Assembly (NCBI RefSeq): GCF_014201465.1 | Contig: NZ_JACHEP010000005.1 | Span: 1 to 64,000 of the forward strand | Length of the DNA stretch: 64,000 nt | Source of the DNA: Anoxybacteroides tepidamans | GTDB taxonomy: Bacteria > Bacillota > Bacilli > Bacillales > Anoxybacillaceae | Direction: 5' to 3' | Part shown: positions 1-64,000 of the stretch, piece after piece | Layout: each line of letters begins with the position of its first letter | Numbering within the stretch: the first letter of the stretch is position 1 | Program-made: the position numbers and the translations under genes | The notes under the pieces: model-generated | Databases searched by the model: none | Seen by the model: only the letters and a program-made list of their open reading frames with translations | What the model was told of the DNA's origin: nothing

Positions 1-1
1 A

Positions 2-268
2 GGAAAACTGTCTAAACAACCAGATGACACGGAGAAGCTGGCACGATTTTCACCATTCGACCTCGAGTCCCTAAAAGAGCTTAGCCGGCCTCTGCCTGGT
101 GAAGAGACCGAACGAAGGAATGTTGGCACACGGATGCCCAGAGACATGGGAGGGTTCGTCCTCATCAGCTATGCAGAGATCCAAGGTGCATCGCATACAC
201 ATTCCCCCCACTGGTATAAAAAATACAAAAATACCCAGTGGCCGCGAAGCGCACCCATGGACTGTTAG
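2..268 (+). CDS. C-terminal end of an unrecognised protein (5' truncated by window edge)
   Basis: The frame is open from base 2 to a TAG at 266-268, giving 88 residues of a protein that starts outside the window. The visible part is hydrophilic and rich in Pro, Glu, Arg and His, with no membrane segment. It has segments such as FSPFDLESLKELSRPL and HSPHWYKKYKN. I do not recognise the family; a transposon or phage protein is possible but not shown. The gene before ctpB in B. subtilis (ftsX) is absent here, so this edge is a rearranged spot. Confidence that it is coding is moderate. Confidence 0.45.
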   Translation, partial: GKLSKQPDDTEKLARFSPFDLESLKELSRPLPGEETERRNVGTRMPRDMGGFVLISYAEIQGASHTHSPHWYKKYKNTQWPRSAPMDC

Positions 269-384
269 ATATCAACAAAAATTCAAAAGTATGTGATGAG
301 CTTTGTCGAAAAATATTTTTTTGGCACCCCTAAGATGCCAAGAAACCTTGATATATCAACATTTCTAGAGGGAGGTGGAATCAA

Positions 385-1050
385 ATGAACTTAAAACTTG
401 AACTTACACGAGCTTTTTTCTTGAGTCTATTTTCAGCAATTGTTTTCGGCTTGACGGCTTTTCTTGTCAGTGGTAGTCAGGTGGATCATTTTGACGGAGT
501 TGTCATATCTTTCATTCAAAGATTTGAATCGCCTGCCTTAACTTCAGTGATGAAATTTTTTAGTTGGATCGGATCAGGAAGAATCGTAACTATAATTTCA
601 TTGATTGCCCTGTTTGTTCTATACAAAGCATGGAAGTATCGTTCTGAGTTGGTGTTATTCGTTACTGTCGTTGCGGGATCATCGATCTTGAATCAGCTGT
701 TAAAAAGCCTGTTTCATCGTGCCCGTCCGAGTTTGCATCGCCTTGCTGAAGCGAGTGGATTTAGTTTTCCAAGTGGACATTCAATGGAGGCGGTTGCCTT
801 ATATGGTATTCTAGCGTTTCTTCTATGGCGTCGTATAGATCATCGTTTCGGAAGAGTTTTTCTTATTTTTATTAGTTTTTTCATGATTATGGGTATCGGT
901 GTCAGCCGTATTTATTTAGGTGTCCATTATCCAAGCGACGTTATTGGCGGGTACTTTGCCAGCAGTTTTTGGCTCTTTGCAGCTATCTGGTTTTATCAGC
1001 GTTACAAGGAGAGAAGTTTTGAGAAAACCCAGTTTGAGAAAACCCACTAA
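385..1050 (+). CDS. PAP2-family membrane phosphatase (undecaprenyl-diphosphate / lipid phosphatase type)
   Basis: A 221-residue integral membrane protein with about six hydrophobic segments. It carries the three PAP2 motifs: K(x6)RP at about residues 107-115 (KSLFHRARP), PSGH at 129-132 and SRIYLGVHYPSD at 174-185. Proteins of this family remove phosphate from lipid pyrophosphates such as undecaprenyl diphosphate or phosphatidylglycerol phosphate at the outer membrane face; the substrate here is not known. ATG 385 follows a strong GGGAGGTGG ribosome site. It stands alone, followed by about 380 bases without a gene. The C-terminal tail repeats FEKTQFEKTH. Confidence 0.88.
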   Translation: MNLKLELTRAFFLSLFSAIVFGLTAFLVSGSQVDHFDGVVISFIQRFESPALTSVMKFFSWIGSGRIVTIISLIALFVLYKAWKYRSELVLFVTVVAGSSILNQLLKSLFHRARPSLHRLAEASGFSFPSGHSMEAVALYGILAFLLWRRIDHRFGRVFLIFISFFMIMGIGVSRIYLGVHYPSDVIGGYFASSFWLFAAIWFYQRYKERSFEKTQFEKTH

Positions 1051-1430
1051 TTGTTTTCGTGTGTTCGTAAAAAATTATTATTTCCATCATTTACCTGTTC
1101 CGTAAGAACGACACGGAAGTCTATTGATTCCTTACGGCAGCTTGTGGAAACTCTCCGTTGATTTGGCATTTATAATCGTATTGGCGAACTTCCTAGAGGT
1201 TCTCTCTATGCATAATCTGCCATACTTTCGCATCAAAAAATTGTCTCAGAGGAAGAACGACTGAGTTAAATCGATCATATCAGTTGAGAAAATGATCGCA
1301 ACCGTGTAAACTGATATTGCATACACGTGATCATACTTTGTACAAGCCATTCATATAATGATGATAAAAGGCATCGCACGGCACGTTGTGTGGTGCCTTT
1401 CCTTGCATGGTGTAGGTGAGGAGGAGAAAA
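1051..1430 (+). other. Gene-free stretch with leader hairpin before ctpB
   Basis: No supported gene. Near its end lies an imperfect hairpin at 1367-1400, with arms AAAGGCA and TGCCTTT and a further short CAC/GTG pairing, just upstream of the ctpB ribosome site. It has no following T-run, so it is more likely a leader structure than a terminator. Nothing else recognisable is seen. Confidence 0.4.
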
Positions 1431-2879
1431 ATGAAGAAGCAAACGATAGCGCTACTTATGGCTTTATCGATGTTGATCGGAGCAGGTGGAACGTACGCTG
1501 GCATGCAATTTGCCGAGCGAAATGCGGACAGCACGCTGATCATTCCATCGGAACAAGCGACAAAAGAAACGACGAAAAGCGGGGAAGAAGAGTTAAAGAA
1601 AGTAGAGCAAGCCTATAAACTTATCAAAAATCGGTACGTGCAAAAAGTGGATGACAAAAAATTAATCGAAGGTGCCATTCAAGGGATGATTAGTACGTTA
1701 AACGATCCGTATTCCGTCTACATGGATGAAGAAACGGCTTACCAATTTAACGAGTCATTAAATTCTTCGTTTGAAGGGATCGGCGCTGAGGTGAGCATGG
1801 TGAATGGCAAAGTGACGATTGTCGCTCCGTTTAAAAATTCGCCAGCGGAAAAAGCAGGATTAAAGCCAAATGATCAAATATTGAAAGTGGACGGTCAAAG
1901 TCTTGAAGGACTTGATTTGTATGAAGCCGTATTGAAAATTCGTGGAAAAAAAGGAACGACTGTTCGTTTAGACATTCTCCGTCCCGGTGTGAAAGATGTC
2001 ATTAAAGTGAGCGTCGTTCGCGATGAAATTCCGCTTGAAACCGTCTATGATTCGGTGAAAACGTACAACGGCAAAAAAGTAGGGTATTTAGAAATCACGT
2101 CGTTCTCGGAAAATACGGCACAAGATTTTAAAAAGAAACTCGCGAAATTGGAAGCTGAAAAAATTGATGGGCTGATTCTTGATGTGCGTGGTAATCCAGG
2201 CGGATATTTACAGAGCGTCGAAGAGATTTTGAAACAGTTCATTCCGAAAAATAAACCGTATGTGCAAATTGAAGAACGCAACGGCCATAAGCAGCAATTT
2301 TACTCCGATTTAGCGGTGAAAAAACCGTATCCGATCGTCGTGCTCATTGATAAAGGAAGCGCTTCGGCATCGGAAATTTTAGCAGGTGCGATGAAAGAAG
2401 CGGGCGGTTACAAGCTTGTCGGTGAAACATCGTTCGGGAAAGGAACGGTGCAACAAGCGATCCCGATGGGGGATGGCAGCAACATTAAACTTACGCTTTA
2501 TAAATGGTTGACTCCTGACGGACATTGGATTCATAAAAAAGGAATTAAACCGGATGTAACGGTACAGCAGCCGGAATACTTCCGCGCCACTCCGATTGAT
2601 ATCGACAAAGAGCTTGTATACGATATGAATAATGAACAAATTAAAAGTGCGCAACAAATGTTAAAAGGGCTCGGATTTGATCCAGGACGCGAAGACGGAT
2701 ATTTCAGCAAACAAACGGTCGCGGCTGTGAAGGAGTTTCAAAAAGCAAACAAGCTACCGGTAACCGGAAAAATTGATAAACAAACGGCCGAATTGCTCGA
2801 AACAAAAGTGCTTCAAGCCGTTCGTGATGACAGCAACGACGCACAATTAAAAGCAGCGATGAAAGTATTGTTTCAATGA
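1431..2879 (+). CDS. ctpB: S41-family carboxy-terminal processing protease (CtpB type)
   Basis: A 482-residue exported serine protease. Residues 5-25 form an N-terminal membrane anchor or signal, followed by a PDZ domain at about 95-180 and an S41 catalytic domain. The Ser-Lys dyad is visible as the middle Ser of GSASASE (about residue 312) and Lys of SFGKGT (about 337). The C-terminus has a peptidoglycan-binding-like repeat (LKGLGFDPGREDGYFS) at about 405-465. In B. subtilis CtpB cleaves SpoIVFA and helps activate pro-sigma-K in sporulation; that role here is inferred. Start ATG 1431 is chosen over the in-frame GTG 1416 because GTG 1416 lies inside the GAGGAGG ribosome site. Confidence 0.93.
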   Translation: MKKQTIALLMALSMLIGAGGTYAGMQFAERNADSTLIIPSEQATKETTKSGEEELKKVEQAYKLIKNRYVQKVDDKKLIEGAIQGMISTLNDPYSVYMDEETAYQFNESLNSSFEGIGAEVSMVNGKVTIVAPFKNSPAEKAGLKPNDQILKVDGQSLEGLDLYEAVLKIRGKKGTTVRLDILRPGVKDVIKVSVVRDEIPLETVYDSVKTYNGKKVGYLEITSFSENTAQDFKKKLAKLEAEKIDGLILDVRGNPGGYLQSVEEILKQFIPKNKPYVQIEERNGHKQQFYSDLAVKKPYPIVVLIDKGSASASEILAGAMKEAGGYKLVGETSFGKGTVQQAIPMGDGSNIKLTLYKWLTPDGHWIHKKGIKPDVTVQQPEYFRATPIDIDKELVYDMNNEQIKSAQQMLKGLGFDPGREDGYFSKQTVAAVKEFQKANKLPVTGKIDKQTAELLETKVLQAVRDDSNDAQLKAAMKVLFQ

Positions 2880-2884
2880 ACAAT

Positions 2885-2915
2885 AAAGGGCCTATCCAAT
2901 CGGATAGAGCCCTTT
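2885..2915. terminator. Hairpin between converging ctpB and glycosyltransferase
   Basis: A 13-base arm AAAGGGCCTATCC (2885-2897) pairs with GGATAGAGCCCTTT (2902-2915) around an AATC loop, with one bulged A. It sits between two convergent genes and can serve both strands. The T-run is weak on both sides. Confidence 0.7.
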
Positions 2916-2932
2916 GTTGCAAAAGAAAGCAT

Positions 2933-3913
2933 TCATACGTTCACCCGTTCTTTCTGCTGCGTATTATTGTATAGATTTTCTTCAATCGTAAACCGTGGCC
3001 GCCGCTTCACTTCTTGATAAATTTTACCGATATATTCTCCAATTAAACCCATACTCATTAATAAAAGCCCCCCGATCAACCAAATCGAGATCATCAACGA
3101 TGTCCATCCTGATTGGGCATGTCCTAATAGTTTGACGATTAACGCATAAATGCCGGCGACACTGCTGAGAAGGAATGAAAGGAAGCCGATGAGCGTAATG
3201 AAACGAATCGGCGCCACGCTAAACGATGTCATTCCATCAAAGGCAAAAGCCAACATTTTTTTCAGCGGGTATTTCGACTCGCCGGCGAAGCGTTCTTTCC
3301 GGTCATAGAACACTTCCGTCGAACGGAACCCGAGCAATGGAACGATACCGCGCAAAAACACATTTGCTTCGCCGTAGCGGCTTAATTCTTCTAGGGCCCG
3401 TTTGCTCATTAAACGAAAATCGGCGTGGTTGTAAACAAGGTGAATTCCGATTTTTTTCATCAAACGGTAAAAGCCTTGTGCAGTTGCCCGTTTGAAAAAT
3501 GTATCGGTTTCCCGGCTGCGGCGTACACCGTACACAATATCGAAGCCTTCCCAATATTTCACGACAAACTCTCGAATGACGCGAACATCGTCTTGTAAAT
3601 CCGCATCAATCGAAATGACGCAATCGGAATATTCTTTTGCTGCTTCAAGCCCAGCAAGAAGCGCCCGTTGATGTCCGAAATTGCGCGATAGTTTTACGCC
3701 GGTTACAAACGGGTTTTTTTTGCTCTCTTCCACAATGAGTGACCATGTTCGGTCACGGCTTCCATCGTCGACAAACAGAAGCTTGCTTTCCGGCGCAATA
3801 AGGTGTTCTGTTTGCAAATTTTGTAACACTGCTGTTAGTTGTCTTGCCGTTTCTTGAAACACATCTTCCTCGTTATAACATGGTACAACGATCGTTAACA
3901 CAGGTTTTTTCAC
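2933..3913 (-). CDS. ykoT: Family 2 glycosyltransferase, bactoprenol-glucosyltransferase (GtrB/YkoT) type
   Basis: A 326-residue membrane-attached glycosyltransferase. It has an N-terminal GT-A domain with VVPCYNEE near residue 10, and FVDDGSRDRT and SIDADLQDD as nucleotide-sugar and metal sites. Two hydrophobic segments lie near residues 230-255 and 265-290, the usual GtrB/DPM1 layout. Such enzymes move a sugar from UDP- or dTDP-sugar to undecaprenyl phosphate on the inner face. It is the downstream partner of the large membrane protein that follows on the same strand (14-base gap), an arrangement like B. subtilis ykoS-ykoT. The sugar and final acceptor are unknown. The symbol is by homology and context. 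Confidence 0.85.
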   Translation of the reverse strand: MKKPVLTIVVPCYNEEDVFQETARQLTAVLQNLQTEHLIAPESKLLFVDDGSRDRTWSLIVEESKKNPFVTGVKLSRNFGHQRALLAGLEAAKEYSDCVISIDADLQDDVRVIREFVVKYWEGFDIVYGVRRSRETDTFFKRATAQGFYRLMKKIGIHLVYNHADFRLMSKRALEELSRYGEANVFLRGIVPLLGFRSTEVFYDRKERFAGESKYPLKKMLAFAFDGMTSFSVAPIRFITLIGFLSFLLSSVAGIYALIVKLLGHAQSGWTSLMISIWLIGGLLLMSMGLIGEYIGKIYQEVKRRPRFTIEENLYNNTQQKERVNV

Positions 3914-3927
3914 AAGATCTCCCCCCT

Positions 3928-5616
3928 TTACTCGACTTGATATAAATAAATTTTCCAGACAGATTGTGAGTCTTCAAACGTTTTCAGCAAGCGAAGATGG
4001 TTTTCTTTTGCATTCATAATTGGCACGGACGAAAAGAGGTAGCGTCCTCCCATTTTTTTAAATACGGCTGTATTCAATTCTAAATGGCGAATTTTTTTAT
4101 GGGACGTTTTGCGAAAATCGTAATGTTTTCCTAACTCAGCCGAAAAAATGTATACGCGATTCCCCCAATGATCGAAGTAGTCTTTCAGCTCTGGACTTTT
4201 ATCCAGTTCTTTTGCAATGATTTTGCGAAATTCATGTTTGTAAGACAACGGGTAAAAGTTGTTATACGTATCAAGCGTATAAAAGCCATTATATTGCGCA
4301 ATGACCGGATGCAGCCCGATGCTGGCGACACGATAAGAACTTTGCGGTTTTCCAATATACTGTTTGATTTCACGCAACAAATGTTCGGCATAAAATTGTT
4401 TAAACGACGGAGTGCCGATGATTCGATAGCGAATTTCTTCGTTAAACGCCCCAAGCAGCACCGTTTGCAAAATAAGGGCAACAATGGCAATCTTCCGCCA
4501 TTTTTCTTTTCGCTGCCAAAGAATTTGCAATGCCAACGCAAAATCTAAATAGATGACGAGCGGACGCAGAAAGTGAAAACGCGCAAAATTAAACGTATTT
4601 AACAACGCAAACCGCTCTTTCAGCGGCTGCCATCCTTTATAAAACCAAAACGCATACCAGACCGATAAGACGAAATTCAAAATAAATAAAAATAAGAACC
4701 GTTTTTCCAGTGTTCCTTTTTGACTTTTGATGACAAAAGCGAAAGCAATAAACAGAATAGGCAAAATGATAAAAGTGTGCAACGTCATCACATGAGTATG
4801 TCCGAGCAAATAGTTTTTAAAGACGAGGCGGATCGTACGCCAAAAATCGAGTTTGGAAGAAACGAATTCATTTCGGCTTGTTGGTTCTTCCCCAAACAGC
4901 AAGGAATGAACAAGGCGATATTCAATCGCTAAAAACACCCCTGTCATGAATGCGATGCTGCCGAGAAACGGGAAATTCCATTGCTTTTTGACAACCGCAT
5001 CACGCAACCAAAGAAGAAACATCGCTGTTAAAAAGAAGAAAAAGCCAAGCACAAAACTCGCATAAAACGGAAGAAGGGCAAGAACGAGCCATTCTTTCCA
5101 TGATGCTTGCCGCTGCCGAATGGTTAGAAACGCCCAAAGCGCAAGCGGCATGCCGAGCGTACTTAACATGCCGGACGGCCAAAAAGGGGTCAGAGCGAAC
5201 GTCAATGCTACTCCGACACGAATGAGATACGACTCTTTTTCCGGCAAGAAATGACGTCTTAATAACCAATACATGCCGAAAAATGCGAACACGCGCGTAA
5301 TCGTTTGACTTAAAGCGTACGCGACCATGGATGGAAATAGCGCATGGAGCCAGACGATGCCGCTAAATTCGGTTCCGTAAGCGTTACGTGGCAATCCGTT
5401 GATGACTTGCGGAATTTTTGCATCGATAGGTCCGAACAACTCCCCGCTTCGTGTGAGCACCTTATACCAAGCAATATTGGAATCTAAATTATCGTGAACG
5501 CGAATGTGAGCATTTTCCCCAAGAATATAAAGTGGAGAAAGATAAAGAGCTAAAAGGAAGATTGCGATCCATATGGTCATTCGTTCTTTTCTTTCGAGTG
5601 GGTAGTTGTCTTGCAT
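3928..5616 (-). CDS. ykoS: Large polytopic membrane protein, DUF6044/YkoS type
   Basis: A 562-residue protein with about 12 hydrophobic segments and a soluble C-terminal region of about 150 residues. The N-terminal part contains ILGENAHIRVHDNLDSNIAW followed by a WYKVL segment, which I recall as characteristic of the YkoS/DUF6044 group. The architecture resembles GT-C glycosyltransferases, which use lipid-linked sugars outside the membrane. Paired with the GtrB-type enzyme, it plausibly transfers the sugar to a wall polymer or protein; this is inference. It is the first gene of a two-gene minus-strand operon. ATG 5616 follows a GGGGTGG ribosome site. Confidence 0.75.
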   Translation of the reverse strand: MQDNYPLERKERMTIWIAIFLLALYLSPLYILGENAHIRVHDNLDSNIAWYKVLTRSGELFGPIDAKIPQVINGLPRNAYGTEFSGIVWLHALFPSMVAYALSQTITRVFAFFGMYWLLRRHFLPEKESYLIRVGVALTFALTPFWPSGMLSTLGMPLALWAFLTIRQRQASWKEWLVLALLPFYASFVLGFFFFLTAMFLLWLRDAVVKKQWNFPFLGSIAFMTGVFLAIEYRLVHSLLFGEEPTSRNEFVSSKLDFWRTIRLVFKNYLLGHTHVMTLHTFIILPILFIAFAFVIKSQKGTLEKRFLFLFILNFVLSVWYAFWFYKGWQPLKERFALLNTFNFARFHFLRPLVIYLDFALALQILWQRKEKWRKIAIVALILQTVLLGAFNEEIRYRIIGTPSFKQFYAEHLLREIKQYIGKPQSSYRVASIGLHPVIAQYNGFYTLDTYNNFYPLSYKHEFRKIIAKELDKSPELKDYFDHWGNRVYIFSAELGKHYDFRKTSHKKIRHLELNTAVFKKMGGRYLFSSVPIMNAKENHLRLLKTFEDSQSVWKIYLYQVE

Positions 5617-5710
5617 GAACGTTCTCCACCCCTTTCTGCGTTATATTAGTTTTTCACAGAGCGGGATTCATTATAAATAAAAATGATTAAAAAAAAATAA
5701 GAAATGTATG

Positions 5711-5758
5711 AGAAAAAAAGAAGAACCCTCTCAATTTTTTGTGAAAAGATTGTGAGGG
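5711..5758 (-). terminator. Rho-independent terminator after racA
   Basis: On the minus strand, arms CCCTCACAAT and ATTGAGAGGG (5749-5758 and 5726-5735) pair with one mismatch. They are followed by a T-rich run (A-rich on the plus strand, 5711-5724). Confidence 0.75.
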
Positions 5759-5780
5759 CATATGGGTGAGAAGTGATCGT

Positions 5781-6281
5781 TTAAACAAACATGTTCATAA
5801 TGCGGCTCATGCCGCGGCGTTTTTGTTTTTTTGACAAGGTGTCATCAGTTTCTTGCTTTTGATTCATTTGTTCTAACAGAGCAAGACGTTGTTCTAATTG
5901 ACGAATGTAAGCGTTGAGTTCTTCAATTTCTTGGCGGTGCTGCAAAATCTGGAACGAAACGACTTCGTCTGCTTTTTGGTCCATCTGTCGTTCGACGCGT
6001 TGCAGGCGTGAGGTGAATTTGTCAAGGTGCGGTTGGATATAGGTGGAGAAAAATGTTTCTGGACATAGAACTTTTTCCTTTTCTTCTTCGATCTCAAATT
6101 CTTCGAGAACGGCACCGTGTTCAAATTTAATTTGTTCGAGCAATGCGATCGTTTCGGCATCAAATACGTAATGGCCGGCCTCATTTTTTTGGCACGGAAT
6201 GTTATACCTTTTCACCCAGCGCTGAACGGTTTTTGGCGACACCCCAAGACGTTTGGCGACATTGCTTGTTTTCAATTCCAT
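5781..6281 (-). CDS. racA: RacA-like chromosome-anchoring protein with MerR-type helix-turn-helix
   Basis: A 166-residue protein. Residues 4-40 form a MerR-like winged helix (VAKRLGVSPKTVQRWVKRY) and residues about 90-145 a Gln/Glu-rich coiled coil. The tail is basic (KKQKRRGMSR) and ends in IMNMFV. In B. subtilis RacA binds origin-proximal DNA and is held at the cell pole by DivIVA during sporulation. This copy is a little shorter than the 184-residue B. subtilis protein. It is divergent from minJ, whose product also binds DivIVA. It is followed by its own terminator. Confidence 0.85.
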   Translation of the reverse strand: MELKTSNVAKRLGVSPKTVQRWVKRYNIPCQKNEAGHYVFDAETIALLEQIKFEHGAVLEEFEIEEEKEKVLCPETFFSTYIQPHLDKFTSRLQRVERQMDQKADEVVSFQILQHRQEIEELNAYIRQLEQRLALLEQMNQKQETDDTLSKKQKRRGMSRIMNMFV

Positions 6282-6492
6282 TGTTCTTTCCTCCTCTTTA
6301 TTTTCTTGTTTATATCATTTTTTCATCGGAATGATATTTCCTTTCAGCTTGACAAAACTAGTGTTCATTCGGCAAAGAAAGTGGGAATGCGAAACGATTC
6401 GCCAATATATTGAAAAAAATATGCAGGCTGTTATCGGATTTGATAGAATGGATAGTAGTTGAGAGAAGCGTTTACTTATAGGGGGTGAAACA

Positions 6493-7686
6493 ATGGCGTC
6501 TGAATGGTTGTGGGAGCTGCTTACGGGCATCGGTCGGGTATTGACGCAGCCGTTGTTGTATTATGGAATGTTGCTTGCGGGTTTTGTCGGATGGCGTCGG
6601 GTGAAAACGGAACGCCGCCATTTTCATATTCGCGTGTATGATTGGTTTCATGAGAGCAAGTTTTTTTGGCGGAGCGGACTTGGAATCGGTCTTCTTCTTT
6701 CGTTTGCGACTGTTGCAGCAGGAGTGATCGTTTCGCCTGATTGGGTAATGTTGCTTTTTTATGTGACGGTTTTGCTTAGTTTCACGTTGCATATGCGGTT
6801 GTTGTCGCCGGCCTATACGATCGGCCTAACGATTTTGCTTGTGGCTGTTTTGGCCAAATACGAAAAAACAAAGCCATTTTTTGCGACGTATTTTCCGAAG
6901 CTACAGGAAACGAACAGTTCGGCTTTAACGTTATTGCTTGCGCTACTTTTGCTGGCAGAAGCGTTTCTCATTTTGCGAAACGGAGCGGAAGGGACGTCGC
7001 CGCAATTGGCGAAAAGTAAGCGAGGATTTGTTGTCGGTGAACATTGGACGGAAAGGCTTTGGCTTATTCCGGTGCTGCTTCCAATTCCAAGCGGCGCCAT
7101 CACTTCTCCGTTTTCGTGGTGGCCGCTATTTCCGGCAGGCGATGATTCGTATTCGTTCATGCTTGTTCCGTTTTTGCTCGGTTTTTCGCAGCGCATTCAA
7201 GGAATGCATCCGCATGTTTCGATCCGGCTTACCGGTCGGCGGGTGATGTGGCTGGCAATCGTGGTCGGAGGTCTGGCGGTGGCGAGCTATTGGTACAATT
7301 TGCTTGCGATTGTTGCGGCCGCGCTTTCATTGATCGCACGAGAATGGCTGGCGTTTTGGCAACATGTGCAAGATCGGTCGCAGCCGCCGTATTTTTCAAA
7401 GCGTGCGCACGGGCTTATCATTTTAGGGATTCTTCCTAATTCCAAAGCCGAAAAAATGGAGTTGAAAATTGGCGAGGTCATTGTGAAAGTGAACGGAATG
7501 ACAGTGAAAACGGAAGAGGAGTTTTACGAGGCGTTGCAGCACAACCGTGCCTATTGCAAGCTGGAAGTGTTGGATGAAAATGGGGAAATTCGGTTTGTTC
7601 AAGGGGCGCTATATGAAGATGAACATCATGAATTAGGCTTACTGTTCGTGCAAGAGCGGAAAAAATGGACAACAGAAGCTGTTTAG
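6493..7686 (+). CDS. minJ: MinJ-like polar division-site determinant with PDZ domain
   Basis: A 397-residue protein with about eight N-terminal membrane segments (to about residue 300) and a C-terminal PDZ domain at about 300-385 (HGLIILGILPNSKAEKM, then GEVIVKVNGMTV). B. subtilis MinJ (YvjD) bridges DivIVA and MinD at the poles and septum. ATG 6493 follows a GGGGGTGA ribosome site. csbA follows 16 bases later and uvrBA after that, as in B. subtilis. In this genome it faces racA rather than ftsEX/ctpB. Confidence 0.88.
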   Translation: MASEWLWELLTGIGRVLTQPLLYYGMLLAGFVGWRRVKTERRHFHIRVYDWFHESKFFWRSGLGIGLLLSFATVAAGVIVSPDWVMLLFYVTVLLSFTLHMRLLSPAYTIGLTILLVAVLAKYEKTKPFFATYFPKLQETNSSALTLLLALLLLAEAFLILRNGAEGTSPQLAKSKRGFVVGEHWTERLWLIPVLLPIPSGAITSPFSWWPLFPAGDDSYSFMLVPFLLGFSQRIQGMHPHVSIRLTGRRVMWLAIVVGGLAVASYWYNLLAIVAAALSLIAREWLAFWQHVQDRSQPPYFSKRAHGLIILGILPNSKAEKMELKIGEVIVKVNGMTVKTEEEFYEALQHNRAYCKLEVLDENGEIRFVQGALYEDEHHELGLLFVQERKKWTTEAV

Positions 7687-7702
7687 ATAAGGGGTTTTGT
7701 TT

Positions 7703-7924
7703 ATGTGGTTTATCATTGCGTTAATCGTGCCGTGTTTGTTAGTGCTGTTATTTACGCGCGTCACGTATAATCGTTATGTCGGGACGCTGCTTACGGTCGC
7801 TTTATTAGTTGCCTCTTATGTGAAAGGGTATACGAACGAACTTCATGAAATTTTAGCCGACATCGTGTCTACGACCGTAGGGTTTTTGTATGCGAAAAAA
7901 ATGGTAAAGAACTTCAAGAAATAA
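7703..7924 (+). CDS. csbA: CsbA small general-stress membrane protein
   Basis: A 73-residue protein with two or three hydrophobic segments. It contains LFTRVTYNRYVGTLLTVALL, matching the CsbA family, and ends in a basic tail. Function is unknown; in B. subtilis it is sigma-B dependent. I use ATG 7703 because the upstream in-frame TTG 7697 is only 2 bases from the AAGGGG ribosome site. It lies between minJ and uvrB. Confidence 0.9.
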   Translation: MWFIIALIVPCLLVLLFTRVTYNRYVGTLLTVALLVASYVKGYTNELHEILADIVSTTVGFLYAKKMVKNFKK

Positions 7925-7925
7925 G

Positions 7926-7955
7926 GTGCTTTCCGGTTTGGAAGGCGCTTTTTTT
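7926..7955 (+). terminator. Terminator after csbA
   Basis: Arms GTGCTTTCC (7926-7934) and GGAAGGCGC (7940-7948) pair with G-T wobbles and are followed by seven T. Confidence 0.8.
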
Positions 7956-7966
7956 GGAAGAGAAAA

Positions 7967-7980
7967 CGAATATCAGTTCG
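7967..7980 (+). promoter_or_regulatory. LexA (DinR)-like SOS box upstream of uvrB
   Basis: CGAATATCAGTTCG resembles the Bacillus SOS consensus CGAAC-N4-GTTCG, keeping CGAA and GTTCG with one change in the left half. It lies about 75 bases before the uvrB start and just upstream of a TACAAT -10 at 8011-8016. Known B. subtilis regulation of uvrBA by LexA agrees. Confidence 0.72.
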
Positions 7981-8053
7981 TATTTTTGTGCATCTTTCAG
8001 TTTGATGTGATACAATGAAAAATAGGATGAATGCGGATAGGGGGCTTTTTGCA

Positions 8054-10033
8054 ATGGGAGATCGTTTTGAGTTAGTGTCAGCCTATGAGCCGCGGGGCGA
8101 TCAGCCGAAAGCGATCGCCAAGCTTGTCGAGGGGATTCGACGCGGAGTAAAGCACCAAACGTTATTAGGAGCAACGGGAACAGGAAAGACGTTTACAATT
8201 TCCAACGTCATTCAGCAAGTGAACAAACCGACGCTCGTCATTGCCCATAACAAAACGTTAGCCGGCCAGCTTTACAGCGAGTTAAAAGAATTTTTCCCGC
8301 ACAATGCGGTTGAATATTTTGTCAGCTATTATGACTATTATCAGCCGGAAGCGTATGTACCGCAGACGGATACATACATCGAAAAAGATGCAAGCATTAA
8401 CGATGAAATTGACAAATTGCGGCATTCGGCGACATCGGCTTTGTTTGAACGGCGCGATGTCATTATTGTTGCCAGCGTTTCCTGCATTTACGGATTAGGT
8501 TCTCCGGAAGAATATCGCGAGCTTGTCGTATCGTTGCGCGTCGGGATGGAGATTGAGCGGAACGAACTGTTGCGCCGTTTAGTGGACGTGCAATATACGC
8601 GAAATGACATTGACTTTCACCGCGGAACGTTTCGCGTGCGCGGCGATGTCGTCGAAATTTTTCCGGCTTCGCGCGATGAGCATTGTATTCGCGTCGAATT
8701 TTTCGGCGATGAGATTGACCGGATTCGCGAAGTGGACGCGCTGACGGGAGAAATCATCGGTGAGCGGGAGCATGTGGCGATTTTTCCGGCGTCCCACTTC
8801 GTTACGCGCGATGAAAAAATGCAGCTGGCGATTCAAAGCATCGAAAAAGAACTGGAACAACGGCTGCAAGAACTGCGGGAGCAAGGAAAGCTGTTAGAAG
8901 CGCAGCGGCTTGAGCAGCGGACGCGTTACGATCTTGAAATGATGCGGGAAATGGGATTTTGTTCTGGTATTGAAAACTACTCCCGTCATTTAGCATTGCG
9001 TCCGCCCGGTTCGACGCCGTATACGTTGTTAGATTATTTTCCAGACGACTTTCTCATCGTCATTGATGAGTCGCACGTGACAGTGCCGCAAATTCGCGGC
9101 ATGTATAACGGGGATAAGGCGCGCAAGCAAGTGCTCGTCGACCACGGCTTCCGCTTGCCGTCGGCGCTCGATAACCGCCCGCTCACATTTGAAGAGTTTG
9201 AGAAAAAAATTAATCAAGTCATTTACGTATCGGCAACGCCGGGCCCATATGAATTAGAGCATAGCCCGGAAGTCGTCGAGCAAATTATCCGTCCAACCGG
9301 ACTGCTTGATCCGACGATTGATGTTCGTCCAATTCAAGGGCAAATCGACAATTTAATCGGGGAAATTCATGAGCGCATTAAGCGGAACGAACGGACGCTT
9401 GTAACGACGCTCACGAAAAAAATGGCTGAAGATTTAACCGATTACTTCAAAGAAATTGGAATGAAAGTAGCGTATTTGCATTCGGAAGTAAAAACGCTCG
9501 AGCGCATTGAAATTATCCGCGATTTACGCTTAGGCAAATACGATGTGCTCGTCGGCATTAACTTGTTGCGGGAAGGATTGGACATTCCTGAAGTGTCGCT
9601 TGTGGCGATTTTAGATGCCGACAAAGAAGGGTTTTTGCGTTCGGAGCGATCGCTCATCCAAACGATCGGCCGCGCCGCTCGCAATGCGAACGGCCACGTG
9701 ATCATGTATGCCGATATGTTGACGAAATCGATGGAAATCGCCATTAACGAAACGAAGCGGCGCCGGGCGATTCAAGAAGCGTATAACCGCGAACACGGCA
9801 TCGTGCCGCAAACGATCAAAAAAGACATTCGCGATGTCATTCGCGCTACACACGCAGCCGAGCAGCAAGAAACGTACGAATCGAAACAAAACTACAGCAA
9901 ACTGACGAAACAAGAACGGGAAAAACTCATTGCAAGCTTGGAAAAAGAGATGAAAGAAGCGGCCAAAGCGCTTGATTTTGAGCGTGCGGCTGAACTGCGC
10001 GATTTAATTTTTGAGCTTAAAGCGGAAGGATGA
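8054..10033 (+). CDS. uvrB: UvrB, excinuclease ABC subunit B
   Basis: A 659-residue nucleotide-excision-repair helicase-like subunit. It has Walker A GATGTGKT near residues 40-47, the beta-hairpin region with [12 protein letters not shown], helicase motifs IDESH and QTIGRAAR, and a C-terminal UVR domain ([20 protein letters not shown]) that contacts UvrC. UvrB verifies damage loaded by UvrA. ATG 8054 (MGDRFELVS) is chosen over the in-frame ATG 8015: it matches family length and has a GATAGGGGG ribosome site. Co-transcribed with uvrA. Confidence 0.97.
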
Positions 10034-10043
10034 TCGAAAACGT

Positions 10044-12908
10044 ATGGCAATGGACAAAATTATCATTAAAGGAGCACGGGCGCATAACTTAAAAAATATG
10101 GACGTCGAAATTCCGCGCGATCAGCTTGTTGTGTTGACAGGCTTATCCGGTTCGGGAAAATCGTCGCTCGCATTTGATACGATTTACGCCGAAGGACAGC
10201 GCCGCTATGTCGAATCGCTGTCAGCATACGCCCGCCAGTTTTTAGGGCAAATGGACAAACCGGATGTCGATGCGATTGAAGGGTTGTCGCCAGCGATTTC
10301 GATCGATCAAAAAACGACAAGCCGCAACCCGCGCTCGACGGTCGGAACGGTCACCGAGATTTATGACTATTTGCGTTTACTGTTTGCCCGCATCGGCCGC
10401 CCGGTTTGTCCGGAGCACGGGATTGAAATTACGTCGCAAACGATCGAGCAAATGGTCGACCGCATTTTAGCGTATCCAGAGCGGACGAAAATCCAAGTGC
10501 TGGCGCCGGTCGTATCGGGGCGAAAAGGAACGCATGCGAAAACGCTCGACGACATCAAAAAACAAGGCTATGTGCGCGTACGCATCGACGGTGAAATGCG
10601 CGAACTGTCTGAAGACATTGAACTGGAAAAAAACAAAAAACATTCGATTGAAGTTGTCGTTGACCGCATTGTCGTGAAAGAAGGGATCGCGTCGCGTCTT
10701 TCGGATTCGCTCGAAACAGCGCTGAAACTGGCTGACGGCAAAGCGATCATTGATGTCGTCGGCGAAGAAGAACTGCTGTTTAGCGAACGCCATGCGTGTC
10801 CGTATTGCGGCTTTTCGATCGGTGAGCTAGAGCCGCGCCTGTTTTCGTTCAACAGTCCGTACGGAGCATGTCCGGAATGCGATGGATTGGGCGCAAAATT
10901 GGAAGTTGACCGCGATTTAGTGATTCCAAACGATGAATTAACATTGCGCGAGCATGCGATCGCCCCGTGGGAGCCGCAAAGCTCGCAATATTATCCGCAG
11001 CTCTTGGAAGCGGTGTGCCGGCATTACGGCATCGATATGGATGTTCCGGTCAAAGAGCTGCCGAAGGAGCAATTGGATCGCCTTTTATACGGTAGCAACG
11101 GCGAAAAAATTTATTTCCGTTATGAAAACGACTTTGGTCAAATTCGCGAAAATGTCATCGAATTTGAAGGGGTCATTCCGAATGTTGAGCGGCGCTATCG
11201 CGAAACAAGTTCCGACTATATTCGCGAACAAATGGAAAAATATATGGCCGAACAGCCATGTCCGACATGCAAAGGCAACCGGTTGAAAAAAGAAAGTTTA
11301 GCTGTATTAGTCGGCGGCAAGCATATCGGAGAAGTGACGGCGCTTTCCGTCACGGAAGCGCTCGAGTTTTTCCGAACGCTAAAGCTGAGCGAAAAAGAGA
11401 AAAAAATCGCCCACATGATTTTGCGTGAAATTATGGAGCGGCTCGGCTTTTTGCAAAACGTCGGCCTTGATTATTTGACGTTAAACCGTTCAGCGGGCAC
11501 GCTGTCAGGCGGAGAGGCGCAGCGCATCCGCTTAGCTACGCAAATCGGCTCGCGCTTAACCGGCGTGCTGTACATTTTGGATGAGCCGTCGATTGGCCTT
11601 CATCAGCGCGATAATGACCGCTTGATTGCGACATTAAAAAGCATGAGAGATATCGGCAATACGCTCATCGTCGTCGAGCATGACGAAGATACGATGCTGG
11701 CGGCTGATTATCTTATTGACATCGGCCCGGGCGCTGGCATTCACGGCGGTCAAGTGGTCGCAGCTGGAACGCCGCAAGAAGTGATGAACAACCCGAATTC
11801 GCTGACAGGGCAATATTTATCAGGGAAAAAATTTATTCCGCTTCCGCCGGAGCGCCGCAAGCCGGACGGGCGCTGGATCGAAATCATCGGTGCAAAGGAA
11901 AACAATTTAAAAAACGTATCCGTCAAAATTCCGCTCGGCATGTTTGTAGCTGTTACCGGCGTGTCTGGTTCCGGGAAAAGCACGCTTGTGAATGAAATTT
12001 TGCATAAAGCATTGGCGCAAAAGCTGCAGCGCGCAAAAGCAAAACCGGGTGAACATAAAGAAATCCGCGGCATCGAGCATTTAGATAAAGTCATCGATAT
12101 CGACCAGTCGCCGATCGGCCGCACGCCGCGTTCGAATCCGGCCACTTACACCGGCGTGTTTGACGACATTCGCGAAATGTTTGCGTCCACGAACGAAGCG
12201 AAAGTGCGCGGGTATCAAAAAGGGCGCTTCAGTTTTAACGTCAAAGGCGGCCGATGTGAAGCGTGCCGCGGCGACGGGATTATTAAAATTGAAATGCACT
12301 TTTTGCCAGATGTGTACGTACCGTGCGAAGTGTGCCACGGCAAGCGGTATAACCGCGAAACGTTGGAAGTGAAATATAAAGATAAAAACATCGCAGAAGT
12401 GCTGGAGATGACGGTCGAAGATGCGCTTTGCTTTTTTGAAAACATCCCGAAAATTAAGCGGAAATTGCAAACGATTTATGATGTCGGATTAGGATATATT
12501 CAACTCGGCCAGCCGGCGACGACGTTGTCAGGCGGGGAAGCGCAGCGGGTGAAGCTGGCGTCTGAACTGCACCGCCGTTCGACAGGCCGGACGCTCTACA
12601 TTTTAGATGAGCCGACAACCGGATTGCACATTGATGACATTGCCCGATTGCTAAAAGTGTTGCAGCGGCTCGTCGACAACGGCGATACGGTGCTTGTCAT
12701 CGAGCATAATCTCGATGTCATTAAAGCGGCGGACTATATTATTGATCTCGGTCCGGAAGGCGGCGATGGCGGCGGGCAAATTGTCGCGGCCGGAACGCCG
12801 GAAGAAGTCGCACAAGTGGAAAGTTCTTATACCGGCCAATATTTAAAGCCAATTTTAGAGCGCGACCGGAAGCGGATGAGCGCGATGTACGAAGTGCCGA
12901 GCAGATAA
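10044..12908 (+). CDS. uvrA: UvrA, excinuclease ABC subunit A
   Basis: A 954-residue ABC-type damage sensor with two ATPase halves. Walker A motifs GLSGSGKSS near residue 33 and GVSGSGKST near 640 each have a split LSGGEAQR signature. CxxC zinc-finger pairs ([32 protein letters not shown]) bind zinc. Start ATG 10044 gives [15 protein letters not shown], matching B. subtilis; the ribosome site is weak, which suggests coupling to uvrB 10 bases upstream. The stop lies inside the following terminator. Confidence 0.97.
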
Positions 12909-12923
12909 CGCTCGGCATTTTTT
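12895..12923 (+). terminator. Terminator overlapping the uvrA stop
   Basis: Perfect 8-bp stem TGCCGAGC / GCTCGGCA with a 7-base loop, followed by six T. The left arm is within the last uvrA codons. Confidence 0.9.
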
Positions 12924-12939
12924 CTAATTTCGAAAGGTT

Positions 12940-12965
12940 TGAAACTTTTATAAATGCGCGTCGTA
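12940..12965 (+). promoter_or_regulatory. Sigma-W-type ECF promoter
   Basis: TGAAAC at 12940-12945, a 16-base spacer, then CGTA at 12962-12965. This is an exact match to the sigma-W consensus. It lies just before the DUF4870/PspC/YvlD operon. B. subtilis yvlABCD is a sigma-W operon, which supports the call. Confidence 0.85.
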
Positions 12966-12993
12966 TGTATTAGTAACGAAGAAAGGAGATGGA

Positions 12994-13326
12994 ATGATGG
13001 AAGGAAATAAAATAGTAGCAGCGTTATGTTATTTCAGCGTGCTGTTTGCCCCATTTTTATTCCCCATTATCGTCTATTTTGTCACAAAACATGAGCGAGT
13101 GAAGCGACACGCCAGAACATCATTGCTTTCGCATTGCATTCCAATCGCCTTGTTTGTCTTTAGTGCGATTATGGTCATCGTCCTTGGAATGAGCGAAAAC
13201 GACGCCTTTTTCGCTTGGTGGCTTTTTGGTATGATCGGCGGAGGAATTGCGCACGTCATCGTCGCAATTTGGAACATTATAAAAGGAATTAAAGTATTGC
13301 AAGAGCCAGGAGGAAATTACCAATGA
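12994..13326 (+). CDS. DUF4870 (Tic20-like) small membrane protein
   Basis: A 110-residue protein with three hydrophobic segments and the family features ALCYFSVLFAPFLFPIIVYF, then KHERVKRHARTSL. The function is unknown. It is first in a three-gene operon with 4-base ATGA overlaps to the PspC gene. Start is ATG 12994 or the adjacent ATG 12997, both behind GAAAGGAG. The sigma-W promoter suggests induction by envelope stress. Confidence 0.85.
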   Translation: MMEGNKIVAALCYFSVLFAPFLFPIIVYFVTKHERVKRHARTSLLSHCIPIALFVFSAIMVIVLGMSENDAFFAWWLFGMIGGGIAHVIVAIWNIIKGIKVLQEPGGNYQ

Positions 13327-13520
13327 AAAAATTAGTTCGTCCGTTGCATGACCGGATGTTCGCCGGAGTATTAAGCGGCATCGCTAAATATGTTCAAATG
13401 GACGCTACGGTTGTAAGGCTCATTTTTATTGGGCTGCTTCTTATTACCGGCGTTATGCCGTTTGCGTTGCTATATGTGCTTGCCATTTTCGTTATTCCAA
13501 ATGAGGAGATTCACACATGA
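13323..13520 (+). CDS. yvlC: PspC-domain protein (YvlC type)
   Basis: A 65-residue PspC-domain protein with the pattern KKLVRPLHDRMFAGVLSGIA, then a transmembrane segment (about residues 30-58). PspC proteins act in membrane-stress responses with PspA-type proteins. It overlaps both neighbours by 4 bases, indicating translational coupling in the sigma-W-type operon. Confidence 0.9.
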   Translation: MKKLVRPLHDRMFAGVLSGIAKYVQMDATVVRLIFIGLLLITGVMPFALLYVLAIFVIPNEEIHT

Positions 13521-13861
13521 GATGGGTTGCTTCGATTGTGGTGAATGCTGTTTTATTATTGGCTCTTGCCGGATATTTTGATTCGATTCATCTGTCCGGC
13601 ATCGGCGCTGCTCTTTTTGCGAGTCTATTGTTATCGCTGTTAAACACGTTTGTGAAGCCGATCGTGATTTTAATGACGCTTCCGGTAACGGTGTTAACGT
13701 TCGGGCTGTTTTTGTTTGTGATCAATGCCTTCACCCTTTTGATGACGTCATGGCTGATGGGAGAAGCCTTTACGATCGACGGATTCGGCGCCGCCTTGCT
13801 AGCGTCCCTTGTGCTTTCTTTTTTCCATCTCGTGATCGAGGCGATTCGCAACAACGAATGA
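13517..13861 (+). CDS. yvlD: YvlD-like phage-holin-4-superfamily membrane protein
   Basis: A 114-residue protein with four hydrophobic segments and Gly/Leu-rich stretches ([20 protein letters not shown]) typical of the YvlD group. It is last in the DUF4870-yvlC-yvlD operon. Its exact role is unknown; B. subtilis sigma-W regulon members of this type respond to membrane-active compounds. Confidence 0.88.
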
Positions 13862-13894
13862 AACGTTCTGCTGCCGAGCGAGCGTTTTTCTTTT

Positions 13895-13923
13895 TTCACA
13901 TGCGCCTTGAAAAGTGTTACAAT
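13895..13923 (+). promoter_or_regulatory. Sigma-A promoter of hprK operon
   Basis: -35 TTCACA (13895-13900), 17-base spacer, -10 TACAAT (13918-13923), 24 bases before the hprK ATG. Confidence 0.8.
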
Positions 13924-13947
13924 GAAAAAAGCAAAGGAGGGATTTGC

Positions 13948-14883
13948 ATGCCAAAAGTGCGGACAAAAGATTTGATCGAAGCATTCCAACTAGAGTTAAT
14001 TAGCGGGGCAGAAGGAGTGCATCGGCCGATTACAACGAGCGATTTGTCGCGCCCGGGCATTGAAATGGCGGGGTATTTTGCCTACTATCCGGCGGAGCGG
14101 ATTCAATTGTTAGGAAAAACGGAGCTTTCTTTTTTTGAAAAGTTAAATCCGAGGGAAAAGAAAATTCGCATGGAAAAGCTTTGTACCGATATTACACCAG
14201 GCATTATTGTATCGCGCGGCCTTGATGTTCCTCAAGAATTAGTCGAGGCATCAGAGCGCCATTCGGTTCCTGTTATGCGTTCGATGATGAAAACAACGCG
14301 CCTTTCAAGCCGGCTCACGAACTTTTTAGAAAGCAAGCTCGCGCCAACGACCGCTGTGCACGGTGTATTAGTTGACGTGTACGGGGTCGGTGTATTGATT
14401 ACCGGAAAAAGCGGAGTTGGGAAAAGTGAAACGGCGCTTGAATTAGTCAAACGCGGGCACCGGCTTGTCGCGGATGACTGTGTAGAAATTCGCCAGGAAG
14501 ATGAAGGGGTTCTCGTCGGAAGTGCGCCAGAACTCATTGAACATCTGCTGGAAATTCGTGGGTTAGGCATTATTAACATGATGACATTGTTTGGTGCGGG
14601 GGCTGTCCGGACGCATAAACGCATTTCGCTAGTTGTCGATTTAGAGCTATGGGATCCGAACAAGCAATACGACCGTTTAGGTTTGGAAGAAGAAAAAGTA
14701 AAAATCATTGACACGGAAATTACAAAGCTTACGATTCCGGTAAGACCTGGGAGGAATTTAGCGGTCATCATTGAAGTAGCAGCGATGAACTTCCGATTGA
14801 AGCGAATGGGAGTCAACGCAGCAGAAGAATTTTCTGCGCGTTTAACCGATGCGATCGAAGACGGAGAGCACGATTACGAATAA
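13948..14883 (+). CDS. hprK: HPr kinase/phosphorylase
   Basis: A 311-residue bifunctional enzyme that phosphorylates Ser46 of HPr and Crh with ATP or pyrophosphate, and reverses this with inorganic phosphate. It is the sensor of carbon catabolite control. It shows Walker A GKSGVGKS at 153-160, His138 in AVHGV, and the signature [20 protein letters not shown] at about 203-222. ATG 13948 follows AAAGGAGG. It is the first gene of an operon with lgt, yvoD, ppaX and yvoF. Its target Crh is encoded at 30.6 kb and the pyrophosphatase PpaX lies in the same operon. Confidence 0.97.
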
Positions 14884-14902
14884 GAGCGAGGAGGAGATAT
14901 TA

Positions 14903-15712
14903 TTGGATACATCCATTCAGCCATTAGATCGCGTATTTTTACATCTCGGCCCGATTACGATTTATTGGTATGGGGTGATTATCGGAACAGGAGTGTTGCT
15001 CGGATTGTGGCTTGCCACAAGAGAAGCTGTCAAGCGAGGGCTATCCAAAGAAACGTTCGTTGATCTTGTTTTGTTGGCAGTGCCGATTGCGATTGTATGC
15101 GCACGTACGTATTACGTCATTTTTGAATGGGATTACTATTCGAAACATCTTTCTGAAATTCCAAAAATTTGGGAAGGTGGACTGGCGATTCACGGCGGAT
15201 TAATCGGCGCAATCGTCACGGGCATTGTGTTTGCGAAGCGACGCGGATTGTCGTTTTGGAAGCTGGCCGACATTGCTGCACCGAGCATTATTTTAGGGCA
15301 GGCGATCGGCCGCTGGGGAAACTTTATGAACCAAGAGGCGCACGGCGGACCGGTGACGAGGGAGTTTCTTGAAAGCTTGCGTTTGCCGGAATTTATTATT
15401 AATCAAATGTATATTAACGGCCAATATTATCATCCGACGTTTTTATACGAATCGATTTGGAATTTTATTGGGTTTTTGTTGCTTTTGATGCTCCGGCGCA
15501 TCAATTTACGGCGCGGGGAACTGTTTCTCAGCTATGTAATTTGGTATTCAATCGGCCGCTTTTTTATCGAAGGTATGCGGACGGATAGCTTAATGTTAAC
15601 GGACACTCTTCGCATCGCCCAAGTGATGTCGATTTTGTTGATTTTGCTTGCGGTAAGCATTTGGATTGTCCGGAGAGCAAAAGGATTAGCAGAGGAGCGT
15701 TATTTAGACTAG
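14903..15712 (+). CDS. lgt: Prolipoprotein diacylglyceryl transferase
   Basis: A 269-residue polytopic enzyme that moves diacylglycerol from phosphatidylglycerol to the lipobox cysteine of prolipoproteins. It shows the Lgt hallmarks [11 protein letters not shown] and [18 protein letters not shown], plus [11 protein letters not shown] 14903 behind GAGGAGGAG is the start; the family N-terminus ([15 protein letters not shown]) aligns from there. Confidence 0.96.
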
Positions 15713-15729
15713 AAAAGGAGAGAACGAGG

Positions 15730-16665
15730 TTGTTGGGGACGATCAAAAAAGGGTTGGCTGTGGGGGCCAAAACGACGTGGACGCTCGGTAAAATCATTTT
15801 CCCAGTTACGTTAATCGTATCGCTGTTGCAGCATACACCAATTTTGCAATGGCTCATAAAACTTGTAGCGCCATTGATGGGATGGATCGGGTTGCCCGGC
15901 GATGCGGCGATTCCGCTTGTGCTTGGGAATTTTTTGAATTTATATGCCGGAATCGGCGCGATCTTGACGCTCCATTTGACGGTGAAAGAAGTGTTAATTT
16001 TAGCTGTCATGCTTTCGTTTTCGCACAACTTGCTTGTTGAAGTGACTGTTGCGGGGAAAGTCGGGGTCAATGTCGTGTTAGCAGTAGCTGTTCGTGTAAG
16101 CTTAGCGATCGTCTCCGCTTTTTTCATTCATCTTGTTTGGCAGGGTGGAAATGACATCGCCCAGTATGGTTTGATTTCTAATTCAGGTGAACAATTCACG
16201 AGTTGGAGCGATGCCATTCTCGCTGGTGTTCAAAAAGCGTTTGTTGGTATCGTTCAATTAGCGATGATCGTCATTCCGTTAATGGTCGGCATTCAAGTGC
16301 TAAAAGATTTGAAATGGCTTGACGTATTCTCCCGCTGGATGGCTCCAGTTACGAAAGCGCTTGGAATGAAAGAAAATACATCAATGACGCTGGCGGCAGG
16401 GCTTTTATTTGGGCTGGCGTACGGGGCAGGCGTAATGATTCAAGCGGTAAAAGAAGACGGCGTGTCGAAAAAAGATGTCACGCTCGCGTTTCTTTTTCTT
16501 TCCGCTTGTCATGCTGTTGTCGAAGACACGTTATTGTTTGTGCCGCTCGGCATTCCGGTATGGCCGCTGTTGCTCATTCGCCTCACAACGGCTATTATAC
16601 TGACTCTTGCCGTTAGCTTCACTTGGAACCGCATTGTACAAACGAGAAGAAAGGAAGCTGTCTGA
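15730..16665 (+). CDS. yvoD: YvoD-like nucleoside-recognition (Gate) domain membrane protein
   Basis: A 311-residue polytopic protein with two related halves. The first contains [20 protein letters not shown], typical of the Gate/nucleoside-recognition domain. Transport is likely but the substrate is unknown. TTG 15730 is chosen by the AAGGAG site 9 bases upstream and similarity to B. subtilis YvoD. It overlaps the ppaX start by one base (TGATG). Confidence 0.85.
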
Positions 16666-17306
16666 TGAAGATCCGCACGATTTTATTTGATTTAGATGGC
16701 ACGTTAATCGACACAAATGAACTCATTATTCAATCGTTTTTACATACGTTAGAAACGTACTATCCGGGAAAATATAAGCGGGAAGACGTGCTGCCGTTTA
16801 TCGGTCCGCCGCTTTATGATACGTTTGCCGCACTGGATGAGGCGCGCGTGCAAGAAATGATTGCAACGTATCGCGCCTTTAATCATGCGCAGCATGATGC
16901 GCTCGTTCGGGAATATGAAACGGTGTATGAAACGATTGCCGCTTTGCATGAACACGGGTTTCGCCTAGGGGTCGTGACGACGAAAATCAACGCGACGGCG
17001 ATCATGGGATTGAAGCGGACGAAGCTCGATCCGTTTTTTCATTGCATCGTCGGACTCGATGATGTGAAAAACGCCAAGCCGCATCCAGAGCCGATTTTAA
17101 AGGCGCTTGAATTGCTCGATTCTAAACCGGAAGAAGCGCTCATGGTCGGCGATAATTACCATGATATTTTAGCTGGGAAACAATCGGGAACAAAAACGGC
17201 TGGGGTCGCATGGGCGATTAAAGGACGGGAATATTTAGAGAAGTACGAACCGGATTTTATGCTCGAAAAAATGAGCGATTTACTGCGCATTGTAGGGGTG
17301 GAATAA
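16665..17306 (+). CDS. ppaX: Pyrophosphatase PpaX (HAD family)
   Basis: A 213-residue HAD hydrolase with motif [10 protein letters not shown] at about residues 9-17, TTK in motif II and GDNYHDI in motif IV. PpaX removes the pyrophosphate released when HprK dephosphorylates P-Ser-HPr, pulling that reaction forward. It lies in the hprK operon and overlaps the yvoD stop by one base. Confidence 0.93.
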
Positions 17307-17309
17307 ATT

Positions 17310-17810
17310 TTGAGACGAACGACGAAATATCCAGTATCCGGCGCGAATTCGCTTTGGCAAATTTACCGGACGGTTTCCTTTTGGAAAGTGTTTAAAAATG
17401 TGATCGTCATTCAAATCGGGCGCTATACGCCGTTTATGTCATTAAAAAATTGGCTATACCGCACGTTTCTAGGTATGGACATTGGCGAAAAAACAGCGCT
17501 TGCTTTTATGGTCATGCCAGATATTATGTTTCCGGAAAAAATCAAAATCGGAAACAATTCGATTATTGGCTACAATACGACGATTTTAGCGCACGAATAT
17601 TTAATTGACGAGTATCGGCTCGGTCCGGTCGTCATCGGCGATGAAGTGATGATCGGCGCGAATACGACGATTTTGCCCGGCGTGACGATCGGGGACCGGG
17701 CGGTTGTCGGCGCTGGCACGCTCGTTCATAAAGACGTACCGGCCGGCGCTTTCGTAGCCGGCAATCCGATGCGCGTCATCCGCCAGCAAGAGATGCATTC
17801 TGACCAATAG
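17310..17810 (+). CDS. yvoF: YvoF-like hexapeptide-repeat acyltransferase
   Basis: A 166-residue left-handed beta-helix protein. Hexapeptide repeats run from about residue 70 (IKIGNNSIIGYNTTI, then VVIGDEVMIGANTTILPG, VTIGDRAVVGAGT). It belongs to the maltose/galactoside O-acetyltransferase-like group; the acceptor is unknown. TTG 17310 gives the conserved N-terminus RRTTKYPVSGANSLW. Last gene of the hprK operon. Confidence 0.88.
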   Translation: MRRTTKYPVSGANSLWQIYRTVSFWKVFKNVIVIQIGRYTPFMSLKNWLYRTFLGMDIGEKTALAFMVMPDIMFPEKIKIGNNSIIGYNTTILAHEYLIDEYRLGPVVIGDEVMIGANTTILPGVTIGDRAVVGAGTLVHKDVPAGAFVAGNPMRVIRQQEMHSDQ

Positions 17811-17826
17811 GTAGAATGCATTTTTT
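17793..17826 (+). terminator. Terminator at the end of yvoF
   Basis: Perfect 9-bp stem ATGCATTCT / AGAATGCAT followed by six T. The left arm lies inside the last codons of yvoF. Confidence 0.88.
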
Positions 17827-17830
17827 GTAG

Positions 17831-17859
17831 TTGACGTGCGAGTAATGGAGGAGTAAACT
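17831..17859 (+). promoter_or_regulatory. Sigma-A promoter of the his operon
   Basis: -35 TTGACG (17831-17836), 17-base spacer, -10 TAAACT (17854-17859). The leader to hisZ is only about 57 bases, and no T-box features are seen. Confidence 0.65.
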
Positions 17860-17923
17860 ACAAGTAACTTCACTTCTCTACCATATTAGCAAACTAAAGT
17901 AATTTGATAAAGGACGTGTGGAC

Positions 17924-19102
17924 ATGTCAAAGTTGTTTATGTTTGAAAAACCGCTCGGCATGCGCGATACATTGCCGTTTTTATATAAAGTCAAAAAGCG
18001 TGTCCGTCAAGCGATGACGAACGAAATTGAACAATGGGGGTACGAGTTTATTGAAACGCCGACATTAGAATATTACGAAACGGTTGGTTCGGCTTCAGCC
18101 ATTGCCGACCATCGATTGTTTAAACTGTTAGATCAGCAAGGTCATACACTTGTGTTGCGCCCTGATATGACCGCACCGATTGCCCGATTAGCAGCATCAA
18201 GACTTTATCAAAACGGAAACCCGCTTCGCCTTGCATACCATGCGAACGTGTTTCGCGCTCAGCAACGTGAAGGCGGCCGTCCGGCAGAGTTTGAACAAAT
18301 CGGCGTTGAGTGCATCGGTGATGGCACCGTGACCGCTGATGCGGAAGTGATTCGTTTAATGATTGCCGCTTTAGAACAAACGGGATTACAGCGTTTTACA
18401 GTAGCGGTCGGCCACATTGGCTATGTGAACGCTTTGTTTTTGGAGATTTTAGGGAACGAAGAACGTGCCAACGTGCTGCGCCGGTTTTTATATGAAAAAA
18501 ATTACGTCGGTTATCGCAACCATGTCAAATCGTTGCCGCTTTCATCGATCGATCAGCAGCGCCTCCTAAAACTTCTTGACTTGCGCGGAGACGATACAGT
18601 GCTTTCGAGCGCTCGCGAACTCGTTCATACCGAAGAAGGAATCAATGCGGTGGAGGAGCTTTCTGCGCTGTGGCATGCACTCCGGTTGTTTGGTGTGGCC
18701 GATACCGTGAAAATGGATATGACGCTCGTCAGCCATATGAGCTACTATACGGGCATTTTGTTTGAAGTATATGCAGACGGTGTCGGCTTCCCGCTTGGAA
18801 ACGGCGGGCGTTATGATGAATTGTTAGAAAAATTTTCGTGCAAAGCGCCGGCAACAGGTTTTAGCATCCGCCTTGACCGCTTAATCGAAGCGCTTCAGGA
18901 GATGGACGTCGAAGAGAACATCGAATGCATCATTTTCAGCCAAGAGCGATTTGCCGAGGCGATTCAGTTGGCGAACGAAAAACGACGCGAAGGAAAAAAA
19001 GTCGTGCTGCAACATATTGCCGGCATTCGCGATATTGACGCCTACAGCAAGCGGTACGAACCGATTACGTATTTGCTTGGAAGCAATGGAAGGGAGGAAT
19101 AG
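17924..19102 (+). CDS. hisZ: HisZ, ATP phosphoribosyltransferase regulatory subunit
   Basis: A 392-residue HisRS-like protein lacking tRNA-charging function. It partners the short-form HisG to make an active, feedback-controlled enzyme for the first step of histidine synthesis. Class II core features are seen (GMRDTLPF, LRPDMTAPIARL, QREGGRPAEFEQIGVE). ATG 17924 lies 8 bases after AAAGGA; the in-frame GTG 17918 is too close. First gene of an eight-gene his operon. Confidence 0.94.
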   Translation: MSKLFMFEKPLGMRDTLPFLYKVKKRVRQAMTNEIEQWGYEFIETPTLEYYETVGSASAIADHRLFKLLDQQGHTLVLRPDMTAPIARLAASRLYQNGNPLRLAYHANVFRAQQREGGRPAEFEQIGVECIGDGTVTADAEVIRLMIAALEQTGLQRFTVAVGHIGYVNALFLEILGNEERANVLRRFLYEKNYVGYRNHVKSLPLSSIDQQRLLKLLDLRGDDTVLSSARELVHTEEGINAVEELSALWHALRLFGVADTVKMDMTLVSHMSYYTGILFEVYADGVGFPLGNGGRYDELLEKFSCKAPATGFSIRLDRLIEALQEMDVEENIECIIFSQERFAEAIQLANEKRREGKKVVLQHIAGIRDIDAYSKRYEPITYLLGSNGREE

Positions 19103-19105
19103 GCG

Positions 19106-19741
19106 ATGCTGACGATTGCTATGCCGAAAGGACGCATCTTTGAAGAGGCGCTCGAATTGTTGCGAAAAGCAGGATATGCGCTTCCGCCTGAATTTGCCGA
19201 GTCGCGCAAACTCATGATTGATGTTCCAGAAGAAGGAATGCGCTTTATCCTCGCCAAACCGATGGATGTTGTCACATATGTCGAACATGGCGTCGCTGAT
19301 TTAGGGATTGCTGGAAAAGATGTGTTGCTTGAAGAAGAGCGTGATGTATACGAACTGTTAGATTTACACATTAGCAAATGCCATTTAGCGGTGGCTGGCC
19401 TTCCGAACAGCCGTTTGAACGACATCGCTCCGCGCGTTGCGACAAAATATCCGAACATCGCTTCGAGCTATTTTCGCGAACAAGGAGAGCAAGTCGAGAT
19501 CATTCCGTTAAACGGGTCGATCGAGCTTGCGCCACTGATCGGTTTAGCGGATCGAATTGTCGATATTGTCTCAACCGGTCGAACGTTAAAAGAAAACGGT
19601 CTGGTCGAATTTGAAAAAATTTCCGATGTTACTTCCCGCCTTATCGTCAATCCTGTCAGCTACCGGATGAAAGATGACAAAATCGATGAAATGGTCGAAC
19701 GGTTATCAGCGGTGATTACGAACGAGGAGGATGAATCATGA
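19106..19741 (+). CDS. hisG: HisG, ATP phosphoribosyltransferase (short form)
   Basis: A 211-residue catalytic subunit lacking the C-terminal regulatory domain, which is why hisZ is needed. It joins ATP and PRPP to make phosphoribosyl-ATP. It shows [14 protein letters not shown] and the PRPP site [13 protein letters not shown]. It overlaps hisD by 4 bases. Confidence 0.96.
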
Positions 19742-21003
19742 AAATTGAACGAGTAACGGGACGTCTCTCATTGCGGCGGACGATTGAAACAGGTACGGAA
19801 GAGCAAAGACGTGCCGTTCAAAACATCATTCACGATGTTCGCACACATGGAGACACCGCATTAAAAATGTATACCGAGAAATTTGACCAAGTAACATTGG
19901 ATTCTTTGCTTGTATCGGAGTCGGAAATCGAAGCAGCTTACAAAGAAATAAGCGCGGAGATGCTGGCGATCCTTCGCGAAGCAGCAGCGAATATTCGTGA
20001 TTATCACGAGCGGCAAAAGCGCGAATCATGGATGACGACAAAAGAAGATGGAACGATTCTTGGGCAAAAAATCACGCCGTTGGATGCGGTTGGACTGTAC
20101 GTTCCGGGGGGAACGGCAGCGTATCCGTCGTCGGTCTTGATGAACGTCATTCCGGCACAAGTTGCGGGAGTGAAGCGGATTGTCATCGTTTCTCCGCCGA
20201 ACAAGCAAGGTACGTTGCCAGCCGGCGTATTAGTGGCCGCTCATGAATTAGGTGTAAAAGAAATTTATAAAGTGGGCGGCGCCCAAGCGATTGCGGCGCT
20301 TGCTTACGGAACGGAAACGATTCAGCCGGTTGATAAAATTTTTGGTCCAGGCAACATTTATGTGGCGCTCGCGAAGCGGGAAGTGTTCGGGCAAGTAGCG
20401 ATTGATATGATCGCAGGGCCAAGTGAAATTGTCGTATTAGCCGATGAAACCGCGAAAGCGAATGAAATTGCAGCGGACCTTTTGTCACAAGCGGAACACG
20501 ACGAGCGCGCTTCAAGCATTTTGGTCACGCCGTCGATGAAATTGGCGATCGAAGTGGCAAATGAAGTGCAAAAACAGCTTGAAACGTTGCCGCGAAAAGC
20601 GATTGCGGCAGCTTCCATTGCGCAATACGGAGCGATTTATGTGACGGATACACTCGAAGAAGCGATTGCGGTCGTCAACGAGCTGGCGCCAGAGCATTTA
20701 GAAATTATGGCGAGCGAGCCGATGCATCTTCTCGGACAAATTCGCCATGCCGGAGCGATTTTTTTAGGCCGCTTCAGTTCCGAACCTGTCGGCGATTATT
20801 TCGCAGGGCCGAACCACGTATTGCCAACGAATGGAACAGCACGATTTTCGAGCGGCTTAAGCGTCGATGAGTTTGTCAAAAAATCAAGCATCATTTTATA
20901 CAGCGAACAGGCATTGCAGGAACATGGAGCAAAAATCGCGGCATTTGCGCGGTTAGAAGGACTTGAAGCTCACGCGCGGGCGGTCGAAGAACGTTTTAAA
21001 TAA
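19738..21003 (+). CDS. hisD: HisD, histidinol dehydrogenase
   Basis: A 421-residue zinc enzyme that oxidises histidinol to histidine with two NAD+. It shows the family signature with [31 protein letters not shown] and PEHLEIM. The length is normal. Translationally coupled to hisG by an ATGA overlap. Confidence 0.97.
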
Positions 21004-21019
21004 GGAGAGGACCTTTACA

Positions 21020-21604
21020 ATGAGAAAAGCAACCATTTCACGCACGACAAACGAAACGGACATTCAGCTCGAACTGACGATTGATGGTGAAGGAAACGCT
21101 CAACTAGAAACAGGAGTGCCGTTTTTAACCCATATGCTCGATTTATTTACAAAGCATGGGCAGTTCGACTTGAAAGTTCGAGCGCACGGCGACATTGAAA
21201 TCGACGACCACCATACGACAGAAGATATCGGCATTTGTTTAGGACAAGCGCTTCGCGAAGCGCTCGGCGATAAAAAAGGAATTAAACGTTACGGCAATGC
21301 GTTTGTGCCGATGGATGAGGCGCTGGCGCAAGTCGTGATCGACTTAAGCAACCGGCCGCACTTCGAGTTTCGCGGCGAATTTCCAAGCGGAAAAGTCGGA
21401 ACGTTTGATGTCGAGTTAGTGCATGAATTTTTATGGAAATTGGCCCTTGAGGCGCGCATGAATTTGCATGTCATCGTTCATTACGGCCGCAACACGCACC
21501 ATATGATTGAAGCGGTGTTTAAGGCGTTAGGGCGCGCCTTAGACGAAGCTACGATGATCGACCCGCGCGTTAAAGGAGTTCCATCAACGAAAGGAATGTT
21601 GTAA
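21020..21604 (+). CDS. hisB: HisB, imidazoleglycerol-phosphate dehydratase
   Basis: A 194-residue manganese enzyme with the two His-rich signatures, [14 protein letters not shown] and [10 protein letters not shown]. It lacks the histidinol-phosphatase domain found in enterobacteria. ATG 21020 follows AAGGAGAGG. Confidence 0.97.
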
Positions 21605-22240
21605 ATGATCGGCATTATTGACTACGGGATGGGCAACTTATACAGCGTCAGCAAAGCGCTTGAACGTTTAAACTATGAATATGTAATTTCTGCTGATCCT
21701 AAGCGGCTGAAAGAAACGAAGGGCTTGATTTTACCGGGCGTCGGCTCGTTTCGCGACGCGATGCACATTTTAAACGAAACCGGGTTGGCGGACTTTATCC
21801 GCGCCGCTGTCGGCGAAGGAACACCGTTGCTTGGCATTTGCCTTGGCATGCAGCTGTTGTTTGAAGAAAGCGAAGAAAACGGACTGACGGAAGGATTAAA
21901 TCTGTTAAAGGGGCGCGTCGTTCGCTTTCCAGGCATCACCGCAAATGGTGAAACGTATAAAGTGCCGCATATGGGATGGAATCGCCTTCAGTTCCGCCAC
22001 CCATCCCCGCTGCTAACGAACGTCGAAGAAGGATACGTGTATTTCGTTCATTCGTACTATGTCGATACCGATGAAGAATCAGTTGTTTTAGCGAGCAGCA
22101 TGTATGATGTCGAAGTCCCAGCCGTTGTCGGCAAAGGACATGTGTTTGGCACGCAATTTCATCCTGAAAAAAGCAGCTATATTGGGATGAAGATATTACA
22201 AAACTATGCGAACATCGTAGAAGGGAAAGGGGAGGCGTGA
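21605..22240 (+). CDS. hisH: HisH, glutamine amidotransferase subunit of IGP synthase
   Basis: A 211-residue class I amidotransferase with the nucleophile in GICLGMQLL and the His/Glu pair in GTQFHPEKS. It supplies ammonia to HisF. Its ATG immediately follows the hisB TAA and its stop overlaps the hisA start. Confidence 0.97.
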
Positions 22241-22977
22241 TGGCGGCGTTTACGATTTATCCGGCGATTGATATGCGCGGCGGCAAATGTGTCCGCCTGT
22301 TGCAAGGTGATTATAATAAAGAAACGGTGTACGGCGATTCACCGTTTGAAATGGCCCGCTTGTTTGCAGAACAAGGGGCGCAATGGATTCATATGGTCGA
22401 TCTTGATGGGGCGAAAGAAGGAAAGCGAGTCAATGACCGCTTTGTGCTCGAAGTTGTTGAACATTTAAACGTGAATGTACAAATTGGCGGCGGCATCCGC
22501 ACGGAAGAAGATGTCGCCTATTATTTAGAAAATGGGGTTGCTCGTGTCATTTTAGGAAGCGCTGCGATCTCGAATCCGGCGTTTGTAAAAAAAATGCTTT
22601 CGACATACGGCGGGCGAATTGCGATTGGCATTGATGCGAAAAACGGGTTTGTTGCGACGGAAGGGTGGCTGAACACATCGAACGTGAAGGCGATAGAACT
22701 AGGAAAAGAGCTGGCGAACGCGGGTGCCGAAACATTCATTTTTACAGACATCGCAACCGATGGGATGCTGTCGGGACCGAATGTAAAAGCGGTAGTCGAA
22801 ATGGCGCGCGCGACGGGAAAACACGTCATTGCCTCTGGCGGGGTAAGTTCGCTTGAAGATTTGCGGGCGTTGACGGAATGCACCGCAGATGGCGTCGTTG
22901 GCGCGATTGTCGGAAAAGCGCTGTATACGAAGCAATTTACGCTTGTGGAGGCGTTGAAGGTGGTGCAGGGCGGATGA
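22240..22977 (+). CDS. hisA: HisA, ProFAR isomerase
   Basis: A 245-residue TIM barrel with [14 protein letters not shown] at the N-terminus (catalytic Asp) and [12 protein letters not shown] near residue 165-176. It isomerises ProFAR to PRFAR. ATG 22240 overlaps the hisH TGA by one base; an in-frame GTG at 22237 is a less likely start. Confidence 0.96.
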
Positions 22978-23732
22978 TTACAAAGCGCATTATTCCTTGC
23001 TTAGATGTGAAAGACGGCCGCGTCGTTAAAGGCGTGCAATTTGTGCAATTGCGCGATGCCGGCGATCCTGTCGAGCTGGCGAAGTTTTATGATGAGCAAG
23101 GCGCGGATGAATTAGTTTTTTTAGATATTTCTGCTTCTCATGAAGGGCGCAAAACGATGGTTGAAGTCGTGGAACAGGTGGCCGCGCAGCTAGCGATTCC
23201 TTTTACCGTTGGCGGCGGCATTAACTCGCTTGACGATATGAAAAAGATTTTACGTGCGGGAGCGGACAAAGTGTCATTAAATACAGCGGCCGTGAAAAAT
23301 CCGCAGCTCATTAATGAAGGGGCTGATTTTTTTGGTTCGCAATGTATTGTTGTGGCAATTGATGCTAAATATGATGAAGCAATCGGTTCATGGCGTGTCT
23401 ATACGCACGGCGGACGCAACGCCACGGAACGTGAAGTGATAGAATGGGCGAAGGAAGCGGTTGAGCGCGGAGCTGGCGAAATTTTACTAACGAGCATGGA
23501 TTGTGATGGCGGGAAAAATGGCTTTGATATCGCGCTCACAAAAAAGGTGAGCGAAGCGGTTTCCGTTCCGGTCATTGCTTCTGGCGGAGCAGGAAGCGCG
23601 GAACATTTTCTAGCAGCGTTTGTCGAAGGAAAAGCGGATGCCGCTTTGGCCGCGTCGATTTTCCACTATAAAGAAACGTCTGTGAAAGAAGTTAAAGCGT
23701 ATTTAAAAGAAAGAGGGGTAAATATTCGATGA
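22974..23732 (+). CDS. hisF: HisF, cyclase subunit of IGP synthase
   Basis: A 252-residue TIM barrel with catalytic Asp residues in [15 protein letters not shown] and [15 protein letters not shown]. It converts PRFAR and ammonia from HisH to IGP and AICAR. It overlaps hisA by 4 bases and hisI by 4 bases. Confidence 0.97.
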
Positions 23733-24358
23733 ACCTCGAAATGATTAAATTTGATGAAAAAGGGCTTGTTCCCGCGATCGTCCAAGACGCGCAAAGCAAA
23801 GAAGTATTAACATTAGCCTATATGAACGAAGAATCATTGAAAAAATCGTTAGAAACTGGAGAAACGTGGTTTTACAGCCGCTCGCGCCAAGAACTGTGGC
23901 ATAAAGGGGCTACTTCCGGACATACGCAACGAATTGTAGATATGCGCTATGATTGCGATAGCGATGCGGTTCTCGTTCTTGTCGAACCTGCGGGCCCAGC
24001 CTGCCATACGGGAAGCTATTCGTGCTTTTCCAACCGGCTGAATGGAGAAAACATTCAGCGATCGGCTCAGCGATTTGCGATCATCAATGAACTAGAGCAT
24101 ACGATCGCTGCAAGGGAAGCGGAACGTCCGGAAGGGTCTTATACGACGTATTTGTTTGAAAAAGGTGTGGATAAGATTTTAAAGAAGGTTGGGGAAGAAG
24201 CGGCAGAAGTGATTATTGCGGCGAAAAATCGCAACCCGGAAGAGCTGAAGTGGGAAGTGGCGGATTTATTGTATCACTTGCTCGTTTTGTTGCGCGAACA
24301 GAAACTTCCGCTTGATGCGGTGCTAGACGTATTAAACGAACGACATGCGGCGAAATGA
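23729..24358 (+). CDS. hisI: HisI(E), bifunctional PR-AMP cyclohydrolase / PR-ATP pyrophosphatase
   Basis: A 209-residue fusion. The N-terminal cyclohydrolase (about 1-115) has [12 protein letters not shown] and the zinc cysteines in CHTGSYSCF. The C-terminal pyrophosphohydrolase (about 118-209) has [15 protein letters not shown]. It is the last gene of the operon and is followed by a terminator. Confidence 0.96.
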
Positions 24359-24363
24359 TTGGC

Positions 24364-24416
24364 AAGCTGGCTCGTAATCGAATGGCGATTGTGGGCCAGC
24401 TTCTGTTATTTTTTTT
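24364..24416 (+). terminator. Terminator of the his operon
   Basis: Arms AAGCTGGC (24364-24371) and GCCAGCTT (24395-24402) enclose a 23-base loop. A T-rich tract with eight consecutive T follows. Confidence 0.8.
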
Positions 24417-24489
24417 GGAAACGTTCCAGTTTGACAAAAGAATGTGATATACTTCTTTTCGGTGAATTCAATGTAACATGGAGGGTTAG

Positions 24490-25953
24490 ATGGGAAAACA
24501 ACTAAAACCGAAGCGATCAACAGCGAAAATTATTCCGTTTATACAGAGCGGAGATTATTATTTTCAAAAAGGATTGAATGCCTACCGTCGCCGTGATTTA
24601 TATAAAGCAAAAAAATATTTAGAACGAGCCGTACATTTGGATGCAGATGAAGCGGTGTTCGCCTGTCAGCTCGCTGTTGTGTTAGCAGAGTTAGGAGAAT
24701 ATCAAGCTTCGAACGAGCTGCTTTTAAAAATCATTCGCGAACTTGATCCGGAAATGAATGAATGTTTTTATTTTTTGGCGAATAACTATGCGCATCTTGG
24801 CTTATTTCGTGAGGCGATGAACTACGCACAAATGTATTTAGATCGTGAACCGGACGGTGGATTTGCTGAAGATGTCGAAGATTTAATGGATCTTTTAAGC
24901 ATTGAGCATGCAGACGGTGAGATCGAGAACCAAGATGATTTGATTGTGAAACAAGAAAAAGCGCGCGCTTTGCTTGAAAAAGGGGAGTTTTTGGCGGCGG
25001 TTGACGTGCTGGAAACGATCATTGCTGAATATCCCGAATTTTGGTCGGCTTATAACAACTTAGCGCTTGCCCATTTTTACATGGGAAATGCTGAAAGAGC
25101 GCAGCATATCATTTATGAAGTGCTTGAAAAAAACCCTGGGAATTTGCATGCGCTTTGCAATCGTCTTGTGTTTGCGCATTATTTGCAGGACGAAGAGAGC
25201 GTTCGTCGCTTAGCGGATGAACTGGCGTGCGTTCATCCGTTTTTAATCGAGCATCGTTATAAATTAGGAGCGACGTTTGCGCTTGTCGGTCGGTTTGAGC
25301 TTGCTTTTAAATGGTTGCGCCATTTATATAAAACCCGTTTTGACGGCGATTATTCGTTTTATTACTGGCTTTCATATTCTGCTTACTATACAGGGCATGA
25401 GCAATTGGCGAAAACGGCGTGGGAGAAAGTAGTGGAATTAAGCCCTAATAAGAGGGGACAGGAGCCTTGGGCCATTTCTTTTGAAGGGAAAATGGCGCGG
25501 TGGCTCGCAAGCCGAGACATCGCAGAGGTGCTATACGGACTGTATATGATCAGCAAATCGCTTACCGATGATGAATTAGCCACCTACAGCGATCTGAAAA
25601 GCGAGATACCGGCACATCCTCTCGTCCGGCAGTTTGCTGATTACGTTCTTTTGCCGTCTTTGGAAGCAGCGCCGCTATATATTACGGACGGTTATCGTGT
25701 CATGGATGAATTATGGCAGAAAAATTTGCTTGCAGATGAAAAGATGCATATGGCATGGTTTCACGTGTTCGTTCATGCGCTGGAAACCGAGAGGGACTTT
25801 TCCAACCATAAAGCGTGGGCAGCGGCGATCGAATATGTATGGCGGCAAAAGCAAGGCGAGCGAACTACACAAAAGCTGATGGCTGAAAAATACAGCATTT
25901 CGCCATCGACTGTTCAGAAATATGTAAAAAAAGTGAAATCTTTTTTAAAATAA
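24490..25953 (+). CDS. yvcD: YvcD-like tetratricopeptide-repeat protein
   Basis: A 487-residue soluble protein with TPR-type helical repeats, for example GLNAYRRRDLYKAKKYLERA (about residues 18-37) and AYNNLALAHFYMGNAERAQH (about 183-202). The C-terminus (MAEKYSISPSTVQKYVKKVK) resembles a helix-turn-helix. It sits between his and trxB as in B. subtilis. Function unknown. An extended -10 (TGATATACT at 24445-24453) precedes it, and GGAGGG is the ribosome site. Confidence 0.85.
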   Translation: MGKQLKPKRSTAKIIPFIQSGDYYFQKGLNAYRRRDLYKAKKYLERAVHLDADEAVFACQLAVVLAELGEYQASNELLLKIIRELDPEMNECFYFLANNYAHLGLFREAMNYAQMYLDREPDGGFAEDVEDLMDLLSIEHADGEIENQDDLIVKQEKARALLEKGEFLAAVDVLETIIAEYPEFWSAYNNLALAHFYMGNAERAQHIIYEVLEKNPGNLHALCNRLVFAHYLQDEESVRRLADELACVHPFLIEHRYKLGATFALVGRFELAFKWLRHLYKTRFDGDYSFYYWLSYSAYYTGHEQLAKTAWEKVVELSPNKRGQEPWAISFEGKMARWLASRDIAEVLYGLYMISKSLTDDELATYSDLKSEIPAHPLVRQFADYVLLPSLEAAPLYITDGYRVMDELWQKNLLADEKMHMAWFHVFVHALETERDFSNHKAWAAAIEYVWRQKQGERTTQKLMAEKYSISPSTVQKYVKKVKSFLK

Positions 25954-25976
25954 AATCTTAGGTTGCCTCTGCTTTT

Positions 25977-26027
25977 CTTATCGTGAGCAAATTAATAGAC
26001 GTTTTATTTACGTTTATATACGATAAG
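25977..26027 (+). repeat. Inverted repeat in the trxB upstream region
   Basis: Perfect 8-base arms CTTATCGT (25977-25984) and ACGATAAG (26020-26027). An inner pairing ATAGACG / CGTTTAT (one wobble) lies between them. It occupies the yvcD-trxB gap and could be an operator or leader structure. There is no T-run. Confidence 0.6.
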
Positions 26028-26051
26028 GGTAAGGTAATAATAAGCAGGTAA

Positions 26052-27023
<972 letters not shown>

Positions 27024-27140
27024 TCATTTAACGAAAACGTAATACATGCTTAACTCGATTGTAACACGAATGAAATAGTTTTCCTGTATTCTAAAGATAA
27101 GTAATTGACCCCCTTTTATATATAAATTCCATTTTGCAGC

Positions 27141-27170
27141 GCACGGGTACCCTTTCCCGTGCTTCTTTTT
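27141..27170 (+). terminator. Terminator after trxB
   Basis: Perfect 7-bp stem GCACGGG / CCCGTGC followed by TTCTTTTT. Confidence 0.85.
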
Positions 27171-27271
27171 ATGATTGGCAAGGATGCATCTGATGAGATC
27201 CAACTAGCACCATATCGGCAGAAATAGTATAATAAAATAAACTGTACTGAAGTGATGTTGAGGTGAGCTTG

Positions 27272-27730
27272 TTGCAACGCGTGACAAATTGCGTCTTACT
27301 AAAAGATGGAAAAGTATTGTTGCTACAAAAACCGCGGCGCGGCTGGTGGGTCGCTCCCGGCGGAAAAATGGAACAAGGGGAAACGGTTCGTGAAGCATGT
27401 ATCCGAGAATATCGCGAAGAAACAGGGATTTATTTAAAAAATCCCGAGTTAAAAGGCGTATTTACAATGGTCATCAAAGCTAAGGAACAAATTGTTTCCG
27501 AATGGATGATGTTTACGTTTCTTGCCCAGCAATTTGATGGGGAACATGTGCCTTATAGTGAAGAAGGGAAGCTGGAGTGGCATCCTTTGGAAACGCTTCA
27601 TGAACTCCCGATGGCACCGGGGGATTATCATATTTTAGAATACGTGCTGAAAGGTTCTGGAATGATGTATGGCACTTTTGTCTATACAGAAGATTTTCAG
27701 CTGCTTTCGTATCGATTAGACCCAAGTTAA
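27272..27730 (+). CDS. yvcI: YvcI-like Nudix hydrolase
   Basis: A 152-residue Nudix protein with the box running from [18 protein letters not shown] to REETGIY (about residues 30-55). The substrate is unknown; it is usually annotated as 8-oxo-dGTP-diphosphatase-like. It is first of the yvcIJKL-crh cluster. I choose TTG 27272 because GAGGTGA at 27260-27266 is the ribosome site; the in-frame GTG 27263 lies inside it. Confidence 0.85.
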
Positions 27731-27746
27731 GGGGAGAGGATTAGGG

Positions 27747-28640
27747 ATGAGCACAGGCTCAACAAGCGATATTCAAATGGTTATTATTACCGGAATGTCT
27801 GGTGCAGGAAAAACGGTCGCGATTCAAAGTTTTGAAGATTTAGGATTTTTTTGTGTTGATAACTTGCCTCCGACGTTGCTGCCGAAATTTTTAGAGTTGA
27901 TGAAAGAATCCGGGAATAAAATGAATAAAGTAGCGCTTGTGATGGATTTGCGCAGCCGTGACTTTTTTGACAGCTTGTTTACAGCGCTTGATGATTTGGC
28001 AGAACGGTCGTGGGTGACGCCGCAAATTTTATTTTTGGATGCGAAAGATTCAACATTAGTGGCACGTTATAAAGAAACGCGGCGCACTCATCCGCTTGCT
28101 CAGAACGGATTGCCGCTTGAAGGTATTCGTTTAGAAAGGGAGCTGTTGGAGGAGCTCAAAGGCAGGGCGCAAATTATTTATGATACGTCGGACTTAAAGC
28201 CGCGGGAATTGCGGGAAAAAATTTTACAACAATTTTCCTCCCACGCGCATCAAACGTTTACGGTGAACGTCGTTTCGTTCGGTTTTAAATATGGGCTGCC
28301 AATTGATGCCGATTTAGTATTTGATGTGCGCTTTTTGCCAAATCCGCATTATATTGAACATATGCGGCCGAAAACAGGATTGGATGAAGAAGTATCTTCC
28401 TATGTTCTCAAATGGAACGAAACGCAAAAGTTTTTAGAAAAGGTGATCGACTTATTGACGTTTATGTTGCCGCATTATAAACGCGAAGGGAAAAGCCAGC
28501 TCGTCATCGCCATCGGTTGCACAGGCGGGCAGCATCGATCTGTAGCGCTCGCGGAATATATTGCGAAGCATTTTTCTGAGGACTACAAAACACACGTATC
28601 CCATCGCGATATGGAAAAAAGAAAGGAAAAGCATTCATGA
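27747..28640 (+). CDS. rapZ: RapZ/YvcJ-family nucleotide-binding protein
   Basis: A 297-residue protein with Walker A GMSGAGKT at residues 16-23 and the conserved C-terminal [14 protein letters not shown]. In E. coli RapZ controls decay of GlmZ sRNA and so GlmS; in B. subtilis YvcJ binds and hydrolyses nucleotides and affects competence. It overlaps glmR by 4 bases. Confidence 0.95.
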
Positions 28641-29596
28641 GTACGAAACTGCATCCGAAGATTGTCATCATTGGCGGCGGAACGGGATTGCCCGTTTTGC
28701 TTAGAGGACTCAAACAATATGATGTTGATATTACAGCGATTGTAACGGTCGCAGATGATGGGGGGAGTTCAGGAAGATTGCGGGATGAGCTGGATATTCC
28801 GCCGCCGGGCGATATTCGCAACGTATTAGCTGCCCTTTCGGATGTCGAACCGCTCATAGTCGAATTGTTTCAGCATCGGTTTGAAAATGGAAACGGATTA
28901 TCAGGCCATTCATTAGGAAACTTAATTTTAGCGGCGATGACTTCGATCACTGGCGACTTTGTTCACGCGATCCGCGAAATGAGCAAAGTGCTGAACGTCC
29001 GCGGCAAAGTGCTGCCGGCAGCTAATAAAAGTGTCGTTCTTCATGCGGAAATGGAAGATGGGACGGTCGTTTCTGGAGAATCGAAAATTCCGTATTCGGG
29101 AAAAAAAATAAAAAAAGTATTTTTAACTCCAGAACATGTTGAACCGCTTCCAGAGGCGCTCGATGAAATTCGCCAAGCCAGTTTGATCGTCATTGGGCCG
29201 GGAAGCCTGTATACGAGCATTTTGCCCAACCTTTTAGTTCCGAAAATCGGCCAAGAAGTATGTCGAGCGAAAGCGAAAAAAATTTATGTATGTAATGTCA
29301 TGACCCAAGCTGGGGAAACATTACATTATACAGCGAGCGACCATGTGAAAGCGCTGTATGATCATATGGAATGCGCGTTTTTAGATATGATCCTCGTCAA
29401 TAGCGGGCACATTCCTGAGGACATTCAACAGCGCTACGCAGAAGAGCGATCCGAACCGGTCAAGGAAGATCTTGAAAAGTTAGCTGAGTTAGGGTTGACG
29501 GTCGTTCGCGATCATATTGTTAGCTACGAAGATCGTGTCATTCGTCATGATACACAAAAGGTAGCCGCGTTGCTCGTTTCGCTTTTAGAAATGTGA
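28637..29596 (+). CDS. glmR: GlmR/YvcK-type UDP-GlcNAc-binding regulator
   Basis: A 319-residue member of the CofD-like family with [13 protein letters not shown] at the N-terminus and [12 protein letters not shown] near residue 38. In B. subtilis YvcK (GlmR) binds UDP-GlcNAc and stimulates GlmS, directing carbon to wall precursors on gluconeogenic substrates. Translationally coupled to rapZ. whiA follows after 60 bases. Confidence 0.94.
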
Positions 29597-29656
29597 GCGT
29601 AGAAATAGCACCTCCTTTTCCTTTGATCAATGACGAATTACGGAGGTGAGAATGAG

Positions 29657-30619
29657 ATGTCGTTTGCATCGGAAACAAAAAAGGAGTTAACGAATTTAGA
29701 AGTCAAGCCTTGCTGCTTAAAAGCGGAGCTATCTGCGCTTTTGCGAATGAACGGTTCTCTTTCTTTTTCCAATCGTAAACTTACAGTTGATGTGCAAACG
29801 GAAAACGCAGCGATTGCGCGACGGATTTATACGTTGATGAAAAAAGGGTATACCGTCACGGTTGAACTGCTTGTTCGCAAAAAAATGCGCTTAAAGAAAA
29901 ATAATGTGTATATCGTTCGAGTGATAGAAGGTGCTCGCGAGCTGCTAGAAGACTTAAAAATATTAGAAGAGCCATTTTCGTTTATTCGAGTCATTTCTCC
30001 TGAGCTAGTGAAGAAAAAGTGCTGCAAACGCTCTTATTTACGCGGTGCCTTTCTCGCTGGCGGCTCGGTGAATAATCCAGAGACTTCCTCATACCATTTA
30101 GAGATTTTTTCGCTTTATAAAGAACATAACGATTCGTTATGTGAATTGATGAACAGCCATTTTTTCTTACATGCGAAAACGCTGGAGAGAAAAAAAGGGT
30201 TTATTACGTATTTAAAAGAAGCGGAAAAAATTTCGGAATTTCTCAATATTATCGGGGCGCATCAGGCGCTGCTCCGCTTTGAAGATGTCCGCATCGTCCG
30301 CGATATGAGAAATTCTGTCAATCGCTTGGTCAACTGCGAAACCGCCAATCTAAACAAAACGATCGGTGCGGCGATCCGGCAAGTGGAAAACATTCGCTAT
30401 ATCGATGAAACGATCGGTTTGAGCGCGCTGCCTGACAAATTGCGGGAAATTGCCGAACTGCGCGTGACTTATCAAGACGTAACTTTGAAAGAATTAGGGG
30501 AAATGGTGTCCGGAGGGAAAATCAGCAAATCCGGCATTAATCACCGATTGCGAAAAATTGATGAGATTGCCGAGAAACTTCGGGCAGGCCAACCAATTGA
30601 TTTTCATAAATCACTTTAA
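29657..30619 (+). CDS. whiA: WhiA DNA-binding protein
   Basis: A 320-residue protein with an N-terminal LAGLIDADG-like fold (about 20-210; [20 protein letters not shown]) and a C-terminal helix-turn-helix (about 225-310; [20 protein letters not shown]). In Bacillus WhiA affects chromosome segregation and division. ATG 29657 follows GGAGGTGA. It is followed by crh 20 bases later. Confidence 0.95.
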
Positions 30620-30639
30620 AAATAAAGGGGAGAAGGAAT

Positions 30640-30897
30640 ATGGTGGAAAAACAAGTGGAAGTGTTATTGAAAACAGGATTGCAAGCGCGCCCAGCTGCGC
30701 TATTTGTTCAAGAGGCGAACCGTTTTTCGTCCGATATTTACCTCGAGAAAGACGGGAAAAAAGTGAACGCAAAAAGCATTATGGGATTGATGAGCTTAGC
30801 GGTCAGTTCCGGTTCGGTCATTACGCTCATCGCCGACGGCTCGGATGAAAAAGAGGCGCTCGAAGCGTTAACGAAATATGTACAAAGAGAAGAATAA
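30640..30897 (+). CDS. crh: Crh, catabolite-repression HPr-like protein
   Basis: An 85-residue HPr paralogue. Gln15 replaces the catalytic His15 (TGLQARPA), so it cannot work in the sugar phosphotransferase system. Ser46 is kept (NAKSIMGLMS) and is the HprK target. P-Ser-Crh acts as a CcpA co-repressor. It ends the yvcI cluster and is the partner of hprK at 13.9 kb. Confidence 0.96.
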   Translation: MVEKQVEVLLKTGLQARPAALFVQEANRFSSDIYLEKDGKKVNAKSIMGLMSLAVSSGSVITLIADGSDEKEALEALTKYVQREE

Positions 30898-30899
30898 TG

Positions 30900-30939
30900 A
30901 TCAAGAGGCTGTTCTCTTTTTAGAGAACAGCCTCTTGAT
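30900..30939. terminator. Long perfect hairpin between convergent crh and clpP
   Basis: An 18-bp perfect stem (30900-30917 with 30922-30939) around a TTTT loop, starting 2 bases after the crh stop. Neither strand has a clear T-run beyond the stem. Its place between convergent operons suggests a two-way stop or RNA-end protection. Confidence 0.75.
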
Positions 30940-30993
30940 GTGTGCGTCTGCTTTTGGAACGAAACAAACCATTCCATGCAATTGCTATTTTCC

Positions 30994-31584
30994 TTATTTC
31001 TCATCCACGCGCGTTAAGACGCGGTCGATTAATCCGTATTCTTTTGCTTTTTCCGCTGTCATAAAGTTATCGCGGTCTGTATCGCGCTCGATTACTTCAA
31101 TTGGCTGGCCAGTGTTTTCAGAAAGGATGCGGTTCAATTTATCGCGCAAGAATAAAATGCGTTTTGCTGCGATTTCGATTTCGGTTGCTTGACCTTGCAC
31201 GCCGCCAAGCGGTTGGTGAATCATAATTTCGCTGTTTGGAAGCGCAAAGCGTTTTCCTTTTGCACCTGCCGCAAGCAAGAACGCACCCATCGATGCGGCC
31301 ATTCCGATGCAAATCGTTGATACGTCCGGCTTAATAAATTGCATCGTGTCGTAAATCGCCATTCCCGCTGTGATCGAGCCGCCAGGGCTGTTAATGTAAA
31401 GGGAAATGTCCTTTTCCGGATCTTCCGCTGCTAAAAATAATAGCTGGGAAACGATCGAGTTGGCCACATGATCATCGATCGGGCTACCTAAAATAATAAT
31501 GCGGTCTTTTAATAAACGGGAGTAAATGTCATATGCGCGTTCACCGCGGCTTGTTTGCTCAATGACTGTAGGGATTAAATTCAT
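30994..31584 (-). CDS. clpP: ATP-dependent Clp protease proteolytic subunit
   Basis: A 196-residue serine peptidase that forms the 14-subunit chamber used with ClpX, ClpC or ClpE. It has catalytic Ser in [11 protein letters not shown], His in MIHQPLGG and Asp in [12 protein letters not shown] 31584 ([10 protein letters not shown]) follows AGGAGGA; the upstream in-frame ATG 31638 lies before that ribosome site and before the likely start of translation. Confidence 0.97.
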
Positions 31585-31629
31585 AAAGCTTCCTCCTTTG
31601 CCAATTCGGCTAAAATCATATGTATTTTT

Positions 31630-31658
31630 ATGATACATAATTGGTCAATGAAGGTCAA
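31630..31658 (-). promoter_or_regulatory. Sigma-A promoter of clpP
   Basis: On the minus strand, -35 TTGACC (plus-strand 31653-31658), 17-base spacer, -10 TATCAT (plus-strand 31630-31635). Confidence 0.8.
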
Positions 31659-31659
31659 A
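31643..31659. promoter_or_regulatory. CtsR operator
   Basis: The plus strand reads GGTCAATGAAGGTCAAA, matching the CtsR heptad repeat RGTCAAANANRGTCAAA with one change. It covers the clpP -35 region, so CtsR would block the promoter until heat or stress. Confidence 0.88.
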
Positions 31660-31761
31660 CAAAAAGCGTTTTTTCCTTCTCTTAAATATTATTCGCTCTT
31701 TTCCTTTGACATCCCTTTTTTCATCATATCCCCTTTTCCATTTTTTAAACACATTTTTCTC

Positions 31762-31790
31762 TTGCCAAATGAAGCAATCTTCACTATAAT
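31762..31790 (+). promoter_or_regulatory. Promoter of tRNA-Arg
   Basis: -35 TTGCCA (31762-31767), 17-base spacer, -10 TATAAT (31785-31790), 22 bases before the tRNA. Confidence 0.85.
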
Positions 31791-31812
31791 TGAATGTGCA
31801 ACTGAACACGAT

Positions 31813-31884
31813 GCCCTCGTAGTGTAGTGGATAGCACGAGAGATTCCGGTTCTCTTAGCGTGGGTTCGAATCCTGCCGAGGGCG
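31813..31884 (+). tRNA. tRNA-Arg (anticodon CCG)
   Basis: A full cloverleaf. Acceptor GCCCTCG pairs with CGAGGGC. D-stem is GTGT/GCAC, anticodon stem AGAGA/TCTCT with loop TTCCGGT, and the T-loop is TTCGAAT. The anticodon CCG reads the CGG codon. CCA is not encoded. It has its own promoter and terminator, so it is a single-gene unit. Confidence 0.95.
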
Positions 31885-31892
31885 TACAACAC

Positions 31893-31927
31893 GACTTGTC
31901 ATAATGGAGTGACAAGTCTTTTTTTTT
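31893..31927 (+). terminator. Terminator after tRNA-Arg
   Basis: Perfect 9-bp stem GACTTGTCA / TGACAAGTC followed by nine T. Confidence 0.92.
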
Positions 31928-31956
31928 GAAATACGCGAATAACAAAATGGCATTTA

Positions 31957-32172
31957 TCATGAGTGTTTATTATCCATTATTTTACTAAAAAATATAGAAG
32001 GCTGAACACAAGCTTTTCTACATCTTCCCTCGAACAAGAAAAGTGTTCATTGTTCGAGGAGGGCATGCGCACAGCATGTCCAGTCGGCAAGCGAACCGCT
32101 TGCCGACTACGACAGAAAAGCTAGGAATAGAGCGATGCCGACTGTTTTTTAATGGTTAATCAACACGCCTGA
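31957..32172 (+). mobile_element. MITE-like element, copy 1 (216 bp)
   Basis: Non-coding element with terminal inverted repeats of about 23 bp. The left end reads TCATGAGTGTTTATTATCC; the right end, reversed, reads TCAGGCGTGTTGATTAACC. The core is GTGTTKATTAWCCATTA. It is flanked by a 7-base direct repeat GCATTTA (31950-31956 and 32173-32179). Inside, an outer stem AGCTTTTCT / AGAAAAGCT (32011-32019, 32114-32122) encloses three hairpins: CCTCGAACAA / TTGTTCGAGG, GGGCATGC / GCATGTCC and AGTCGGCAAGCG / CGCTTGCCGACT. Related to the elements at 52.0 and 58.9 kb. It fills the gap between tRNA-Arg and sigL. Confidence 0.85.
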
Positions 32173-32243
32173 GCATTTATAATTTATTTCTATACACGGG
32201 ATTTTGCTGTTGTTGTACAATAAGGGAAAGGGGGGACGTGATC

Positions 32244-33548
32244 ATGAGGGCTGAATTATTGCAGGAACAACGACTGAAGCTCGCGTTGACAAAAGAGTTG
32301 ACGCAAGCTATTGAGCTGCTTCAGTACTCTGCGCTTGAATTACGTTCGATTTTATACGAGCAGTCGCTTGAAAATCCTTTTTTAGAAATTAAAGACAGTA
32401 AATTGACAACCCCATATAAATATAAATCGTCGTTCAACAAAGATGAGCGAAATTGGATTGAAAACGTCAGCAAACCGTCGGAAACGTTAGCTTCCCATTT
32501 AACGGCGCAGCTGCATACGATGTTTTTGCACCCTAAAATGCGGCAAATGGTCGAATATTTAATCGCTTCGCTTGATGAGGACGGATATTTGCGAACCGAT
32601 CTGAAGGAAATAGCTGCTTTTTTAGCTGTATCAGAAGGTGAGTTGGAAGAGGCAGTACGGCTATTGCAGTCGCTTGAGCCTGCTGGGGTTGGTGCGCGAA
32701 CTTTGCAGGAATGTTTATTGCTTCAGCTTCAACGGTTGCCTGTGCAGAACGAGCTGGCAGTCCGGGTTATTAGCTGCCATTTTACGATGTTTGTTGAAAA
32801 ATCTTGGAAGGCGCTGGCGAAACAGCTGCAAGTGGAAGTGGCCGAGTTGCAGCAAGTGTGGGATTTGATTCGCACGCTTGAACCGCGCCCTGGCAGCCAT
32901 TATACGGCGATAGAACCACATTTTATCGTGCCGGATTTAATTGTTGAGCGACGTGGCGATGAAATTTGCGTGTTGTTGAATGATGAGTTTCTTCCGGAAA
33001 TTATATGGAATTACGGATATGAGAAGAAAATGGCCGGCCGGTGCGACGAACAGACGGCATCGTTTATTAAAGAAAAATATCGGCAGTTTATGTGGCTGAC
33101 GAAAAGTTTAGAGCAACGAAAGCAAACACTCGTTCACGTTGCCAAAGAAGTAATGGAACGCCAAAAACAATGTTTGGAAGAAGGAATGGCAGCGTTGAAG
33201 CCGTTGACGATGCGCGAAGTGGCAGAGGTGCTCAACATTCATGAATCGACAGTCAGCCGCGCTGTCAAAAATAAATATGTGCAAACGCCGTTTGGCACGG
33301 TAGAACTTCGCCGCTTTTTTACAAGTTCTCTTTCATCCATAAGCAATGACGAGGAAGCATCGGCAACAAAAACGAAAGCGATCATTAAGCAACTTATTGA
33401 AGTGGAAAACAAACGTGAACCTTTGTCTGATCAAAAAATTGCGGACGTATTAAGCGAAGAGCATGGGATTGCGATTTCGCGAAGGACGGTTGCCAAATAT
33501 CGCGAGCAGCTTCATATCCCATCGTCGGCGAAACGAAAACGGTATTAG
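32244..33548 (+). CDS. sigL: RNA polymerase sigma-54 factor (SigL/RpoN)
   Basis: A 434-residue sigma-54. The N-terminal region I is Gln/Leu-rich (LLQEQRLKLALTKELTQAIE), followed by a core-binding domain, a helix-turn-helix (MREVAEVLNIHESTVSRAVK) and the RpoN box ISRRTVAKYRE near the end. It needs AAA+ activators. In B. subtilis it drives genes such as levDEFG and those for arginine and acetoin breakdown. ATG 32244 follows AAAGGGGGG; the in-frame GTG 32238 is too close. Confidence 0.96.
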   Translation: MRAELLQEQRLKLALTKELTQAIELLQYSALELRSILYEQSLENPFLEIKDSKLTTPYKYKSSFNKDERNWIENVSKPSETLASHLTAQLHTMFLHPKMRQMVEYLIASLDEDGYLRTDLKEIAAFLAVSEGELEEAVRLLQSLEPAGVGARTLQECLLLQLQRLPVQNELAVRVISCHFTMFVEKSWKALAKQLQVEVAELQQVWDLIRTLEPRPGSHYTAIEPHFIVPDLIVERRGDEICVLLNDEFLPEIIWNYGYEKKMAGRCDEQTASFIKEKYRQFMWLTKSLEQRKQTLVHVAKEVMERQKQCLEEGMAALKPLTMREVAEVLNIHESTVSRAVKNKYVQTPFGTVELRRFFTSSLSSISNDEEASATKTKAIIKQLIEVENKREPLSDQKIADVLSEEHGIAISRRTVAKYREQLHIPSSAKRKRY

Positions 33549-33555
33549 GATGTGA

Positions 33556-33807
33556 ATGATGATGATTGTCAACCTTTATTCGAAAATCGACTGCCCGCTA
33601 TGTGAGAAAGCGAAAGCAGTTTTGCGTGAATTGCAGCATGAATGGAAGTTTGAAATCAACGAAATCGACATTTATCAAGATGATGCATTATTAGAGAAAT
33701 ATCAGTTGACGATTCCAGTTGTTGAAGTCGATGGAGAGGAACTGGCCTACGGGCTTATTCATAAAGATTTCATAAGAAAACGTTTACTTGAACGGATGAA
33801 TAGTTGA
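33556..33807 (+). CDS. Glutaredoxin-family thiol-disulfide protein
   Basis: An 83-residue thioredoxin-fold protein with an N-terminal CPLC redox pair at 13-16 and the cis-Pro motif TIPVVEVDG near residue 53. The start is one of three ATG codons in tandem (33556, 33559, 33562). It follows sigL by 7 bases and precedes cggR. The partner is unknown. Confidence 0.88.
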   Translation: MMMIVNLYSKIDCPLCEKAKAVLRELQHEWKFEINEIDIYQDDALLEKYQLTIPVVEVDGEELAYGLIHKDFIRKRLLERMNS

Positions 33808-33832
33808 ACATCGAAATAACTCCTGTTACAAT
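33804..33832 (+). promoter_or_regulatory. Sigma-A promoter of cggR-gapA operon
   Basis: -35 TTGAAC (33804-33809), 17-base spacer, -10 TACAAT (33827-33832). The predicted start near 33839 places the CggR operator about 30 bases downstream, as in B. subtilis, where CggR acts as a roadblock. Confidence 0.75.
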
Positions 33833-33861
33833 AAGAATGTAAGGCAGGAGTATTTTTTTTT
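33819..33861 (+). terminator. Terminator for sigL-glutaredoxin transcripts, overlapping the cggR promoter
   Basis: Arms ACTCCTG plus TTACA (33819-33830) pair with TGTAA plus CAGGAGT (33839-33851, GG bulge), followed by nine T. The cggR -10 lies inside its left half. Confidence 0.75.
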
Positions 33862-33869
33862 CACACGAG

Positions 33870-33905
33870 CGGGACATAATAAGTCACAGAGGGACGGTTT
33901 AAGTC
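33870..33905 (+). promoter_or_regulatory. CggR operator
   Basis: The pattern is CGGGAC-N6-AGTC-N4-AGGGAC-N6-AGTC, i.e. two direct repeats of RGGGAC-N6-AGTC in exact register. It matches the known CggR operator layout. Fructose-1,6-bisphosphate would release CggR. Confidence 0.88.
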
Positions 33906-33945
33906 CATATATATTGTTACATAATACAAGGGGAAGGGGAATGAA

Positions 33946-36017
<2,072 letters not shown>

Positions 36018-36021
36018 TTTT

Positions 36022-36051
36022 TTGGATTGTTTGCCCAAAACGGTTTATAAT
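36022..36051 (+). promoter_or_regulatory. Possible internal promoter before pgk
   Basis: -35 TTGGAT (36022-36027), 18-base spacer, -10 TATAAT (36046-36051). A separate pgk promoter exists in B. subtilis. The spacing is slightly long. Confidence 0.5.
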
Positions 36052-36070
36052 AAATAGTTGGAAATACCGA

Positions 36071-36103
36071 AAAGGGGAGCGGGGGGTGATCCCCACTCCC
36101 TTT
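36071..36103 (+). terminator. G/C-rich hairpin between gapA and pgk
   Basis: The arm AAAGGGGAG continues into a G-run and pairs with CCCC plus ACTCCCTTT around a TGAT loop. No T-run follows. It may cause partial termination or protect the gapA mRNA 3' end, giving gapA a different level from pgk-eno. Confidence 0.6.
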
Positions 36104-36136
36104 CGCATGCCAAAACAATGAGAAGGAGGCCGTTCC

Positions 36137-40932
<4,796 letters not shown>

Positions 40933-40954
40933 TGGTGGAAGAATTTTAAACAAG

Positions 40955-40990
40955 GAACCTGACCGAATCATTCGGTTGGGTTCTTTTCTT
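40955..40990 (+). terminator. Terminator of the glycolytic operon
   Basis: Arms GAACC and ACCGAA pair with TTCGGT and GGTTC around a TCA-type loop (internal TG mismatches), followed by a T-rich tract. Confidence 0.85.
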
Positions 40991-41405
40991 TGTACTTTGT
41001 TTCCAACGGAGAATTTTATAGATACCGTTTATACTTATACAGCACAAGGATAACAAGTGAATCGATTTTATCTGATACCATGAGCTATTTATTCGACATA
41101 TGGATCATTTTTACTTATGGAAGAATTAGTTTTAAAATAATACATTTGCATGGAAAGCTAAATTGAATTCTTTGAGTCATATGCAAGTTGACGTATATTA
41201 TATAATATAGTAACCTGTGGTGCTGGTTGAATGTCATAATCTTGTTACTTTCAAGCGTTTTCCGTATTTGCTGTGTAATCACGACCTGTGGAAAATACAT
41301 GATCAATTAGCGTCCATCGCCATCTAGCACCATGAGTATTAGTTAAGTAAAAAGTTGGTCATAATTTTGAAGTCTGCAAAACGAGTTTGAAGAGCTTTTG
41401 TGCGG
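40991..41405 (+). other. Gene-free stretch between eno and secG
   Basis: AT-rich and without a supported gene. Its only recognisable content is the 128-bp repeat at 41211-41338. Confidence 0.5.
41211..41338 (+). mobile_element. Small repeat element, intact copy (128 bp)
   Basis: An uninterrupted copy of the repeat found inverted and split at 51403-51796; the two differ at 3 of about 128 positions. The ends carry imperfect inverted repeats around GTGGTGCT and AGCACCAT, and both copies are bordered by TA. It is non-coding. A mariner/IS630-like MITE is possible from the TA borders, but this is inference. Confidence 0.75.
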
Positions 41406-41434
41406 TTGTATCATTAGCCGATTTATGATACATT
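41406..41434 (+). promoter_or_regulatory. Promoter of secG operon
   Basis: -35 TTGTAT, 17-base spacer, -10 TACATT with TG extension. TGTATCAT and ATGATACA form an 8-base inverted repeat that spans most of the promoter. Confidence 0.6.
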
Positions 41435-41475
41435 AGAATTATTGCAGTGTGCGTTTTTGAGAAGGAGGAGTAGAC

Positions 41476-41709
41476 ATGCATACTCTGCTTGTTACGTTAT
41501 TGGTGATTGTATCGATTGCAATGATTGTTGTTGTGCTGCTGCAATCGGGAAGAAGTGCTGGACTGTCCGGAGCGATTACGGGCGGGGCCGAGCAGCTATT
41601 CGGGAAGCAAAAAGCGCGCGGGTTAGATGCCGTGCTGCATCGAATTACCGTTGTTTTAGCCGTTTTATTTTTTGCTTTAGCGATTGCCGTAACGTATTTT
41701 CAACTGTAA
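41476..41709 (+). CDS. secG: SecG, preprotein translocase subunit
   Basis: A 77-residue protein with two transmembrane segments (about 3-22 and 55-75) and the family segment [19 protein letters not shown] between them. It works with SecY and SecE. ATG 41476 follows AAGGAGGAG. It is the first gene of the secG-est-rnr-smpB-ssrA block. Confidence 0.96.
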
Positions 41710-41783
41710 AATATGGAAAAAGGGGCGGTCCATTAATGAAGGGCTGCCTTTTCTGTTTGAAAAAAAGAAAGGAGAGATGCATC

Positions 41784-42521
41784 ATGAGAATCGTTTCACC
41801 AAAACCGTTTACGTTTGAAGCGGGCGAACGTGCTGTATTGTTGCTGCACGGATTTACTGGCAACTCCGCCGATGTGCGGATGCTTGGTCGCTTTTTACAA
41901 GCGAAAGGTTATACGTGCCATGCCCCGATTTATAAAGGTCATGGCGTGCCACCAGAAGAGCTCGTTCATACCGGTCCAGAAGATTGGTGGCAAGATGTGA
42001 TGAACGCTTACGAATTTTTAAAACAAAACCATGACAAAATCGCCGTTGTCGGGTTATCGCTTGGCGGTGTGTTTTCATTGAAACTTGGCTATACTGTTCC
42101 TGTTGTGGGCATCGTGCCGATGTGTGCGCCGATGTATATTAAAAGCGAACAGACGATGTATGAAGGAGTTTTAGCGTACGCTCGCGAATATAAAAAGCGA
42201 GAAGGAAAAGATGAGGAACAAATCGAGCGGGAAATGGCGGAATTTGCGAAAACACCGATGCAAACGCTCAAAGCGCTGCAACAGCTTATCGCCGATGTGC
42301 GCGATCGTCTCGATTTTATTTATGCGCCTGTATTTGTTGTGCAAGCGCGTCATGATGACATGATTAACCCAGATAGTGCAAATATTATTTATAACGGCGT
42401 TGAGTCTCCAGTGAAACAAATGAAATGGTATGAGGAGTCAGGGCACGTCATTACGCTTGATAAAGAAAAAGAACAGCTTTACGAAGACATTTATGCGTTT
42501 TTAGAGTCATTAGATTGGTAA
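41784..42521 (+). CDS. est: Carboxylesterase of the Est30 family
   Basis: A 245-residue alpha/beta hydrolase with nucleophile Ser92 in GLSLGG, Asp191 in QARHDDM, His221 in SGHVI and the oxyanion LLHGFTG near residues 20-26. It is close to Est30 of G. stearothermophilus, which hydrolyses short- and medium-chain esters. The natural substrate is unknown. ATG 41784 follows AAAGGAGAG; a nearer out-of-frame ATG at 41777 is not used. Confidence 0.95.
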
Positions 42522-42543
42522 TCCTCGAAAGGAGGAAAATAGG

Positions 42544-44832
42544 ATGGAACAGTTAAAAGAACGACTGCTTACGTTTATGCGCGATGAAGCGTATAAGCCG
42601 CTCACCGTTCAAGAATTGGAAGAAGCGTTTCAAATTACAGACGCAACGGAATTTAAAGAATTTGTCAAAGCGCTTGTCGCTTTAGAAGAGGATGGACTTG
42701 TCGTTCGCACAAGAAGCAACCGCTACGGCGTGCCGGAAAAAATGAATTTAATTCGCGGCAAAGTGACCGGTCATGCGAAAGGGTTTGCCTTTGTCGTCCC
42801 AGAAGATGCGACGCTCGATGATATTTTCATTCCCCCTTCGGAATTAAAAAATGCGATGCATGGCGATACGGTGCTCGTGCGTGTCAATGCGCACCCGACA
42901 GGCGCCCGCAAAGAAGGAGCGGTTGTCCGCATTATTGAGCGCGGTGTCACGGAAATCGTCGGAACATATACGGAAAGCAAAAACTTCGGCTTTGTCATTC
43001 CAGACGATAAAAAAATCGTCAACGACATTTTCATTCCGAAGCATGCGGCTAACGGGGCGGTCGAAGGGCATAAAGTCGTCGTCCGCTTAACGACGTATCC
43101 AGAAGGCCGCATTAGCGCAGAAGGGGAAGTTATTAAAATTTTAGGACATAAAAACGACCCTGGCGTCGATATTTTATCGATTATCCATAAACATGGCTTG
43201 CCGCTGCAATTTCCGGAAGACGTCATCGCCCACGCCAACAGCGTTCCCGATACGATTTCCGACGAAGATTTAGAAGGGCGGCGCGATTTGCGCAATGAAA
43301 TGATCGTCACCATTGACGGGGAAGATGCGAAAGACTTAGACGACGCGGTGACGGTGACGAAGCTCGAGAATGGGCATTATAAGCTTGGCGTTCATATTGC
43401 CGATGTGAGCCATTATGTGACGGAAGGCTCGCCGATTGACCGCGAAGCGTACGAACGAGGGACGAGCGTCTATTTAGTGGATCGCGTTATTCCGATGATT
43501 CCGCATCGTTTATCAAATGGCATTTGCTCGCTCAACCCGAAAGTGGATCGCCTAACGTTATCGTGCGAAATGGAAATTGACGACCGTGGCGAAGTCGTCC
43601 ACCATGAAATTTTTCAAAGTGTTATTCGCACGACGGAGCGGATGACGTATTCCGACGTCAACCGCATTCTCGTCGACAAAGACGAAGCGTTACGGGAAAA
43701 ATATGCGCCACTTGTGCCGATGTTTGAGTTAATGGCAGAGTTGGCTGCTATTTTACGTAACAAGCGCATGAAGCGCGGCGCGATTGATTTCGATTTTAAA
43801 GAGGCGAAAGTGCTCGTTGATGAAAACGGCAAACCGTATGACGTCGTCTTGCGGGAACGTTCCGTGGCCGAACGTTTAATCGAAGAATTTATGCTTGCGG
43901 CAAACGAAACGATTGCGGAACATTTTCATTGGATGAATGTGCCGTTTATATATCGGGTTCACGAAGATCCGAAGCCGGAAAAACTACAGCGTTTTTTAGA
44001 GTTTATTACAAACTTCGGCTATATCGTCAAAGGAACGGGCAACCAAATTCATCCGCGCGCGTTGCAAGAAGTGCTAGAAGCGGTGCGCGGCGAGCCGGAA
44101 GAAATGGTCGTTTCGACCGTCATGCTTCGGTCGATGAAGCAAGCGCGTTATGACGCAGAAAGCCTTGGCCATTACGGATTATCAACCGAATTTTATACGC
44201 ACTTTACGTCACCGATTCGCCGTTATCCAGATTTAATTGTTCATCGATTAATTCGCACATATTTAATTAACGGACAGCTCGATGGGCAAACACAGCAAAA
44301 ATGGGCGGAAAAATTGCCGGAGATTGCCGAGCATTCGTCAAACATGGAGCGCCGTGCGGTGGAAGCCGAGCGTGAAACGGATGATTTGAAGAAAACGGAG
44401 TTTATGGAAGATAAAATTGGCATGGAGTTTGACGGCATTATTAGTTCGGTGACGAATTTCGGCCTATTTGTTGAACTGCCGAATACGATTGAAGGATTGG
44501 TGCATGTCAGCTATTTAACGGACGATTACTATCATTACGATGAACAGCATTATGCGATGATTGGCGAGCGGACAGGGAAAGTATATCGCATCGGTGACGA
44601 AATTACGGTTCGCGTCATTAACGTCAATAAAGAGGAGCGCATCGTTGACTTTGAAATTGTCGGCATGAAAGGTCGTCGCAACCAAAAAGCAAAAGTCGCG
44701 CCTGTCGTCATTGAAGGAAAGCGGAAAAAGAAAAAAAGCGAAGACGGGATGAAAAAACCGAAAAAAAATAAAAAATTTTACGAAGACATTCCGCAACTGA
44801 AAGCGAAAAAGAAGAAAAAGAAAAAGCGGTAG
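42544..44832 (+). CDS. rnr: Ribonuclease R
   Basis: A 762-residue 3'-5' exoribonuclease. It has an N-terminal winged helix (about 1-65), two cold-shock/OB domains, the RNB catalytic domain (about 245-575; [14 protein letters not shown] with metal-binding Asp residues) and an S1 domain (about 625-705). The tail is very Lys-rich. It degrades structured RNA and helps remove tmRNA-tagged non-stop mRNA, fitting its place next to smpB-ssrA. Confidence 0.97.
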
Positions 44833-44835
44833 GGA

Positions 44836-44862
44836 AAGCTTCGTCAGCTGAGGCTTTTCCTT
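44836..44862 (+). terminator. Hairpin between rnr and smpB
   Basis: GGAAAGCTTC pairs imperfectly with GAGGCTTTTCC, followed by a T/C-rich tract with six T further on. It may reduce rather than stop transcription into smpB. Confidence 0.6.
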
Positions 44863-44913
44863 TCTTCTCTTTTTTGCTAAAATAATAACGGTTTGAAGGG
44901 GAGGAAAAGCGCG

Positions 44914-45381
44914 ATGCCAAAAGGTGAAGGAAAACTGATTGCTCAAAACAAAAAAGCGCATCACGATTATTTTATTGAAGAAACGTACGAAGCAGGGCTT
45001 GTTCTCCAAGGTACAGAAATTAAATCAATCCGCGCTGGCAAAGTGAACTTAAAAGATTCATTTGCGAAAGTGGAAAAGGGAGAAGTGTTTTTGCATAATA
45101 TGCATATTAGTCCGTACGAACAAGGAAACCGCTACAATCACGACCCGCTCCGGACGAGAAAACTGCTGCTTCACCGCCGCGAAATTAATAAACTGATCGG
45201 TTATACGAAAGAGCAAGGCTATACGCTCGTTCCGTTAAAGCTGTACATTAAAGACGGCTTTGCAAAATTGTTATTGGGCGTCGGCAAAGGGAAGAAAAAA
45301 TACGATAAGCGCGAAGATATGAAAAAGAAAGAAGCGCAGCGCGAAGTCGAGCGCGCTTTCCGCGAACGGCAAAAGCTGTAG
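44914..45381 (+). CDS. smpB: SmpB, tmRNA-binding protein
   Basis: A 155-residue RNA-binding protein with [36 protein letters not shown] and a basic C-terminal tail ([16 protein letters not shown]). It is needed for tmRNA entry into stalled ribosomes. ATG 44914 follows GGGGAGG; ssrA follows directly. Confidence 0.97.
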
Positions 45382-45397
45382 TGACAATATGTTACAA

Positions 45398-45425
45398 TTG
45401 CAAACGAGCGGAATTGTGCTATAAT
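45398..45425 (+). promoter_or_regulatory. Promoter of ssrA
   Basis: -35 TTGCAA, 16-base spacer, -10 TATAAT with TG extension. The predicted start near 45432 leaves a leader of about 46 bases to be cut to make the mature 5' end. Confidence 0.8.
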
Positions 45426-45477
45426 AAATGATGTCAGCCAGTTATGAAAGCTTAAGCTATTTCGTACGTTTCTCTAC

Positions 45478-45830
45478 GGGGACGTTACGGATTCGACAGG
45501 GGTAGATCGAGCTTAAGCTGCGAGCCGAGGGGATCGTCCTCGTCAAAACGTCACCTAAAGATAACTGGCAAAGAAAACTACGCTTTAGCTGCTTAATTAA
45601 CGCGGCTAGCTCCTACCGCCATCGCCCATGTGGCGGCGTAGGGGTTCATAACAAGTGGGCTACGCCCAAGTCCGCCGTCTGAGGATGCGGGAAGAGACCA
45701 ATCAGACTAGCTGCTCGGAGGCCTGTCGGTAGGCGGAAGAAGCGGCGAAAGTGAAATATACCGACTACGCTCGTAGATGCTTAAGTGGCGATATCTCTGG
45801 ACGTGGGTTCGACTCCCACCGTCTCCACCA
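45478..45830 (+). ncRNA. ssrA: tmRNA
   Basis: A 353-base transfer-messenger RNA. The 5' end GGGGACG pairs with CGTCTCC near the 3' end. The T-loop GGTTCGACTCC and an encoded CCA complete the tRNA-like part. The tag frame at 45567-45596 reads GKENYALAA followed by TAA; with the Ala carried by tmRNA the tag is AGKENYALAA. Pseudoknot stems are evident in the G/C-rich middle. It rescues stalled ribosomes with SmpB. Confidence 0.97.
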
Positions 45831-45874
45831 TACATAAAGAATACAACGTTATTGAATAAATATTCATTACTAAG

Positions 45875-45915
45875 AAGCATAACTTTGCATACAATGTAAA
45901 GTTATGCTTTTTTAT
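45875..45915 (+). terminator. Terminator of ssrA
   Basis: A 12-bp perfect stem AAGCATAACTTT / AAAGTTATGCTT, with the right arm running into a T-run. Confidence 0.92.
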
Positions 45916-45940
45916 TTTATCTTAATACGTACATATGTTT

Positions 45941-46001
45941 TACTACACTAGGTTTTTTATTTTATTGTATGAACCCAAAATTAGAAGATGTTCGTATATA
46001 T
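45941..46001 (+). repeat. Dispersed repeat, copy A
   Basis: About 60 bases similar to 51311-51404, which carries an insert of about 25 bases. The shared core includes CCAAAATTA and TTCGTATA. It adjoins the structured element at 46025. Origin unknown; probably a mobile-element remnant. Confidence 0.55.
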
Positions 46002-46024
46002 AAAATACAACTGGGAGGTTTAAC

Positions 46025-46210
46025 TTATGGCTGACGAAAAAGCAGACACCCTATTTTTTTCGGCTGACGAAGGCAAGTGTGTGACTTGCCTTCGTTACGC
46101 CTTCGCCTGACAGCGGACCGAATAATCAACCGCTTCACAGACAAATGCATTTGTCTAGAAGCGGTGTTGGTCGGTCACCCGACAGTCGAAAAATACCAAT
46201 TACTCCATAA
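46025..46210 (+). repeat. Multi-hairpin non-coding element (MITE-like or structured RNA)
   Basis: Ends are weakly inverted: TTATGG (46025) with CCATAA (46205-46210), and TTTTTCGGCTG with CAGTCGAAAAA further in. Inside are a perfect 12-bp hairpin ACGAAGGCAAGT / ACTTGCCTTCGT (46067-46095), and ACCGCTTC / GAAGCGGT (46129-46165) enclosing the palindrome AGACAAATGCATTTGTCT. No coding capacity. It lies between ssrA and the MerR gene. Confidence 0.65.
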
Positions 46211-46342
46211 AAGACGAAAATGTTAAAGTTCCAAATAATTTGTAATAAAAAATTAACACTATAACGTTTTACTGTATAGTTTTTTGTTATATAATTTCAT
46301 TAGATACCGAATAATTAGATAGGGAGTGAGTTCATTGGGAAG

Positions 46343-46768
46343 TTGCTTAAAATTGGTGAACTTGCAGGATTAACAGGCGTTTCCAAACGAACGGTTGATT
46401 ATTATACGCAGTTAGGGTTGCTCGAACCTGTTCGCTCTGAAACAAATTATCGCTATTATCCTGAAGAAAGTATTAAACATTTACAGTTAATCCTTGCATT
46501 AAAGAAACAGCATTTAACTCTCGAGGAAATAAAGGAACGTCTGCAGCTGATGAAAAATCAGCCTGCTCCGATGAATGAAATTATCGATAAAATCGAGCAC
46601 CTTCAAGAACAAATGCAGCATATTCAAGAAGAAGTACTGGAATTAAATCCATTGCTTAAACAATTAAATAAACAACAGATCAGATTGATGATAAAGCCGT
46701 TGACCCAGCAAAGTTACGCATTGTTACATTCATTAGCTATATTACTTGGGGAAAATCCTTTTATTTAA
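46343..46768 (+). CDS. MerR-family transcriptional regulator
   Basis: A 141-residue protein with an N-terminal MerR helix-turn-helix (LKIGELAGLTGVSKRTVDYY, then NYRYYPEES) and a coiled-coil dimer helix at about 75-115. There are no paired Cys ligands of CueR type at the C-terminus. The start is probably TTG 46343; the ribosome site GGGAGTGAG is 12 bases away, so an upstream ATT at 46334 cannot be excluded. A 6-base inverted repeat ACTATA / TATAGT at 46258-46280 lies before its TATAAT and could be the operator. It leads a cluster with the protease and exporter genes. Confidence 0.85.
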   Translation: MLKIGELAGLTGVSKRTVDYYTQLGLLEPVRSETNYRYYPEESIKHLQLILALKKQHLTLEEIKERLQLMKNQPAPMNEIIDKIEHLQEQMQHIQEEVLELNPLLKQLNKQQIRLMIKPLTQQSYALLHSLAILLGENPFI

Positions 46769-46797
46769 TACTAATAATGATAAGGGGGAGAATGTAA

Positions 46798-47487
46798 ATG
46801 TTGTTTCATCCGATGGATATTCTCATCTTTTTGGCATTCGGACTGTCGCTTTGGGCACAATTTAAAGTAAAAGGTACATTTAATAAATGGGCGGAAGTCG
46901 ATGCTAATTCGTCTCTCACTGGAGCTGAGGTAGCAAGAAAAATTTTAGATTCCAATGGCTTATATCACGTTCCCGTTGAATTAGTCCCTGGTACGTTGAC
47001 TGACCATTACGATCCATTGTCCCGTACCGTTCGATTGTCTGAACCTGTTTATTATGGACGTTCTATCGCTGCAGTATCGGTAGCGGCCCACGAGGTTGGT
47101 CATGCAATCCAGCACCAGCAATCATATGGTGCACTCGTTTTACGGCATCGTATGTTTCCGGTAGTGAATTTTTCTTCTGGTATTGCGCCATTTCTATTGT
47201 TAGGCGGATTTTTTCTGCAGCAAACTTCGCTCATTGGGCTTGGCATTATTCTCTTTTCAGCAGCCGTAGCGTTCCAATTAGTGACGTTGCCGGTAGAATT
47301 TAATGCAAGCTCTCGTGCGAAAAAGCTTCTTTTAGCTGAAGGATTTATCCACAATGATGAAGTACGCGGAGTAAATGGAGTCTTAAATGCAGCGGCATTA
47401 ACATACGTAGCAGCGGCATTAATCTCTGTTTTAGAGCTAATCAAATTTGTTATGATTTTCTTTCAAGGAAATAGTGAAGAAGAATAA
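46798..47487 (+). CDS. yugP: YugP-like zinc metallopeptidase (membrane)
   Basis: A 229-residue protein with an N-terminal membrane segment (about 5-22), the zinc motif HEVGH at 98-102 with following QH, and three further membrane segments. The segment PVEFNASSRAKKLL near residue 165 supplies a likely third ligand. The family is widespread with unknown substrates. Ribosome site GGGGGAG. It follows the MerR gene by 29 bases. Confidence 0.9.
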   Translation: MLFHPMDILIFLAFGLSLWAQFKVKGTFNKWAEVDANSSLTGAEVARKILDSNGLYHVPVELVPGTLTDHYDPLSRTVRLSEPVYYGRSIAAVSVAAHEVGHAIQHQQSYGALVLRHRMFPVVNFSSGIAPFLLLGGFFLQQTSLIGLGIILFSAAVAFQLVTLPVEFNASSRAKKLLLAEGFIHNDEVRGVNGVLNAAALTYVAAALISVLELIKFVMIFFQGNSEEE

Positions 47488-47509
47488 TATAAAAAATGAT
47501 ACAATGAGC

Positions 47510-47557
47510 AGGAGGTGGATTCTCTAGCTGTCTGCATACAGTTAGAGAACTTAATTG
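47510..47557 (+). promoter_or_regulatory. Shine-Dalgarno separated from a TTG start by a hairpin
   Basis: AGGAGG at 47510-47515 is 39 bases from TTG 47555, too far for normal use. Between them TCTCTAGCTGT (47521-47531) pairs with ACAGTTAGAGA (47538-47548): 11 bp with one G-T and a 6-base loop. If the hairpin folds, the gap is about 11 bases. The same layout is kept in the truncated duplicate at 51.8 kb, where an A-to-G change keeps pairing as G-T. An extended -10 TACAAT (47500-47505) lies just upstream. Confidence 0.6.
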
Positions 47558-48889
47558 GAGATAGTTAATTTACTGATGGTTGGCATTTTAATTGCCTTGA
47601 CGGCGTTTTTTGTTGCATCAGAATTTGCCATTGTCAAAGTGCGCAGTACCCGGATTGATCAACTTGTGGCAGAAGGAAATCGAAACGCGATGACTGCCAA
47701 ACGGGTCATCAGCAATTTAGATGAATATTTATCGGCTTGCCAGCTCGGAATTACCATTACGGCATTAGGGCTGGGTTGGCTCGGGGAACCAACGGTGGAA
47801 CATTTGCTTCACCCTGTATTTGAGCAAATGAATTTGAATGAGTCTGTAGCACCTCTTCTTTCTTTTGCAATTGCGTTTGCGGCGATTACATTTTTGCATG
47901 TCGTCGTTGGAGAACTGGCTCCGAAAACATTAGCGATTCAAAAAGCAGAAACCGTTACGCTGCTATGTTCAAGACCTTTAATCTTTTTCTATAAACTGAT
48001 GTATCCATTTATTTGGACATTAAATGGTTCAGCGCGTGTGATTACTGGATTATTTGGGCTAAAACCGGCATCCGAACATGAAATCGCCCATTCAGAAGAA
48101 GAATTGCGTTTGATTTTATCAGAAAGTTATAAGAGCGGAGAAATTAATCCGTCGGAATATAAATACGTAAACAATATTTTTGAGTTTGACAATCGGATCG
48201 CCAAAGAAATTATGGTACCGCGCACAGAAATTGTCGCATTAGATAAAAACGATTCAATCGCGGACATTTTGGAAATTATGAAGAAAGAAAAATATACACG
48301 CTATCCTGTTATGGACGGCGATAAAGACCATATCGTTGGGATGGTGAACATAAAGGAAATATTAACGGATTGCATTCAAAATCCACAAGCGGTTAAAAAA
48401 AAGTTAGATGGTTATATTCGTCCAATCATACAATTAATCGAATCCATCCCTATTCATGACTTGCTTGTCAAAATGCAGAGAGAACGAGTCCATATGGCGA
48501 TTTTAGTCGATGAATACGGCGGGACGGCCGGTCTTGTGACGGTTGAAGATATATTGGAGGAAATTGTCGGTGAAATTCAAGATGAGTTTGATATTGATGA
48601 AGTTCCAATGATTCGCAAAGTGAACGAACATACTACCATTGTTGATGGAAAAGTCTTAATTGAAGAGATAAACGATTTACTTGGAACGGATATCGATGAT
48701 ACGGATGTTGACACGATTGGTGGTTGGATTTTAACGGAGAAATTTGATATTCAACAGGGCGAGATTCTCTCTCACGGTGATTATGAATTTAAGGTATTAA
48801 AAATGGAAGGTCGTCATATCCAATTAGTTGAAATTACAAAACGTGTGCAATCTCCTTTACTTGCCTTACAAGAAGCGATAACAGAATAA
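47555..48889 (+). CDS. CNNM/CorC-family (MpfA/YhdP-type) membrane protein, likely Mg2+ exporter
   Basis: A 444-residue protein. It has a DUF21 membrane domain with about four segments (1-190), a CBS pair (about 205-335; MVPRTEIVALDKND and ILVDEYGGTAGLVTVEDILEE) and a C-terminal CorC_HlyC domain (about 350-430). B. subtilis MpfA (YhdP) of this family exports Mg2+. TTG 47555 gives MEIVNLLMVG, matching the family N-terminus MDIVNL. A 5' fragment of a paralogue lies at 51856. Confidence 0.9.
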   Translation: MEIVNLLMVGILIALTAFFVASEFAIVKVRSTRIDQLVAEGNRNAMTAKRVISNLDEYLSACQLGITITALGLGWLGEPTVEHLLHPVFEQMNLNESVAPLLSFAIAFAAITFLHVVVGELAPKTLAIQKAETVTLLCSRPLIFFYKLMYPFIWTLNGSARVITGLFGLKPASEHEIAHSEEELRLILSESYKSGEINPSEYKYVNNIFEFDNRIAKEIMVPRTEIVALDKNDSIADILEIMKKEKYTRYPVMDGDKDHIVGMVNIKEILTDCIQNPQAVKKKLDGYIRPIIQLIESIPIHDLLVKMQRERVHMAILVDEYGGTAGLVTVEDILEEIVGEIQDEFDIDEVPMIRKVNEHTTIVDGKVLIEEINDLLGTDIDDTDVDTIGGWILTEKFDIQQGEILSHGDYEFKVLKMEGRHIQLVEITKRVQSPLLALQEAITE

Positions 48890-48995
48890 GCAGTGAAAGA
48901 GAAGTTGTCTCAAACGTCCATGCCTTACTTAGCAAAGGATAATGTTTAAAAACATGATTCATACCCTAGTGACTAACAAAAAATAAAAATAATAA

Positions 48996-49025
48996 TTGAC
49001 AGATTCATATAGGTTATTTTATGAT
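48996..49025 (+). promoter_or_regulatory. Promoter of the riboswitch operon
   Basis: -35 TTGACA (48996-49001), 18-base spacer, -10 TATGAT (49020-49025). Transcription would begin near 49032, just before the aptamer. Confidence 0.7.
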
Positions 49026-49047
49026 TAAATTGGACAGTTGGATAGTT

Positions 49048-49168
49048 CTCCTAAAGGGGAGTAGCTTTTACAACAAAGTCGTCATTTCGGAGTTTTGCCG
49101 CTCCCGGCTTTGTTGGCAACGCAACGTTGTTAGCGAGACCTTTACCATATTTGGCAAGGGTCTTTATT
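49048..49168 (+). ncRNA. yybP-ykoY (Mn2+-sensing) riboswitch with expression-platform terminator
   Basis: Hallmark strands GGGGAGTAGC (49056-49065) and GCGAGACCTTTACC (49133-49146) are present. P1 pairs TAAAGG (49052-49057) with CCTTTA (49139-49144). The P1 3' strand is also the left arm of a terminator, GACCTTTACCA (49137-49147) with TGGCAAGGGTC (49152-49162), followed by TTTATT. Metal-bound aptamer would block that terminator, an ON switch. Known members sense Mn2+ ahead of TerC-type exporters, as here. Confidence 0.92.
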
Positions 49169-49176
49169 GTATGTTA

Positions 49177-49206
49177 AACCTTTACCAAATATGGTAAAGG
49201 TTTTTT
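49177..49206 (+). terminator. Second terminator after the riboswitch
   Basis: AACCTTTACC pairs with GGTAAAGGTT, followed by a six-T run (49201-49206) whose first T's belong to the arm. The right half (49186-49201) is also a perfect 16-base complement of the aptamer 3' strand at 49138-49153. Confidence 0.82.
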
Positions 49207-49235
49207 GTTTGATAATCTTAATGGGAGGAAAGCAT

Positions 49236-49367
49236 ATGGAAAGTAGACAGCATTCACTCGATGTTATATCAAAGCCCATGTTAAATCAAATGGGCCAAAT
49301 GGCGGGGAAACGCTCATGCCAATTTGGAAATATAATTGGCGCCCATAAAAGAGAAGCATTGATATAA
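49236..49367 (+). CDS. Unrecognised 43-residue ORF downstream of the Mn2+ riboswitch
   Basis: ATG 49236 has a strong ribosome site (GGGAGGAA, 8 bases away). The product is a hydrophilic basic peptide starting MESRQHSLDVISKPML and ending GAHKREALI, with one Cys and no membrane segment. It does not resemble MntS or any family I know. It would be under the same riboswitch as the TerC gene 144 bases downstream. It could also be a decayed gene. Confidence 0.45.
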   Translation: MESRQHSLDVISKPMLNQMGQMAGKRSCQFGNIIGAHKREALI

Positions 49368-49510
49368 TAACCATTTTGTCATCAAAACTTATTCGCTGAT
49401 AAAAAGGATCAAATTCAAAAGGATGTTGGATCTCCTAAACAAAAATATGTTCTTCTTTAGAAAGTGCAATATCAAACTACATTAGAATACTAAAGGAGGG
49501 TTCAGATTAT

Positions 49511-50302
49511 ATGGAACTTTCGGTTTTATTAGAATACAGCTGGGTATTACTACTTCTAATTGTGCTTGAAGGGCTTTTGTCAGCTGATAATGCGCTTGTT
49601 TTAGCTATTATGGTCAAGCATCTTCCGGAAGAACAAAGAAAGAAAGCGTTGTTTTATGGGCTTGCAGGTGCATTCGTTTTCCGTTTTGCTTCATTATTTG
49701 TGATTTCATTTCTTGTCAATGTATGGCAGATTCAGGCGATAGGTGCTCTTTATCTTTTATTCATCGCAATCAATCATATTTTTAGAAAAGTAGCTGTAAA
49801 TAAAGGAAAAGAAAAAAATAAAGAAATACAGGAAAAGAAACAATCCGGATTTTGGGGAACTGTTTTCAAAGTAGAATTGGCCGATATCGCATTTGCGGTC
49901 GATTCCATTCTTGCAGCAGTAGCATTAGCAGTTACGCTTCCGAATACAAATCTTCCGCAAATCGGCGGACTGGATGGAGGTAAGTTTCTCGTTATCTTTG
50001 CTGGAGGAGTAATAGGATTACTTATTATGCGCTTTGCTGCTAATTTCTTTGTAAAATTGCTTCATTCGAAACCTGGTTTGGAAATCGCTGCGTTTCTCAT
50101 TGTTGGCTGGGTTGGGGTAAAGCTATCTGTTTATACGTTATCACATCCTCAGCTGGCAATATTACCTGAAGGGTTTGCAAAATCACCTGAATGGAAAATA
50201 ACATTCTATGCCGTACTCGTTCTGATCGCATTAGGTGGCTGGTTTTTATCAAAGGAGAAAAAAGAACTGCCTTCTGCAGAAAAATCCAATGAAAATGTTT
50301 AG
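49511..50302 (+). CDS. ykoY: TerC-family membrane protein (YkoY/MeeY type), likely Mn2+ exporter
   Basis: A 263-residue protein with about seven membrane segments. Acidic residues within the membrane are conserved in EGLLSADNALVLA (about 20-32) and VELADIAFAVDSILA (about 120-134). TerC proteins MeeF and MeeY in B. subtilis export Mn2+ to load secreted enzymes. ATG 49511 follows AAAGGAGGG. Control by the upstream Mn2+ riboswitch supports the function. The symbol is by homology. Confidence 0.9.
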   Translation: MELSVLLEYSWVLLLLIVLEGLLSADNALVLAIMVKHLPEEQRKKALFYGLAGAFVFRFASLFVISFLVNVWQIQAIGALYLLFIAINHIFRKVAVNKGKEKNKEIQEKKQSGFWGTVFKVELADIAFAVDSILAAVALAVTLPNTNLPQIGGLDGGKFLVIFAGGVIGLLIMRFAANFFVKLLHSKPGLEIAAFLIVGWVGVKLSVYTLSHPQLAILPEGFAKSPEWKITFYAVLVLIALGGWFLSKEKKELPSAEKSNENV

Positions 50303-50334
50303 TTCCAAAGATTTTGTCCTTTAGAAACATCGCT

Positions 50335-50361
50335 TGAGCCGCCCTTGATTGGGGCGGCTCA
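50335..50361. terminator. Strong G/C hairpin after the TerC gene
   Basis: A 10-bp perfect stem TGAGCCGCCC / GGGCGGCTCA with a 7-base loop. No T-run follows, so it may be a processing or stability element rather than a complete terminator. Confidence 0.6.
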
Positions 50362-50453
50362 GGCTCGAGTTGGCAAACTAAGAGAGAATGTATTATAATT
50401 TCTCAGTAGAACTTAGTTGTTTGAAAAGGAGTGATTTGAAAAGGAGTAAAGTA

Positions 50454-51059
50454 ATGGAAAATTGGATAATAGAGATAATTGAAAAATTCGGATATATAGG
50501 GATTCTTTTATTAATTGCACTGGAAAATATATTCCCGCCAATTCCATCGGAGGTAATACTAACGTTAGGCGGTTTTATGACTACCACCACAAATTTAACG
50601 GTAATAGGAGTCATCACGTTTTCCACTATTGGTTCAGTGGTTGGAGCCATTATTCTTTATGGCATTGGCTTACTTATCGATGTGAATAGAATGGGGAAAA
50701 TTGTCGATAAATGGGGCCATATTCTTAAAATAACTAGGAAAGATATCGATAATGCTAATGCTTGGTTTTCAAAGTATGGTGTATGGACTGTATTTTTCTG
50801 TCGTTTTATCCCGTTAATAAGAAGTTTAATCTCTATACCAGCTGGTATGTCACGTATGAACTTTGGCCTATTTTTATTGTTGACAACTCTTGGTACCTTA
50901 ATTTGGAATGCTACTCTTGTGAAAATAGGTGCTGTAGTTGGGGAATCATGGGAAAGTATTGTGTATTACATGGATATTTATTCCAATGTCGTTTATATAT
51001 CGTTAGCATTGCTCCTTATTTTATTTATAGTGATGTTTATGAAAAGAAAGAGGGATTGA
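50454..51059 (+). CDS. DedA-family membrane protein
   Basis: A 201-residue protein with the DedA signatures ENIFPPIPSEVILTLGGF near residues 23-40 and FFCRFIPLIRSLISIPAG near residues 118-135, plus four to five membrane segments. Some DedA proteins return undecaprenyl phosphate or phospholipid across the membrane; the cargo here is unknown. ATG 50454 follows AAGGAG. The dodecamer TTGAAAAGGAGT is repeated directly at 50421 and 50436, giving two possible ribosome sites. In B. subtilis ykoX (DedA) is next to ykoY. Confidence 0.9.
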   Translation: MENWIIEIIEKFGYIGILLLIALENIFPPIPSEVILTLGGFMTTTTNLTVIGVITFSTIGSVVGAIILYGIGLLIDVNRMGKIVDKWGHILKITRKDIDNANAWFSKYGVWTVFFCRFIPLIRSLISIPAGMSRMNFGLFLLLTTLGTLIWNATLVKIGAVVGESWESIVYYMDIYSNVVYISLALLLILFIVMFMKRKRD

Positions 51060-51402
51060 AATTTAAGAAGAATTAGGCAGTGTCAAGGAGAATAGTTAGC
51101 TGACTTTTTTGGATTTTGTCTGTGTCGCTCCTTCTCCGCCTTACACAAGAATGCAATCACCGTGTTGCAAGAAGAGGGTGTCCCAAAAGTGATGGGGCAC
51201 CCTTCGTGCTAATCGCATATGCGCATTGAACAATACGAGGAAAAGAGTATTCTTGCTTACGGTCAAACAACCTTTTGAGCCCGTCTCTTTTCTTTTTAAG
51301 GATGCATAACATATGCTTTACTATTTGCTTGGGAGTCCCAAAAACGTTGAGTTCGTTTTTTTAGTTTTTTATTGCATGAATCCAAAATTAAAATATATTC
51401 GT
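51060..51402 (+). other. Gene-free stretch with remnants of repeats
   Basis: No intact gene. A hairpin GGGTGTCCC / GGGGCACCC lies at 51176-51202 (one wobble), possibly an insertion-sequence end or a terminator for the DedA gene. A second copy of the dispersed repeat (see 45941) is at 51311-51404. Confidence 0.5.
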
Positions 51403-51796
51403 ATACTCATGGTGCTAGATGACGATAGACGCTAATTGATCATGTATTTTCCACAGGTCGTGATTATACAGCAAATACGGAAAATGTATTTGCTAATTGA
51501 ATTTTGAGCCACTCCGATTACATCCTTGTGAGCCACTTAAAAATTGACAAATGGTAAATCTGGGGCGTCTTGACATGGAGCCTCTAGAGGCATGATTTCA
51601 CTCGAAAGGCGACACATCAAGGTGTTTCGATAGGCAACAAGCCTATCATGCCTCTCACTCCATATCAAGACGGTGTTTTCGCTGGAAATGGAGTGGCTCA
51701 CGTTTTTACGAGCGAAGTGGCTCAATTTTATGTTAGCAAAAACAGAAAACGCTTGAAAGTAACAAGATTATGACATTCAACCAGCACCACAGGTTA
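51403..51796 (-). mobile_element. Small repeat element, second copy, split by an insertion
   Basis: The two parts, 51403-51484 and 51745-51796, together give the reverse complement of the 128-bp element at 41211-41338 with 3 differences. They are parted by a 260-bp insert at 51485-51744 and the 5-base duplication GAAAA. This proves the order: element first, insert second. Confidence 0.82.
51485..51744. mobile_element. IS21-like non-autonomous remnant nested in the repeat element
   Basis: A 260-bp insert with inverted ends TGTATTTGCTAAYTG and TGTTTTTGCTAACAT (reversed right end), each followed by TGAGCCACT about 12 bases further in. Further TGAGCCACT copies lie inside both ends, as in IS21-family tips. 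It is flanked by GAAAA on both sides (51480-51484, 51745-51749). The interior has no istA/istB, but has a large hairpin with 15-base arms beginning CGTCTTGA (51566-51580) and ending TCAAGACG (51658-51672). Confidence 0.75.
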
Positions 51797-51855
51797 TTAT
51801 ACAATTAATTAGGAGGTCGATTCTCTGGCTGTTTCCATACAGTTAGAGAACTTAA

Positions 51856-52044
51856 TTGGAGATAGTTAATTTACGGATGGTTGGCATTTTAATTGCCTTG
51901 ACAGCATTCTTTGTTGCATCGGAAATCGCCCTTGTTAAAGTGTGCAGTACACGTATTGATCAGCTGATAGCCGAAGGAAATCGAGACGCAGTGGCGGCAA
52001 AACAGCTTCCGTTCATTTTCTTACTGAACTGCGAATATATATAA
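51856..52044 (+). pseudogene. 5' fragment of a CNNM/MpfA-type gene (duplicate of the gene at 47555)
   Basis: The first about 50 codons, and 50 bases upstream, are near copies of the gene at 47555: MEIVNLRMVGILIALTAFFV, then ASEIALVKV. Similarity stops after the codons for AAKQ and the frame ends at TAA 52042-52044, inside the 7-base target repeat of the following MITE. The remaining 390 codons, including the CBS and CorC domains, are missing. The upstream ribosome-site hairpin is kept. Confidence 0.88.
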
Positions 52045-52294
52045 ACAGACGTGTTGATTAACCATTAAAAACCAATTGACATCACTCTATTTCTAGTTTT
52101 TTTGCCGGAGTCGGATAAGCTCAGCTTGCCGACTGGGCATGCTGTACGCATGCCCTCCTCGAACAATGAACGCTTTGCGAGCAAATGACATTTGCCGGCC
52201 GGCGTTTCTTGTTCGAGGGAAGAGGTAGAAAAGCTTGTGTTCAGCTATATGATTCTGTGTTTTTAGTAAAATAATGGATAATCAACACTCATGA
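52045..52294 (-). mobile_element. MITE-like element, copy 2 (250 bp)
   Basis: An inverted copy of the element at 31957-32172. The left end reads ACAGACGTGTTGATTAACC; the right end, reversed, reads TCATGAGTGTTGATTATCC. It is flanked by a perfect 7-base repeat TATATAA (52038-52044 and 52295-52301). The GGGCATGC / GCATGCCC hairpin is fully paired here where copy 1 has a wobble. The CCTCGAACAA / TTGTTCGAGG hairpin carries about 30 extra bases at its tip. Confidence 0.87.
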
Positions 52295-52337
52295 TATATA
52301 AATATATTTTCTACTTCACGAACAGAGGTGAAGATTT

Positions 52338-54161
52338 GTGGGCGAGTTTTACAACAATGAACAGTCATTAGGTGAAACATTGTTCCGCATTTATCAATCG
52401 ATCGTTAAGTGGATCGAGCAAAAAATAAAACAATTTCCAATGCCGCACCATGAAGAAAGCCGTGACAATTTAATCGCATATTTGTATGCAAAAGAAATGA
52501 TATCAAAGTCTCTCGCCCAAGCACTTGAAGATGAAGGGCTTTCATCACTTTCTGGATACGAATCGCATGTTCTTTCAAGACTCGAGCTTTTATTAAAACA
52601 GCTGCGTATTTTATCTCTTCTTGAAACAACTGTTCAAAAAATCACCCGCCAACAAGCGGAGCAACTGATTAGTGAACGAGCGAAAATGGCATTAGGAGAA
52701 GCGCGGAACGGAAGACGCACGCGCATTATGGTGACGTTAGACGAGCAAATCATACATCAGCCGGAAAAGATTGAACAACTGTTATTGCGCGGTATGGACA
52801 TTGCCCGAATTAATTGTGCCTACCATACTCCTGACGTTTGGAAGCAAATGATCGAGAGCGTTCGCCAAGCAGAAGCGCGTCTACAAAACAAACAGTATTG
52901 GGAAAAAAAGTGCCGCATTTACATGGATTTGCCGGGGCCAAAAATTCGCATCAAGCACATCGTCCACGAAGAACGTCCGTTAAAACTGGCCGTACGAAAA
53001 GACGAGCACGGCCGTGTCATTGAGCCGCTTGTCGGTTTGCTTTCCATTGGCAAGCCGTCGCATATTGACGAACGAGGGTTATCGTTTGCTATTGAAGCAA
53101 CAGCAAAAGAGGAAGTTATGTTGACAGCCGGAGACGAACTATCATTTAAAGATATGCGTGGGCGGCGAAGAACGTTACAAGTTGTTGAAATCATCAGCCC
53201 GACATGTGCGAAAGTGGTGTTGCCAAAGACAGCGTATATTCAAGAGCGAACCGTTTTGAAGCACTCACGCTATCAACTATTTGTGCAAACGATCGTACCT
53301 ATTCCGATTAAAATTCTTGTTCAAAAAGGAACTCATCTCAAAATTTATTTTCATGAATCAAGTTTGCAAATCGCAAACACAGATTTTTCTATAAAAATGA
53401 CAACAACCCTCCCGAAAGCATTTCATAACGTTTGCGCAGGTCACCGTCTTTACATCGATGACGGGAAAATATTTGCGGTGATTCAAAAAGCAACGAACGA
53501 ATATGTCGAAGCGAAAGTGGTGTCGACCGGAAGAAAGCCGCGGATGCTGAAGGAAGGAGCAGGAATTAATCTCCCGGATTCATTCATTCACTTGAACGTT
53601 TCTTCCATGACCGATCAGGATCTGGAGTATATCCCGTTTATTAACCGGCATGCGGATATGATCGGACTGTCATTCGTTCACACCCCGCAAGATGTGGCGA
53701 AACTTCATGCCATTTTAACCGAGCAAGGCGCGCGGCATATGACAGTGGTTGCTAAAATCGAAACGCGGGCGGCTCTTCATAACCTCGCCCGCATTTTATT
53801 GGAAGGGTTGAAGCTGCCGTCGTTTGCCGTCATGATTGCGCGGGGCGATTTGGCGATTGAAGTTGGTTTTGAGCATATGTCAATTGTGCAGCAAGAAATT
53901 TTAACGCTTTGTCGTGCTGCTCATATCCCAGTTATTTGGGCGACACAAGTGTTAGAAAGTTTAGCGAAAAAAGGGTTGCCTGCGCGAGCAGAAATTTCCG
54001 ACGTATCGCTAGGACAAACCGCCCATTGCATCATGCTCAACAAAGGCGCTTATATTACCGAGGCGGTAGAGATGCTTTCGAAAATACTCGAAAAAGAAGA
54101 AGCGTATGAAAAGAGGCAACAAGCCATCGCCCGCTACATGTCCCAACAAGGGATGATGTAG
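52338..54161 (+). CDS. Pyruvate-kinase-like protein, divergent, with N-terminal extension
   Basis: A 607-residue protein. A helical extension of about 125 residues precedes a pyruvate-kinase-like barrel with MVTLD (131-135, where classic enzymes have the TIGPAS region), GMDIARINCA (152-161), MDLPGPKIR (196-204), SFVHTPQDV, AKIETRAAL, ARGDLAIE (501-508), ATQVLESL (535-542) and RAEISDV. The B domain is enlarged (about 205-400). The classic C-terminal allosteric domain is missing. Catalytic Lys (KIET) and metal-binding Glu are kept, so kinase-type chemistry is possible. GTG 52338 follows AGAGGTGAAG. The HD-GYP-like gene follows by 63 bases. Confidence 0.82.
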   Translation: MGEFYNNEQSLGETLFRIYQSIVKWIEQKIKQFPMPHHEESRDNLIAYLYAKEMISKSLAQALEDEGLSSLSGYESHVLSRLELLLKQLRILSLLETTVQKITRQQAEQLISERAKMALGEARNGRRTRIMVTLDEQIIHQPEKIEQLLLRGMDIARINCAYHTPDVWKQMIESVRQAEARLQNKQYWEKKCRIYMDLPGPKIRIKHIVHEERPLKLAVRKDEHGRVIEPLVGLLSIGKPSHIDERGLSFAIEATAKEEVMLTAGDELSFKDMRGRRRTLQVVEIISPTCAKVVLPKTAYIQERTVLKHSRYQLFVQTIVPIPIKILVQKGTHLKIYFHESSLQIANTDFSIKMTTTLPKAFHNVCAGHRLYIDDGKIFAVIQKATNEYVEAKVVSTGRKPRMLKEGAGINLPDSFIHLNVSSMTDQDLEYIPFINRHADMIGLSFVHTPQDVAKLHAILTEQGARHMTVVAKIETRAALHNLARILLEGLKLPSFAVMIARGDLAIEVGFEHMSIVQQEILTLCRAAHIPVIWATQVLESLAKKGLPARAEISDVSLGQTAHCIMLNKGAYITEAVEMLSKILEKEEAYEKRQQAIARYMSQQGMM

Positions 54162-54224
54162 TTTTCTTTCCCACATCCATCCGTTATAATAAATGACAAA
54201 CGGTTCGTTGATAAGGAGACAGTG

Positions 54225-55412
54225 ATGATGGCAAACGACCTTGTTTATCAAGTAAAAACGATGCGCGAACTGCGCGTCGATGATATTGTCTTGCATCCGA
54301 TTTACCGTCCGGATGGGCTGCTTTTTGTAAAAAAATACAAAAAACTAACAGAATCGGTCATCAAACACATAAAAAAACATTTTCCGCTTGACTATCCGCT
54401 GTTAGTCGTCGAGTCAGAAGAGCAGCTGCAACAATTTCTGCAGTTCAAACAGGAAAATGAGGAAGAGATTTATGAGCAATTTCAAAAACTTTTAACCGTT
54501 CATCAAAAATATATGCATATTCCATTATCAATGGAAATGTATGATGAACAGCTTGTCAAACGAAAAAAGGAAACAAAAGACAAACAAGAAGAGTTTTTTA
54601 AGCGGATCCATCCGAATGTGTTTATGCCGATGTGGCGCATTTTCGAGCAGACGTTTGATTCACTAAGAATGTTGCAGCGGATGAAGCGGCTAAACGAGCA
54701 ACTAAATGATATCATTTCGAAAGATGAAGCAATTTTTGCGTTGTTTAACCGAATGTATCATTATCACGACGTGCTCGTTGTTCACAGCTTAAATACGATG
54801 TGTCTTTCTTTAATGATTGGCGTGGCGCTTGAGTTAAGCGATGAAGAGATCATCGACTTAGCGTTAGCGGCGCTTTTTGCCGATATCGGGTTTACAGAAG
54901 TTCCGAAAGAAGAGTTTGTTCATTATTTGAATAGCGGCAAGCGGAATCAAGAGCTGATTAAAGAACATTTGCGCCTATCAGTAGAAGTGATTTCTACGTC
55001 CCCTCACTGCCGGCGCAAAAGCATCGTTTACGGCATTCTCGATCATCATGAAGAATATGGAGGAACGGGATTCCCAAACAAAAAACAAAAAGAACAAATT
55101 CATTTATTTGGCCGCATTATTGCGATCGCTCAGCTTTACGATGAACTTGTCGGCGGCTATGTGAAAGAAGAAAGCCGGTTGTCGTTTGAAGCGCTTGAAG
55201 AAGTGTGGAAACAAGGCGGTGCGAAAATGGATCCGAACATTATTCGCATCTTTGTTGATAAATCGCGAATTTATAAAGTAGGAGAATGGGTTCGTTTACC
55301 GAATAATGAGCTGGCGCAGGTGATCGGGTTTAAAGATTATATGCGTTATCCGCTTCATCCGATTGTAAAAAAACGAAATGGAGAGATTTACGATTTTTCC
55401 ATACGGTTATGA
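54225..55412 (+). CDS. HD-GYP-like protein with degenerate metal site
   Basis: A 395-residue protein. The N-terminal region (about 1-160) is mainly helical and charged. The C-terminal part resembles an HD-GYP cyclic-di-GMP phosphodiesterase and keeps DHHEEYGGTGFP (about 273-284) and RIIAIAQLYDEL. The HD dyad, normally LHDIGK, is FADIGF (218-223), so the His ligand is lost. It is likely catalytically impaired, perhaps a sensor or regulator. ATG 54225 or 54228, behind AAGGAG. Confidence 0.8.
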   Translation: MMANDLVYQVKTMRELRVDDIVLHPIYRPDGLLFVKKYKKLTESVIKHIKKHFPLDYPLLVVESEEQLQQFLQFKQENEEEIYEQFQKLLTVHQKYMHIPLSMEMYDEQLVKRKKETKDKQEEFFKRIHPNVFMPMWRIFEQTFDSLRMLQRMKRLNEQLNDIISKDEAIFALFNRMYHYHDVLVVHSLNTMCLSLMIGVALELSDEEIIDLALAALFADIGFTEVPKEEFVHYLNSGKRNQELIKEHLRLSVEVISTSPHCRRKSIVYGILDHHEEYGGTGFPNKKQKEQIHLFGRIIAIAQLYDELVGGYVKEESRLSFEALEEVWKQGGAKMDPNIIRIFVDKSRIYKVGEWVRLPNNELAQVIGFKDYMRYPLHPIVKKRNGEIYDFSIRL

Positions 55413-55421
55413 CATGTCAAT

Positions 55422-55448
55422 CCGCTGAACGACTTCAGCGGGTTTTTA
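55422..55448 (+). terminator. Terminator after the HD-GYP-like gene
   Basis: Perfect 8-bp stem CCGCTGAA / TTCAGCGG with a 4-base loop, followed by GTTTTTATT (the first G is just outside the stem). Confidence 0.88.
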
Positions 55449-55452
55449 TTTA

Positions 55453-55483
55453 TGTCAACCATTATTAAAAAATAGTTGACAAT
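55453..55483. promoter_or_regulatory. BirA-type biotin operator
   Basis: Inverted half-sites TGTCAAC (55453-55459) and GTTGACA (55475-55481), extended by ATT/AAT inside. They resemble the Bacillus BirA half-site TTGTTAACC and its complement. The right half covers the -35 of the bioD promoter. Confidence 0.75.
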
Positions 55484-55504
55484 TATATATGCCTCCCTCA
55501 CAAT
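55476..55504 (+). promoter_or_regulatory. Promoter of bioD-bioA
   Basis: -35 TTGACA (55476-55481), 17-base spacer, -10 CACAAT (55499-55504), 35 bases before the bioD GTG. Confidence 0.75.
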
Positions 55505-55538
55505 AGAAATCAAACAACAAGGGAAAGGGGATTTTGCC

Positions 55539-56252
55539 GTGGGAAAAGCGGTATTTATTACTGGAACGGGAACGGACATCGGGAAAACGGTCGTGACATC
55601 TTTTTTGGCGTTTGCTTTTGAGCAAATGGGATGGAAAACAGCGATCTATAAACCGATCCAAACCGGATTGGCAGAAGATGGACGCTCATTTGCGGAGCAA
55701 TATTGGTATGAAACGAGGATGGAACAGAAAGCAGCGGGTTTGTATTGCATGGAACCAGCTGTTTCTCCGCATTTTGCTGCACGATTAACGAACACAACAA
55801 TCGAACCGAAAATGATTCAACAGAAGCTTTCCGAACTGAAACATCAATATGATTTCGTTTTCGTTGAAGGAGCAGGAGGGCTCGCGGTTCCTCTCATCGA
55901 AACGGAGGCAGGATTTTATATGACGAAAGATTTGATTCGTGATGGCGAACTCCCTATCATTATCGTTTCACTGGCAGGATTAGGAGCTATTCATCATGCC
56001 GTCACTACCGTTTCGTATGCTAAACAACATTCACTAGACGTAATAGGACTTGTCATCAATCAATTTGACAACCAAAACGCCATTCATGTTGATAACGTGC
56101 GGACGATTCAGCGCCTGCTTGATTTGCCGGTTCTTGCCAAAATTCCAGTACTGCCGAATGCATCGAAACAAGCTCTCAAAGAACTTGCACAAACGTGGAT
56201 CGAGCGCGGAGAGCAAACATTATTGTTAGGGGGATTGTCCGTTGAAGTATAG
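55539..56252 (+). CDS. bioD: Dethiobiotin synthetase
   Basis: A 237-residue ATPase with the P-loop GTGTDIGKT at residues 9-17 and FVEGAGGLAVPL near residue 108. It closes the ureido ring of biotin with CO2 and ATP. GTG 55539 is 8 bases after GGGAAAGGGG. It overlaps bioA by 11 bases. The order bioD-bioA without bioF, bioB or bioI in the same unit differs from the B. subtilis bioWAFDBI operon. Confidence 0.95.
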   Translation: MGKAVFITGTGTDIGKTVVTSFLAFAFEQMGWKTAIYKPIQTGLAEDGRSFAEQYWYETRMEQKAAGLYCMEPAVSPHFAARLTNTTIEPKMIQQKLSELKHQYDFVFVEGAGGLAVPLIETEAGFYMTKDLIRDGELPIIIVSLAGLGAIHHAVTTVSYAKQHSLDVIGLVINQFDNQNAIHVDNVRTIQRLLDLPVLAKIPVLPNASKQALKELAQTWIERGEQTLLLGGLSVEV

Positions 56253-57612
56253 CTACGAACAACTAGAACAATGGGATAAACAATATGTATGGCATCCGTT
56301 TACGCAAATGAAAACGTACGTGCAGGAAAAGCCGCTCATTATTGAACGGGGACAAGGCAGCTATTTGTTTGACGTGGAAGGAAACCGATATTTAGACGGC
56401 TATGCTTCGCTCTGGGTGAACGTTCACGGCCATAACGACCCCGAGCTCAATGCCGCCTTGCACCAACAAGTCGAAACGATCGCCCATTCGACATTGCTCG
56501 GCTCGGCAAATGTCCCGTCCATTTTGCTGGCGAAAAAATTGGTTGAGCTTTGGCCGGGGCTTTCGAAAGTATTTTATTCTGATACAGGAGCCGCGGCCGT
56601 TGAGATTGCATTAAAAATCGCGTATCAATATTGGCAAAATATCGATCCGGTTAAGTATGCGAAGAAAACGAAATTTGTGTCGCTGAAAGAAGCGTATCAC
56701 GGCGATACGGTCGGCGCTGTTAGCGTCGGCGGAATGGACTTATTTCACCGCATTTTTGAACCGCTATTATTTGAACGAATCGAAGTACTGGCACCGTACG
56801 TATATCGCATGGATGAATACGGCAGCGAAGAAGAGGTCGTTCGCTATTGCTTAGAACAGCTTGAAAACGTATTGGCAGAGCAACATGAACACATTGCCGG
56901 CATGATCGTCGAACCGCTTGTGCAAGGAGCGGCTGGAATCATTACGCATCCGACCGGCTTTTTAAAAGGAGTCGAAACGCTTTGCCGAAAATACGGGGTA
57001 TTGCTCATTTGCGATGAAGTGGCGGTCGGGTTTGGCCGGACTGGAACGATGTTTGCGTGCGAGCAGGAAGAAGTGCGCCCTGATATCGTCTGCTTAGGAA
57101 AAGGCATCACCGGCGGGTATATGCCGCTGGCAGCAACGCTCACAACCGAAGCCATTTATGAAGCGTTTTTAGGAGACATCACCGAAAATAAAACGTTTTA
57201 TCATGGCCATACGTATACGGGAAATCAGCTGTCTTGTTCGGTGGCGTTAAAAAATATTGAACTAATGGAAAAACGGAATCTCGTATCGGATGTGCAGCGA
57301 AAAGCCATTATATTGTCGCAAAAATTGCAAAAGCTTTACGAATTGCCGATCGTTGGCGACGTGCGCCAAAAAGGCTTGATGGTCGGCATTGAAATCGTGA
57401 AAGACCGAAAAACGAAAGAAACGTTTGATCGTTCAGAGCAATTTGAACATCGCACGATTTTAGAGGCAAGAAAACGCGGGTTGATCATTCGGCCGCTCGG
57501 ACCGGTATTGACGTTTATTCCGGTGCTTGCGATGACGGACGAACAATTGGAAACAGCCGTCGATATTCTTTTTGATTCCATTGCGTTTATGACGAAGGAA
57601 ATTTCGCGCTAG
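56242..57612 (+). CDS. bioA: BioA, 7,8-diaminopelargonic acid (DAPA) synthase
   Basis: A 456-residue class III aminotransferase that makes DAPA from KAPA. It has YVWHPFTQMKTY (substrate and PLP pocket), DTGAAAVEIALK, DEVAVGFGRTG and the PLP Lys in CLGKGITGGYMPLAAT. Whether the amino donor is AdoMet or lysine (as in B. subtilis) cannot be told by eye. TTG 56242 follows AGGGGGA, within the end of bioD. Confidence 0.94.
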   Translation: MKYSYEQLEQWDKQYVWHPFTQMKTYVQEKPLIIERGQGSYLFDVEGNRYLDGYASLWVNVHGHNDPELNAALHQQVETIAHSTLLGSANVPSILLAKKLVELWPGLSKVFYSDTGAAAVEIALKIAYQYWQNIDPVKYAKKTKFVSLKEAYHGDTVGAVSVGGMDLFHRIFEPLLFERIEVLAPYVYRMDEYGSEEEVVRYCLEQLENVLAEQHEHIAGMIVEPLVQGAAGIITHPTGFLKGVETLCRKYGVLLICDEVAVGFGRTGTMFACEQEEVRPDIVCLGKGITGGYMPLAATLTTEAIYEAFLGDITENKTFYHGHTYTGNQLSCSVALKNIELMEKRNLVSDVQRKAIILSQKLQKLYELPIVGDVRQKGLMVGIEIVKDRKTKETFDRSEQFEHRTILEARKRGLIIRPLGPVLTFIPVLAMTDEQLETAVDILFDSIAFMTKEISR

Positions 57613-57619
57613 TTTCAGG

Positions 57620-57651
57620 CGCTGTCTAGTTCATCTAGGCAGCGTTTTTTT
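57620..57651 (+). terminator. Terminator after bioA
   Basis: A 10-bp stem CGCTGTCTAG / CTAGGCAGCG with one wobble and a 5-base loop, followed by seven T. It shows that the biotin unit ends here. Confidence 0.92.
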
Positions 57652-57746
57652 ATTTGTTGTGACTGGACATTCGCCCACTCTCTCCACGTTTATCCTACAT
57701 ATGTATAGAATGTAGCGATCGAAATCATTAAGGGAGGATGAATGCG

Positions 57747-57974
57747 ATGAATGATGTGAATTTACAAGATACAAGAATATGGGGCTTTGGTCGTCCGTTC
57801 TTTGGCGGTCCATTCTTTGGAGGCTTTGGTCGTCCGTTCTTTGGCGGTCCATTCTTTGGAGGTTTTGGTCGCCCATTCTTTGGCGGATTTTTAGGTGGAT
57901 TGTTAGGTAGTGCCTTAATCCCACCGTTTTACGGATATCCATATTACGGTTATCCGTACGGCCCAATTTGGTAA
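57747..57974 (+). CDS. Gly/Phe/Tyr-rich small protein with 13-residue repeats (probable spore-associated)
   Basis: A 75-residue protein. A 39-base unit encoding GFGRPFFGGPFFG is present twice in tandem (57783-57821, 57822-57860), then a third partial unit. The C-terminal part is GGLLGSALIPP followed by a Tyr/Pro/Gly tail. It is paralogous to the next gene. ATG 57747 lies 9 bases after AGGGAGG. Composition and CotF-like neighbours suggest a coat or spore-surface protein; this is inference. Confidence 0.7.
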   Translation: MNDVNLQDTRIWGFGRPFFGGPFFGGFGRPFFGGPFFGGFGRPFFGGFLGGLLGSALIPPFYGYPYYGYPYGPIW

Positions 57975-58007
57975 TCATTTTAAAAATTCCGTTGTGAGAG
58001 GAGAATC

Positions 58008-58181
58008 ATGATGATTCGGCACTATCCATATGAGGAACGATGGTTTTTTGGCGGCCCGTTTTTTGGCGGGTTATTAGGCGGTTTGCTTGGCAGCGCCTTA
58101 ATCCCATCACTTTTTTACGGGTATCCAAGACCGTATCCTCTGTATCCTCCTTATTTTCCTTATGGAGGATATTGGTATTAA
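58008..58181 (+). CDS. Gly/Tyr/Pro-rich 57-residue protein, paralogue of the preceding gene
   Basis: It starts at ATG 58008 (or 58011) behind GAGAGGAG and encodes MMIRHYPYEERWFFGGPFF, then GGLLGGLLGSALIPSLFYGY and a Tyr/Pro-rich tail ending in GGYWY. The GGLLGSALIP core is shared with the upstream protein. Function unknown; probable structural spore protein. Co-transcription with 57747 is likely (33-base gap). Confidence 0.72.
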   Translation: MMIRHYPYEERWFFGGPFFGGLLGGLLGSALIPSLFYGYPRPYPLYPPYFPYGGYWY

Positions 58182-58222
58182 TTGACATGCCTCCCCGTAC
58201 GACATGTACGGGGACAGGTGTT

Positions 58223-58555
58223 TTATTGAACGTTGTTTTGATATGGGAATTGACTTGTGTATCCTTGAAATTGTTGATACGATTGTTGCAGTTTTTGCTG
58301 GTTAGCGACTTCGAGTTTGTACCACCCTTTTTTAAACATTAAGTTATACAGTTCGCGCTGACAACTTTGCGTTTCCGTAAAAATATTGAGCATATCTTGA
58401 TACAACTGTTCATGACTCGCTTCATGTAAAAACGTGCTATATGAAGAGGTCATATACTTTTCTGTTGTTAACATATCATTCAAAAAATCGCGATCGTTCA
58501 TTTGCGGCGTTTTTGGTACTTGTGTTTCACGATTTTGGATTGTTTGCTGGTTCAT
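58223..58555 (-). CDS. CotF-like spore coat protein
   Basis: A 110-residue protein of the CotF/DUF family: an N-terminal Gln-rich tail, then a helical bundle with NDRDFLNDMLTTEKYMTSSY and a C-terminal Gln/Tyr-rich segment. CotF-like proteins are inner-coat components. It is second in a two-gene minus-strand unit, 15 bases after its partner. It converges on the Gly-rich genes. Confidence 0.82.
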   Translation of the reverse strand: MNQQTIQNRETQVPKTPQMNDRDFLNDMLTTEKYMTSSYSTFLHEASHEQLYQDMLNIFTETQSCQRELYNLMFKKGWYKLEVANQQKLQQSYQQFQGYTSQFPYQNNVQ

Positions 58556-58570
58556 TGTGTTTCCTCCTTG

Positions 58571-58837
58571 CTATTGTAACGGTGTTTTCGGCTGATTCGG
58601 ATTTTGCAAATGCTGCAGCATGCGTTGGTAATGGCGCTGGTGCATTTGTCCTGCCCGTTCGATGGCGGCAACGACTTCTTGATCTTGACATTGCGATGCA
58701 AAAAAATGTGCTTTTTTCATCGCGAGTAAATTCCATGACATCATGTCTGTTAAATATAGAGCATCTTTTGTCGAAATAACTTGCGGCGGCTGTGGCATTC
58801 CTGCCTGTTGCGTCATTGTTTGTTGTTGCATTTGCAT
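58571..58837 (-). CDS. Small helical Gln/Met-rich protein, CotF-like partner
   Basis: An 88-residue protein. The Gln/Met-rich N-terminus is followed by STKDALYLTDMMSWNLLAMK and QDQEVVAAIERAGQMHQRHY, a ferritin-like/CotF-type helical pattern. It is usually found next to CotF-type coat genes in Bacillaceae. It starts behind a GAAAGGAG ribosome site. Confidence 0.78.
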   Translation of the reverse strand: MQMQQQTMTQQAGMPQPPQVISTKDALYLTDMMSWNLLAMKKAHFFASQCQDQEVVAAIERAGQMHQRHYQRMLQHLQNPNQPKTPLQ

Positions 58838-58937
58838 ATGGCAGACTCCTTTCTTGATAGATCGTTCGGTTGTAGATTATCCGTTTCAGGGCAATTTATA
58901 CATAGGACGAGTTTTGTCAAAAAAAGATATTTATGAG

Positions 58938-59030
58938 GTCGGCGTGTTGATTAACCAATAAAAAACTGTTGAGATGGTTCTATTTCTAGCTTTTCTGCCG
59001 CAGTCGGCAAGCAATTCTCTTGCCGACTGA
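58938..59030 (-). mobile_element. MITE-like element, truncated copy 3
   Basis: It begins with GGCGTGTTGATTAACCAATA and keeps TCTATTTCTAGCTTTTCTGC and the hairpin AGTCGGCAAG / CTTGCCGACT (59002-59028). After that it diverges. No second terminal repeat is seen downstream, so no target duplication can be assigned. It lies between the CotF-like genes and yuzL. Confidence 0.75.
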
Positions 59031-59153
59031 TACGGCTACTTTATGTGTCGCTTCGCGGAGATAACGTAGTTTTCATCCTAAAAGGAATGGTGTGCAAATA
59101 CAATAAATAAAGGAAAAGGAGCCGACTAATGAAAACGTCATCCTTTCATTTTC

Positions 59154-59300
59154 CTATCCTTCCATGTTTTGTTTTTTATACTGCTGGTTTTGGCTCGTTT
59201 TCTTTCCGCCGCCGTCCATTTCAACCGTCGGGCCTGCATTTCCTTTCACGCTTGCGGCACTCACTGCGGTTTTCGATGGGTTTTTTTGCATTTTTGCCAT
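59154..59300 (-). CDS. yuzL: YuzL-family small protein
   Basis: A 48-residue protein, MAKMQKNPSKTAVSAASVKG then NAGPTVEMDGGGKKTSQ and a QYKKQNM tail, matching the YuzL family as I recall it. Function unknown; small, basic and soluble, SASP-like in composition. ATG 59300 has a strong GGAGGTGG ribosome site. In B. subtilis yuzL is also next to fadN (yusL). A longer upstream extension in frame is not supported. Confidence 0.82.
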   Translation of the reverse strand: MAKMQKNPSKTAVSAASVKGNAGPTVEMDGGGKKTSQNQQYKKQNMEG

Positions 59301-59374
59301 GTTTGCCACCTCCGTTATTAGCATCGCCAGCAAAAATCTTTCATACTCTAGACAAAAAATGTTAAGTTTATATA

Positions 59375-59403
59375 TTGCGAAAATTTGCAACATATTTTAT
59401 ATT
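59375..59403 (+). promoter_or_regulatory. Promoter of fadN operon
   Basis: -35 TTGCGA (59375-59380), 17-base spacer, -10 TATATT (59398-59403). The start near 59410 would place the FadR box about 40 bases downstream. Confidence 0.6.
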
Positions 59404-59448
59404 TAAATATAGAGGAACGTTGATGCGAAATTTTTTTTCGACAAAAAA

Positions 59449-59466
59449 TGAATGACTATTCATTCA
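59449..59466. promoter_or_regulatory. FadR operator
   Basis: TGAATGACTATTCATTCA is a perfect match to the Bacillus FadR (YsiA) palindrome TGAATGAMTANTCATTCA. It lies 22 bases before fadN. Long-chain acyl-CoA releases FadR. Confidence 0.9.
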
Positions 59467-59488
59467 ATAGAGGCGAGGGGGAACTTTC

Positions 59489-61873
59489 ATGGTTAAACGA
59501 ATCAAAAGAGCCGCTGTCCTTGGTTCTGGGGTGATGGGTTCCGGGATTGCGGCGCATTTAGCCAATGTCGGGATTCCAACATTGCTGCTCGACATCGTGC
59601 CGCGTGAATTGACAAAAGAGGAGGAAGCAAAAGGGCTAACGCTCGAGCATAAAGAAGTACGCAACCGCTTGGTCAATCAAGCACTTCAAAAGCTGTTAAA
59701 ACAAAAGCCGGCACCGCTCATGTCTAAGGAGAAGCTCGCACTCATTGAAGTCGGGAACTTTGAAGACGATTTCCATCGTTTGTCGGAAGCGGATTGGATT
59801 ATCGAAGTCGTCGTCGAACGATTGGATGTCAAAAAGAGCGTCTTCGCCAAAGTCGATGAGGTGAGAAAACCGGGAAGCATTGTCAGCTCCAATACGTCAG
59901 GAATTTCGGTTGAAGCGATGGCAGAAGGCCGTTCTGAAGATTTTAAAAAACATTTTTTAGGCACTCATTTCTTCAACCCGCCGCGCTATTTGAAATTGCT
60001 TGAAGTGATTCCGACAAAGGATACTGATCCGGAAGTCGTTTCGTTTATGAAAACGTTCGGTGAAGATGTCCTCGGCAAAGGCGTTGTCATGGCGAAAGAT
60101 ACGCCGAACTTTATCGCCAACCGCATCGGTACGTACGGATTGTTAGTGACGGTAAGAGAGATGATGAAAGGCGGCTACAGTGTCGGCGAAGTCGATTCCG
60201 TCACCGGTCCGCTCATCGGACGGCCGAAGAGTGCCACCTTCCGCACGCTCGATGTCGTCGGATTGGATACGTTTACCCACGTAGCGAATAACGTATTTGA
60301 AAAAGTCGAAGGGGAAGAAAAAGAAGCATTTCACGTCCCTGATTTTATGAAAGCAATGCTTGAAAAAGGCTGGCTCGGCAGCAAATCTGGTCAAGGCTTT
60401 TTCTTAAAAAAAGGAAAAGACATTTTAGAACTGAACTACGAAACGCTGGAATACGAGCCGAGCAAAAAATTAAAAACGCCAGCTATAGAAATGAGCAAAC
60501 AAGCGAAAGGCTTAGCCAATAAATTGAAAGCGCTTGTATATGCAGATGACCGTGCTGGCACGTTGCTTTGGAATATTTTTAGTTCCGTTCTGCTTTATTC
60601 GGCAAAATTGCTCGGAGAAATCGCCGACGATATCGTGGCGATCGACCGCGCAATGAAATGGGGGTTTGGCTGGGAACTCGGTCCGTTTGAAACGTGGGAT
60701 GCGATCGGTCTCGAGCAATCGGTTCGCAAAATGCAGGCGGAAGGACGGAATATCCCGGATTGGATCACTGAAATGCTGGCAAACGGACACACATCGTTCT
60801 ACAAAACGGAAAACGGCAACGTGCTCTTTTACGATCGCGGCAAATACAAAGCGGTAGAGGAAAACGTCAAAGTCATTCATATTCAACGTCTGAAAGAAGC
60901 AAAAGGCATTATTAAGAAAAATAGCGGTGCAAGTCTCATTGACCTCGGCGATGATGTCGCGCTATTAGAGTTTCATTCGCCAAACAACGCAATCGGTTTA
61001 GATATTGTGCAAATGATCAACTATGCGCTCGAAGAAGTCGATCGCAACTACAAAGGACTTGTCATCGGTAACCAAGGCAAAAATTTCTGCGTCGGCGCCA
61101 ACCTTGCGATGATTTTAATGGAAGCGCAAGACGACAACTATTTGGAAATTGAGCTTGTCGTCCGTCAATTCCAGCAGGCGATGATGAACATTAAATACAG
61201 TCCAAAACCAGTAGTGGCGGCACCATTTGCGATGACACTCGGCGGTGGAACGGAAATTTGCTTGCCGTCTGCCCGCATTCAAGCAGCAGCTGAAACGTAC
61301 ATGGGGCTTGTCGAAGTCGGTGTCGGCCTCATTCCGGGCGGCGGCGGAAACAAAGAACTGTACATTAAACATTTAAATAGCTTGCCAAACGGTGTTGAAT
61401 TTGATCTACAAAAAGTTGCGAACAAAGTATTTGAAACGATTGCGATGGCGAAAGTGTCGACGTCGGCGATCGAAGCGCGTGAATTAAACTTTTTAAACAA
61501 TACAGACGGCATTTCGATGAATGGCGATCATTTGTTACACGATGCAAAACAGGCAGTCCTCACGCTCTATGACAACGGCTATCAGCCACCCGTGCGCAAA
61601 AAAGTGCCAGTGGTCGGCGAAACTGGGTATGCGACGCTATTATTGGCAGCACAGTCGATGCATCTTTCCGGCTATATTACCGACCACGACTTAACGATTG
61701 CGAAAAAGCTCGCATACGTCATTGCTGGAGGAAAAGTGCCGTACGGAACGGAAGTCGATGAACAATATTTATTAGATTTAGAGCGGGAAGCGTTTTTAAG
61801 TTTAGTAGGCGAACCGAAATCACAAGCGAGAATGCAGCATATGCTTGTCAAAGGGAAACCGTTGCGTAACTAA
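59489..61873 (+). CDS. fadN: FadN, 3-hydroxyacyl-CoA dehydrogenase / enoyl-CoA hydratase
   Basis: A 794-residue two-function beta-oxidation enzyme. The N-terminal NAD-binding part begins [16 protein letters not shown] and contains [16 protein letters not shown] and NFIANRIG. The C-terminal crotonase part (about 490-700) has [15 protein letters not shown] and [14 protein letters not shown]. The dehydrogenase comes first, the reverse of E. coli FadB. First gene of fadN-fadA-fadE. ATG 59489 follows GAGGGGGA. Confidence 0.96.
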
Positions 61874-61911
61874 AATGGGAAGAAAAGCTCATAAAAACAG
61901 GGGGGAAGATT

Positions 61912-63087
61912 GTGAGAGAAGCGGTCATTGTAGCGGGGGCGCGTACGCCTGTCGGAAAAGCGAAAAAAGGAACGCTTGCCTATGTGCGTCCGGATGATTT
62001 AGGGGCACTTGTCGTGAAAGAAACGTTAAAACGGGCAGGAAACTATGAAGGGAATATTGACGATTTAATTATCGGTTGTGCGATGCCGGAAGCGGAACAA
62101 GGATTAAACATCGCCCGCAACATCGGAGCGTTAGCTGGACTTCCGTACACCGTTCCAGCGATTACGATCAATCGTTATTGCTCATCAGGATTACAAGCGA
62201 TTGCTTACGCTGCGGAGCGGATTATGCTTGGGCATTCGGATACAGTAATTGCCGGCGGCGTCGAATCAATGAGCCTTGTACCAATGATGGGGCACGTCGT
62301 ACGTCCAAACGTGAAAATCGCTGAAAACGCGCCGGAATATTACATGTCGATGGGGCATACGGCTGAGCAAGTGGCGATGAAATACGGCGTTACGCGCGAA
62401 GATCAAGATGCGTTTGCCGTACGCAGCCATCAACGGGCGGCAAAAGCAATTCGCGAAGGAAAATTTGTCGATGAAATCGTTCCGGTTGAAGTAACGATTC
62501 GCAAAATCGAGAACAACAAAGTTATTGAAAAAACGGTATTGTTTTCTGAAGATGAAGGCGTGCGCCCAGATACGAACATGGAAACGCTCGCGAAACTGCG
62601 TCCGGCGTTTGCTGTCGACGGAACGGTCACGGCTGGAAACGCTTCGCAAACGAGCGACGGCGCCGCAGCGGTCATGGTCATGGATCGTGAAAAAGCGGAA
62701 TCGTTAGGCTTAAAACCGCTCGGGAAGTTCCGTTCGTTCGCGGTGGCTGGGGTACCGCCGGAAGTGATGGGCATTGGTCCGGTCGCAGCCATCCCGAAAG
62801 CGTTGAAGCTTGCGGGGTTGGAACTTTCTGACATTGGGTTATTTGAACTCAACGAAGCGTTTGCTTCCCAATCGATCCAAGTCATTCGCGAGCTTGGCTT
62901 AGACGAAGAAAAAGTGAATGTCAACGGCGGAGCGATTGCGCTCGGTCATCCGCTTGGCTGTACTGGCGCGAAATTGACGTTATCGCTTCTTTATGAAATG
63001 CGCCGCCGCAACGAACAGTTTGGCATCGTTACGATGTGCATCGGCGGCGGCATGGGCGCAGCAGGTGTGTTTGAATTAATCGACTAA
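61912..63087 (+). CDS. fadA: FadA, acetyl-CoA C-acyltransferase (thiolase)
   Basis: A 391-residue thiolase. It has the acyl-enzyme Cys in [10 protein letters not shown] near residue 92, His in [14 protein letters not shown] and the second Cys in [11 protein letters not shown] near 378. It cleaves 3-ketoacyl-CoA, releasing acetyl-CoA. GTG 61912 follows GGGGGGAAG. Confidence 0.96.
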
Positions 63088-63148
63088 CAAGCGGTGCGGG
63101 CGGTATTTTTCCGCCCCATCTGTTCAACAATAAGGGGGAGGAATAACG

Positions 63149-64000
63149 ATGACAAAAGCAGCAGAGCAAGTAGTAAAAGGCGGCAGCTTTTTGATTGAAG
63201 ATGTTTCTTGTGAGCGTGTGTTTACGCCAGAAGATTTTACGGATGAACAAAAAATGATTGCGAAAACGACCGAAGAGTTCGTTGTGAACGAAGTTCTTCC
63301 GCAGTTGGAGCATTTGGAAAACCATGAATTTGACCGTTCTGTGAAACTATTAAAACAAGCAGGTGAGCTTGGATTGTTAGGAGCGGACGTTCCAGAAGAG
63401 TACGGTGGATTAGGGCTTGATAAAATCAGCTCCGCGCTCATTGCCGAAAAAATGTCACGCGCCGGCGGTTTTTCGATTTCTCATGGAGCGCATGTCGGGA
63501 TCGGTTCGCTTCCGATCGTTCTATTCGGTACGGAAGAACAAAAACAAAAATATTTACCGGCATTAGCGACAGGAGAAAAAATTGCCGCATATGCGTTAAC
63601 GGAGCCTGGATCCGGTTCGGACGCATTAGGAGCGAAAACGACAGCAAAACTGAACGCTGAAGGCACGCACTACATTTTAAACGGAGAAAAACAATGGATT
63701 ACGAACGCTGGATTTGCCGATGTATTTGTCGTTTATGCGAAAGTGGACGGCGAACATTTCTCAGCGTTTATCGTCGAACGTGACTTCCCAGGCGTATCGA
63801 CAGGTGCAGAAGAAAAGAAAATGGGCATTAAAAGCTCTTCGACGCGTACATTAATTTTACAGGATGCGCTCGTTCCGAAAGAAAACTTGCTTGGCGAAAT
63901 CGGCAAAGGCCATGTCATCGCTTTCAATATTTTAAACATCGGCCGCTATAAATTAGGGGTTGGTGCGGTCGGCGGCGCGAAACGCGCGCTAGAAATTACG
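63149..64000 (+). CDS. fadE: FadE, acyl-CoA dehydrogenase (3' truncated by window end)
   Basis: The frame is open from ATG 63149 to the last base: 284 codons of a protein normally near 590 residues. It shows ACAD features: the N-terminal helical domain, LGADVPEEYGGLGL, the signature AYALTEPGSGSDALGAKT, and GEKQWITNAGFADVFVV. It performs the first FAD-dependent step of beta-oxidation. Ribosome site AGGGGGAGG. Confidence 0.95.
   Translation, partial: MTKAAEQVVKGGSFLIEDVSCERVFTPEDFTDEQKMIAKTTEEFVVNEVLPQLEHLENHEFDRSVKLLKQAGELGLLGADVPEEYGGLGLDKISSALIAEKMSRAGGFSISHGAHVGIGSLPIVLFGTEEQKQKYLPALATGEKIAAYALTEPGSGSDALGAKTTAKLNAEGTHYILNGEKQWITNAGFADVFVVYAKVDGEHFSAFIVERDFPGVSTGAEEKKMGIKSSSTRTLILQDALVPKENLLGEIGKGHVIAFNILNIGRYKLGVGAVGGAKRALEIT

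Follow-up and report, generated by a model that had tools for sequence, protein, structure and literature searches.

The window analyzed here is a 64,000-nucleotide stretch of Anoxybacteroides tepidamans DNA (contig NZ_JACHEP010000005.1, positions 1 to 64,000). After two co-directional genes it carries a CNNM/MpfA-type gene whose product is probably a Mg2+ exporter; Mg2+ export is reported for MpfA of Bacillus subtilis and Staphylococcus aureus in passages of PMC8844918 and PMC6711546. An AGGAGG at 47510-47515 and the TTG start at 47555 are separated by 39 nt with a predicted hairpin within the gap. Direct reading confirms the first-pass annotation, which had described a perfect Shine-Dalgarno sequence (SD) and a TTG 39 bases apart with a hairpin between them. 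The features of the gene, its leader, and their second copy are:

47510-47518, plus strand: AGGAGGTGG, with the SD, read directly
47510..47517, plus strand: extended SD AGGAGGTG, read directly
47520..47531, plus strand: 5′ arm TTCTCTAGCTGT of the predicted bridging hairpin, from direct reading and folding; modelled pairs covary in 88 distinct rows
47532..47537, plus strand: hairpin loop CTGCAT, not conserved; sequence and length differ among relatives
47538..47549, plus strand: 3′ arm ACAGTTAGAGAA of the predicted bridging hairpin, from direct reading and folding; modelled pairs covary in 88 distinct rows
47550-47554, plus strand: CTTAA, from stem to start, read directly
47555..47557, plus strand: TTG start codon, with an in-frame TAA directly upstream; TTG in 117/125 distinct leaders
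47555..48889, plus strand: CNNM/MpfA-type gene, probable Mg2+ exporter (CNNM, two CBS, CorC_HlyC; Pfam PF01595, PF00571, PF03471, all above cut-offs)
51811..51858, plus strand: second leader copy (SD, hairpin, TTG), 41.3 bits with covariance model R2, whose training set includes it; 85% identical across 208 nt
51856..52044, plus strand: truncated CNNM copy, a 62-codon open frame of which 51 codons match

The window stem has 12 bp with one G-U pair and leaves 4 + 5 of the 39 nt between AGGAGG and TTG unpaired; both the SD and the start codon lie outside it. The stem had earlier been given 11 bp, a difference that turns on whether the closing U-A is included. A distance of 39 nt is beyond the working range, since passages of PMC7392706 give a recommended optimum of 7 to 9 nt for SD spacing in B. 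subtilis, with a plateau up to 12 nt tested with two proteins. The in-frame TAA at 47552-47554 abuts the TTG, so that no start is possible upstream of it. The fold of the window leader by itself is unremarkable (z = −1.5 and −1.7 in two stretches, with −3.0 for the duplicate leader), and the decisive evidence for the predicted hairpin is the comparison of relatives rather than the fold of a single leader.

The DNA of the duplicate leader is 85% identical to that of the window leader (176/208 nt). It keeps the ribosome site, the stem, and the distance, as had been claimed: AGGAGGT is the same, and an A to G change opposite U still pairs. The loop differs by two bases, also as described, and the letter after AGGAGGT changes from G to C. 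Because the duplicate is an 85%-identical copy of a truncated gene, it provides weak evidence of selection. A search of the whole window with the R2 covariance model and no filters scored the two leaders at 47.9 and 41.3 bits and the next site at 10.4 bits; both leaders are in the R2 training set, so the only informative point is how far the rest of the window falls below them.

Several other elements surround the gene. A sub-threshold match to the yybP-ykoY Mn2+ riboswitch (28.6 bits against a cut-off of 45) lies at 49050-49131 on the plus strand with a hairpin at 49138-49203, and the gene downstream of it (49511-50302) is a YkoY-type TerC (TIGR03716, 302 bits). The match is probably a short form of this riboswitch, adjacent to the Mg2+ exporter gene. 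Imperfect inverted repeats and repeated gagccact words (by eye), possibly left by a mobile element, lie at 51570-51700, after the metal genes and before the truncated copy. A 607-aa open frame at 52338-54161 on the plus strand resembles pyruvate kinase with an extra N-terminal part (by eye). In leaders L079-L157, the CNNM start often lies 40 to 130 nt past the end of a gene that looks, by eye, like a Zn-peptidase or MerR gene; 46343-47487 in the window is placed likewise.

Homologues were drawn from 199 related genomes, 398 genomes of the phylum, 299 of the class, 16 chosen genomes, 80 named loci that include Anoxybacillus, Geobacillus, Heyndrickxia, Priestia, Gottfriedia, and Brevibacillus, and 8 named plasmid-collection records. 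Leaders were read for part of the matches, in batches of 153, 27, 44, and 8 plus 20 model hits. A predicted SD-hairpin-TTG layout with unrelated stem sequences precedes many CNNM/MpfA genes across Bacilli. The paralogue in the same genome (73% identical) has AGGAGGTG and TTG in its leader, with a GC-rich hairpin between them whose sequence is unrelated. Inspection of the eight named records by eye shows the hairpin in four (Listeria monocytogenes L279, Priestia L281, Sporosarcina L282, and Niallia L283) but not in the other four (L280, L284, L285, and L286). Two members outside class Bacilli (L171 and L182) have short hairpins, and the clades without a hairpin among the leaders read include f48 (L162-L165, L167, L168, and L250), f208, f214, f221, and f209. 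A bridging leader also stands ahead of a CNNM copy with a broken reading frame (L215, G021:C36:4100-4800), which is another decaying duplicate that still has the hairpin. A FastTree phylogeny covers 160 proteins, of which 124 were scored as having the hairpin, 13 as lacking it, and 23 not at all; the label is clustered, with at least four changes among the scored rows. The hairpins fall in two separate parts of the tree, which implies either an early origin followed by losses or repeated gain; with long branches and labels assigned by script, we are unsure which. In leaders such as L025, L039, L043, and L062, the 3′ arm has one bulged base at a similar height each time, which may bend the helix.

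Spacing was determined in an unbiased set in which the nearest homologous start and the first strong SD were picked without reference to structure or spacing. The set has 125 distinct leaders, contains the distant paralogue L003 and the doubtful L112 and L059, and is without L122 and L141. Three leaders have a gap of 8 to 10 nt and 122 have a gap of more than 15 nt. A stack of at least 4 bp is found in 121/122 long-gap leaders and one of at least 5 bp in 119/122 (1375/2440 in shuffles). Total SD-start spacing in these 121 leaders ranges from 26 to 55 nt (sd 5.2) and hairpin length from 13 to 44 nt. The unpaired remainder has a median of 11 nt and an sd of 3.2 (7.5 in shuffles), and it is 8 to 13 nt in 110/121 leaders. 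Total spacing tracks hairpin length (r = 0.83). The remainder declines somewhat with hairpin length (r = −0.40) and lies outside 8 to 13 nt in 11/121 leaders, which stems in part from ambiguous end pairs or inner loops.

A larger set, in which a long gap was kept only with a helix of at least 4 bp and the SD and start were partly picked by closeness to a 10.5-nt remainder, gave total spacings of 21 to 55 nt, a remainder sd of 2.0 with 8 to 13 nt in 145/156 leaders, and correlations with hairpin length of 0.94 for total spacing and −0.08 for the remainder. By this selection rule the 156/157 leaders with a helix are largely a matter of construction, and the helix claim rests on the unbiased set. 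The larger set started from 233 leaders, 29 of which gave no result, mostly distant members or those with no GGAGG-type motif. L161, L226, and L262, whose hairpins are plain by eye, were restored by hand; the gap was assigned by hand for L238, L246, L253, L090, and L152; and L181, L184, L248, L003, L059, and L112 were left out. The starts of L019 and L082 are misplaced in the larger-set analyses, and TTG counts were therefore taken from other sets.

Eighteen relatives without the hairpin have a GGAGG-type SD 7 to 14 nt from the start (the class is defined as ≤15 nt) and begin with TTG (13), ATG (4), or GTG (1). The first-pass annotation had named homologues with a normal site and no hairpin as evidence against its proposal; some members are of this kind, but the distance from SD to start in them roughly equals the unpaired remainder, in keeping with bridging. 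Across the sets the hairpin behaves nearly as if it were of no length. The narrow remainder, kept over hairpins of 13 to 44 nt, together with the covariation of the stem supports the proposal that folding restores a working spacing.

Covariation in the 5′ regions of homologues, the check proposed with the original observation, proved strong. Alignment A3, which was fitted to the model, has 92 model-aligned rows, 88 of them distinct; pairing holds in 85.4% of its cells compared with 61.6% in shuffles, and 205 cells are doubly changed compared with 53. The A3 covariation score is 0.570 compared with 0.193 when shuffled and at most 0.094 when slid. All 10 pairs are changed on both sides, which is barely above shuffles (8.4; 18/500 as high). 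In an ungapped 11-leader set that was not fitted to the model, 92.7% of cells are paired (84.9% in shuffles), nine cells are doubly changed (3.0 in shuffles), and the covariation score is 0.365 compared with 0.188 shuffled and at most 0.142 slid. Alignment A2 was dropped with the window stem out of register, and A1, in which 4/19 rows are out of register by eye, served to seed R1. Stems picked on Watson-Crick pairs only contain 46 G-T and 10 A-C among 1281 pairs; on A3 the contrast is weaker (77 versus 32, both under the shuffled 123 and 89). The excess of G-U over A-C argues that the coding-strand RNA is conserved.

The element is closely associated with CNNM genes. An R2 search of 61 genomes, with a model trained on these leaders, the window's included, returned 55 matches at E up to 3.1e-4, and all 55 precede CNNM genes or broken copies: 53 at CNNM starts, one at the truncated copy in the window, and one before the broken copy L215. 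Nineteen weaker matches were inspected; nine precede CNNM genes (by eye) and 10 lie elsewhere and are chance-like. Scanned without gaps, the window together with the named loci (940,838 bases over both strands) yielded 65 sites; 58 precede CNNM N-termini, and the other seven have stems of 6 to 7 bp. No convincing SD-hairpin-start case outside CNNM genes was seen among the inspected matches of these scans, which could miss families with a different start context. Rfam gave no match at 47510-47557 up to E = 5 and nothing convincing at the leaders of 20 relatives, where the two sub-threshold matches both concern L038. A Mg2+ riboswitch or other curated Rfam family was rejected for these leaders on this basis. 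AGGAGGTG is the SD in 115/151 distinct leaders, a tally restricted to GGAGG- or GGGGG-type motifs. The SD is less accessible in isolated folds than in 45 control genes (mean unpaired 0.36 versus 0.52). Sequestration of the SD was rejected because it has no dominant partner (means of 0.26 upstream, 0.16 in the spacer, and 0.21 downstream).

The window leader and its CNNM counterparts are very probably structurally split ribosome-binding sites with the hairpin looped out. Comparison of the leaders establishes the predicted layout, the pairing at the level of coding-strand RNA, the narrow remainder, and the association with CNNM genes; the SD, start, and hairpin of each leader are themselves predictions. 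The mRNA hairpin between a strong SD and TTG would loop out on the 30S subunit, and with the hairpin folded about 9 to 11 unpaired nt would part the SD from the start, like a normal site. What selection would maintain is base pairing and the number of unpaired nt; the hairpin's own sequence and length would not be kept. We infer that the 30S subunit accommodates the folded hairpin during initiation and that hairpin and TTG together may give a moderate, structure-dependent initiation rate.

Sites of this kind are known from phage T4. Passages of PMC3014915 describe structures between the SD and AUG of genes 38 and 25 that shorten the spacing from 22 to 5 nt and from 27 to 11 nt, report less initiation when the structure is destabilised, and describe the gene 25 structure as common to close T-even phages and missing from more distant ones. 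The CNNM leaders share with the T4 genes an SD too distant from the start and, by prediction, an intervening structure that spans the gap. In contrast to these AUG-initiated phage genes, they belong to a cellular gene family across Bacilli and beyond with mostly TTG starts, and their stem, unlike that of gene 25, drifts in sequence and length. The E. coli thrS operator reportedly has a two-part ribosome-binding site split by a hairpin that is bound by the gene's own product. The hairpin of the CNNM leaders likewise interrupts a two-part site, but no conserved recognition sequence is seen in them. Mg2+ riboswitches (M-box) and RNA thermometers are cis RNA structures near Mg2+-transport genes or near the SD. 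The CNNM leaders resemble them in this placement and differ in that no Rfam family is found at the leaders tested, the SD and start lie outside the stem, and pairing rather than sequence is conserved. An RNA thermometer was rejected because the SD and TTG are outside the stem and predicted melting is at ~82 °C or more in seven hairpins (1 M salt parameters). A family-wide cellular split site with a drifting stem is not described in Rfam or in the titles, abstracts, and passages searched (mostly open-access), and the passages of PMC8632094 and PMC13009471 matched by term hold no description of the leader.

A possible but rather unlikely reading is that the hairpin is a regulatory switch, its folding modulated in the cell by Mg2+, temperature, or a DEAD-box helicase such as CshB to set exporter translation. 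Since folding joins the SD and the start, the folded state would be ON. The probable Mg2+ exporter function of the window gene and the conserved TTG are compatible with such control. L255 and L256 (f190) carry a 6 to 7 bp bridging hairpin before the CNNM gene with nagA-like and fruA-like genes upstream (by eye), the gene order of S. aureus SA0655-SA0657. The switch also draws on S. aureus, where loss of CshB leads to overexpression of the mpfA (SA0657) mRNA, an effect that is stronger at 25 °C and in RPMI, according to passages of PMC5122736 and PMC6711546; there, however, the authors allow an indirect effect and measured mRNA level, not translation. Passages of PMC6711546 also report that a GUG to AUG change in mpfB, or a changed initiator-tRNA anticodon, relieves the Mg sensitivity of an mpfA deletion, which indicates that initiation strength matters in the MpfA family. 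The leader of neither S. aureus gene is among those read here. The very high predicted stability of the stems speaks against a switch, as does the absence of a visible conserved ligand or protein site, the stem sequence not being conserved as that of an aptamer would be. Passages of PMC11332333 report an anticorrelation between MpfA and OLE RNA across the Bacillota.

It is very improbable that the hairpin instead masks a weak proximal SD in its 3′ arm, with the distal SD as standby or decoy and translation off until the stem opens. An SD-like word of at least 4 nt does occur in the 13 nt from −16 to −4 in 80/151 leaders, but there is none in the other 71, the window among them, and a proximal SD was therefore rejected as a general rule. 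Masking also leaves the narrow unpaired remainder unexplained.

We give very little credence to the idea that the hairpin sits in the leader by chance, whether as an operator-type DNA palindrome, a terminator, or a site of RNA processing. There is an inverted repeat near a start codon and the window gene lies downstream of two co-directional genes, but G-U exceeds A-C, the sequence is not conserved, no U-run follows the window stem, and the position of the hairpin between SD and TTG is fixed within a few nt. An open frame of at least 80 codons ends within 150 nt upstream in 43/79 named loci; the hairpin thus occurs with and without a close upstream gene, which further counts against this origin. 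That the start is misannotated and lies elsewhere, for example at ATG 47576 as the first-pass annotation had allowed, is the least credible reading: TTG is a less common start and the SD distance is abnormal, but the in-frame TAA is just upstream, N-terminal residues are conserved from codon 2 on, ahead of this ATG, and TTG is found in 117/125 distinct leaders compared with only 39/125 for an ATG at codon 8.

As split ribosome-binding sites, the more than 120 distinct leaders would constitute a large natural experiment in the tolerance of the 30S subunit for RNA lying between the SD helix and the P site; their hairpins span 13 to 44 nt and leave about 11 nt unpaired. Start-site predictors built on a short linear spacer would be expected to miss such sites, and an RNA element not found in Rfam is placed on Mg2+ exporter genes, where it is a candidate target for the unexplained link between CshB and mpfA. 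Unlikely, but of consequence if true, is an initiation checkpoint that restrains MpfA-type Mg2+ exporters, in which a non-AUG start is combined with a looped-out hairpin that must be folded to function; high Mg2+ or low temperature would promote the fold and the DEAD-box helicase CshB would undo it. Because any folding sequence suffices, the checkpoint would sense folding itself. Exporter synthesis would then be tied to Mg2+ level through RNA structure with no aptamer involved, and the rise of staphylococcal mpfA mRNA on CshB loss would be accounted for.
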